Notes under the pieces: generated by a model | The model's input: the letters and a program-made list of their open reading frames with translations, nothing else | Databases searched by the model: none | What the model was told of the DNA's origin: nothing | Shown: positions 1 to 64,000 of the stretch, piece after piece | Numbering within the stretch: position 1 is the stretch's first letter | Layout: each line of letters starts with the position of its first letter | Program-made: the position numbers and the translations under genes | Assembly: GCA_948144175.1 (NCBI GenBank) | Contig: CANXME010000784.1 | Location: forward strand, 597,001-661,000 | Direction of reading: 5' to 3' | From: Closterium sp. NIES-65 | Taxonomy: Eukaryota > Streptophyta > Zygnematophyceae > Desmidiales > Closteriaceae | Length of the DNA stretch: 64,000 nt

Positions 1-3000
1 CTAGCGGGAGACGCCGCTCTGGCAAGGGCAAGGGGGGCAAGGGCGCGGGTGGAGCTAGCGGGGGTGGCGGAGGTGGCGGTGGAGGCGGCGGAGGGAGTGG
101 GGGTGGCGATGGGGGTGGTGGCGGGGGTGGAGGTGTCGGTGGCAGCAGTGGAGGCGGAGGCAGCGGAGGAGGTAGCGGTGGGAGCGGAGGCGGCGGTGGT
201 GGCGGAGGTGGAGGAGGCGGTGGTGGAGGAGGTGGAGCTGGTCGGGGTGGCGCTTCGTAGCGGAGCGGCTCCGGTGGTGGTCAGCGCCAGTAGCAGCAAC
301 AGCAGCGTTCTCGGGACATCCCCCCCCCTCAGCAGCTCCGTGAGTGGTACGCTGCGCGTCAGCGTGGTGGGGGTTTTGGTCCGTGCACCTTCGTCCTTCG
401 CACCGACGACCGCGCGGGTTAGCAGTGTGGGGGTGCCCACTCCACCCAGCGCTGCTTTGGCCGCCTGACGAACGCTTGGCGTCACCAGTTTCCGGAGGCC
501 ACTGAGATCCCCCGCTGGGGAGAGCTGTCTAGGGCAGGTGTGGATATCTTTGATCTTGACTTTGATGCTATTCTTGCTGCCATGTATGCTGTGAAACCTA
601 TAGTGATGAGGGTGACTATTACCGGTGTTTCCCGCCCAATCCGGGCATTGAGCCTGCTGCTCTAGGTGCCAGTGCGGCTGTTGCTCTAGGTGCCAGTGCG
701 TCTGCGTCCTCAGGTGCTGGTGAGTCCGCGCTCTAAGGTACCGCGTCGGCTTCGGCCTCCCTCACCTTCACACTTGACTCAGAGGCTTCTCGCTCCTTCT
801 TTCGAGACCGCACCACACTTACGCCGCTTGGTCGGTCGGTTGCAGTCTCCCTGGCAGACCCCTCTGGGGGTCCTGTCCTCTCTCACTTCTCTACTGTCCT
901 CCTGTGTCCGGCTGCTCCCTCTGGCACCTTGTCTGGTCTTTACCTCCTCTCATTCTCTACGAACTTGGTGAGTGGTGCTGACCTACAGGATGCGGGGGTT
1001 CACCAGTTTACTCCTGCGAGTCAGCGGGTGACCCACTGCTCGGACGCTCGCACAGGCCAACACCTGGCCACGTTTACGCGTCGGCCGGGGTCAAGCCTCT
1101 ACACCCTGACCACAGAGTCTTCTCCTGTCCCTGCATCTGGCCAGGTAGCTGCGTCGGGTCAAGTGTTTGCTGCAGTGTCCAGGTCTGGTCCTGAGTCTGC
1201 CCCCTGCTCGTGTCGCCTCCTGTCTCACGAGACTCTCCTGTGGCACCACCGTCTTGGTCACCCCTCCCTGCCTCGTCTCCGAGGCATGGCTTCCCGTGTC
1301 CTTGTCTCTGGTCTTCCCCGGTCCCTCCCTCCCCTTCCTTCAAGGCCTGGTCCTTCCTGTGTCCCCTGTGTCGAGGGGCGGCTACGGGCTGCCCCTCACT
1401 CCTCTCAGTTTCCCCCGACAGAGGCCCCGCTGCAGACGCTTCACATGGACGTGTGGGGCCCGGCCCGCGTCCGTGGACAGGGTCACGAGCGCTAGTTTCT
1501 GCTGGTGGTTGACAACTACTCGCGTTACACCACAGTCTTCCCCTTGCGCAGCAAGGGCGATGTCACTGAGGTGTTGATCGACTGGATCCGCGCAACTCGT
1601 CTCTAGCTCAGGAGGAGCTTTGGCTCGGACTTTCCTGTTCTGCGTCTGCACTCTGTCCGAGGCGGAGAGTTCTCCTCTGGCCTTCTGCGAGCCTACTGCC
1701 GTGCGCGAGGCATCCGCCAGACCTTTACGCTTCCGGACTCTCCACAGCAAAATGGGATTGCTGAGCGCCGCATTGGCAGTCATGGACGTCGCTCGTACGT
1801 CCATGATGCATGCGGCTGCCCCCCATTTTCTGTGGCCGTTTGCGGTTCGGTACGCGGCGCATCAGATCAACCTCCACCCCAGGGTCTCCATGCCGGAGAC
1901 CTCTCCAGCTTTGCTGTGGACGGGGAAGGTTGGCGATGCGTCTGCGTTCCGTGTCTGGGGATCTCGGGCGTTTGTCCGCGACTTGTCTGCGGACAAGCTG
2001 TCCCCTCGTGCTGCTCCTTGTGTCTTCCTTGGCTTCCCCCCTGACGCGCCAGGGTGGCAGTTCTACCACCCCACCTCTCGTCGTGTTCTGTCCTCTCAGG
2101 ACGTCATGTTTGACGAGTCGGTCCCCTACTACCGTCTCTTCCCCTACCGCACTCCTTCCCTCCCCCCGCCTCCGCTCTTCCTTGTGCCAGGTCCCCCCCC
2201 GGTAGACCCCCTCCCCCCTCACGGTCCTGCCCTTTCAGGTGTGTCCCAGGTAGACGCAGTCGAGCCGGTCAAGGTTGCTGGTGACTCTGGTACTGCTGCG
2301 GGTGCTGAGCCTGGGGGTGCTGACTCTGGGGGTGCTGCGCAAGTGGGTGCTGCGCCTGGGGGTGCTGAGCCTGGGGGTGCTCTGACTGGGGGTGCTGAGC
2401 CTAGGGGTGCTGAGACTTGGGGTGCTGAGCCTGGGGGTACTAGGCCTTGGGGTGCTGAGCCTGGGGGTGCTATGTCAGGAGCTGTTGAACCTGGGGGTGC
2501 TGCGACAGGAGCTGTTGAGCCTGGGGGTGCTGCGTCTGGAGCTACTGAGCATGGGGGTGCAGAGCCAGCGGCCGCTGGACCTGCTCGTGTGGTGTCTGGC
2601 GTTGCTAGGCCTGGAGGTTCTCCGAGTGCTTCTTCTCGGCGGGAGCCACTCTCTCCACAGGAGTTGCGCGAGTGGTTTGCCCGGCGCTGGAGGGTTACTG
2701 CTGGAGCAAGAGCGTCTTCAGCCGCTAAGGGTGCTGGTGCCGCCGGTCCCGGAGGTGCTCGTCCAGGGAGTGCTGAAGCTGCTGGGCCGGCGATCCGACT
2801 GGAGCTGGAGCTGCTGAGGGTGTTGGCGCTGAGGCTACTGCTGTGAGTCCTGGCGGCGGTCCTGCTGCGGGTGCTGCTGGTGCTGCTGGAGGTACTGCAG
2901 CGGGAGGTGTTGTTGGCGCTGGTGTTGCCGCTGGGGGTGCTGGTGCTGTCCTTGCTGTGTCTGGAGTCGCCGCGCGGCCTCGACTGTACTTCGTTCCGCT

Positions 3001-5220
3001 CCTTCAGCAGGTTCTCGGTCTTCCTCCTCCCTTAGAGTGTCCACCGCCTGTCCAGTCACAGTCACAGTTACCGCCGTCCTCCCCATTGCCTGCTCCCTCC
3101 CCCTACACTGGTCCTACTGGAGGTCTTGCTGAGCGTCGTAAGCTTGCGTCTCGTCCTGCGTCGCCTGTTCGTGCTGCTCGCGCTAGTAGTCGCGGTTCGC
3201 GTCAGCGTCCTCCTCCAGTCCCTGGCACGCACCGGATGTCTCTACGTCCGTCCATTGCTCCTCTGCGTGTCCCTTTGCCTTCTCCTCCTGCGTCCTCTCT
3301 TCTTGCACTTGCCGACCCGGAGTCGGACTCTCTTCGTGCTGCCAGTCCTACTGTCACGTGTCTCCTTGCTACTGTCGTCACTGACCCCTCCTTTGAGTCC
3401 ACTACTGCGTCTGCTCTTGTTGCTGAGCTCGTCGACTTTGCTGCTCGCTGTCGTCTAGACTACGCTGCTAGTCTTGTTGCTGAGTCTGCATCTGTCTGTC
3501 CTCCGTCCGACGGGGGTGAGTGTGCTCTTGGCACGGACGTCCTTGAGGACAGGCAGGAGGAGTTCCAGTGTCTGGCTGCTACTTCACCTCATCTCGTGTC
3601 CGTACTCCTTACCCCTGAGAGAGACCCGGATGCACTTGACATCCCGACTATGCGCACTTACGCGGAGGCCGTAGAGGGTCCCTACTCGTCTCAGTGGCAG
3701 GCAGCTATGGATGTAGAGATGGCTTCCTCGAAGTCCACACGCACCTACGTTGACGCGGTTCCCCCACCTGGGGCGAACATCGTCAGTGGCATGTGGATCT
3801 TCAGAGTGAAGCGGCCGCCAGGTTCTCCACCTGTCTTCAAGGCGCGGTACGTGGCTCGTTGCTTCAGTCAGTAGCAGGGAGTTGACTACTTTCAGACCTT
3901 CTCTCCCACCTCGAAGATGGCCACTCTTTGGGTGCTGCTGCACATAGCCGCTCAGCGTGACTACGAGCTTCACTCTCTTGACTTCAGCACTGCGTTCTTG
4001 CAGGGTAGCCTGCACGAGGAGATCTGGCTGCGCCGTCCACCTGGCTTCACCGGGACTTCTCCTCCTGGCACCCAGTCGAGCCTCCGACGGCCAGTCTACG
4101 GTCTCCGCCAGGCACCGCGTGAGTGGCACGACACACTGAGGACTACGCTTGCGGCTCTTGGGTTTGCTCCCTCCACTGCCGACCCGTCGCTGTTTCTACG
4201 CACCGACACCTCTTTGCCGCCGTTCTACATCCTCGTGTACGTCGACGACTTGGTCTTTGCCACAGCTGACACTACTGGACTTGCCTACGTGAAGTCCGAG
4301 CTGCAGAAGCGACACACATGCACAGACCTGGGTGAACTGCGCAGCTACCTTGGCTTGCAGATCACCCAGGACAGAGCACGCCGCACCATTACCGTGACTC
4401 AGTCACACATGGTGCAGCAGGTCCTTCAGCGCTTCGGCTTCACGTACTCCTCGCCTCAGACCACTCCTCTGCCTACTCGCCACTCACTCTCAGCTCTGCC
4501 TTCGGATGAGTCCGTAGAGTCGAGTGGCCCGTATCCAGAGCTTGTTGGCTGCCTCATGTACCTGATGACCTGCACACGACCTGACCTTGCATACCCTCTT
4601 AGCATTCTTGCACGCTATGTTGCTCCTGGGAGAGACAGACCAGAGCACATGGCTGCAGCGAAGAGGGTGTTGCGCTACTTGTGCAGTACGTCGGGCATGG
4701 GGCTAGTGCTTGGAGGGCAGAGTCCAGTGATCCTCACTGGGGGCGCAGACGCTTCTTGGGCTGACGACCAAGCTACACAGCGGTCGTCAGAGGGTTACAC
4801 CTTCAGCCTTGGTTCCGGCTCGCTTTCGTAGCGGGCTACTAGCTCGTCTTCCGTTCTCGGCTCGAGTTGTGAGGCTGAGATCTACGCAGGAGCCATGGCT
4901 GCTCAAGAGCTTCGCTGGCTCACCTACCTGCTGACTGACCTCGGAGAGCCGCCTCGTTCTCCTCCAATCCTGTACGTAGACAACAAGGCCATGCTGGCCT
5001 TGTGTCAAGAGCAGCGCCTGGAGCACAGAACGAAGCACATTGCTCTCCGCTACTTTCTTGCGCGTGAGCTGCAGCAGCGTGGACAGTTGCGGTTTGCGTA
5101 CGTGGCCTCTGAGGCCAACACTGCTGATATCTTCACTAAGGCACTTGCGCCTTGTGATCATCAGCGGTTCTGTACTCAGCTTGGTCTTGTGCTTGCCTTG
5201 CCTCACTTGCTCACTTCTTG
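1..5220 (+). pseudogene. Degenerate Copia gag-pol of element A
   Basis: Recognisable pieces by similarity to the intact copy C: Gly-rich Gag (from 1; the frame is lost about 240), Gag zinc-binding segment (about 340-470), protease to pre-integrase and the first integrase Asp (HMDVWGP) ending in a stop near 1494, integrase core and C-terminus (about 1620-2200), a spacer rich in Gly-Gly-Ala-Glu-Pro repeats (about 2280-2580), RT from about 3640, a stop at about 3872, the RT palm with the catalytic YVDD box (about 4237), then RNase H with a stop near 4830 and the C-terminal part at 4895-5220. The integrase DDE residues, the RT box and the RNase H segments survive separately, but at least four stops or frameshifts separate them. 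It ends in the same Leu-Leu-Thr-Ser type tail as the other family-1 copies. Confidence 0.9.
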
Positions 5221-5429
5221 ACCTTGCTTGTACTGTCACATATATATACTCCTGCTCTTGCTTGTTTAGCCTCTTATATATATATGTGCTCTTGCATGTA
5301 AACTGGCCTTCTGGCCTTGAACTTGTGCTCGGAATGTGTGGTGGCTTTGTGATCCACCCTGAGCTTTGCTTTGCTTTGTTTGACTGGTCTTGTGACCCCT
5401 TGTTCTCCCCCATTTTGCCTATGGGGGTG

Positions 5430-5556
5430 TGTCAGATTTATATGACATAGCTATTGTAGGCTATAGTGGGGTAGCACATATGGGGTACAACTTTCTGGGG
5501 TTTGTATTTGTACACGACTTTCATTTAGTCATTCCATTCTCGTTCTAACTTTCTCA
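5430..5556 (+). repeat. 3' LTR of element A
   Basis: Begins TGTCAGATTTATATGAC directly after the purine-rich tract ATGGGGGTG and ends CTTTCTCA. It is about 127 bp and closely matches the 3' LTR of element F at 21234-21361. Its partner lies outside the window. Confidence 0.85.
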
Positions 5557-5837
5557 CTTTGACCTGACAAATACAGCGCGACAGCAAGGACAAACAACTG
5601 ACTCGTTATTGTGCAGTTGCCCGAGTCATCAGCAACAACAAAACGCTTATTAGTAATAACTGTTCATATTCCCTTGTTCTCTTATAAAAGCTTGTATCCC
5701 TTTGTTTTAATCAATCTACTTTGCCCTCACATACTCTGTGGTTCAAACACTTCACTAAAAGCTTTCGTTATTACATTGTTCTACTCAGAATTTAGTCCTG
5801 TCAAGATCCTAAGGGCTTTCTCAGCCCAACGATGATA
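5557..5837 (+). repeat. Family-2 LTR remnant (3' part)
   Basis: From CTTTGACCTGACAAATACAG to CTCAGCCCAAC this stretch aligns with the 3' two-thirds of the LTRs of E and B, including the stretch TTGCCCTCACATAC and the closing CTCAGCCC. It lies between A on the left and G on the right and carries the 5-bp target TGATA that was duplicated by G (5833-5837). It is therefore an older family-2 insertion used twice as a landing site. Confidence 0.8.
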
Positions 5838-5980
5838 TGTCAAATTATATATATATGCTTGTTTAGGTTATCTAGGCTGTATGGGGGTTAGCACTAGGGT
5901 GTACACAAACTTTCTCAATACTCTAGTCTTATACCCTAGCCTTGACCTAATTCATTCATTCTTGCCTTAGGTTCTTAACA
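5838..5980 (+). repeat. 5' LTR of element G
   Basis: Starts TGTCAAATTATATATATATG and ends CCTTAGGTTCTTAACA. It is 143 bp and matches the 3' copy at 9610-9758 apart from a longer AT microsatellite there and a few substitutions. Confidence 0.9.
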
Positions 5981-6612
5981 TGGTAGCTAGAGCAGGAGGT
6001 CTCTAAGACCTACGAATCGGGCCCACCTAACTGCCTGCCTTGCTTATTGCTCGCGCCCGCCTCGGCGGCAGCGCGCGTCACTAATTTTTTCTCGCACGCG
6101 CCTCGGTTTCTAGCGCGCGCGTCTCTGATTTTTAGCGCGTGCCACTGCTGTAGAGCCACGCGCCGGTCCGCGTTGCCTGCGTAGCCCATGTAGAGCCCGC
6201 GCACCCCTTACGCCGCCCGCGAGCAGCCTAAGCAGAGCCCGCCGCCCGCGCGCGACGTAGAGCCCGCCGCCCCCGCGCGCGCCGCTCGTAGCCACGTGCA
6301 GCCAGGAGCCATGCGCAGCACGTAGCCACGCGCAGCAGAGAGCCACGCGCGGCCCTTAGCCGCACGCAGCCAGCAACCGCGCGCGCCCTACTTGTGTACT
6401 TGCCTGTGAGGCTCACTGCTGCCGAACCCACTGCCTTCGAACTGTACGGCCTGCCACTGTCTAGAGCCCCACCTTAGGAGCTTGGGTGCAGCAAGCTACT
6501 ACCCTACACGTTGCCTATACTGCCTACTGCCTCTGTCTTAGCCTATTGTCTGCTGCCTACTGCCTCGTGTCTACTGCCTGCCTGCATTAAGTTGCCTTTG
6601 CCTACTGCTGTT

Positions 6613-9435
6613 ATGACGACGCCTAATGTTCTCGCGTTCGAGCCTGACGGTCGCCCCATAGAGTTCACCTCCACGCCTTGCACCGCCACCTCCACTTCGA
6701 AAAGCACCTCCTTGCAGCAGAGAAGAACATCCTCGCTGTAGGTGCTGCTCGTGGCACTCCTCGCTCTCCCCTCTTTGAGGGGTGCTCCCCCTCCCCTCTC
6801 CCCCCCTCCTACGCCTCCGCAGCTGCTGCTCACGACTACCTTGGTGCTGAGGAGGTCGGGGCTGCTTCCGCTCCTAGTGGGAAGCGTCGCAGTGGCAGGG
6901 GGGGCAAGGGTGGCAGGGTAGGTGGGGGCGGCGGTGGAGGTGGCGGTGGTGCAGGCGGCGGGGGCGGTGGAGGTGGTGGGGGTGGTCGTGGGGGTGGAGG
7001 GGGTGGAGGTGGTGGTGGGGGCGGCGGAGGCACGGGGGGCGGTGGAGGGGGCAGCAGCGGCGGTGGGGGAGGAGGGAGCGGTGGTGGCAGTGGTGGCCAG
7101 GGCCGGCAGCAGCCGCAGCAGCAGCAGCGTCAGCGCCAGACCCCCACTTCCCAGCAGCTTCTTGACTGGTATGCCGTGCGTGGGGCTTCTGGAGGTTCTG
7201 GTCGCTGCCCCTATATCATCCGCACAGGTCCCCGCGCTAATCGCCAGTGCACAGGGTTTCACACTGAGCAACGCTGCTTCGCTCGACTTAGCGACGCCTG
7301 GCGCGCCAAGTTTCCTAATGCTACTGAGTTCCCCAACTGGGCAGACATGCTTAGGCGTGATGTACCAATCTTTGATCTTAACTATGAGGCTATTCTAGCT
7401 GCTATGTATGCATTGTCTGTTAGTGCTGAGGTTGACTGCTACTTGTGTGTGCCGCCGGATCCTGGTATAGCCCCTGGTATAGCTCCTGCTGCACTAGGTG
7501 CTTGTGAGTCTGCTCCCCTTGGTACTGTGCCTGCACAGGCCTTGCACACCTTTACACTTGACTCTGGTGCTTCCCGCTGTTTCTTTCGCGACAGTACCAC
7601 AGTCACTCCCCTTCCTGCACCTGTTCCTGTCTCACTGGCTGACCCCTCTGGGGGCCCAGTGCTTGCACGGTCTTCCAGTATGCTTTCGTGTCTGGCGTTC
7701 CAGTCTGGTGAGTTGTCTGGTCTCCACCTCCCCTCGTTCTCTACGAACTTGGTGAGCAACGCTGTCCTTGAGGACATGCAGGAGGACCTTGAGTGTCTTG
7801 CAGCCGCTGCGCCTCATCTCGTGTCCATGCTGCTTGCCCCTGAGGGAGACCCGGATGCACCAGACATCCCGACTCCACGATCGTACGCTGAGGCAATCGA
7901 GGGTCCCTACTCCTCTCAGTGGCAGACAGCCATTGACGCAGAGATGGCATCCTGGAAGTCCACAGGCACCTACGTCGACGAGGTTCCCCCTCCTTGGGCG
8001 AACATCGTTAGTGGCATGTGGATTTTCAGGGTGAAGCGGCCGCCAGGTTCTCCACCTGACTTCAAGGCTCGTTACGTTGCTTGAGGCTTCAGTTAGCGAG
8101 AGGGAGTTGACTTCTTCCAGACCTTCTCCCCCACCCCGAAGATGACCACTCTTCGGGTGTTGCTGCACGTTGCCGCTCAGCGTGACTACGAGCTTCACTC
8201 TCTTGAATTCAGCACAGCTTTCTTGCAGGGTAGCCTGCACGAGGAGATCTGGCTGCGCCGTCCACCTGGCTTCACTGGATCGTTCCCTCCTGGTACCCAG
8301 TGGAGCCTCCGACGGCGAGTCTACAGTCTCCGCCAAGCGCCACGTGAGTGGCACGACAGACTGAGGACGACTCTTGCGGCTCTTGGGTTTGCCCCGTTGA
8401 CTGCTGACCCGTCACTGTTTCTGCGCACTGACACTTCGCTATCGCCGTTCTACATCCTAGTGTACGTCGACGACTTGGTCTTTGCCACTGCTGACACTAA
8501 GGCGCTCGCCCTGGTGAAGTCGGAGCAGCAGAAGAGACACATGTGCACAGACCTGGGTGAGCTGCGCAGCTACCTTGGCTTGTAGATCACCCGGGACAGA
8601 GCACGCCGCACCATCACACTGACTTAGTCACACATGGTGCAGCATGTCCTTCAGTGCTTCGGCTTCACCTGGTCCTCAGCACAGGCCACTCCTCTGGCTA
8701 CAGGTCACTCGCTCACAGCTCCACCTTTGGACGAGAGTCCGTAGAGCCGAGTGGTCCTTACCCAGAGCTAGTGGGCTGCCTCATGTACCTGATGACCTGC
8801 ACTCGTCCTGACCTTGCGTACCCTCTTGGCCTTCTGGCTCGCTACGTGGCTCCTGGTCGGCACCGAAAGGTGCACATAGATAATGCTAAGAGGGTACTAC
8901 GCTACTTGTGCAGTACATCGGGCATGGGGCTCGTGCTTGGAGGACGGGGTGACGTTGTCCTCACTGGTCACTCGGACGCCTCGACGACCAGGCTACGCAG
9001 CGGTCGTCACAGGGTTACACCTTCAGCCTTGGTTCTGGTTCAGCTTCCTTGCGTTCTACACGTTCGTCGTCAGTTCTCGGCTCCAGCTGTGAGGCCAAGA
9101 TCTACGCCACAGCCATGGTTGCACAGGAGCTACGCTGGCTCACCTACCTGCTGACTGACTTGGGAGAGCGGCCTTGTTCTCCTCCAACACTGTACGTCGA
9201 CAACAAGGCCGCCATTGCCTTGTGTCAGGAGCACAGACTGGAGCACAGAACGAAGCACATCGCTCTGCGTTACTTCCTTGCTCGAGAGCTGCAGCAGCGT
9301 GGCCAGCTTTGCCTTGCTTACGTGACCACTAGGGCCAACACTGCTGATATATTCACCAAGGCGCTTCCGCCTGGTGATCATCAGCGATTTTGCACCTTGT
9401 TAGGCCTAGTGCCCACACTTCCTCATTTGCTGTAG
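6613..9435 (+). pseudogene. Deleted gag-protease-RT-RNaseH of element G
   Basis: The ATG at 6613 starts a Gag N-terminus (MTTPNVLAFEPDGR), but after about 18 residues the sequence jumps to the end of Gag (LLAAEKNILAVGAARG), deleting roughly 200 residues. A long open stretch (6678-8084) follows: Gly-rich Gag, Gln-rich segment, a Cys/His zinc-binding motif C-x13-C-x3-H-x4-C (CPY...QC...H...C), protease with the DSGAS active site, then an in-frame jump from NLVS to the pre-RT segment (EDLECLAAA). The pre-integrase domain and the complete integrase are absent. RT resumes through stops at 8082 and 8094, has YVDD at about 8461, and RNase H runs to the stop at 9433-9435 with frameshifts near 8740 and 9000. 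It cannot integrate by itself. Confidence 0.88.
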
Positions 9436-9609
9436 GCTTTGTTTGTACTGTGATCTTTATATATATCTCTGCATGTGAACTGACCTTGTGGTCTTTTGCT
9501 TGTGCTCAGACTGCGTGGTGACGTTGTGATCCACCCTCAGACTTCTTCTCTTGACTGGTCTTGTGACCGTTGCTTGCTCTGGCTATCCCCCATTTCGCCT
9601 ATGGTGGTG

Positions 9610-9758
9610 TGTCAAATTATATATATATATATATGCTTGTTTAGGTTATCTAGGCTGTATGGGGGTTAGCACTAGGGGGTACACAAACTTTCTCGATACT
9701 CTAGTCTTGTACCCTAACCTTGGCCTAATTCACTCATTCTTGCCTTAGGTTCTTAACA
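9610..9758 (+). repeat. 3' LTR of element G
   Basis: 149 bp, TGTCAAATTATA...TTCTTAACA, followed by the TGATA target-site duplication. The extra length over the 5' LTR is mainly an expanded AT run. Confidence 0.9.
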
Positions 9759-9763
9759 TGATA

Positions 9764-10872
9764 AGGTGCATTTGAGGGGCGTCAAGGCCATGGTGTGGCA
9801 TGGCATGACAGGACGTGGCATGGCATGTCAGGATGTGGCATGGCATAGGAAACCCTGGGCAGAGTGTTAGAATCACTAAGCTGAGTCTAAGGTAGAAGGA
9901 GAATGACGAGAGAGAAGGGTTTCACTATGGACAGGGTCACAACATATAGGGTAGGAAAGGGGGTACACCACCAAACAGGATATCACGATAACTACACTAA
10001 CGTTAGAACTACATGCAATCATAACTGCATGCAGGAATAGCAAGGTGCAGAACACAACCTGCAGGTGTACTCAAAGCAACAGCACGCAAGAGCAATGACA
10101 ACCAGTGCAGTAGTGGCAGAGACAGCTGCAATAAGCCCTGAGGCAAGAAAGAAACAAAGAGAAGGTGCATGTGGCGCAGGTAGCCTGGAGAGCAGGTGCG
10201 TGCGGCTAGAAAGGGTGGCGGCAAAGCAGGGCTCAACGACAACGCCTGCAGCTCAACAGCAAAGAAAGACGAACGAAGAGAGAGTGGCGTTAGGGGCTGC
10301 AGAAGTAGGTGCCACAGTAGCAGTGGCGGTTGCTGGAGATGCAGTGGAAGAGAGAGGAAGAAGAACAAGAGAGAAACAAAACAGATTACTCTCATCCGCC
10401 CTCAACTTCTCTCCCCCCCCCCCACAGCACCAAGTGCTGCAGAGAGAGAGGAAGAGGGAAGGGAGGGACGGCCTGCTAGTGTTTCACACCCGCCACCCCA
10501 CGTCTCCCCCTCCCCCCCTCCCCACGACGGAATTCGCGGAAGGGAGGGCGAGTGGGGGGGGGGGGGGGGGGCGGTAGCTGCTGCTGGCGCTAGCGCTGGC
10601 GCCTGGCGCTGGCGCAGACGTTGGTGCTGGCGCTGGCGCTGGGCGTAGGTGCTGGCGCCGGCGGTCCACACTGGCGCTCGCAGCTGGCCGTGGCGCTGGC
10701 GCTCGTCGCTGGCGTCTGCGCAGGCGCTGGGCGGGCTCCGCGCGGTCAAAACGGGTTGCGCATCGACGGGAGGGGCTGCGCGCTGGGCAGAACGAGCTGC
10801 GCGCAAGGGAAAACGGATTGCGCGCAGTGCAGATCGGGTAGAAAAGCAGGGCGACGGCAGGACGGGACGGGC
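9764..10872. other. Non-coding repeat-rich interval between G and F
   Basis: No gene recognised. It holds a short minisatellite of GTGGCATGGCATG-type units (about 9792-9853), a possible Copia-type LTR fragment (about 9867-10015, see separate entry), runs of C (about 10418-10428) and G (about 10554-10571), and a GCTGGC-rich minisatellite (about 10575-10720) like the GC-rich leaders of the family-1 elements. Open frames here are low-complexity and look spurious. Confidence 0.6.
9867..10015. repeat. Dispersed repeat, copy 1 (possible solo LTR)
   Basis: The core from GAAGGGTTTCACTATGGACA (about 9919) to ACTAACGTTAGAAC is nearly identical to 21363-21455. Read on the minus strand the interval runs TG...TTCTAACA over about 147 bp and contains GGTGTACCCCCT, similar in layout to the family-1 LTRs. 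No target-site duplication or internal region was found, so the LTR assignment is an inference. Confidence 0.5.
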
Positions 10873-11015
10873 TGTCAGAATGTGATGTTTGTGTAGCCTG
10901 CAGTGGGGTACTCTATAGCGAGTACAGCTCGACCTAGGGTTTGCTATATGTACTCAACTGCATGCTAGTGAAAAGCCCACTTTCCTGTTTCTCGATTCTG
11001 CCTAGTGCTTCGACA
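10873..11015 (+). repeat. 5' LTR-like sequence of element F
   Basis: TGTCAGAATGTGATG...GCTTCGACA, about 143 bp, directly followed by TGCTATCAGAGCAGG, which resembles a Met-tRNA primer-binding site. Only parts (for example GTAGCCTGCAGTGGGGTA) resemble the 3' LTR of F. Confidence 0.65.
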
Positions 11016-11221
11016 TGCTATCAGAGCAGGTCGACCCTCCTGGGTTGATCCTGTGGGTGGGCCCCACCCGATGCTTCCGCTGCTCTACTGCCTGTAGCGC
11101 GCCCCGGACGCGCGCCGTTTTCTTCCTGCCGTGCGCTCGGAGCGCACAACGTTTTTTCTTCCCGCCGCGCGCTCGGGGCGCGCGGCTGTTTTCCGCCCTG
11201 CCCGCCGCGCGCCTTTTCTGC

Positions 11222-14200
11222 TCCTTGCCGGAGACCTCCCCAGCTTTGCTGTGGACGGGGAAGGTTGGCGATGCGTCTGCGTTCCGTGTCAAGTGATCTC
11301 GGGCGTTTGTCCGCGACTTGTCTGCGGACAAGCTGTCCCCTCGTGCTGCTCCTTATGTCTTCCTTGGCTTCCCCCCTGACGCGTCAGGGTGGCATTTCTA
11401 CCACCCCACCTCTCGCCGTGTTCTGTCCTCCCAGGACGTCACGTTTGACGAGTCGGTCCCCTACTACCGCCTCTTCCCCTACTGCAATCCGTCCCTCCCC
11501 CCGCCACCGCTCTTCCTTGTACCAGGTCCCCCCTCAGTAGACCCCCTCCCCCCTCAGGGTCCTGCCCCTTCAAGTGTGTCCCAGGTAGACGCAGCCGAGC
11601 CTGTCGAGGTTACTGGTGACTCTGGTGTTGCTGGGGGTGCTGAGCCTGGGGGGGCTGACTCTGGGGGTGCTCAGCGTGTGGGTGCTACGCCTAGGGGTGC
11701 TGAGCCTACGGGTGCTACTACTGGGGGTGCTGAGCCTGGGGGTGCTGAGACTGGGGGTGCTAAGCCTGGGGGTGCTGCGCCTAGGGGTACTACGCCTGGG
11801 GGTGCTGAGCCTGGAGGTGCTACGTCTGGAGGTGCTGAGCCTGGGGGTGCCACGTCTGGAGGTGCTCAGCCTGGGGGTGAGGAGCCTGCGGGAGCTGGGC
11901 CTGCTCGTGTGGCGTCTGGCGGTGCTGGGCCTGGAGGTTCTTCGGGTGCTTCGTCTTGGCGGGAGCCACTCTCTCCACAGGAGCTGCGCGAGTGGTTTGC
12001 CCGGCGCTGGAGGCGTGCTGCTGGAGCTGGAGTTTCTTCGGCTGCTGAGGGTGCTGGTGCCGCGGGTCCCGGAGGTGCTCGTACTTGGAGTACTGGAGCT
12101 GTTGGGCCTGCGGGTACGACTGAAGCTAGAGGTGCTGAGGGTGTTGGCGCTGAGGCTACTGCTCTCAGTCCTACTGGGGGTGCTACTGGTGCTGCTGGAC
12201 GTGCTGGAGCTGGAGGTGCTGTTGGCACTGGTGCTGCTGCTGGGGGTACTGGTGCTATCCCTACTGTGTCTGGAGTCGCCGCGCGGCCTCGGCTGTACTT
12301 CGTTCCGCTCCTTCAGCAAGTTCTTGGTCTCCCGCCTTCTAGTGGTTCTCCTCCTCCCTTAGAGTGTGCACAGCCTGTCCCGTCCCGGTTACAGTTACAG
12401 CCGGCCTCCCCACTGCCTGCTCCTTCTCCCTACACTGGTCCTACTGGAGGTCTTGCTGAGCGTCCTGAGCCTGCGTCTCGCCCTGCGTCGCCTGTCCGTG
12501 CTGCTCCCACTAGTGGTCGCGGTTCGCGTCAGCGTCCTCCTCCTGTCCCTGGCACGCACCGGATGTCTCTGCGTCCGTCCACTGCTCCTCTGCGTGCCCC
12601 TTTGCCTTCTCCTCCTGCGTCCTCTCTTCCTGCACTTGCCAGCCCGGAGTCGGACTCTCTTCGTGCTGCCAGTCCTACTGTCACGCGTCTCCTTGCTACT
12701 GTCGTCACTGACCCTTCCTTTGAGTCCACTGCTGCGTCTGCCCTAGTTGATGAGCTCGTCAACTTTGCTGCTCGCTGTCGTCTAGACTACGCTGCTAGTC
12801 TTGTTGCTGAGTCTGCGTCTGTCTATCCTCCGTCCGTCGAGGGTGAGTGTGCTCTTGGCACGGACGTCCTTGAGGACAGGCAGGAGGAGTTCCAGTGTCT
12901 GGCTGCTGCTTCACCTCATCTAGTGTCCGTACTCCTTACCCCTGAGGGAGACCCGGATGCACTTGACATCCCGACTCCGCGCTCTTTCGCGGAGGTGATA
13001 GAGGGTCCTTACTCCTCTCAGTGGCAGTCAGCCATGGACGCAGAGATGGCTTCCTGGAAGTCCACAGGCACCTACGTTGACGAGGTTCCCCCACCTGGGG
13101 CGAACATCGTCAGTGGCATGTGGATTTTCAGGGTGAGGCGGCCGCCGGGTTCTCCGCCTATCTTCAAGGCGCGGTACGTGGCTCGTGGCTTCAGTCAGCG
13201 GCAGGGAGTTGACTACTTTCAGACCTTCTCTCCCACCCCGAAGATGACCACTCTTCGGGTGCTACTGCACATAGCCGCTCAGCGCGACTACGAGCTTCAC
13301 TCTCTTGATTTCAGCACTGCTTTCTTGCAGGGTAGCCTGCACGAGGAGATCTGGCTGCGCCGTCAACCTAGCTTCACTGGGACTTTTCCTCCTGGCACCC
13401 AGTGGAGCCTCCAGCGGCCACTCTACAGTCTCCGCCAGGCACCGCATGAGTGGCACGACACACTGAGGACTACGCTTGCGGCTCTTGGGTTTGCTCCCTC
13501 TACTGCCGACCCGTCGCTGTTTCTGCGCACCGACACCTCTTTGCCGCCATTCTACATCCTCGTGTACGTCGAAGACCTGGTCTTTGCCACAGCTGACACT
13601 GCTGGACTCGCCCACGTGAAGTCCGAGCTGCAGAAGAGACACACGTGCATAGACTTGGGTGAACTGCGCAGCTACCTTGGCTTGCAGATCACCCGGGACA
13701 GAGCACGCCGCACCATTATCCTGACTCAGTCACACATGGTGTAGCAGGTCCTTCAGCGCTTCGGCTTCACGTACTCCTCGCCTCAGGCCACTCCTCTGCC
13801 TACTCGCCACTCGCTCTCAGCTCTGCCTTCGGATGAGTCCGTAGAGTCAAGTGGCCCGTACCCAGAGCTTGTTGGCTGCCTCATGTACCTGATGACCTGC
13901 ACACGACATGACCTTGCATACCCTCTTAGCATCTTGGTACGCTATGTTGCTCCTGGGAGACACCGACAAGAGCACATGGCTGCAGCGAAGAGGGCGTTGC
14001 GCTACTTGTGCAGTACGTCGGGCATGGGGCTTGTGCTTGGAGGGCAGAGTCCAGTGGTCCTCACTGGGCACGCAGACGCTTCTTGGGCTGACGACCAGGC
14101 TACGCAGCGGTCGTCACAGGGTTACACCTTCAGCCTCGGTTCCGGCTCTGTTTTGTGTTAGGCTACCCGCTCGTCTTCTGTTCTTGGCTCCAGTTGTGAG

Positions 14201-14548
14201 GCTGAGATCTACGCCGGGGCCATGGCTGCACAGGAGCTTCGCTGGCTCACCTACCTGCTGACTGACCTCGGAGAGCCACCTCGTTCTTCTCTAGTGCTGT
14301 ACGTAGACAACAAGGCCATGCTGGCCTTGTGTCGAGAGCAGAGACTGGAGCACAAAACGAAGCACATTGCTCTTCGCTACTTCCTTGCTCGTGAGCTACA
14401 GCAGCGTGGTCAGCTGCGTCTTGCGTACGTGGCCTTTGAGGCCAACAGTGCTGATATCTTCACCAAGGCACTTGCGCCTTGTGATCATCAGCGCTTCTGT
14501 ACTCAGCTGGGTCTTGTGCCTGCCTTGCCTCACTTGCTCACCTCTTGA
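11222..14548 (+). pseudogene. Truncated Copia pol of element F (INT C-term, RT, RNase H)
   Basis: Coding similarity begins abruptly at about 11228 with the integrase C-terminal segment (ETSPALLWTGKVGDASAF), joined to leader sequence. A stop just before 11318 is followed by a long open frame (11318-13744) holding the integrase tail, a spacer of Gly-Gly-Ala-Glu-Pro-like repeats (about 11640-11900), the pre-RT segment and RT. The RT box reads YVED (about 13565) instead of YVDD, so one catalytic Asp is replaced. After a stop at 13742, RNase H continues through about 14548 with a further stop near 14158. It cannot be functional alone: no Gag, protease or integrase catalytic core, and a damaged RT site. 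Confidence 0.88.
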
Positions 14549-14757
14549 CCTTGCTTGTACTGCTACATATATATATATATGTATAGATATATATACGCCT
14601 GCTCTTGCTTGTCTAGCCTTTTATATATATGTGTACTCCTGCATGTGAACTTGCCTTGTGGCCTTGACCTTGTGCTCGGAATGTGTGGTGACTTTGTGAT
14701 CCACCCTGAGCTTGCTTTGCTTTGCTTTGCTTGACTGGTCTTGTGACCCCTTGTTCT

Positions 14758-15199
14758 TGTTGGGAACAAACAATCTTAAGCGCCTCTGCCGTGTTGAAAC
14801 ACCAAGGCACAAGCGAAGCAGAGCATATCGAGGCACCAGCGAGTCAGCCCTCGGAGGTTGATGTAACCGCTGGAGGTTACGCGAAAGTCAAAGGTCAGCG
14901 ACCTTTGACCTGACAAATGCAGTGCGACAGCAAGGACACACAACTGACTCGACATTGAGCAGTTGCCCGAGTCGCACTATATCGAACCGCAACAGCAACA
15001 GTAAAGTAGTTATAACTATGTCTCTTCATATTCTCTGTATTCATATATAATCTTGTATCTCTTTGATTTAAACAACTTACTTTGCCCTCACATACCTGCG
15101 CAAGGTGGTTGAAGGACTTCACTTAAACGCTTCCGCTACTACATCACTTTATTCAGACTTATACCCTACCAAAGATCCTAAGGGGCACTCAGCCCTACA
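14758..15199 (+). repeat. 5' LTR of element E
   Basis: 442 bp, TGTTGGGAACAAAC...CTCAGCCCTACA. An A/T-rich TATA-like stretch (ATTCATATATAATC, about 15038) precedes CTCTTTG and is the likely promoter. It differs from the 3' copy at a scatter of positions. Confidence 0.93.
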
Positions 15200-15260
15200 T
15201 GGTATGAGAGCTGGTTAGGGTTAAAATTATTTCTCCTCAATACCTAATACACCAAGATAC

Positions 15261-18200
15261 ATGTCTACCAGAAAGGAGAGGAGCTCCTCCAACGGCTCTC
15301 CTGGTACTACTCCTACTCCACCTCCTGTCTCTGGCCTAAAGACAGAGGAAGGCACAACAACAAGACCGACAGCTGGGTCTACTGAAACACCCGCAAACCA
15401 AGGCGTGGGCTTCGATCCAAGCATGATGGAGAAGTTCTTCTCCTTCATGTCCTTCTACGAGCAGCATCAGCAAGGAGTACCTGCGCAATCAAACAACAGC
15501 AACAACAACAACAACGTGACGCCCATGAGTCTCGATGGCTCATCCTACGCACGCGGGAATCAACAACAGCAACCTACCTTCGCTCCGTACGAGCCTCAGC
15601 GCGGCTCCGTCAGCTTCATGCCACAACCACAACCTGCACCGGGACAAGAGAGAACGTTGGACGCACTACAAGTTCAGTCGCAGTTCGCGCACGTTCTAAA
15701 ACTTGAAACGACAAAACCCTTCGACGGGAAGGATTGCTTTACCTGGTCATTCGAATTCGAGCTGATGATGGAAGGAGCGCAAATCCTTGGCTTCTTCGAC
15801 GGGTCCCTGCCATACCCAACAAACGGCACACAGTATGAGAAGCAGCAGTACACCTATCAATCAATGATGGCGTACACGATACTACTGAGGAACATCACTC
15901 CAACTCAACAACAAAACATACGGTCTTACCAAGGCTACGGCAACTCCGCGGAGCTCGCGTACAATCACTTGAAGACCATGTATTAAGCAACAGACAGCGT
16001 AAACCAAAGTCGGTTAATGGCGCAGCTAACTACAGTCAAAATTCTCAGAATCCCAACCACTAGACCATTGGGATAAAAGGGCTTGTTTCAGTAGCGGATC
16101 AGTGCGCCCATAACCCCCCAGGCAATCGTGCCTGTAACCCTTCCCTAGGATCGATCGGGGATCACCAGTGGACCTCTGACACCCCCCCGCACTGGGATGC
16201 CCGAAGTGCATACACCGGGATTCGAACCCGAGACCTTCGCTCTGGATACCATCTCAGAATCCCAACCACTAGACCATTGGGATAAAAGGGCTTGTTTCAG
16301 TAGCGGGTCAGTGCGCCCATAACCCCCCAGGCAATCGTGCCTGTAACCCTTCCCTAGGATCGATCGGGGATCACCAGTGGACCTCTGACAAAAATGAAAC
16401 CAGGCGAGAAGGGAATGGCGTATATCAGTCGCTGCCGCGAGCTGCGCGACAAGCTTCTTCGATGTGGAGGATCGATTTCAGAGGACGCCTTCGTCACGGT
16501 TGTCGTCGGCGGTCTTGGTCCTCACTGGCACTCCACTCGCGCCATACTACGAGCCCACGGGAAAATCTCTGAAGCAGCACTTTGCGCTGAAATCCACGCC
16601 GAACAGCAAGACATGGACCTGCAAGAAGAACGACACAAGAGAAAGGTGTCAGTGCCCGAATTCGCGTTTCACACTCAACGGCGCCACAACAACAACAACA
16701 ATCTACCGAAAATCATACCTTCGTTCTGCCACCTTTGCAAGAATTCATGGCATCCTCGTACGCACTGCCCAAATCGACAACGCCAAATTCGCCCTTCAAG
16801 CAGTCAAGTCGCCTCAACGCAAGCAAATCCGACAACTTCAGTACACGTCTCAACAACATCAACGGGACAACCTGCGAAAGGAACAAGAAACATCGTCAGC
16901 TGCATGGCAAGGCTGAGTGACTCCTGCGTAACTGAGTCACCACCATATTACTCACCAGAAGAACAACTCGACAACAGCACGCCTCGCCGCGAGTCACTTC
17001 AACCAAACCCGACGTACGCCGCCATCGCCCAAAGCGAGCCGTCCGGGAAGGATACATGGTTCTTGGACAGTTGCTGCGGACAACACATGTGCTCTTTAGG
17101 ACGTTTTGTATAACGCGAGCACCAACTTCAACGAGAAGTCGTCATCGCTGTCGCCAATAATCAGAACCTGCGCACACGACGACAAGGAGTAGTGCAACTT
17201 CAGTCACGAGAGACGAATGTCATACTGCAAATGTCCAAAGTCCTAATAGCAGAAGGACTTGGCTACAACTTACTGAGCGTCAGTTAGTTGATGGTGAAAG
17301 GCATACATGTGGAAGCCGACAGTACCACCCAGGAGTTCAAGCTGTACCACGGGAAGGGCAGCCTCTATATCGGAAAGGCGGTCCAGAAGAACAATGTCTT
17401 CGTTCTCGATTTCGTCCTAGACCTGGGCACCGCAGACAGTGACGGGATCGTCACCTTCACATCTTGGACGCACCCGCCGGATCTCGTCCTCGACTTCAAT
17501 CCGGAAGGCTTCTGGTATTCACATACCATTCCTGAAGCAGAACGAACACGTGCGTTAGTAACAATACAACATTCGGCAGCAGCAGCAACAACTTCGGCAG
17601 CAGCAGTGACAACATCGGTAGCAGGAGAGACATCATCGGCATCAGCAGAGACATCATCGGCAGCAGCAGTGACAACATCGGCAGCAGCAGAGACATCATC
17701 GGCAGTAGCAGGAACAACGACACCAGTCCTCGTTGACGAAGCACCACCAACACCCGCACAGCAGCTGAATCCGACTCAACGGGAAGTCCATAGAAGCACA
17801 AACTTCACCGCCAGCTTCTACTCCAACTCCGACGCGTATCGACGCTCACCCGGACACCGCGCCTCCGAAGACATCTGGCACGCACGCATGGGACACCCAA
17901 GCAACACTGTGTTAAACAACACAATAAGAGCAGGAGTCCTTGACAAGGACTCATTACTACTACTCGACGGCATAGAACTTCAATGGGCACGAGGAACATG
18001 TCTTACCTGCCCCGAAGCCGACTTACCACATCGGCCGTTCAGTCCTCATCACAACCCGAGCGCACTCGCGTACACACCACTCGAAAAGGTGTATAGCGAC
18101 ATCTTGTACAATCGAGAACCATGACAAGTAATATACAACTACACAATCACCTTCATCGACGCCGCCACCCATTATGTCTGGCATCTAAACCTACCTAGCC

Positions 18201-20785
18201 GCGACATGGTCCTTGAAGCATTCGCTGCTTGGCTACAAGTAGCAGAAAGAGAGTCGGGCGTAAAGCTGAAAAGCTTCCAGTCTGACGGAGGAGGAGAATA
18301 CACCTCTCAGCGATTCAAGCAATACCTGGCGGAAAGGGGGATCAAGCATCTCCTCTCTCTTCCCTACGCCCATCAGCAGCAAGGTGTAGCAGAAAGAATG
18401 AACAGGACTCTGCAGAACAGCATGCGCAAACTATTACGTGGCATGCGGCTACCGAACCACCAGTGGCCTGCAGCAATGGACCACGCCGTCATGCTGCACA
18501 ACTTGATGTCGTCATCATCGCTTCCAAACAACGCATCACCGCATCTGCTATGGACACGAAAACAGGGCAGCACAAAAATGTTACGAATTTTTGGATGCAT
18601 GGTACAGTACCGACCCCCAGCAGCACGAGCGGGCCGATTTTCACAACGCGCACAGTGGGGACTACACCTCGGCATCGAAAAGAACTACAACGCGTGGAAA
18701 ATCTTTGACATCCACTTAAAGGAAACAGTAGCAGCACGCGACGTCATTTTCTACGAACGACTTACGCTCCAGACATACCTTGCCAACCTGCAAGAGAACC
18801 AAGATCCCACAGGTGGTTTTCGTGGTGATCGAGCCTTCACCTCGATAGCAGACGAAGCTGACTGGGACGAGCAGAATGTAGCCAACGCATCAGAAGAAGC
18901 TGGACCCCTTCCGTTCTGCTCCGTAAACGTCCCCATGGACGGAGATAACCTTCGTGAAAGTCCCAACGCCGAAACCTTCTACTACTTCGCCGACAACGGT
19001 TACGTAACACCTGCGACAGTCAACACCAACGAAGCAGAACGAACAGGACCGAATTTCATACCCAATCCAGAAGCGGGAGATGAAGTAGCTTATCCCGAGG
19101 ACGCAACTCTTCCCCGCTACTCACAGACTGGACTGCAGATTCTCAGACTCGTCACCGCAGTCCACAACAACACTCTCCCTAAGGAGCCTGCAACGGTTCA
19201 GCAGGCTCTGGGGGGGGAACACAGGGAAAAATGGCGTGAAGCCGTGGACAGAGAGTTAAAGGCGCTGGAGGAACGGAACACCTCGAAAGTTGTCCCCATC
19301 AGCGTGGCAAAGAACAAGACCATTCTCACCGGGAAATGGGTCTTCCGCGTTAAAACAAAAGCAGACGGCACAATTGAGAAGTTCAAAGCACGCTGGGTTG
19401 TGCGTGGATTCGATGGAGAGCACGGACGGGACTTCACCGAGACATTTGCCCCGGTTAGCCGACATACCTCACTTCGAATCCTCCTCGCGATCACCGCCAT
19501 GAAGAAAAGGAAGCTACGGCAAATCGATGTCGCCAACGCGTTCCTCTACGCACCTGTCGACGCGGAAATCTTCGTCGAGCTCCCACACGGTACCAACGGG
19601 GAACCTAACCAAGTCTGTCAACTGCTCAAATCACTTTACGGGATCAAGCAAGCTCCGCGGCTATGGCAACAGTACCTACACGCTCGCCTCACTCACATCG
19701 GATTCCGCCAACTACCTCACGACCAAGGAATGTACCGACTCACTAAAGACACCGACTACATTCTGCTGATTGTCTACATAGACGACCTACTCTACATCGG
19801 CTCTACTAACGACATCACCACCTGGTTCGAAGGGGAGCTACAGAGGGACCTCACACTCACGGTCTCCTCTACCGTCACACAGTACCTCGGCTTAAACATT
19901 CGGGAAGAAGAAGGCGCGATCTACCTCAACGCCGCTAAGTACGCCGACACCATCGCCAAACGCTTTGCGCTCACACCTACCACCATCTCTATGCCCTACC
20001 GCTACACGATAGGAAACCAGAAGGAAGGACCCTCTCTACTCAAATCCGTCGGGATACGTGACTACCAGAGAAAGCTAGGCTGCCTTCTCTTCACAGCCGT
20101 CACCTGCCGCCCAGATCTATCCTACTCCGCAAGCCAGCTCGCCACCTACCTCAAAAGACCTGAAGCAGAACACCTGGCGGAGCTCGACCGCGCTCTCCAC
20201 TACTTCGTCAGTACCTCAACGATCGGCCTAACCTACTACAAGAACAAAACTACACCGACTAAATTAATCGGCTACGTCGACGCTGATCACGCTGGCGACT
20301 CAGACAATAGGCGCTCCCGCACTGGCTACATCTACCGCCTCGAACCTATCGGACCGATCTCCTGGCAATCGAGTAAGCAGGAATTAATTGCTCTCTCGTC
20401 AGCTGAAGCAGAATATATTGCACTCTGCTCAGCCACCAAGGAAGGACTCTATCTTCGCGAGCTGCTGGAAGAAGCGAAGTTAGCCAAGCTACCCAACTTC
20501 ACTCGGTTCTACGACAACCAATCTGCAATTTGCATCGCCAACAAAAGTGGATTCGCGAACAGAACGAAGCATATCGCTCTGCGATATTTCTTCGTGAAAG
20601 ACGAGATCGAGAAGGGGAAACTTGAACTATCCTATTGTCCCACGTCCGAGATGGCAGCTGACTACTTGACCAAAAAACTCAGAAAACAGAAGTTCGAGTA
20701 CTGCATGCTGCTGACTGGACAAAACCACGTCACCATCAGCGACACTCCAGAAGCGAAGGGGAGTGTTGGGAACAAACAATCCTAA
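15261..20785 (+). pseudogene. Copia gag-pol of element E (family 2), interrupted
   Basis: Gag starts at 15261 (MSTRKERSSSNGSPG); its frame meets a TAA at 15984 and is interrupted by the miniature element at 16043-16390. It resumes (GEKGMAYISRCRELRDKLLR) to a canonical zinc knuckle C-x2-C-x4-H-x4-C (CHLCKNSWHPRTHC, about 16727). The protease site reads WFLDSCCGQHM, with Cys where retropepsins have Gly. A stop follows at 17111, another near 17285. After a Thr/Ser/Ala-rich repeated linker (about 17560-17720) comes the pre-integrase HHCC segment, a stop at 18122, then integrase (SDGGGEY, GVAERMNR), RT with YIDD (about 19770), and RNase H (DADHAGD, EAEYIAL, YDNQSA) to 20785. The last codons run into the 3' LTR. 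From 18206 to 20785 the frame is intact (859 codons). Confidence 0.92.
16043..16390 (-). mobile_element. Miniature LTR retrotransposon (SMART/TRIM-like) in the gag of element E
   Basis: Two 139-bp direct repeats (16043-16181 and 16252-16390) differ at one position and flank a 70-bp core (16182-16251). Read on the minus strand: LTR starting TGTCAGAGGTCC and ending TTCTGAGA, then at once TGGTATCCAGAGCG (primer-binding-site-like), and CCCAGTGCGGGGGGG (polypurine-like) directly before the second LTR. The insertion is flanked by AAAAT on both sides (16038-16042 and 16391-16395), and element B shows the uninterrupted gag. There is no coding capacity. A tRNA-like box A (TGGTCTAGTGG) lies at the LTR end and box B (GGTTCGAATCC) in the core, so a tRNA-derived SINE with a partial duplication is the alternative. 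Confidence 0.82.
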
Positions 20786-21205
20786 GCGCCTCTGTCGTGT
20801 CGAAACACCAAGGCACAAGCGAAGCAGAGCATATCGAGGCACCAGCGAGTCAACCCTCGGAGGTTGATGTAACCGCTGGAGGTTACGCGAAAGTCAAAGG
20901 TCAGCGATCTTTGACCTGACAAATGCAGCGCGACAGCAAGGACACAGAACTGACTCGACATTGAGCAGTTGCCCGAGTCGCACTGTATCGAACCGCAACA
21001 GCAACAGTAAAGTAGTTATAACTATGTCTCTTCATATTCTCTATATTCATATATAATCTTGTATCTCTTTGCTTTAAACAACTTACTTTGCCCTCACATA
21101 CCAGCGCAAGGTGGTTCAAGGACTTCACTTAAACGCTTCCGCTACTACATCACTTTACTCAGACTTTAACCCTACCAAAGATCCTAAGGGGCACTCAGCC
21201 CTGCA
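20764..21205 (+). repeat. 3' LTR of element E
   Basis: 442 bp, TGTTGGGAACAAACAATCC...CTCAGCCCTGCA, followed by the GTTCT target-site duplication. Confidence 0.93.
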
Positions 21206-21233
21206 GTTCTTCCCCACTTTGCCTATGGGGGTG

Positions 21234-21361
21234 TGTCAGATTTATATGACATAGCTATTGTAGGCTATAGTGGGGTAGCACATATGGGGTACAGCTTTCT
21301 AGGGGTTTGTATTTGTACCCAACTTTCACTTAGTCATTTATTCCTCGTTCTAGTTTTCTCA
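21234..21361 (+). repeat. 3' LTR of element F
   Basis: 128 bp, TGTCAGATTTATATGACATAGC...TAGTTTTCTCA, following the tract ATGGGGGTG. It is closely similar to the 3' LTR of A (5430-5556). Confidence 0.85.
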
Positions 21362-21465
21362 AAGAAGGGTTTCACTATGGACAGGGTCACAACATATAGG
21401 GTAGGAAAGGGGGTACACCACCAAACAGGATATCATGATAACTAGACTAACGTTAGAACAACATG
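21362..21465. repeat. Dispersed repeat, copy 2
   Basis: Nearly identical to about 9918-10015 in the same orientation (GAAGGGTTTCACTATGGACA to ACTAACGTTAGAAC). It begins directly at the end of the 3' LTR of F, so the left part of this copy is cut away. The rest of the gap to 21559 has no recognised content except GGAGGGGGAGTGTTGC, which looks like a polypurine tract plus an LTR start. Confidence 0.6.
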
Positions 21466-21564
21466 CAGTTATAACAACATAATTATGACACAGAGTGACG
21501 GCAACTGGAGGGGGAGTGTTGCAGGGCAGGCAGCAGGGCTCGTTCAGATAGCTGCGGATGATTT

Positions 21565-21964
21565 TGTTGGGAATATAAACGCATGACTTAGTGCGTTTTT
21601 GTAGTATCGAACCTCACCCGATAGTGAAGCACAATAAAAGGGGTACGAAGTCGAAAGGGCGCGTACCACATCAAACCGCAACTGGAGGTTGCGAGCTGTA
21701 ACCGCCTGGAGGTTACGTAACAGCAAGCGACGCTTCAGTGAGCAGTAACCGCCTCGATAGTCGAAGCGTTACGCGTCTCGATAAACATAACCGCTTCCTG
21801 TAATCTATCTTTCCTATATATTCCTGTATGCTCTTTGCTTTAATCAATTACTTGTTCTCACACACCAGCACAAGTACATTCACTCAAGTCCTCCGCTGTG
21901 CTACTCTAGCACCTACTAGCCTATTCTCTGCAAAGATCCTAAGGCTGAAATTCTCAGCCCAACA
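21565..21964 (+). repeat. 5' LTR of element B
   Basis: 400 bp, TGTTGGGAATATAAACGC...TTCTCAGCCCAACA, with perfect terminal inverted TGTTGGG/CCCAACA. A TATA-like CCTATATATTCC lies about 150 bp before its end. Confidence 0.94.
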
Positions 21965-24900
21965 TGGTATGAGAGGAGTCAGAGAACAAGGCTCTCGTCA
22001 CTAAGCCTCTCTCGGGCTACCAATCTGCAAGTAAACAAGAAGTTCAACCTTTATTCAAGAAAGGCAAGACATGGCAAGTGGCAAAGAAAGAAGGTCATCT
22101 ACGGGATCTACTCTACCCCCGGTCTCCGAGCTGCAGACCGAAGGAGGAACTACGCCCGGATTAACGCCGGAACGATCTACTCAGGCGGCAGTAGCGCCGC
22201 CAACAAGCTTCGACCCAAGCTTAATGGAGCAATTCTTCAACTTCATGTCGCAGCAGCAGTCCTCACAACCTGCAAACAGCAACAGCGTAAACAACTGGGC
22301 GGCACCAATGAGTATTGACAACTCATCGTTCGGACGACATAATCAACAAACACCAAATTTAGTCTCACCTGGTTCCTTCACGTTTATGCCGCCTCGCCAT
22401 CCAGCGACTCCTCTTCCCGCCATCAATCGAGACGCCGAAGAAGTCCTGCAAGTACAAGCACAGTTCAACAACATCCAGCGACTGCACACATCCACACCAT
22501 TCAACGGGAAAGACTTCTATTCTTGGAGTTTCGAGTTTGAACTCCTGATGGAAGGCACGAATCTTCTTGGATTCTTCAAAGGTACCTGGCCATATCCACA
22601 CAACGGCGAAGACAAAGACAAGGAAAATTATACTTATCACTCTCTGATGGCCTACACCATACTTCTTCGAAATTTGTCGCCGAACGAGCAGCAAAGCATC
22701 CGCGTCTACCAGAACTACGCAAACTCCGCATAACTCGCCTATCAAAATCTGCGAAGCATTCATCAAGCATCCGACAGCGTTACACAAAGCAGACTCATGG
22801 CACAACTGACAACAGTTCAAATGCAACCTGGAGAAAAGGCCATGCCTTACATCAGTCGTTGTCAAGGACTACGCGACAGACTCATTCGCTGCGGAGGAAA
22901 CTTATCTGAAGAAGCGTTTGTAACCGTCGTTCTCGCCGGCCTTGGACCTCAACGGCGCACCACCCGTTCACTTCTTCGTGCTCACGGTCGACTCTCCGAG
23001 ATGCATCTCTGCGCCGAACTTCACGCCAAGCAGAAGGAAATGGACCTGTTCGAAGAACGCAACAACAAAAGACATCATCAACCAGTCGTTCTTTACACCA
23101 ATCGACGACAGCCAAGTTACCAAAATCGAAGACACGTACCTCCTTACTGTCATCTGTGTCGGACATCAGGACATACACGCTTCAACTGCCCTCAGCAACA
23201 ACGACAACCAGCATCATTCTCTCATCCTCTGCGACCAGCGCCTCCTCACATCGCGTCAACTCAACAACGTCCCGCGATCGCCTCAACGACTACTTCAACG
23301 CGACCATCAACCTCCACTTTGGGACCTGCACAGACATCAAGAATCATCGCCATGGCACGAACAACAGAATCAAACATCGACTCGTGCATTACCAGCTCAC
23401 CACCGACTTACAGTCCCGACGAGCGACCGTCACCGCCACCGTCATCCCTTAATGTGAATCCAACGTATGCCGCCATCGCAAATAGCGCACCCATCGGACC
23501 CGACACATGGTTCCTCGACAGCTGTTGTGGTCACCACATGTGTTCTTCATCACGATTTCTTCAGCGCAAACGACGTCTTCCGCGAGATGTCATCATCACC
23601 GTCGCCAACAACGAAAACCTGCGCACCAACAAACAAGGAGTCGTGGAGCTTCAGTCGAATGAAACGAACGTTATTCTTCAATTAAACAAAGTGCTCGTCA
23701 TCGACAACCTCGGCTTCAACTTACTGAGCGTCAGCCAGCTCATGTCAAAAGGCATTCACCTGGAGTGTGACTCCGACGCCCGGGAAATTCGTCTTTACCA
23801 CGGAAAAGGGGGGGTCTTCATCGGCCGCGCAATTCAACAAGACGAGTCTTCGTTCTTGATTTCGTCAGCGACGGCATAGTCGCCTTCGCACCTTGGACGC
23901 ACCCGCCAGATCTTGACCCGAACTTCAGTCCTGAAGGCTTTTGGTACTCCCGTACCATTCCCGAAGCTGAACGCACCAACGCGCTTGCCGTCCTGCAAAC
24001 ACAAGCAACAACACCTGAGTTAGCACCCGTCATCGAAACAATAACAACACCCGACACAGCACCAACAATCACCGAACCTGCAGTCGAAGAACCAACCGTC
24101 GTCGCGGAACCACATTCCGAAACCCCACAGCCCGGTCCCTCCGTCGCGCCACCACCACCTCCCATCATTGACACGCCACCGACAGCCGCCCAACAGTTAA
24201 CGCCAGCACCACGCGCCGTTCATCGAAGTGCAGCAACACACGCCGCCTTCTTCGCCAACGCAGACTTCTATCAACGCTCCGTCGGTCACAGCGCCTCCGA
24301 AGACATTTGGCATCAACGCCTTGGACATCCTGGAAACAAGACACTCTATAACACAATACGAGCCGGAGTGTTAGACAAGAACGCTCTACTTCTTCCCAAC
24401 GGACGCGAACTCGAACGACCATGCGGCACTTGCTTCATCTGTCCGGAAGCGGACTTGCCTCACCAACCGTTCCCGTCACATCACAACCCGAGCGCCCCCG
24501 TTTATCAACCACTCGAGAAAGTCTACAGCGACATCTTATACATACCTCGAACCGAAGGCCGTGAAGATCTGAACTATGTCATCACCTTCATCGACGCCGC
24601 AACACGTTATGTTTGGCACGTCAACTTACCGTCACAAGACATGGCTCTAGAAGCCTTCACAGCCTGGCTACCTGTCGCTGAAAGAGAATCGGGAGTAAAA
24701 CTGAAGAGTTTTCAGTCAGATGGCGCAAAGGAATACCAGTCAAACCACTTCAAGCAGTTCTTGGCAGAAAGAGGCATTAAACGTCTCATCTCTCTTCCTT
24801 ACGCTCACCAACAGCAGGGTGTGGCAGAAAGGATGAACAGGACCCTGCAGACAACCATGCGAAAGCTGCTACGTGGAACACGACTGCCCAACTCAGAATG

Positions 24901-25039
24901 GCCAGCAGCGATGGACCACGCTGTCCTCCTGCACAACTTGTTGTCCTCATCTTCACTGCCCAACAACGCATCTCCGCACCTGTTGTGGACTGGGAAGCTG
25001 GGCAACACAAAAATGTTACGAGTCTTTGGGTGTATGGTA

Positions 25040-25161
25040 TGAGAAGAATAGAACGAGAATGAAATGAAGTGAGTACAAATAGGAAACCCTAATTGGGTTG
25101 TACCCCCTGTGGGATACCCCACAATAGCCTACACAAGTAAGTAAACTATAATGTTCTAACA
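25040..25161 (-). repeat. 3' LTR of element D
   Basis: 122 bp; on the minus strand it reads TGTTAGAACATTATAG...ATTCTTCTCA. It is 11 bp shorter than the partner at 29668-29800. Confidence 0.9.
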
Positions 25162-25372
25162 CACCCCCATAGGCAAAGTGGGGGAGAACAAGGGGTCACA
25201 AGACCAGTCAAGCAAAGCAAGGCAAAGCTCAGGGTGGATCACAAAGTCACCACACATTCCGAGCACAAGTTCAAAGGCCAGGAGGCCAGTTCACAAGCAA
25301 GATCACATATAGGTATACAAAAGGCTAAGCAAGCAAGAGCAAGAGTATATATAGGTCAAGGTACAAGCAAGG

Positions 25373-28300
25373 TCAAGAAGTGAGCAAGTGAGGCAAGACA
25401 GGCACAAGACCCAGCTGCGTGCAGCAACGCTGATGATCACAAGGCGCAAGTGCCTTGGTGAAGACATCAGCAGTGTTGGCCTCAGAGGCCACGTACGCAA
25501 GCCGCAACTGTCCACGCTGCTGCAGCTCACGCGCAAGAAAGTAGCGGAGAGCAATGTGCTTTGTCCTGTGCTCCAGTCGCTGCTCTCGACACAAGGCCAG
25601 CATGGCCTTGTTGTCCACGTACAAGACTGGAGGAGAACGAGGCGGCTCTCCAAGGTCAGTCAGCAGGTAGGTGAGCCAGCGAAGCTCCTGTGCAGCCATA
25701 GCCCCGGCGTAGATCTCAGCCTCACAACTGGAGCCAAGAACAGAAGACAAGCGGGTAGCCCGCCACGAAACAGAGCCGGAACCAAGACTGAAAGTGTAAC
25801 CCTGTGACGACCGCTGCGTAGCCTGGTCGTCAGCCCAAGAAGCGTCCGCGTGCCCAGTGAGGACCACTGGACTCCGCCCTCCAAGCACTAGCCCCATGCC
25901 CGACGTACTGCACAAGTAGCGCAACACCCACTTCGCTGCAGCCATGTGCTCTGGTCGGTGTCTCCCAGGAGCAACATAGCGTGCAAGAATGCTAAGAGGG
26001 TATGCAAGGTCAGGTTGTGGCCAGGTCATCAGGTACATGAGGCAGCCGACAAGCTCTGGATACGGGCCACTCGACTCTACGGACTCATCCGAAGGCAGAG
26101 CTGAGAGCGAGTGGCGAGTAGGCAGAGGAGTGGCCTGAGGCGAGGAGTACGTGAAGCCGAAGCGCTGAAGGACCTGCTGCACCATGTGTGACTGAGTCAG
26201 GGTGATGGTGCGGCGTGCTCTGTCCCGGGTGATCTGCAAGCCAAGATAGCTACGCAGTTCACCCAGGTCTGTGCACGTGTGTCTCTTCTGCAGCTCGGAC
26301 TTCATGTAGGCGAGTCCAGGAAAGTCTGAGCCAAAGCTCTGCCTGAGCTGGAGACGAGCTGCGCGGATCCAGTCGATCAGCACCTCAGTGACATCACCCT
26401 TGCTGCGCAAGGGGAAGACTGTGGTGTAACGCGAGTAGTCGTCAACCACCAACAGGAAGTAGCGCTCGTGACCGAGTCCACGAACGCGGGCAGGGCCCCA
26501 CACGTCCATGTGAAGCGTCTGCAACGGAGCCTCTGTCGGAGGAAACTGGGAGGAGTGAGGGGCAGCACGCTGGCGCCCCTGGACACAAGGGACACAGGCA
26601 GTGCCAGGGCCCTGAGGAAGGGGAGGTAGGGACCGGGGGAGACCAGACACAAGAAGACGGGAGGCCATGCCTCTGAGCCGAAGCAGAGAGGGGTGACCCA
26701 GGCGGTGGTGCCAGAGGAGATTCTCGTGAGACAGGCGACGACACGAACAGGGGGCAGACTCAGGACCAGACCTGGACGCTGCAGCAAACACCTGACATGA
26801 CGAAGGGACCCTACGAGACTCATGAACTGGAGGAGAAGCAGTGGTCAGTGTGTACAGGCTCGACCCTGGCTAACGTGTAAACGTAGCCAGGTGACGACCT
26901 GTGCGAGCCTCTGTGCAGAGCGTCACCCGCTGACGAGCAGGGGTGAACTGGTGGACTCCCGCATCCTGTAGGTCAGCACCACTCACCAAGTTTGTAGAGA
27001 ACGAGGGGAGGTAGAGACCAGACAGGGTGCCAGAGGGAGCCGCCGGACACGGGAGGACTGTGGAAAAGTGAGACAGGACAGGACCCCCAGAGGGGTCAGC
27101 CAGGGACACCGCAACCGGCCGACTGAGCGGCGTGAGTGTGGTGCGGTCCCAAAAGAAGGAGCGAGACGCTCCAGAGTCAAGAGTGAAGGTGTCGGAGGCC
27201 GAGGCCGACGCAGAACCTGAGAGCGCAGACTCACTAGTACCTGAGAGAGCAGCCTCACCAGTACTTGAGAGCGCAGACGCACTGGCACCTAGAGCAGAAG
27301 CCTCACTGACACCTAGAGCAGTAGTACCAATGCCCGGGTCGGGCGGGAAACACCGGTAACAGTCACCCTCATCACTAATGGTCACAGCATACATGGCAGC
27401 AAGGATAGCATCAAAGTCAAGATCAAAGATAGCTACACCAGCCCTAGACAGCTCTCCCCGACGGGGGATCTCCGCGGCCTCCGAGAACTGCTGACGCCAA
27501 GCGTCCGTCAGGCGGCCAAAGCAGCGCTGGGCGGTGTGGGTACCCCCACATTGCTCTCCAGCACGGTCGCCAGTGCGAAGGACGTAGGTGCAGGGACCAA
27601 AACCCCCACCACGCTGACGCTGGGTGTACCACTCACGGAGCTGCTGAGGCGTCGGGAGGTCGCGAGAACGCTGCTGCTGCTGGCGCTGACCACCCCCAGT
27701 GCTGCTCCGCTGCGAAGCGCCACTCCGACCACCTCCACCACCGCCACCGCCACCTCCGCCCCCGCCTCCGCCTCCACCGCCGCCGCCTCCGCCACCTCCG
27801 CTCCCACCGCTACCGCCGCCGCCACCCCCGCCCCCACTGCCGCCACTAGCACCCCCACCCCCGCCACCACCTCCACCGCCACCCCCACTCCCTCCGTCGC
27901 CTCCACCGCCACCTCCACCGCCCCCACTGGCCCCACCCGCTCCCTTGCCCCCCTTGCCCTTACCAGAGCGGCGTCTCCCGCTAGGGGCAGACGCTGCACC
28001 GACCGACTCAAGACCAACGAGGTCGGCCGCAGTAGCAGAGGCGATAGAGGGCAAGAGAGGGGAAGGAGAACACCCCTCAAAGATGGGGGCGCGGTGGTCA
28101 CCTCGAGAGGCTCCTACAGCGACTATGCTCTTCTCCGCCGTTAGGAGGGCCTTCTCGAGGCTGTCGACTGTGAGGGTGGTGGGTCAGACCGCGAGGAAGT
28201 GGTCCCGGACTACACGAAGGGAGTCAGGGAGGCGAGTGACTAAAAAGTAGAGAGTGATGTACATGGGGGGGGGGGGTTCTTGGCGCAGAAGTCAGCAGGA

Positions 28301-28737
28301 AGCGCAGCGCGGTAGCGAGTGTCACTAGTGCGGAGGTGCGTAATGAGGTCAGCGATAGTGGGAAAGGCGGCAAGGTCAGGGAAGAGGAAGGGGAGCATGA
28401 GGCGGCTCAGTGCAGCAGTGGCAGGGGAGGAGTAGTGCGCAACTACAGCGTCGTACAAGGTCTGGGCACTCTTGTACTGGCTTAAGTGCGCGCGCTCAGC
28501 GGTAGGCAGGTGGCGACGCACAGCAAGACGTGCACCAGCATCGCGCGTGGCCCACTGTGAGCGAACAGTGGCGTCAGCATCAGCAGCAAGGGCAGGGACG
28601 GCGCCAGAGGTGAGGTCAAAGAGAGAAAGACCGTCTGCCCTATCGCACTGTAAGAACAGCTGCAGGTCGTCGAGCCAGACCTCAAAGTCAATGGCACGAC
28701 CCTCAGCGTCAAAAGCTAGGACACTAGGGGTAGCCAT
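25373..28737 (-). pseudogene. Deleted gag-pol of element D
   Basis: Gag begins at the ATG at 28737-28735 (MATPSVLAFDAEGRAIDFEV). The frame is shifted in a run of G/C near 28262-28272 and restored further on. The segment 28054-26870 holds Gly-rich Gag, the C-x13-C-x3-H-x4-C motif, and protease DSGAS. A stop follows near 26870 and the pre-integrase and first integrase part run from 26791. At about 26317 the sequence jumps in frame from the integrase (GSDFP) to the RT connection (YMKSELQKRHTC), deleting the second integrase Asp, the Glu, the spacer and the RT catalytic box. RNase H is intact (ADASWAD, CEAEIYAG, YVDNKAM) to the stop at 25373. It is a non-autonomous derivative. Confidence 0.9.
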
Positions 28738-28837
28738 GAATGCAGCCGGCGATCTGACCAGACAGGACGGGTGGGGGAGCACAGCAGCACAGTAAACACG
28801 GCAGCTCGGCCGGCCCAGCAGCAACAGCAGCACCTCA

Positions 28838-29600
28838 GCACTAGCGGCTCGGCTCCTCGGGCGGCTCGGGCGGCTCGGGCGGCTCGGGCGGCTCGGGCGG
28901 CTCTGGCGGCTCGGGCGGCTCGGGCGGCTCGGATACTCAGCGGCACAGGCCGCTCTGGCGACCCGGGCGGCTCTGCAGCTCGGGCGGCTCGGCTCCTCAG
29001 CTGCGCAGGCGGCTCGGGTGACGCGGGTGGCACGGGCGGCTCGGGCGTCGTGACGGGCGGCTCACGGGCGGCTCGCGGGCGGCTCACGGGCGGCTGAAGG
29101 GCGGCTCACGGGCGGCTCACAGGCTGCTGTCGGGCGGCTCACGGGCGGCTCACGGGCGGCGCACGGGCGGCTCACGGGCGGTTCACGGGCGGCGCACGAG
29201 CGGCTCACGGGCAGCTCACGGGCGGCTGAAGGCGGCTGACGGGCGGCGCACGGGCGGCTCACGGGCAGCTGAGGGCGGCGCACGGGCGGCTCACGAGCGG
29301 CTGAGGGCGGCGCGCGGGCGGCTAACGGGCGGCGCACGGGCGGCGCGCAAATGGCGCGCGGGCGGCCTGGGGCCTGGCGAGCGGCGCGCGGGCTGTGTAG
29401 GGCGGCGCGCGGGCTCTAGGGCGGCGCGCGGGCTGCGTAGGGCGGCGCGCTGGCTCTAGGGCGGCGCGCGGGCTCGAAGGGCGGCGCACGGGCTGCTAAG
29501 GGCGGCGCGCGGGCTGCAAAGGGCGGCGCGCGGGCGGCTAAGGGCCGGAACGGGCGGCGCGCGAGCGTGAAAGAGAGAGCCCGGAGCGCGCTCCGGGCAG
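28838..29600 (-). repeat. GC-rich tandem repeats in the leader of element D
   Basis: Between the primer-binding site and gag the leader is built from short units: GGCGGCTCG (9 bp) at about 28858-29010, GGCGGCTCACG-type (10-12 bp) at about 29050-29320, and GGCGGCGCGCGGGCT-type at about 29320-29560. It codes for nothing recognisable; open frames of Ala/Arg/Pro are by-products of the repeats. Confidence 0.85.
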
Positions 29601-29667
29601 AGAAAAAAAAGTCGAAGTAGTGGTGGGCCCTAAGCACAGTTCCCACAGGGGAACCTGCTCGATACCA

Positions 29668-29800
29668 TGAGAAGAATAGAATGAGAATGAAATGAACTAT
29701 GAACTAAGTGAGTACAAATAGGAAACCCTAATTGGGTTGTACCCCCTATGGGATACCCCACTATAGCCTACACAAGTAAGTAAACTATAATGTTCTGACA
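29668..29800 (-). repeat. 5' LTR of element D
   Basis: 133 bp; on the minus strand TGTCAGAACATTATAG...CTATTCTTCTCA, followed by the primer-binding site TGGTATCGAGCAGG. Confidence 0.92.
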
Positions 29801-32003
29801 TGGTACAGTACCGCCCACACACCGCACGCGCAGGAAGATTTTCGCAACGTGCACAGTGGGGCCTACACCTCGGGCTGGCAAAACATTACGAAGCTTGGCG
29901 AATCTTCGACGTCCACACAAAGGAAACAGTAGCAGCACGTGATGTTATCTTCTACGAGCGACTCACCCTCAACCATTACCTGGACAACATCGCACGCCAC
30001 GTCGAACCCACTGGCGGATTTTCTGGTTCCCGAGCCTTCGCTTCACCCTCCGACGCTGCTGACTGGGAAGAAGAAAACGTCGACGGCGCCTCCGAAGCTG
30101 CTGGACCCCTTCCCTACTGCTCCGTCCCAATCCCCATGGACGACAAAAATCCTCGCGACAGCGTCAATGCCGACGCCTATTACCATTTCGCCGACACTGG
30201 TTACGTAACACCCCAACCCGTCAACACCGACATTTCTGAACGCTATGGCCCCGGATTCGCACCTGATCCTGAAGCGGGAGACGAAGCAGTCTATCCCGAG
30301 GATCCCTTGCTGAACCGTCACACCCCCAGCGGACTCCAAGTCCTGGGACTCGTCGCTGCAGTGCACGGGCCTTCGACGCCACCTGAAGAGCCTCGCTCTG
30401 TCAAGCAGGCTCTGGGGGGGGAACACAAAGAAAAATGGCGCGAAGCCATGGAAAAGGAGTTAAAAGCGTTATCAGACCGCAACACCTGGAAGATCGTCCC
30501 TGCATCACTCGCACAAGACAGGCCCATTCTCTCTGGAAAATGGGTATTCCGGATCAAAACCAACTCCGACGGAACCATCGAACGATTTAAAACTCGATGG
30601 GCCGTCCGCGGATTCGACCAAGAATTTGGTCGCGACTTCACCGAGACCTTTGCTCCTGTCAGTCGACACACTTCCCTACGCATTCTTCTCGCCGTCGCCG
30701 CCTCACGTCGCCGCCCACTCCGACAAATCGACGTCGCCAACGCTTTTCTGTACGCCCCAGTCGACGCCGAAATCTTCGTTGAACAGCCCCACAGGTTCGT
30801 CGACGACCCTTCCCGCGTCTGTCAACTACTTAAATCGCTGTATGGAATCAAACAGGCACCGCGACTCTGGCAGCAGTACCTGCACGCACGACTTAAACGC
30901 ATCGGATTCGGCCAACTGCCCCATGACCAGGGCATGTATCGCCTCACCCACGTCAGCGACTACGTCTTGCTAATCGTCTACATCGATGACTTACTCTACA
31001 TCGGGTCAACTACCGCCATCGTCACCTGGTTCGAAAAGGAGCTTCAGACGGATCTCTCCCTCACAGTCTCACCCGACGTCAAGCAGTACCTAGGGCTCAA
31101 CATTCTCGACGAAGACAACGCCATTCATTTCAGCGCCTCAAAATACGCAAGCACTATCGCCGAACGCTTCTGCTTCACACCGACGCACGTCGCAACACCC
31201 TACAGTCACCTATCGCCCGACCCAACGGAAGAAACCAAACTCATGCCGTCTGCCGGAATCCAGGAATATCAACAGAAACTGGGCTGTCTACTCTTTGCCG
31301 CCGTTACATGCCGACCGGACTTATCCTACAGCGCCAGCCAGCTAGCGACCTACCTTAAGCGCCCAGAATAACGTCACCTCAAGGAGCTCAACCAAGCCCT
31401 TCTCTACTTCATCTCGACGCCAACAGTTGGCTTAACATATCACAAGAGCACGACGACCGATCTAAAACTACTCGGTTACGTCGACGCTGATCATGCCGCT
31501 GATCGTGTCGATCGTCGCTCTCGTACCGGCTACGTCTACCGTCTCGAGCCCGTCGGAACTATCTCCTGGCAATCAAGTAAGCAGGAACTCGTCGCACTAT
31601 CATCTGCTGAAGCAGAGTATATTGCTCTCTGCACCGCCACCAAGGAAGGTCTGTACCTGCGCGAACTGCTGGAAGAAGCGAAAATTGCGAAGGTACCCAA
31701 CTTCTCGCTTTTCTGCAACAACCAGTCCGCGATACGGATCGCGAACAAGAATGGCTTCGCCAGCAGAACCAAGCATATCGCATTGCGATACTTCTTCGTG
31801 AAAGACGAAATTGAGAAGGGAAAACTCCAGCTGGACTACTGCCCGACCACCGAGATGGCAGCAGATTATCTCACCAAGAAGCTACCAAAGCAGAAATTCG
31901 AGTACTGCATGCTGCTCACCGGATTGGGCCACGTCACCGAAGCTGACCACGTCGACACTCCAGAAACGAAGGGGAGTGTTGGGAATATAAACGCATGACT
32001 TAG

Positions 32004-32135
32004 TGAGAAAGTATGAACAAGAAGTGAATGACTATGAAATGAAGTGAGTACAAATAGGAAACCCTAATTGGGTTGTACCCCCTATGGGATACCCCACTAT
32101 AGCCTACAGAAACAAGTAAGCTATATGTTCTGACA
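32004..32135 (-). repeat. 3' LTR of element C
   Basis: 132 bp; on the minus strand TGTCAGAACATATAGC...CATACTTTCTCA. I see no difference from 39205-39336. Confidence 0.95.
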
Positions 32136-32347
32136 CACCCCCATAGGCAAAGTGGGGGAGAACAAGGGGTCACAAGACCAGTCAAGCAAAGCAAGGCAAA
32201 GCTCAGGGTGGATCACAAAGTCACCACGCAGTCCGAGCACAAGTTCAAAGGCCAGAAGGCCAGTTCACATGCAAGATCATATATATAGATATACAAGAGT
32301 CAAGCAAGCAAGAGCAAGAGTATATATAGGCGAAGGTACAAGCAAGG

Positions 32348-35300
32348 TCAAGACGAGAGCAAGTGAGGCAAGACAGGCACAAGACCCAACTGCGTGCAAC
32401 AACGCTGATGATCACAAGGCGCAAGTGCCTTGGTGAAGACATCAGCAGTGTTGGCCTCAGAGGCCACGTACGCAAGTCGCAGCTGTCCACGCTGCTGTAG
32501 CTCACGAGCAAGAAAGTAGCGGAGAGCAATGTGCTTCGTTCTGTGCTCCAGTCGCTGCTCTCGACACAAGGCCAGCATGGCCTTGTTGTCTACGTACAGG
32601 ACTGGAGGAGAACGAGGCTGCTCTCCAAGGTCGGTCAGCAGGTAGGTGAGCCAGCGTAACTCCTGTGCAGCCATAGCCCCAGCGTAGATCTCAGCCTCAC
32701 AACTCGAGCCGAGAACAGAAGACGAGCGGGTAGCCCGCCACGAGACAGAGCCGGAACCAAGGCTGAAGGTGTAACCCTGTGACGACCGCTGCGTAGCCTG
32801 GTCGTCAGCCCAAGAAGCGTCTGCGTGCCCAGTGAGGACCACTGGACTGCGCCCTCCAAGCACTAGCCCCATGCCCGAAGTACTGCACAAGTAGCGCAAC
32901 ACCCTCTTCGCTGCAGCCATGTGCTCTGGTCGGTGTCTCCCAGGAGCAACAAAGCGTGCGAGAATGCTAAGAGGGTATGCGAGGTCAGGTCGTGTGCAGG
33001 TCATCAGGTACATGAGGCAGCCAACAAGCTCTGCAAACGGGCCACTCGACTCTACGGACTCATCCAAAGGCAGAGCTGAGAGCGAGTGGCGAGTAGGCAG
33101 AGGAGTGGCCTGAGGCGAGGAGTACGTGAAGCCGAAGCGCTGAAGGACCTGCTGCACCATGTGTGACTGAGTCAGGGTAATGGTGCGGCGTGCTCTGTCT
33201 CGGGTGATCTGCAAGCCAAGGTAGCTACGCAGTTCACCCAAGTCAGTGCACGTGTGTCTCTTCTGCAGCTCGGACTTCACGTAGGCGAGTCCAGCAGTGT
33301 CAGCTGTGGCAAAGACCAAGTCGTCGACGTACACGAGGATGTAGAACGGCGGCAGAGAGGTGTCGGTGCGAAGAAACAGCGACGGGTCGGCAGTAGAAGG
33401 AGCAAACCCAAGTGCCGCGAGCGTAGTCCTCAGTGTGTCGTGCCACTCACGTGGCGCGTGGCGGAGACCGTAGACTGGACGCCGGAGACTCCACTGGGTA
33501 CCAGGAGGGAAAGACCCAGTGAAGCCAAGTGGACGACGCAGCCAGATCTCCTCGTGCAGGCTGCCCTGCAAGAAAGCAGTGCTGAAGTCAAGAGAGTGCA
33601 GCTCGTAGTCACGGTGAGCAGCAACGTGCAGCAGAACCCGAAGAGTGGTCATCTTCGGGGTGGGGGAGAAGGTCTGAAAGTAGTCAACCCCCTGCCGCTG
33701 ACTGAAGCCATGAGCCACGTAACGCGCCTTGAAGACAGGCGGAGAACCCGGCGGCCGCTTCACCCTGAAAATCCACATGCCACTGACGATGTTCGCCCCA
33801 GGAGGGGGAACAGCGTCAACGTAGGTGCCTGTGGACTTCCAGGAAGCCATCTCTGCATCCATAGCTGCCTGCCACTGAGAGGAGTAGGGACCCTCTATCG
33901 CCTCCGCGTAAGAGCGCGGAGTCGGGATGTCTGGTGCATCCGGGTCTCCCTCAGGGGCTAGCAGTACAGACGCGAGACGAGGTGAAGCAGCGGCTAGACA
34001 CTGGAACTCCTCCTGCCTGTCCTCAAGGACGTCCCTGCCAAGGGCACACTCACCCCCGACGGACGGAGGACAGGCGGACTCAGACTCAGTGACAAGACGA
34101 GCAGCGTAGTCTAGACGACAGCGCGCAGCAAAGTCGACAAGCTCATTGACAAGGGCAGACGCAGCAGACGACTCGAAGGAAGGGTCAGTGACAGCAGTAG
34201 CAAGGAGACGCGTGACAGTAGGACTGGCAGCGCGAAGAGAGTCCGACTCCGGGTCGGCAAGAGCAGGAAGAGAGGAAGCAGGAGGAGAAGGCAAAGGGGC
34301 ACGCAGAGGAGCAGTGGACGGACGCAGTGACATCCTGTGCGTGCCAGGGACAGGAGGAGGACGCTGACGCGACCCGCGACCACAAGCGCGCTCAGTACGA
34401 ACAGGCGACACAGGGCGAGACGCAGGCTCACGACGCTCAGTAAGACCTCCAGTCGGACCAACGTAGGGAGAAGGAGCAGGCAAAGGGGAGGCAGGCTGTA
34501 GCTGTGGCTGTGACCGGACAGGCTGCGGACCCTCTAAGGGAGGAGGAGGAGGTGCAAGACCAAGAACCTGCTGCAGGAGCGGAACGAAGTACGGTCGGGG
34601 CCGCGCGGCGACGCCAGAGACAGCAGGAACAGCACCAGCAGCCCCGTCCGGAGCACCCACTCCAGCAGCACCTCCAGCAGAACCACCAGAAGCTCCAGAA
34701 CCTCCAGCAGCAGCACCAGGAGCACTGTTAGTCGAACCGCCAACCGCAGGCTCAGCGCCAACACCCTCAGCAGGACCAGCTCCAGGAGAGCTCTCAGACC
34801 CAGCAGCTCCAGCACCCACAGTACGAGCACCGCCAGGACGCGTGGCAGCAGCACCCTCTGCAGCCGAAGAACCACCAGCACCAGCAGCACGCCTCCAGCG
34901 CCTGGCAAACCACTCACGCAGCTCCTGTGGGGAGAGCGGCTCCCGGCGAGACGAAGCACCCCCAGGCACAGCACCCCCAGGCTCAGCACCCCCAGGCCCG
35001 GCACCTCCAGGCTCAGCACCCCCAGGCTCAGCACCCCTACGCTCAGCACCCTCAGGCACAGCACCCCCAGGCACAGCACCCCCAGGCTCGACACCTCCAA
35101 GCTCAGCACCCCCAGGTACAGCACCCCCAGGCTCAACACCCCCAGACCCAGCGCCCGCAGCAGCACCAGAGTCACCAGTGACATCGACAGGCTCGACCGC
35201 GTCTACCTGGGACACACCTGAAGGGGCAGGACCCTGAGGGGGGAGGGGGGCTACCGGGGGGGGACCTGATACCAAGAAGAGCGGGGGTGGGGGGAGGGAC

Positions 35301-38278
35301 GGAGTGCGGTAGGGGAAGAGGCGGTAGTAGGGTACCGACTCGTCGAACGTGACGTCCTGGGAGGACAGAACACGTCGAGAGGTGGGGTGGTAGAACTGCC
35401 ACCCAGGGGCGTCGGGGGGGAACCCCAGGAAGACGCAGGGAGAAGCACGAGGGGACAGTTTGTCCGCAGACAAGTCGCGAACAAACGCCCGAGATCCCCA
35501 GACCCGGAACGCCGACGCATCGCCAACCTTCCCCGTCCACAGCAGGGCTGGGGAGGTCTCCGGTCGAGAGACCCTGGGGTGGAGGTTGATCTGGTGCGCT
35601 GCGTACCTGACCGCAAACGGCCACAGAAAATGGGGAGCAGCCGCATGCATCATGGACGTACGAGCGACGTCCATGACCATGCCAATGCGGCGCTCAGCAA
35701 TCCCATTCTGCTGTGGTGAGTCCGGAAGCGTGAAGGTCTGACGGATGCCTCGCACACGACAGTAGGCACTCAGGAGGCCAGAGGAGAACTCTCCGCCTCT
35801 GTCCGAGTGCAGACGCAAAACAGGGAAGTCAGAGCCAAAGCTCCTCCGAAGCTGGAGACGAGCTGCGCGGATCCAGTCGATCAACACCTCAGTGACCTCA
35901 CCCTTGCTGCGCAAGGGGAAGACTGTGGTGTAACGCGAGTAGTCGTCAACCACCAGCAGGAAGTAGCGCTCCTGACCCTGTCCACGGACGCGAGCTGGGC
36001 CCCACACGTCCATGTGAAGCGTCTGCAACGGGGCCTCTGTCGGAGGAAACTGGGAGGAGTGAGGGGCAGCACGCTGGCGCCCCTCGACACAGGGGACACA
36101 GGCAGGGCCAGGGCCCGGAGGAAGGGGAGGGAGGGACCGGGGAAGACCAGACACAAGGACCCGCGAGGCCATGCCTCTGAGCCGAAGCAGAGAGGGGTGG
36201 CCAAGGCGGTGGTGCCAGAGGAGGGTCTCGTGAGACAGACGACGACACGAACAGGGGGCAGACTCAGGACCAGACCTGGACGCTGCAGCAAACACCTGAC
36301 CAGACAAAGGGACCCTACCAGACGCAGTACCTGGAGGAGAAGCAGTGGTCAGAGTGTACAGGCTCGACCCTGGCCGACGTGTAAACGTAGCCAGGTGACG
36401 ACCTGTATCCGCCTCCGTGCAGTGGGTCACCCGCTGACGAGCAGGGGTGAACTGGTGGACACCCGCATCCTGGAGGTCAGCACCACTCACCAAGTTCGTA
36501 GAGAACGAGGGGAGGTAGAGACCAGTCAGGGTGCCAGAGGGGGCCGCCGGACACGGGAGGACAGTGGAGAAGCGAGACAGGACAGGTCCCCCAGAGGGGT
36601 CAGCCAGGGACACCGCAACCGGCCGACTCAGCGGCGTGAGAGTGGTGCGGTCCCTAAAGAAGGAGCGAGACGCTCCAGAGTCAAGGGTGAAGGTGTGAGA
36701 GGCCAAAGCCGACACAGTACCTGAGAGGGCGGACTCACCAGCACCTGAGAGCAGAGACGCACTGGCACCTAGAGCAGCAGCCTCACTAGTACCTGACGCG
36801 GCAGTACCAATGCCCGGGTCGGGCGGGAAACACCGGTAACAGTCATCCTCATCACTACCAGTCACAGCATACATAGCAGAGAGAATAGCATCAAAATCAA
36901 GATCATAAATAGCTACACCAGCCCTAGACAGCTCTCCCCAGCGGGGGATCTCAGCGGCCTCTGGAAACTGCTGACGCCAGGCGTCGGTCAGGCGGCCAAA
37001 GCAGCGACGGGCTGTGTGGGCGCCTCCACACCTCTCCCCTGCACGGTCACCGGTGCGAAGAACGTAGGGGCAGGGACCAAGCGCACCACCACGCTGACGC
37101 TGCAAGTACCACTCACGAAGCTGCTGAGGGCCGGGGACGGTGCGAGAGCGCTGCTGCTGCTATGGCTGCTGCTGCGGCTGCTGCTGCTGCTGCTGCTGCT
37201 GGCGCTGACCACCCCCAGAGCTGCTCCGCTGGGACGAGCCACTCCGACCCCCGCCTCCACCGCCACCCCCGCCTCCACCGCCACCCCCGTCTCCACCGCC
37301 ACCTCCTCCACCAGGACCGTCGCTCCCACCGCTCCCACCGCCTCCTCCGCCACCACCCCCGCCGCCACCTCCGCCTCCACCGCCGCCACCAGTACCTCCA
37401 CTCCCGCCACCACCCCCACCGCCACCCCCACTCCCTCCGCCACCCCCACCGCCTCCTCCACCGCCCCCTCTAGCTCCACCCGCTCCCTTGCCCCCCTTGC
37501 TCTTGCCAGAGCGGCGTCTGCCGCTGGGGGCAGACGCCGCGCCGACCGACTCAAAACCAGCGAGGTCGGCCGCAGCGGCAGAGGCGACAGAGGGCAGCAG
37601 GGGGGAAGGACCACACCCCTCAAAGATGGGGGTGCGAGGGTCACCCCGAGAGGCCCCTACAGCGACAATACTCTTCTCGGCCGCTAGCAGGGACTCCTCA
37701 AGGAGGTCGACAGTGAGAGTGGAGGGACAGACAGAGAGAAACTGGTCCCTAACGACACGAAGGGACTCAGGGAGACGGGTGACGAGAAAGTAGAGAGCGA
37801 TGTACATGGGAGGAGGGTTCGCAGCGCGGAACTCAGCAGGAAGGGCAGCGCGGTAGCGGGTGTCACTAGCACGGAGGTGGGTAACTAGGTCAGCAACAGT
37901 GGGAAAGGAAGCGAGGTCAGGGAAGAGAAACGGTAGCATGAGGCGGCTAAGGGTAGCGGAGGAAGGGGAGGAGTAGCGTGCAACTACAGCGTCGTACAAG
38001 GCCTGAGCGGTCTTGCACTGGCTAAAGTGGGCACGCTCAGAGGAAGGGAGGTGGCGACGCACAGCAAGACGTGCAGCAGCATCGCGAGTCGCCCACTTGG
38101 AGTGAACAGCAGAGTCAGCATCAGCAGGCGGGGCAGGGACAGCGCCAGAGACAAAGTCAAAGAGAGAGACCTCATCTATCGCATCACACAGTAAGTACAG
38201 CTGCAGGTCTTCAATCCAGACGGCAAAGTCAATGGCCCTCCCCTCAGCGTCAAAAGTAAGAACATTGGGGGTAGCCAT
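32348..38278 (-). CDS. Copia gag-pol polyprotein of element C, one in-frame TAG
   Basis: The ATG at 38278-38276 opens a frame of 1,977 codons to the stop at 32348, interrupted only by TAG at 37162-37160, which lies in a CAG/Gln run at the end of Gag. Order: Gag helical domain (MATPNVLTFDAEGRAIDFAV, about residues 1-220), Gly-rich tract (about 250-350), Gln-rich tract, stop, zinc-binding C-x13-C-x3-H-x4-C, protease DSGAS, pre-integrase HHCC (WHHRLGHPS...CVPC), integrase D-D-E (HMDVWGP, HSDRGGEF, NGIAERR), a spacer of Gly-Gly-Ala-Glu-Pro/Val-Pro repeats (about 34950-35150), RT with YVDDLV (about 33330), and RNase H (ADASWAD, CEAEIYAG, YVDNKAM). All catalytic motifs are present. The TAG may be a recent C-to-T change of CAG or a Gag/Pol readthrough stop. 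No frameshift was found. Confidence 0.93.
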
Positions 38279-38389
38279 TGCAGCAGCCGAAAGTCTCACC
38301 GGGCTGGGAGAGTCGGGTAGGTCAGCAGCAGAGGAACACAGCTCAGGGACAGCAGCACGGCTCCTCAGGTGGCACAGGCGGCTCGGGCT

Positions 38390-39120
38390 GCCTGGGCGGC
38401 TCGGGCGGCTCGGGCGGCTCGGGCGGCTCGGGCGGCTCGGGCGGCTCACGCGGCTCGGGTGACGCAGGGGCTCGCGGGCGGCGCGGGCTGCTGGGGCTGG
38501 TCACGGGCAGCACATCGGGCTGCAACAGGGGCCGGCGGTGGGCTGTGGCGGGGCCGACGGCGGGCCGGCGGCGGGCTGTAGTGGGGGCCAGCGGCGGGCT
38601 GTAGTAGGGGCCGGCGGCGGGCTGTAGCAGGGGCCGGCGGCGGGCTGTAGCAGGGGCCGGCGGCGGGCCGACGGCTGGCTGTAGCAGGGGCCGGCGGCGA
38701 GCTATAAGCAGGGGCCGGCGGCGGGTTGTAGCAGGGGCCAGTGGCGGGCTGTAGTAGGGGCCAGCGGCGGGCCGACGGCGGGCTGTAAGCAGGGGCCTGC
38801 GGCGGGCTGTAGCAGGGGCCGGTGGCGGGCCTAAGCGGGGCCAGCGCGGGGCCGAAAGGGTCTAGGCGGGGCCGACGCGGGGCCGAACCGGGGCCTAAGT
38901 GGGGCCGACGGAGCCTACGCGGGGCCGACACGGGGCCGAAACGGGGCCTGGGCGGGGCCGACGCGGGGCCTAAGCGGGGCCGACGGGGCCTACGTGGGGT
39001 CGACGAGGGGCCGACGGGGACTAGGCGGGCCGACGCGGGGCTACGCGGGGCCGACGAGGGGCCTAAGCGGGGGCCGACGAGGGGCCTAAGCGGGAGCACG
39101 ACGGGAGGGGCGACACGGAG
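38390..39120 (-). repeat. GC-rich tandem repeats in the leader of element C
   Basis: On the plus strand: GGGCGGCTC units of 9 bp (38394-38450), then units around GGGGCCGGCGGCGGGCTGTA of about 21-23 bp (38527-38830), then shorter GGGGCCGACGCGGGGCCTAA-type units (38830-39090). The position is the same as the leader repeats of D, but the unit sequences differ. It is non-coding. Confidence 0.85.
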
Positions 39121-39189
39121 GGTCGCTAAAAAAATTGCGCGCCTCGGGGCGCGCTTCGGTGGGCCCTAGGAACAGGCCCTAGGAAGGGA

Positions 39190-39204
39190 CCTGCTCTGAT
39201 TCCA
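39190..39204 (-). promoter_or_regulatory. Primer-binding site of element C
   Basis: TGGAATCAGAGCAGG on the minus strand, immediately after the 5' LTR. It resembles the complement of the 3' end of plant initiator-Met tRNA (TGGTATCAGAGC) used to prime minus-strand synthesis in Copia elements. Confidence 0.8.
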
Positions 39205-39336
39205 TGAGAAAGTATGAACAAGAAGTGAATGACTATGAAATGAAGTGAGTACAAATAGGAAACCCTAATTGGGTTGTACCCCCTATGGGATACCCCACTA
39301 TAGCCTACAGAAACAAGTAAGCTATATGTTCTGACA
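39205..39336 (-). repeat. 5' LTR of element C
   Basis: 132 bp, identical to 32004-32135 as far as I can see, adjoining the CTTAG duplication at 39337-39341. Confidence 0.95.
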
Positions 39337-39719
39337 CTTAGTGCGTTTCTGTAGTATCGAACCTCACCCGATACTGAAGCACAACAAAAGGGGTACGAAG
39401 TCGAAAGGGCGCGTACCACATCAAACCGCAACTGGAGGTTGCGAGCTGTAACCGCTTGGAGGTTACGTAACAGCAAGCGACGCTTCAGTGAACAGTAACC
39501 GCCTCGATAGTCGAAGCGTTACGCGTCTCGATAAACATAACCGCTTCCTGTAATCTATCTTTCCTATATATCCCTGTGTGCTCTTTGCTTTAATCAATTA
39601 CTTGTTCTCACACACCAGCACAAGTACATTCACTCAAGTCTTCCACTGTGCTACTCTAGCACCTACTAGCCTTTTCTCTGCAAAGATCCTAAGGCTGAAA
39701 TTCTCAGCCCAACAGATTT

Positions 39720-40245
39720 GAATTAGAGTCGTTGAGGGGTCAAGTGATGACTACAAAAGTGCCTCGAATTTGGGGGAGATGATGCTAGGAGGATGGGTAT
39801 GTCCCGAATTTAGTGTTCTCCGAAGTAGGGATGATACCAGTAGGTGCACTTCATGTGACATAGGGTAGTTCACGGGACACAGCACACTTACCGATGTGGT
39901 CAGTGTAGATTAGTCAGCACACTCAGATGTGACTAGGCATACACTTGCACAAATTGCTGGCATACATTTGCACAAATTGCTTGGTGCTACTTTCATATTT
40001 ATTTCCCTAAATACGTACACCCGTATATCACTCTCAGCTTACCGTAACTGCTAACACATCTTTGGTCGCACGAATAAATCAATTGGCTGCCAAAAACCTG
40101 TGTACAAACACGTTCTTCTTTTGAACCACTGCCTCAATCTTGCCGGCCAAGGATGATTGCCTTCTATTACCTAGTATATCCTGTACATGCCCCTTCCATA
40201 CTCATGCGCTTGCAACCATAGCTGTTTTTATGAACTCGTAACGAG
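39720..40245. other. Intergenic sequence beyond element B
   Basis: A/T-richer than the elements and without a convincing gene. A short direct repeat is seen: CATACACTTGCACAAATTGC (about 39939) and CATACATTTGCACAAATTGC (about 39961). It marks the boundary between the transposon cluster and the gene region. Confidence 0.6.
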
Positions 40246-40515
40246 TTATTTCCTGACCATAGTGTCAGTCCGCGGCGGGCACAGCATGGCTTTAACTCGC
40301 TTCACGGGCGGCAACGCGAACAACTCGTCGCACGCGCCGCTCCCGGCGAGAGTGCCGGCGCAGGAGACGGCGGTGGAGAGGAGGAAGAAGGACGCGCAGA
40401 TGACGTTGAAGATAGACGTTCCTCCCATCACCATGGCGCGACGGCGATTGAGGGAAGGCGGATTGGTGGAGTCCGGCGCGCAGGTTCGACAAGTGACTTT
40501 TTTAAGTCGACTCAA
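40246..40515 (-). CDS. Possible small organelle-targeted protein (3' exon only)
   Basis: This minus-strand open frame has GC-ending codons. It encodes Cys/Arg-rich sequence, a triple Arg (NRRRAMVMGG), then a hydrophobic stretch (SIFNVICASFFLLSTAVSCAG) and about 35 further residues with two Cys. Arg-Arg before a hydrophobic segment ending in a small-residue motif is the layout of a thylakoid-lumen (Tat-type) transit signal. No in-frame ATG exists upstream of the first part; an ATG at Met-Val-Met is possible, or an upstream exon is spliced in. The opposite strand has an overlapping frame (ATG at 40286) of similar GC content, so the coding strand is uncertain. The family is not recognised. Confidence 0.25.
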   Translation of the reverse strand: MSRLKKVTCRTCAPDSTNPPSLNRRRAMVMGGTSIFNVICASFFLLSTAVSCAGTLAGSGACDELFALPPVKRVKAMLCPPRTDTMVRK

Positions 40516-40591
40516 AAGTCACCGCGAGGGAACGGCGGATAGCGGATCAGACCGACGCGCGGGGATGCCTAGTCTGCTGCGAAAGATGTAA

Positions 40592-41331
40592 CCCTTAAGT
40601 TGTTACCCGAGGATGTCGGTAATGTCATAAACGACTTGACAGGACGGTAATGTCGAAGAGTGCTAGAGAGAAGAGCTCTGATATTGAAAGCCGAAACGGC
40701 CGGCAGATGTCGCGAGTGCAGACGGTATGCTCGTGGAGGCGACTAGCCGTCGACTGCGGAGGGAAAGTGATTAATTAAGCATTGACAACTGGACTGACAG
40801 AAAGCGAAGAGTTGCAGTGTGAGGGATCAGCAATCCGTGGCAACTACATAGGAGCATATGCACCCGCCAAAGGCGGGAGATTTGGCTACCTGAGTTTCCT
40901 TCCGAGCATCCAAGATCTGGTCTGGGTTCAGGTTGGTTCTGGAATTTGGATATCTCCCCCATCTCTGCATTTGAAAGTTTCAAGGTTTGGCTTGTGCATT
41001 TGTTTCATCGATTCTTACATTTCGGCGGTTTCATACAAACGCGGTCCTTTAAAAGCTGAATATTTGCGGCATCCACAGGGTGCCACATACACACAACGCG
41101 TGTGTTTCTAGCCCTACCGGAACCAACCTCGACGTGCCATTTCAGACAGCGAGATGACCCGTGGTTAGCCAGGTCAGCCTCGACATTTCCGGCAAACCAA
41201 ACCCAATCCAATTCCTGGTTTCCCATTTCGATCACTTCACAAGGCGAATTCATACTTGACCTCTATTCATTGTCTTGTCATTTCCCGCTTCTTGCTTTCC
41301 CTCAAGCTCTCACCTCGTCGTATCCTGTCGC
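40592..41331. other. Intergenic sequence upstream of the chloroplast-protein gene
   Basis: No gene recognised. It should hold the promoter and 5' UTR of the gene starting at 41332; I see no diagnostic element. Confidence 0.5.
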
Positions 41332-43491
41332 ATGCCGATTCGGCTTATGGCGGCGTCGCTTCTTGCTCCCGTCAGCTCTCGCCTCGTGGTATCCTGTCGC
41401 ACGCCCTGTCGCGCATCTGTCGCTAATGCGGCTGAATGGGGACGACGAGAGTTGAACACGCGACGTCGCCTCGTTTTCTGCTCAGCTCAACCGCCCGCAA
41501 GCAACGCAGAGAACGACAAGGATAAAAACGACAAAAGCCAAGAACAACAGCCCTACCCAGAACCCATCGCCCCGCCTCCCGCAGCGTCATTCGCGGCGTC
41601 TCCTGAGGGGCGCGATGCGATAATGGCGGAGCTGGATCGCGCGTTGAGCGGCGAGGAGTCGAAGGCGCTCTGGGCGGACCTCGAGTCAGCCGCGCTGCGC
41701 GTTTCCCGCGCGCGCGCGTCGTACGAGGAGATGGAGAAGAAGGAGAAGGAGCTGCTCGCGCTCAAGGCGGAACTGGAAGCCGCCGCGCTGATGGAGGCGG
41801 AACTCGCGCAGGCGGACGCGCAGGTGAGCGGAAGATATCAGAGCCGGCGCAAGCGGGAACCAGGGGGCATGAGGGAAGATTTGGGGGGGGTTGGGGGGGG
41901 GGAAGAGGAGGGAGAATAAACAAGCGCCCTAAAAACAACTCTCTAGAGGGCTAAAACCCGCCCTTGAGTCCACCACCTGCGCATAGATATCACACTGGAA
42001 AGGCGATGAGGCAACTCCGGAACCGAAGTCTGATCGCCCCTTGCAGGCGATCACACAACTCTAAATCCTGATCCAGGGTCTCCCCCTGCAGGTCCTGCAT
42101 GGTCCCGCATGGCCCCCCTACATCCCTCCACACTATCCCCCACACTACCCGCGAAACCATCCCCTCAACCCCATTGTCTTGCTCTCCTCCGCTTCCAATA
42201 CTTGCTCTCCGTCTTTCTCCATGTCCGCTTAATTGTCACTCTTCCCCTCCCATTCACCCCCTCCCTCTGCCATCCTCATTCCCCCCATCCTGCTGCCATC
42301 CTCATTCCCCCCATCCTTCTGCCATCCTCATTCCCCCCATCCTGCTGCCATCCTCATTCCCCCCATCCTGCTGCCATCCTCATTCCCCCCATCCTGCTGC
42401 CATCCTCATTCCCCCCATCCTGCTGCCATCCTCATTCCCCCCATCCTGCTGCCATCCTCATTCCCCCCATCCTGCTGCCATCCTCATTCTACCCATCCTG
42501 CTGCCATCCTCATTCCCCCCATCCTGCTGCCATCCTCATTCCCCCCATCCTGCTGCCATCCTCATCGCTCCCCAATCCTTCCGCCATCCGCACTTCTCCC
42601 CATGTTATGCCCCTCTGTCACCCCCCCTCCTCCCCCCCCTCCCTTCCCCTCCGCCGCTAAACTCTGCAATGGCAGCAGCTATGACAGCCTTCCCTTTCTC
42701 CCCTCCTACCTTCAAGAACTTTAGGAAGGGAGCTTTGAGCGAAGATTAAACATGACATCTTAAGACTAGTTTGTGGAGGCTAAATCGCCATCTGGACACC
42801 TCCCTCCCTGTCGCTTTGTACCCTTTAGGTGGAGAAGCTCGAAGCTGAGGTGGCCGCAGCAGAGCAGGCAGCCAGGGCTGCCGGAGCAGCCCTCATCGAG
42901 GCTCGGGCAGGCGGCGGCTTCCGAACCAGCAGCGCAGGCTCGGGGGAACAAACAGCCGGAAAATGGGCGGTGAGCACCGGCACAATCGATGACGACAAAG
43001 AACGAGTGGAATCAGCCAAGGCGGCCACTGTAGCAGCTGTAGCTGGCACTGTAGCAGGCCTGCCATTCCTGCTGAGTCAGCGAGCACAGGAAGGAGGGAC
43101 GGGATTGAGTTTCCTGGTGGCAGCGGCGGCGCTAGCAGCAACATGTGCTCTGTTCGGTGTAACCTACCGGTACATAGTCCGGAAAGACATGGGAAACATT
43201 CATCTTAAAGCCGGGGCGGTGGGTGCTTTCGGGCTAGCGAGAGGGCTGGCTCAAGTGGACTCCACATTCTCTCTTGTGAGCGCGGGGTCTGCAAATAATG
43301 GTCTCTCGGATGACGTCATGGGTAGTATGACGGATGGTGCCTTGGTGCCGGTGGCACTATCGTTGCTGGAGGCAGGGGAGGGGGTGCTGGTGCTGGCCCT
43401 CACTGCCACTGTGCTTGAATACTGCCTGCAAACGGGATTCCTGTCCACGTTCCCTGCTGCATCCTCCGCATCTGATTCATCTCCAAAATAA
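41332..43491 (+). CDS. Predicted chloroplast membrane protein with coiled coil (two exons)
   Basis: Exon 1 is 41332-41823 (donor CAG|GTGAGC) and exon 2 is 42829-43491 (acceptor TTTAG|GTGGAG). The splice is phase 0 and keeps one coiled coil continuous (AELAQADAQ then VEKLEAEVAAAEQ). The N-terminus (MPIRLMAASLLAPVSS, next Met at 41347) is Ser/Arg-rich without acidic residues, as in chloroplast transit peptides. After the Glu/Lys/Ala-rich helix come ESAKAATVAAVAGTVAGLPF, a hydrophobic segment, ALFGVTYRYIVRKDMGNIHLK and a C-terminal hydrophobic region. This resembles a conserved plant plastid membrane protein of unknown function (recollection, not checked). About 385 residues. The intron is about 1 kb and filled largely by a minisatellite. 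Confidence 0.8.
42262..42590 (+). repeat. 26-bp minisatellite in the intron of the chloroplast-protein gene
   Basis: About 12 copies of a 26-bp unit such as CCATCCTGCTGCCATCCTCA plus TTCCCC, nearly perfect, with some variants (TTCTGCC, TTCTACC). Since 26 is not a multiple of 3, all three frames stay open and give His/Pro/Ser repeats that are not proteins. Confidence 0.9.
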
Positions 43492-44399
43492 GAGGTTCAT
43501 TTCATATTAAATTCTAATGGAAAAGAAGACATGTATGGTAGTTCCGAGATATAAATTACTACTCAAAATGTTGGGTAGTAGTTCTGTATGTACTGTAGGG
43601 TTGTGCAAGCCTTGTTGGTTTAGCCCATGGGTGTTCTAAAAAGGTCCTATTTCTCAGGAGTCCAGCAAGGGAAACGAGTTGTCCAGATTATAATAAGACG
43701 TCTTCATTTTCAATGCAATTTAGTGATCAAATTCCTGCCACCTAAATCAGAGTAGGTCAATGCTTTCTGGGAGAATGAAGGTAATGGATTTCCGTAATTG
43801 AGTAGGACAATTTCAGTATTCCATGTAAGAGTTGTATAAAGCTGTGACGACTACTCGATACAAGACACGGTCTTTCGGCAATCCCAAGGCCAACCACCCG
43901 CCGTCGGCTAATAATCTCCATTTCTTCCTCCACCTTCTCATCTCTGCTCGGTCGTTTCTATCTTCTAGTGACCAATGACCATTCCCGCCATGACCATGAC
44001 TTTTCGTGGTCAGATGGCTAAGTCTAGTTGACCTGTCTTTCAAATCAACATTGGCCTCGCATTGGCTTTGTTCTCTCTCTTACGCGACTCGTAAGAGTTT
44101 TTCTTTTTGGGTTAGGTGCTTACATCCCGCCGACGTCCTAGGTTGAATCCTATGTGGCTTGCATTAGTCAGTGCAGTTGCTTCATTGACAATAATATTTT
44201 AAGCAATTGACGCATGTCAAATCGAGCGTATCTCACTTATTCTGCTTTCTCTTCGCAATCGCCGAGAGAATCTTAAGATTTCCCAACAACCTCCATTTAG
44301 CACCTTATTCTCCTCGGACACCTTAAGCGATAACTGGTGCCTTGCGATTCTCGCTCCGCAGCCTTATGCCTGTACCGCACTCGCTGCTGATACTAGGTA
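43492..44399. other. Intergenic interval before the DPP gene
   Basis: No gene recognised. It contains the 3' UTR of the upstream gene and the promoter/5' UTR of the DPP gene; the base composition is distinctly A/T-richer than the flanking exons. Confidence 0.5.
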
Positions 44400-51620
<7,221 letters not shown>

Positions 51621-54376
51621 TCCGTGGTGGCATGCCGAAAGCTGGCACACCTGTGGCAGCCTTGAAGATAATACTATCTATTTTCTAGATTGTTGCCTGA
51701 TATCTTGTTTCATGTAGCTTGATACACATTTCAGAGGTAGTTCTCCACGAGCACTGGGTTGTATCTCTGCAAGGCTTCCAAGATTATTGTGTTGTCCCCT
51801 TGGGCCACTGATGAAGGGCTTCCATAGTTATCACCCTGTCACGGGTGCAATGAATCGAAGTAGCGAGAGTTGCACTAAGGTGTCAAACGAGTACAAAAAT
51901 GTGAGTGAAGGCATGAGCGAACATTTATATGCAAAACATGCAAACGGTAACGTGGTGCGTGCGAGCTAGCTAGTGCTACGCTGGAGCGAGGCTCGGGCTA
52001 GTCCCGAAGCGTAGGCCGACACGGCCAGGCCAGCAGTGCGAGGTTTGGTGAAACAGTGCGCGCGAAGTCGGCAAAACCCCGTTAGCAGTAACGGGCGAAC
52101 AACGGCTGTTGCTGTACGCAATGTAGTCGGGCTCCGTAAGGAATGCCGAGAAAATTCCTTACACTCCCTCTCTCTATATGTAAGAAGCTTTAAAATATGT
52201 GTGATTACTGTTACGAGGAGGTTTACACTCCACGTTCCGGTCAGCCCAAATCCGTGTGATCTTGCCAATTGAAAAACAAGATCAATCCAGATCCAGCTCC
52301 ACACGTCTCCTCAGCAGGCATCACATGCTCTGTTCAACTTGTGCCCGACCAGCATTGTGCCGTGCATCTCTCCCTGCACTGCTGGCGGATAAGGAACTTG
52401 TGCCCGACCAGCATTGTGCCGTGCATCTCTCCCTGCACTGCTGGCGGATAAGGTGTAAATTTGGAGAACTGTACCTTGACCGTCTCTCAACTCCATGTCC
52501 ACCCATCGCTCAACCAATCGATGAACAAATTGAAAGCATGCGTGATTCGTGATGCTTGTAATATCGGCGAGCGATGTCGACGTGGCTCAGATTTCTGGTC
52601 AGAATTAATATATTTCCAAAGCAGCTGGAAGGCTTTTCGTGCACTGCATTCGAAAATTCTGAAATTGCAGGCTACATGCATCCACAACCTTCTAGAACCT
52701 TCGCCCACATTCTAGAGACAAGGGCAGCAAAACTGCTTGCCAGGTGGGCATCGATAAAAAAGGTCTTCGGATATTCCTCAGGACACCTCATGCTGTGCCT
52801 TTTTCTCCTAACCCTCGCACTGCTGGCGTTTACTTTTTCTTCTCATTGACAGGTGTGAATTGGAGCGGGCTGCAGCAGAATGGAGGGGCAGATAAAGGAG
52901 TTACGGATTCGCCATTGCCAGGATGTCGTTTCGCGCCCAAAACAATGGACAGGGCACACATGGTCCATCCCGGAACTACTGTTCACTGTCGCATCAGCTG
53001 AACCTATCACTCTTTGGAATAAATCACGAGAGTTTCCCCAGTTACGACTGCCGATGTATTGTGCACTTATAGTACCTTTCTTAAAACAGAGTACGAGAGT
53101 TTCCAAGAATGGAACTTTGAGAATTTTCTCCCATAACTAAATACAATATCTCTCATGGAGGGGTACAGCCGACACTAGTGCTCGAAAGAAACCGTGGAGA
53201 AAAACGTCGGCAGCCATTAAGTGGTGAGTACATAAAGACGTAGCAGACCGAGTCAGCAGGGTAAACTTTGATTTTGGAACGTTGCCCGTTTGGAATTCCT
53301 TTCGCTTTGCCCTCATCTCTTGTCACCCCAAGAGACGTCCTTCCTGGCTCGGTGTCGTGTTGTGGGAGGAGGTTGAGGTATGGAGGAAGCTCTTGGTGGT
53401 CCGTGCTTCAAGAGCAACCAACCATCCGCTGAACCCCGATCTTTTCGTCATCCCCTCACGTGCTCCCCGTACCTGGAGGGTTGCTACGGTAATCCTCCTC
53501 AGCAGCAGCTTGGTGGCTGACGTGTTAAAATATCAACCAACGCTCCAGTGCGCGAGGTGCCTCTCGTTCCTCCCGTGCGCGAACTACAGTGTTCATTAAT
53601 GACAGTTCTTGCCCCCTTCCTGTCATTGCTGCCTGTGGGCACCTAGTGGCAGCAAGCGGAGCATGGCCCCAGTGTACACCACCGCGGAGAGCTGCCCAGC
53701 GCCCTAGCGGAAAAACAAATATCTTGCGAAAGCCGGCTCCACATTACACTTTCGTTCAGAAAAGGGGGCGCGAGTTTTCCTTTCCCACTGCGCACAGAAA
53801 TTTCCCAGCCCTTGTTCGAGTTCCATCCGGACCGCTATGATTGCATTTTATCCTTCTTCGTAAACCTGTACGCGCACAGAAGGATAACAGAGGCTGGCTG
53901 TTAACGCTACAGAGCAAGCACAGCCTTCCCGCGCGTTACGAACGTTGTCTTGAAAGTCTGCTAGAACTGGCGGGTCTTCCGACCAGAAAAGGAGTGACGT
54001 GTCCTCCTCATTCCGAGGCGAGAAGCCAACTAAGCCCTAACGCTTCTCGCAGCGCAAGCGTTGAACTGTAACTCCCATAGTCAGAGGCTAGAAGCCTTGT
54101 TTTATCAGGTGAGATTTGGGAAACACATGGTGCTTGCCGCAGATTCACGACCGCAACTCTTTTTCAAGTCACAGAGGAGCCCGGGGACACTACCGACTTC
54201 AAGGATTATCGAACGACGAGACTGAAAAATCACGCAACCTCTGACTCAGCGTCGAAGGACGCCTCCTTGCCAGGGCCTTGATTATCCTGACGAGAAATCC
54301 ACTCACACGCGTCATTCGCTGTCAAAATTCGTTGCGACTCACTGGTCGACTCGATTCGAATTCGCCCTCCATTGTC
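51621..54376. other. Intergenic interval between DPP and RWP-RK genes
   Basis: No convincing gene. There are open frames of 60-110 codons but no recognisable motif. It includes the DPP 3' UTR and a 59-bp tandem duplication (52336-52453). Confidence 0.5.
52336..52453. repeat. Perfect 59-bp tandem duplication
   Basis: AACTTGTGCCCGACCAGCAT... to GGCGGATAAGG occurs at 52336 and again at 52395 without a visible difference. Confidence 0.9.
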
Positions 54377-56611
54377 ATGTGTCAACCCGTCGCTCCATTC
54401 ACGGCGGAGATTCTCCTCCGCCTCGGTCCCGCCGATACCGCCATTGGCTTCGAAGAGCGCGCCACACGCGCTTCCGCCACTGTAATGGCGACTGCGGGTC
54501 CCGCAGATCGCGGCGCGTCTTCTGGTCCAGCTGGATCGAGTCAGCAGGCGCTGAGTCACCGCGACGCATCTGTCGGTTGGCCCGCTGCGACGCCGCCGAG
54601 CCGGCGTGCCACGTCACGCTCAGAAGCCGCACATACCTCTCCCGTAACGTCGAAACGTGTGGCGCCGTGTTTAAACACTCCTCAGAACTCTCTCGGGAAA
54701 GTACAATGCGGCGCGGTCCCGCCACGTAGTCCGCTGGCCGTGACTCCAACGGTCACCCCGGCGAACCATCGCATGCGGCCAATCACACTCCAAGAGCTCA
54801 AGGAAAGCTTTCACCTGCCCATCAGCGAAGCCGCCCGAAAGGTACTTGACCTTTTGCTTTTCTTTCCCCGCGCTTCGGCTAGATCGATAAATGCAAAGCG
54901 TTGCATCAATTTGGCAGCCGCTTGCGCGCTGGCCCTTGCTGCTCTTTGCCGCTCCCTTCCGCTCATCCTCGTCGTCCCCCTCTTCCCCGCCCCATTCGCG
55001 TGTGCAGCTCGGCGTGTGTGTGACGGTTCTGAAGCAGCAGTGCCGCGAGCATGGCGTCGCCCGATGGCCGTTCCGCAAGGTACGCCGTGACGAGCAGCTG
55101 TGCGTTTTTTCGTTTGTTTTTTTTTTTGCGAAATTTCTCTGGCATTTAAACGAAATGTACCCAGTCTGCGAATCCGGACTTGCTGCTTGCGTCACTCTCG
55201 CCCTCGCCTATTCAGATCTACGCAATGGCCCTTCCTTGACTCCAACCCTTTTTCTCCTCTCCTCTCTCCTCCCATTATCCCCCATCAGATCCGCAAGCTC
55301 GATCACATGCTGTGCGCGCTCGAGGGGGCCGTCAACCGCCCGGGGGCGGCGAGCAGCAGCCAGCCCGCGCTCACGGCGCAGCAGGCGCACACGAACCACC
55401 AGCGGAAGCGCAAGATTGGCGCGGTGAAGGAGACGCTGTCGGGGCTCTTGACGGATCCCAACTCCGCGGCGCACATGCGCCTCGGCAAGATTAAGTACAA
55501 GCGCTTCCGGCCGTTCCTCGCGGAAGATGATCGGAACATTCGCCCGCGGCCCCTGCACGCGTCGGCTCGACACGCTCACGCTCCCGCTGACGTTCCCGCC
55601 GACGCTGACATTGACGTTGACGTTGACGCTAACGTCAGTGGCTCCAACGCCGAGGCGCGCAATGCCGCTGGCGCTGGCACTTTCCATATGCCGGACTTTG
55701 ACATGAACGAGCCGCCTTGCAGCGAGGTCGAATTCGACAGTTCCGCCGATTTAACCCGTTGCGCGGATGCCGTTGCTTGCGCGCGCGACATTGCGTGCGC
55801 GCGCGACATTGCGTGCGCGGACGGCATTGCTTGCGCGGGCAACGAAGCACGCGCGGACGACGTTGCTCGCGCGGACGGTATTGCGGCCGACTCGTCCTGT
55901 TTCACGACGCCTCTCCCCACGCCGCTGCCCACGCCGCTTTCCACGCCCACGTCCTCTCGTCGCCCGCCGCCCGCGCTTCCCCCTTTGTCCCTCGAGCCGT
56001 GCAGCGCGCTGGCATGCGCGCGCGCACTTCCCCGCTCCTTACTCTCCCCTATTGCCTCCGCTGGAAACGCGAATCCATTCACCTCGCCGCTGCACCTGCC
56101 ATCACTCCCATCCCTTCCACTCGCGTCGCCGCTCTGCCTGGACGACGATGTACCAGCTGCGGTCACCGTGGCAGCGTGCCAACCGTTTTCTTCATCTCAA
56201 CCCGCCGTCGCTACAACCCAACACCTAATACTATCTACGCCAAAGCTTTTTACTTCGTCGCAACCTCCGTCAGCATCCCTGCAGCTATCAGCAAGCCAAC
56301 TGCCTGCCCCGAGCTCTACGCACAGCAGCGTCGTCACCAGCAGCAGCGGCAGCAGCAGCGCCACCACCACCAACGCGGTTTGCGCAACCCGCAGCAACGG
56401 CAGCAGCAGCAGCAGCACCGGCGGTTGCAGGCGCGTCGGCTCGACCACTCTCGCGTTCTCGTTTTGCGGCGATCCGATTCTGCCTGCCCTTACGAACGAC
56501 ACTGTTCTTCCTCGGAATGAACAAGCTACACTGATATTCTGTGGGTATAGAATCCCTAACACAGAACATCAAATGTTTTTGCAGAGGCATTGTCTATACA
56601 ATGCATTCTAG
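54377..56611 (+). CDS. RWP-RK domain transcription factor (three exons)
   Basis: Exons 54377-54841 (CGAAAG|GTACTT), 55008-55079 (GTGCAG|CTCGGC to CGCAAG|GTACGC) and 55289-56611 (ATCAG|ATCCGC), all phase 0; about 619 residues. The junctions assemble the DNA-binding RWP-RK domain: ITLQELKESFHLPISEAARK, then LGVCVTVLKQQCREHGVARW, PFRK, then IRKLDHMLCALEG. The signature is RWPFRK. The N-terminal 140 residues are Ala/Ser/Pro-rich. The C-terminal part has short repeats (CARDIACARDIACADGIAC), Asp/Val repeats and Ser/Pro-rich tracts with no visible PB1 domain, so it is RKD-like rather than NLP-like. Such factors control gamete, egg or mating-type identity and nitrogen responses in green plants; the role here is unknown. 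The ATG at 54377 is the first in the open frame with no upstream in-frame ATG. Confidence 0.88.
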
Positions 56612-57107
56612 GGGGCGAAACTCTTCTGTAATGATAAATTTGTATCCATAGCATAATGTACCGTAAGCAGATTGTGCCTGCTATGAATAATGGGCCCTAC
56701 GTTTTATTCAGGAAAAAAATGCTATCATCCCTCCCATGCCATCCATCTTTGCAGCATGCGCGCATGACAACAGTGATTTGTTGTTCGGTAAGAGAGACCT
56801 CTTTCAGCACACTGTACCATGCATTGCTACCAATACAAGATGGCGTGGCACAGCATGTCACCACATCTCATCACTCACAACAAGTACCGTGCCATTACCA
56901 TCAACATGTAATCCGACAAACCTCTCAGACTCGCCTCAGTGCGAGTTCGTTCGGATTCGATTCAGTGCACCAAGACACAAATCTGATTAGAGGTTGTGAA
57001 TGGCAGTCACGCCACGCCACCCTTCCAAGATGCTCATGAGACCCCTACAGCGACGCACCACAAACGACTACACTACAGCCATGCATATCAGGACTCATGA
57101 TTCACAC
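56612..57107. other. 3' intergenic between convergent RWP-RK and RPA2 genes
   Basis: About 500 bp without a recognised gene, followed at 57108 by decayed copies of the RPA2 last exon. Confidence 0.5.
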
Positions 57108-57590
57108 ACCCAGTGTGAGCTACATATTCATCGCAGCGAGCTGTATGATGCATACATCCATGCTTCCACTACAGAAGCCTAACCAGCGAGCCATGCATGC
57201 ATATAACGATGCACAAACCTGCCCAGCGGTGCAAGCTTGATGTTCATCGTTGCCCAAGGCAGCTGAGCTCAGATGCGCCTCATGTTTACTTCCAGCCATC
57301 GACTCCCCCACAGCGACCTAAGAAATCATCGTGACGTGAAACACCGCAGTCCACACACCCAGTGTAAGCGTGATGTTCATTGCTGCCAGCTCAGCAGCCA
57401 GATACTTGAACACATACGGCATGGCCACTCGCACCACGCCCTTTCGAAGTAGACTCAGAAGTCACAGGCCTCACACACCCAGTGTGAGCTTGATGTTCAT
57501 TGCTGCCAGCTCAGCAGCCAGATACTTGAACACATACGGCATGGCCACTCGCACCACGCCCTTTCGAAGTAGACTCAGAAGTCACAGGCC
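57108..57590 (-). repeat. Tandem copies of the RPA2 3' end downstream of the stop codon
   Basis: The last about 100 bp of the RPA2 coding sequence, including the stop (CACACCCAGTGTGAGCTTGA on the plus strand), recurs at exactly 120-bp steps at about 57475 and 57355. Clearly decayed versions are at about 57228 and 57110. The two nearest copies still encode [20 protein letters not shown] plus the tail on the minus strand. Confidence 0.93.
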
Positions 57591-60500
57591 TCACACACCC
57601 AGTGTGAGCTTGATGTTCATTGCTGCCAGCTCAGCAGCCAGATACTTGAACACATACGGCATCGCCACTCGCACCACGCCCTTCCCCGTACCACACACAC
57701 GACACACCATCTTCTTCTGTCGCAGCTCCCCCCCCACCGTCCCATACCCCACGCCAGCCCCCAGCCCCAGGCCTAGCGCCACAGCTGTGTCCGAACCTGC
57801 CGACCCGCCTCGGGGACGAGACAGCGCCGGAGCTAGCAGGGAGCCGCAGAGAGAGCAGACGTCAGTGGTGTGGTAGTCTGAGCACGAGTGTAGCCGGTCG
57901 TGTAAGAGAAACGCCGCGCCGTGGGACAGCATTGCATCGCGCTCCATCTCTCCGAACCGCACTCCACCGCCCTTCTTCCTCCCCTTCACCGGTTGCTGCG
58001 TGAGCGGGTTCACAGGCCCGGTAGACCGCACCTGGAATTTATCTGATACCATGTGCCGCAGCCGCTGATAATACACCACTCCTAGGTAAATTTCACACTC
58101 CATTTCGCACCCGTACACTCCGCTATACATGGTCTCTGTGCCATAGTAGCTGAATCCCTTTTCCACCAGTTGCCGCCCGAATGTGTCCACCAGATCCTCG
58201 CGATTCTGTGGCTGATTTGATTCTCCTGCCCTACCTGCTGCCGCCGGACCTGCAGCAGGTTTGGCAGCCAGGCCAGGCTTGGCAGATGAAGCAGGGGTTG
58301 GGAGATCCAAGGGTGTGAAACTTCCAGGCCCTTTCTCAGCACCACCAGCAGCAGCAGGAGTGGCAGGAGTAGCAGGGGTGGGGGGGGCACCAGATTTCTT
58401 GTGCAGTTTTGGGCGGGGTACAGGAGTGGAGAGACCAGGGGTACCAGCAGAGGAACGGGCCAATCGGGAGGCGCCACGTCGCGGGGCGGGCTGGCGAGAC
58501 TTGAGGCTCATGGTGAGCGGCGGGGGGTTGGGCGTGGCAGGGCGGAACGGGGAAGCATCCACGAAGTTTCCGTGCAAGGCTCCACCCTGCCATGGAGGGG
58601 AGGAGGTTGGGATGATGCGGAAGGAAAGCAGAACAAACAAGTTTGAAAGGGTATACAAAGAGAGACAAGGGAACAGGGAGGGGGGGGGGGGGGTGAGGGA
58701 AATGGAAACATTAGAGGGTTGGGGCGAAATGGACTCAACCTAGCCACCACAGACCCAACGAGCAGGGCAACGCCAAGCCAAGCACATCTCATCTCAACTC
58801 ACCTTGGCTGCAACTGATTCGACGAGCATGCCTATGGTCATGCGCGAGGGGAAGGCGTGGGGGTTGATGATGATGTCTGGACGCATGCCGGAGGAGGAGG
58901 CGAAGGGAGGAAGGGTATCGACTCAGGACACAAGTCACTCTGCACAGCAAACGCCTTTCTCTCACCTTAGCAGCAACTGACTCGACGAGCATGCCAATGG
59001 TCATGCGCGAGGGGAAGGCATGGGGGTTGATTATGATGTCTGGACGGATGCCGGAGGAGGAGGCGAAGGGCATGTCCACATCGGGCCAGAGCTGTGACAG
59101 CACTCCCTTCTGCCCGTGCCTGCTGCTGAACTTGTCTCCTATTTGTGGCAGGCGACCAAAGCGCATGCGCACGGATGCCTGCGGGGAAAGGAAGGAAAAA
59201 GGGGAATAGGGGGGTACAGATGGGTGCAGAAGGGTGCAGATGGGTACAACAGAGGTGGTGGGGAGGGGGATCCAGGGAGGGTGGCAGGTCGGCATTCTAA
59301 CAGGGGAGGAGGAGGAGGCGAAGGGCATGTCCACATCGGGCCAGAGCTGTGACAGCACTCCCTTCTGCCCGTGCCTGCTGCTGAACTTGTCCCCTATCTG
59401 CGGCAAGCGCCCAAAGCACATGCGCGCGGAGGCCTGGAACAAGGTACGGGGTGGTACAGGAGTGGCCAAGGGAGAATGGTGGGTGAATCTCACTTCCCTG
59501 AGTACACACCCTTGTGCCCGTGGCGGCTGCTGAACTTGTCCCCTATTTGCAGCATGCGACCAGAGAGGAGCCGAACGGAAGCATGCAACGGCGGGAAGCA
59601 GGGGATGGCGATGCAGGGATACGGGGGAACAGGGACACAGAGATACAGAAGGGTTGTACTTTGGCACCTGCCTAAGCCACTGCCATGCCTGTTCTTTTCC
59701 TGCATCTACTGATCGCACCTTAGTGAGGGCTGTCTTGGGGCCGGTGCCGGTGAGTGTGGGTGACCCTATCCACCACCGCATCCTCCCACCCCTTCAGTTT
59801 CATCTCATCCGCTCATGATCAGAGTGAACCCTCCCCCCACGATCCCCCTGTGCCTACTCAGCTGAAAGTCCCTCATCTGAGCCTCCCACGCACCTTGGTG
59901 AGCGCTGTCTTGGGGCCGGTGCCGATAATCGTGACCCCATCCACCACCGCATCCTCCCACCCCTTCAACCCCTCCAGCCATCCTCCCCACCGTTGACGAC
60001 CCCAATACCCCCCCACCTTTCCTGCACCTTCTATCAAACCTCACCACAGAGGTTCAGGGCCGCACCTTAGTGAGCGCTGTCTTAGCGCCGGTGCCGATGA
60101 GCGTGACCCCGTCCACCACCGCATCCTCTGACCCCTTGAGCTTGATCTCGTCCGCCTTGCCCGTCACCGTGTTCACCTTGCATGCATACACGTCGCCGCT
60201 CGTGATGTGCTGTTAAGGGGGTAGCGGAATGAAAGGGAGGGGGGGGGGGATGTGATTTAGATAGCACCAATTCTGTCGCCTCCGCCTTGGCCCCTTGCCA
60301 GCCGCCCCCCCATCATCCCCCTACCTCCCTCCCTCCGCGCCCCCTCCCCTCATAACAAACGCACCTCCCCGGGGCGGGGCAGCCCATCGGTGTCGATGGT
60401 CCACTTGTGCCCGCGCCTGTTCCCAGCCGCCCGCCCCAGCATCTGCACTGCCAGGCCAGCCCTTTGCCTCTCTCTCTCCCTCCCTCCCATTCGCCCACTT

Positions 60501-63500
60501 AATCCCTTGGTTCATTCACTCACGCACCTCCCCAGGGCGGGGCAGCCCATCAGTGTCAATGGTCCACTTGTGCCTGCGCTGGTTGCTAACAGGCCGCCCC
60601 AGAATCGGCACAGGCAAACCCTCTGCGCTCACCTCCCCAGGGCGGGGCAGCCCATCGGTGTCGATGGTCCACTTGTGTCCGCGCCGGTGACTGGCCGCCC
60701 GCCCCAGCATCTGCACGGGCAGCCCGGACGGCGTGAACTTGGCCACACGTGCCGCTGAGCCCTGGGTGGCCTCGATCACCTCGTTCTGTTACGGAGTGGG
60801 ATCCGGGCGGCGGGCGGGCGGCAAGACAGAGATGTGGCAAAACAAAAGGAGGCTCATGAGGGTACAGGGCGTGGGTGGGTATCGAATTGGCTCAGGTGCA
60901 TTGTAGAACTAACAGTACCATGTGGATGTAACCGTACCTTGTAGATGTAACCGTACATTGTAGATGTAACCGTACCTGGTAGATGTAACCGTACCTGGTA
61001 GATGTAACCGTACCTTATAGATGTAACCGTACATTGTAGATGTAACCGTACCTTGTATATGTAACCGTACCTTGTAGATGTAACCGTACATTGTAGATGT
61101 AGCCGTACCTTGTAGATGTAACCGTACATTGTAGATGTAACCGTACCTTGTAGATGTACCCGTACCTTGTAGATGTAACCGTACCTTGTAGATGTAACCG
61201 TGGCCAAAGCCCCTCTCCATGGACGACTTGTTGATGATCATCGCATCCTCCATGTCGTACCTGGTGCACGGGCAGGTGAACGGGCAGGTGCACGGGCAGG
61301 TGAACGGGCAGGTGCACGGGCAGGTGTACGGGCAGGTGTACGGGCAGGTGTACGGGCAGGTGAACGGGCAGATGAATGGCGAGTAACGGGCACACATGGC
61401 GTTGGAAGAAAACAAGCGAGTGGGACGTGTGAGATAGAGCAGACGCACAGCCATGGGAGTCGTACAACTATGAGGTGTACCCCTTACAGCAAACCCCACA
61501 TACCTGGTATAAGCCAGCACGGGCACGGCCACCACAGCATTGGCTCCCGCTATACCTGTGCAAAGGGGCGAGCCGAGTAATGCTCGACTCCTCCCTAGCC
61601 TTGCTCGGCCGAGTACGAGCCCGAGTCGAGTAATACTCGGCCGAGCATTTTTCCCCCAAACAGATACTCGGTACTCGCCTTTTTAAAGGAAACTCGGGCG
61701 AGCATTTAGAAAAGCTCATCCGAGTACGAGTAATGCTCGGCCATGTGCCCTACTCCTGCATATAATGACTCTGTACGTTACATCTAGTGAAGGCCATTGG
61801 TACCACGGGAGTATTGGGGTTTCCAGGGCCGCCCAGGCAAACCCAAGGTGGTCCCAGGAAGCCTAGGGAAGCCCAGGAAAGCCCTGGGTTGCCCTGGGTA
61901 GCCCAGGGTAGACCTGGATAGGCGAGTACTCGTCGAGCAAAAAAAACTCGGCGAGTAAAACTCGGCTCGACTCGCCCGAGTAAAATTTACAAAAACCGAA
62001 ACTCGTTACTCGCACCCAAACGAGTAACGCGGGCGATACCGAGCGAGTAACTCGTCTCGTTGCACAGGTATAGCTCCCACCGGGTGTTGATCCTTGGCAT
62101 AGTCATCATACGCTGCCGTGCTGCTGCCCACTCACTCACCCATCCCCCTTGTAGCACACCCACATACTCAGTATAAGCCAGCACCGCAACGACAGCGTTG
62201 GCCCCAGTGGGGTAGTGGTCCATGGCATAGTCGTCATACGCTGCCGTGCTGCCCCCCCCTCTCCCATCCATGATCCATTCCCCCAATAGCACACCCCACA
62301 TACCAGGTATAAGCACATACCCGGTATAAGCACATACCCGGTATAAGCCAGCACGGCCACGACCGCGTTGGCCCCAGTGGGGTAGTGGTCCATGGCATAG
62401 TCGTCATACGCTGCCGTGCGTGCGATGGGCGTCTGGGGCGTCTGTAGGCGGTACAGCTTGTTGTCGTTGCGGAAGGGGAACGAGTGCAGCGGCATGCCCA
62501 TCGTTTGCTTCCCCATCTGTTGTATACAGACATATGAGACACATGCATGGTGGGCCAACACACACACACATCCATGTTGAGACGATGGGCAGTAAGAGCA
62601 CATCAGCAGCACATGCTGACCTGGCACTGGTACATGCTGTGCTGACCCGACACTTGTACAAGCTGTGCTGACCTGTCAAGGGTACATGCTGTGCTGAACT
62701 GGCACTGGTACATATTGTGCTGACCTGGCACTGGTACATGTTGTGCTGACCTGGCACTGGTACATATTGTGCTGACCTGGCACTGGTACATATTGTGCTG
62801 ACCTGGCACTGGTACATGTTGTGCTGACCTGGCACTGGTACATGTTGTGCTGACCTGGCACTGGTAAATATTGTGCTGACCTGGCACTGGTACATATTGT
62901 GCTGACCAGGCACTGGTACATCCTGTGCTGACCTGGCACTGGTACATGTGCTGACCTGGCACTGGTACATATTGTGCTGACCTGGCACTGGTACATATTG
63001 TGCTGACCTGGCACTGGTACATGTTGTGCTGACCTGGCACTGGTACATGTTGTGCTGACCTGGCACTGGTAAATATTGTGCTGACCTGGCACTGGTACAT
63101 ATTGTGCTGACCTGGCACTGGTACATCCTGTGCTGACCTGGCACTGGTACATCCTGTGCTGACCTGGCACTGGTACATGTTGCGGGGGCTCTGGTTGTAA
63201 TCGGACCAAGGGGTCAGGCTCGCCATCACACTCAGGATATCCGTCGGCCGAACCTCCTCGTGCGTCGCCGAACCTGTCGCCGAGGCTTGGCCGGACGGGG
63301 CGGAAGGGGCCGACGAACCATCGGGGCAGAGCACGTCAAGAAAGACCTGCCGGGGGAGAAAGGCCGGGAAGGGGTGGGGAAGGAAGAGGACGGGGAGAGG
63401 GATTTTTGCGTCGACTTGAAATTCACGATGAGCATCCGGGCAGAGCACGTCGAGAAAGACCTGATAGGAAGGGAGGAAGAGGGGGATGAAGGAGAAGAGA

Positions 63501-64000
63501 CGGAAAGGAGTAGGGGGGAAGGGGGAGACGGGGTACAAGAGAGAAAGGGGAAAAGTGGGAGAAGAAAGAAAGAGACATGGGAGAGTTGTAGTCCTGTGAG
63601 TGGATAGGGAGAGTACGCATGGTGGGCGTGGGCGAGTGAGAAGCAGAACCCAGCAGATGTAGCTCAGTGCTCTGCTCTGCTTCTCACATGCCCACGCCCA
63701 CCACGTGTACTCTACCTACCTCGCTCCCATGCCGTTCTCGTTGCTACTACTGCTACTCCAGTGCCCACCTGCTCCAGTACCCACCTGCCCCAGTGCCCAC
63801 CTGCTCCAGTGCCCACCTGCTCCAGTGCCCACCTGCCCCAGTGCCCACCTGCCCCAGTGCCCACCTGCCCCAGTGCTCACCTGCTCGAGGCTGCCAATGA
63901 GCTCGAAGGTGGGTGCAGCGGCGGCCCTGGGGTTGAGGGAGGGCAGCTGCCGCACAGGCCGAACGAAGCGAGCCGGCGCAGAGAAGAGGAAAATGCCCGG
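57591..64000 (-). CDS. RPA2: RNA polymerase I second-largest subunit (RPA2/A135), 3' part
   Basis: Forms the Pol I active-site cleft for rRNA synthesis in the nucleolus. Exons in gene order: 64000-63881 ([21 protein letters not shown]), 63346-63164, 62516-62338, 61260-61185, 60785-60633, 60209-60066, 59178-58966, 58586-57591. Signatures include [104 protein letters not shown] and a C-terminal zinc site C-x2-C...C-x2-C. Of the three polymerases, Pol I is indicated by [20 protein letters not shown] and the C-terminal layout. A Pro/Ala/Gly-rich insertion of about 100 residues lies between FVDASPF and [11 protein letters not shown]. The 5' exons lie outside the window. Every intron holds copies of exon edges. 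Exons 60785-60633 and 60209-60066 are less conserved and their limits less sure. Confidence 0.9.
58801..58905 (-). repeat. Echo of an RPA2 exon end (58966-59178 exon)
   Basis: Repeats the last about 100 bp of the exon ending at 58966, including GGCATGCTCGTCGAATCAGT and the donor AAG|GTGAG. It encodes [20 protein letters not shown]-type sequence. Confidence 0.9.
59307..59590 (-). repeat. Echoes of the RPA2 [14 protein letters not shown] exon start
   Basis: Two diverged copies (59307-59437 and about 59519-59585) of the start of exon 59178-58966, each preceded in the gene sense by a GC(A)G-type acceptor region. The first encodes [20 protein letters not shown]; the second is shorter ([15 protein letters not shown]). 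Confidence 0.9.
59717..59975 (-). repeat. Echoes of the RPA2 exon 60066-60209 end with donor
   Basis: Two copies of the exon end (GTGGTGGATGGGGTCAC to GCGCTCACCAAG|GTGCGT), at about 59893-59970 and 59720-59805. They encode [17 protein letters not shown]-like sequence and keep GT after AAG. Confidence 0.9.
60366..60612 (-). repeat. Echoes of the RPA2 exon 60633-60785 end with donor
   Basis: Copies at about 60530-60612 and 60366-60445 encode [17 protein letters not shown] and end GGGGAG|GTGCGT. They follow the true exon end at 60633 in the gene sense. Confidence 0.9.
60909..61184 (-). repeat. 19-bp minisatellite derived from an RPA2 5' splice site
   Basis: About 14 further copies of the exon end TTACATCTACAAG|GTACGG follow the true donor at 61184-61183. 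Each unit (GGTTACATCTACAAGGTAC) contains the last exon codons (Gly-Tyr-Ile-Tyr-Lys) and a donor GTAC. Variants (ATTG, CTGG, CTTA on the plus strand) are scattered. Confidence 0.93.
61263..61385 (-). repeat. 12-bp repeat next to an RPA2 3' splice site
   Basis: About ten units of GTGCACGGGCAG / GTGAACGGGCAG / GTGTACGGGCAG (plus strand). On the minus strand they give a C-rich tract that ends CCCGTGCACCAG at the acceptor of exon 61260-61185. Confidence 0.9.
61490..62335 (-). repeat. Echoes of the RPA2 exon 62338-62516 end
   Basis: At least two diverged copies of the exon end follow the true donor at 62337: about 62160-62260 (encoding [20 protein letters not shown]) and 62075-62130 plus 61501-61548, the latter split by an inserted MITE. 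A short TATACCGGGTATGTGCT duplication lies directly at the true donor (62305-62337). Confidence 0.88.
61549..62074. mobile_element. MITE-like element with 15-bp terminal inverted repeats
   Basis: GCTATACCTGTGCAA at 61549-61563 is inverted at 62060-62074 (TTGCACAGGTATAGC), flanked by TCCC on both sides (61545-61548 and 62075-62078; CTCCC if one terminal base is shared). The 526-bp body is non-coding and rich in CGAGTA/TACTCG and CTCGGCCGAG palindromes. Removing it rejoins an exon echo. The 4-5-bp target duplication does not settle the superfamily. Confidence 0.8.
62605..63163 (-). repeat. 25-bp minisatellite derived from an RPA2 5' splice site
   Basis: About 21 further copies follow the true exon end (CAACATGTACCAGTGCCAG|GTCAGC, donor at 63163). 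The unit is about 25 bp (ATGTACCAGTGCCAGGTCAG plus CACA), and almost every unit keeps CAG|GTCAGC. A seven-unit block is present twice as a higher-order repeat. The units farthest from the exon (62617-62690) are the most changed. Confidence 0.95.
63425..63467 (-). repeat. Echo of the start of RPA2 exon 63164-63346
   Basis: GCATCCGGGCAGAGCACGTC... to AAAGACCTG on the plus strand repeats the exon start (CAG|GTCTTTCT..GACGTGCTCTGC) about 115 bp upstream in the gene sense, with its acceptor. Confidence 0.85.
63755..63880 (-). repeat. 16-bp minisatellite derived from an RPA2 5' splice site
   Basis: About eight units of GGCACTGGGGCAGGTG / GGCACTGGAGCAGGTG follow the exon end CTCGAGCAG|GTGAGCAC at 63881. 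Each unit has CAG|GTGGGC, a donor-like match. Confidence 0.92.

Follow-up and report, generated by a model that had tools for sequence, protein, structure and literature searches.

The 5' end of one intron of RPA2, the gene for the second-largest subunit of RNA polymerase I, consists in Closterium sp. NIES-65 of a tandem array in which the end of the preceding exon and its splice donor are repeated as a 26-bp unit, so that the intron opens with 22 exon-intron junctions, 21 of them with GT. The array is very probably a minisatellite of the mirage type, i.e., a tolerated and functionless by-product of a wider process of tandem duplication that crosses exon edges. It is one among many exon-edge duplications, found at donor and acceptor edges and in several genes, a context that was overlooked in the earlier note on this DNA, in which the array was first pointed out.

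RPA2 and its donor array

The 3' part of RPA2 lies on the minus strand in the last 6.4 kb of the window analysed, i.e., the whole stretch of 64,000 nucleotides, and the gene was traced further upstream, past the window edge, on the same contig. Gene models were built from homology and open frames. A phmmer comparison with the RPA2/RPA135 chains of PDB showed matches to the RPA2 of yeasts and human, and the homology-based spliced model has GT-AG introns and no interruption of frame; both agree with the earlier note in the identity of the gene and in the position of the array at an exon end. A second gene with exon-edge copies, DPP-IV-like, is located on the plus strand of the window (Table 1), and positions 1-39900 contain long open frames, presumably several copies of Copia-type retrotransposons. 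A 120-bp tandem repeat (2.8 copies, 98%) extends from the coding end of RPA2 across the stop codon into the first part of the 3' UTR (window 57352-57683), where a second contig is 120 bp shorter.

Over the array, Tandem Repeats Finder gave a period of 26, 22.0 copies, 92% matches and a score of 914; the unit, previously taken to be 25 bp, is 26 bp long, with a single unit of 23 bp. The array forms the 5' end of the intron following the exon that closes with ...NMYQCQ/GT, and the best junction copy in this intron was matched by 0 of 200 dinucleotide shuffles of the same intron. GTCAGCA is present at 21 of the 22 junctions, TTCAGCA at one (offset 465), and CAGGTCAGC is exact in 19/22, in line with the initial description of about 22 near-equivalent donors. 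The duplication of a seven-unit block, likewise noticed before, was recovered as well, units 10-16 being the same as units 2-8 with one difference. The idea that mutations accumulate with distance from the exon, and that the array grew outward, was not supported: mismatch to the consensus shows no gradient over the 20 units that are 26 bp long (Spearman rho 0.13, p 0.60), and the changes per unit amount to six each in units 19 and 20, three in unit 10 and two each in units 1, 2 and 21, only units 19 and 20 being clearly degenerate and the last unit (21) not.

Exact 22-mers of the array number 15 in the window contig and 15 in a second contig (C1266). From 60 to 66 kb the two contigs differ by three indels of 1-6 bp and by zero substitutions, and C1266 is therefore no independent confirmation of the array length. 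Homogenisation of the arrays, considered on account of their low divergence between contigs (1 substitution in 1918 bp), was rejected because the whole block from 60 to 66 kb is without substitutions. Apart from the two copies of the RPA2 locus, no place in the 874-Mb assembly has the exact 22-mer (exact match only), which makes the array unlike a dispersed, introner-type element, and a search of the window and of locus L012 against Rfam at the gathering score gave no match.

The conserved protein join, as known from the RPA2 of fission yeast, is restored only by the exon-proximal donor, and this donor is presumably the one used, judging from the sequence. The expectation that mis-chosen donors would usually be out of frame holds for 14 of 20 decoys, which shift the frame and stop early, but not for six of 20 (offsets 78, 156, 231, 309, 387 and 543), which are in frame and open and would add 26 to 181 residues to the 1,240-residue partial RPA2 protein. 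The array may serve as a natural test of 5' splice-site choice, with 21 donors of GTCAGCA core of which one is correct, and with 6/20 errors that would be readable as a longer protein.

Table 1. Exon-edge arrays and copies, adjoining RPA2 exons, and palindromes. Positions refer to the window unless another locus is named; a slash marks the boundary of exon and intron.
Feature	Position	Strand	Basis
RPA2, donor-spanning array, 22 junctions, 21 with GT	62614..63182	-	Tandem Repeats Finder
RPA2 exon ending ...SPRNMYQCQ/	63164..63346	-	phmmer to PDB RPA2/RPA135 chains; open spliced model
Next RPA2 exon, MGKQTMG...LAYTG	62338..62516	-	homology, open spliced model
RPA2, 16-bp array, 8.2 copies, donor of preceding intron (exon ...CTCGAGCAG/GTGAGCAC)	63756..63886	-	Tandem Repeats Finder
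RPA2, 17-bp array, 3.1 copies, donor of next intron (CTTATACCGG/GTATGTG)	62297..62348	-	
RPA2, 19-bp donor-spanning array, 15.8 copies (GGTTACATCTACAAG/GTACGG)	60901..61201	-	
RPA2, 105-bp duplication over exon end LPRPGE/GTGAGC; another copy at offset 268	60525..60721	-	
RPA2 intron, two extra copies of exon end ...TALTK/GTGCG (offsets 172, 347)	59719..60065	-	
RPA2 intron stretch, extra copy of exon end ...ESVAAK/GTGAGT (offset 163)	58802..58965	-	
RPA2, acceptor-side copy AG/GTCTTTCT..., 114 bp upstream of true exon start	63347..63460	-	
DPP-IV-like intron, exon end copied twice on the donor side (offsets 153, 317)	45614..46194	+	
DPP-IV-like, exon start EEMERR copied twice on the acceptor side, 165 and 361 bp upstream	46789..47149	+	
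DPP-IV-like, 124-bp donor-spanning duplication, 2.7 copies	47236..47571	+	
DPP-IV-like, 164-bp donor-spanning duplication, 1.9 copies; more copies at offsets 419, 614	49157..49461	+	
TTGAG-N4-CTCAA sites	L012:4319, 4370, 6239, 7792; window 49758; L044 (17 matches), L046, L048, others		

Exon-edge copies in other introns and genes

Besides the short-unit arrays, the longer exon-edge copies in RPA2 and the DPP-IV-like gene have offsets between 105 and 834 bp (Table 1); the exon end CTTATACCGG of RPA2, e.g., recurs also at offsets 170 and 834. Another donor array of RPA2 (17 bp, 7 copies) was identified upstream of the window, and the RPA2_1 intron, additional to the 31 introns with copies counted below, has a short donor array only. 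A 12-bp array (9.5 copies; window 61263-61376) ends at the RPA2 acceptor before GTACGACATGG and is without exon sequence, and a 24-bp array of 28 copies (83% alike; L012:138-825) lies within an RPA2 intron, clear of both splice sites.

Among the 13 introns of the window, the donor junction was copied in 11 and the acceptor junction in three (20-nt criterion). The sample was extended to 39 introns, comprising these 13, nine from RPA2 upstream of the window and 17 from six of eleven chaperonin loci, with a copy defined as 21 of 30 matching bases. Donor copies were present in 23/39 introns, acceptor copies in 19/39, either kind in 31/39 and both in 11/39, whereas the same queries run against the introns of other genes gave 0/1164 and 2/1164 (pooled 2/2328). 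The splice sites of the 17 chaperonin introns were set by a script with a splice matrix derived from 22 RPA2 and DPP introns, and some of them have low scores. In all eleven chaperonin loci the 3' edge was copied for 20 and the 5' edge for 23 of 47 exon matches, against 0/141 and 2/141 in a control with the flank of another gene; the 47, out of 93 matches, are those on one chosen contig per gene, the matches in the 874-Mb assembly being mostly on pairs of contigs. Two further families, with overlapping partial exon matches, were left out of the counts. An excess of donor over acceptor copies, as suggested by 11/13 vs 3/13 and conceivable if first-come splicing tolerated donor duplications, was dropped, because the chaperonins are even (10/17 each) and the pooled counts are 23 vs 19 of 39 (Fisher p 0.50).

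Local duplication was scored as the proportion of 40-base windows with a copy 45-700 bp away, and amounted to 54-67% in the last 80 nt of exons, 24-33% in the first 80 nt and 0% more than 200 nt inside an exon, with a background of 7% in intergenic DNA and 7% in the transposon part. The chaperonin loci had a mean of 26.5% (1.6-57%), compared with 8.2% (0.4-13%) in six random 4-kb regions. The duplication process is uneven among genes, since two genes elsewhere in the window, an RWP-RK gene and a putative one at 40-43 kb (7%), as well as the chaperonin loci L053 and L054, are at background. It is not restricted to exon edges either, since the remaining intron sequence of both RPA2 and DPP, with copies and arrays excluded, is itself somewhat raised (11.6%, where two intergenic stretches give 2.7%). 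Of the 39 introns, five (all in RPA2) have a short-unit array that touches the donor and two have one that touches the acceptor; 24 array rows are wholly intron-interior, and no clear excess of such arrays at donors over random placement was found in the 39 introns.

Several other repeats were encountered. Palindromes of the form TTGAG-N4-CTCAA occur 36 times in 196 kb, against about 0.2 expected under uniform base composition; the centre is self-complementary in 30/36, and 28/36 extend to palindromes of 20-46 bp whose arms differ between loci. A long palindrome of this kind is contained in an 81-bp insertion by which the second contig differs within an RPA2 intron (window 59928). Between genes, a perfect 59-bp tandem duplication (window 52336-52453) is accompanied by a second contig that is 59 bp shorter. 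The rubisco large-subunit gene is repeated in both orientations on single contigs of G000 (C40, C75, C97, C162, C824, C1848 and C2174), as if plastid DNA had been assembled as concatemers. Its protein scores higher with PDB entries presumed to be of land plants than with those presumed to be of Chlamydomonas, which, together with the RWP-RK domain, points to a streptophyte.

Origin of the copies and alternative explanations

The preferred account starts from a short segment over the exon end and the 5' splice site that would have been duplicated in tandem, as the tandem structure and the block duplication show, whereupon the copy number would have risen by slippage or unequal exchange, the array itself probably having no function of its own. 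The array would be one case of a wider process in this genome, tandem duplications between about 16 bp and a few hundred bp in size crossing exon edges, donors and acceptors alike. Since all array copies are intronic, the exon-proximal donor would still yield normal mRNA, and edge duplications would persist because they are spliced out. Two other RPA2 donor arrays differ in length between contigs by whole units, one by a single unit of 140 bp and the other by two units of 17 bp (34 bp).

Retention of splice signals was assessed on copies located by exon sequence alone, with two long short-unit arrays left out. Such exon-edge copies keep GT in 31/36 and AG in 24/28, and about 86-87% is expected from the mismatch at the first two codon positions. 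Higher first counts in RPA2 and DPP (GT in 53/55, AG in 12/14) had suggested that decoy splice sites are under selection. This was rejected, as the retention given above corresponds to the neutral rate, whereas in the first counts the locating query contained the splice site and short-unit arrays were included. Between contigs, copies show 6.7 substitutions per kb (20 in 2,967), compared with 5.9 for intron sequence elsewhere (50 in 8,535), 5.5 for sequence not belonging to either gene and 2.4 for exons (17 in 6,988), and the long-unit copies thus look neutral in their drift. Mismatch between copy and exon reaches 24-25% at third codon positions vs 6-9% at positions 1 and 2, an excess which is larger than the two-fold expected from free drift of copy and exon and also exceeds the prediction of drift plus conversion. 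A role of the copies as alternative coding exons, which this third-position excess had brought up, was discarded in view of the neutral substitution density and of the gaps, 31/35 of which shift the frame; in the tally of gaps and flanks a few weak copies may have been counted twice (e.g., RPA2_16, offsets 163 and 227).

These results bear on the proposal that the donor array is functional, with many U1 sites strengthening or regulating RPA2 splicing, or with failed transcripts tuning the level of Pol I. About 22 equal donors is an extreme number, GT is kept at 21/22 junctions and the units are near identical; however, long-unit decoys of like kind are kept only at the neutral rate and have substitutions as dense as introns do, the 26-bp array itself being situated in a substitution-free block, and we consider such a function very unlikely. 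That the array is an artefact of the assembly would be in keeping with a second contig that has no substitution over the 6 kb around it and is thus not independent, but the array units differ in a patterned way, like features are present in most sampled introns, and elsewhere the contigs differ in sequence yet align across copies with a few length differences of unit size, so that we give an artefact hardly any credence. A further alternative is a copying that is specific for exons, either RNA-templated or by repair with filler, and which would transfer the edge and its splice signal only, other than in ordinary tandem duplication. Exon edges are enriched over intergenic DNA, and in some copies the exon part is 92-97% identical while no homology is detectable on the intron side. 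On average the similarity stops abruptly at the splice site, the mismatch rate leaping from about 10% to 56-67% beyond intron position +6. However, intron-side similarity exceeds all null comparisons in 16/36 donor copies and 12/28 acceptor copies, the rate to be expected by chance being about 1 in 12 (up to 12 comparisons per copy), and the young cases, e.g., C43 with a unit of 173 bp and the 120-bp terminal-exon repeat (98% alike), are plain tandem repeats through both exon and intron parts, which makes exon-specific copying improbable.

Not every copy can be accounted for by tandem duplication followed by uniform neutral drift alone. The simplest account of matched and unmatched flanks together, we infer, is that of old tandem duplications whose exon parts were sometimes overwritten; some copies would probably have been overwritten occasionally from the conserved exon by gene conversion, and the exon-derived parts would then stay recognisable after the intron flanks have diverged. 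One of 20 sites co-varies, copy site 59353 and exon site 59098 differing identically between contigs, and this co-variation (about 2% by chance, a hand estimate) points to conversion as a hint, not as proof. On a wider scale it is possible, though rather doubtful, that most introns of some genes are echo chambers, into which the adjoining exon edges and their splice signals are copied repeatedly while conversion from the exon maintains their similarity, in a pervasive and hitherto unrecognised kind of intron growth outside chordates; if so, splicing must pick the right donor among up to 21 near-identical ones.

Comparison with known boundary duplications

A human minisatellite that provides multiple splice donors was reportedly described by Turri, Cuin and Porter in 1995, in a gene said to be IFI6/6-16, alias G1P3. 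As in that minisatellite, the units of the RPA2 array supply splice donors, which are predicted here from sequence. Internal tandem repeats at exon-intron boundaries that alter intron structure are mentioned for human segmental duplications in PMC2812944; in contrast to those repeats, which according to that paper may create novel introns in recent paralogs, the copies reported here are contained in the introns of conserved genes. A new intron can result from a tandem duplication that involves splice signals, and a case in potato crosses an intron-exon boundary, as stated in PMC4974935, whereas in Closterium the copies are in existing introns and none of these is shown to be new. The literature searched (titles and abstract openings) describes no exon-edge copies for a green alga, which is no proof of absence, and passages of two papers on algal genomes (PMC6330051, PMC11228838) hold nothing bearing on them. 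A genome of the plant lineage with copies in 31/39 sampled introns would allow the choice of the spliceosome among identical neighbouring sites to be tested at scale, and likewise the frequency with which boundary duplications contribute to the growth of introns or to new ones.

The closest counterparts are the mirages of amphioxus, whose original report is said to be that of Canestro et al. in 2002. The earlier note had known of no described class of such repeats, yet the class is on record. As defined in PMC3087553, mirages are minisatellite-like tandem duplications of exon-intron boundaries in Adh3 and globin genes, with units of 10-72 bp in Adh3 and 150-160 bp in globin genes; they affect both boundaries, AG/GT is found in many units, copy number varies by haplotype, and regular splicing is reported by the authors to be seemingly undisturbed. 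Somatic instability is counted as another trait of the class. The RPA2 array resembles them in that its unit spans the boundary (exon end and donor), the sampled introns are affected at both edges (donor 23/39, acceptor 19/39), and splice signals are kept, at 21/22 junctions in the array and in 31/36 (GT) and 24/28 (AG) of the long copies; two size classes of units, as in amphioxus, are also seen here. It differs in being found in a streptophyte and not in a chordate, and in that most sampled introns are affected, whereas mirages were named in PMC3087553 for a few amphioxus genes; the globin example given there has 3 and 6 units, compared with 22 in the RPA2 array. With respect to the length variation of mirages among haplotypes, the 26-bp array is equal in both contigs, within a substitution-free block, and two other donor arrays differ by whole units between contigs that are either haplotypes or recent duplicates. 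The concerted evolution of mirages may have a counterpart here in the duplicated seven-unit block, the homogeneous units and one co-varying site of exon and copy. Because of this close anatomical match we class the array as a mirage-type repeat, one that appears, as far as the literature was searched, to be new in its lineage and in the density of such copies.
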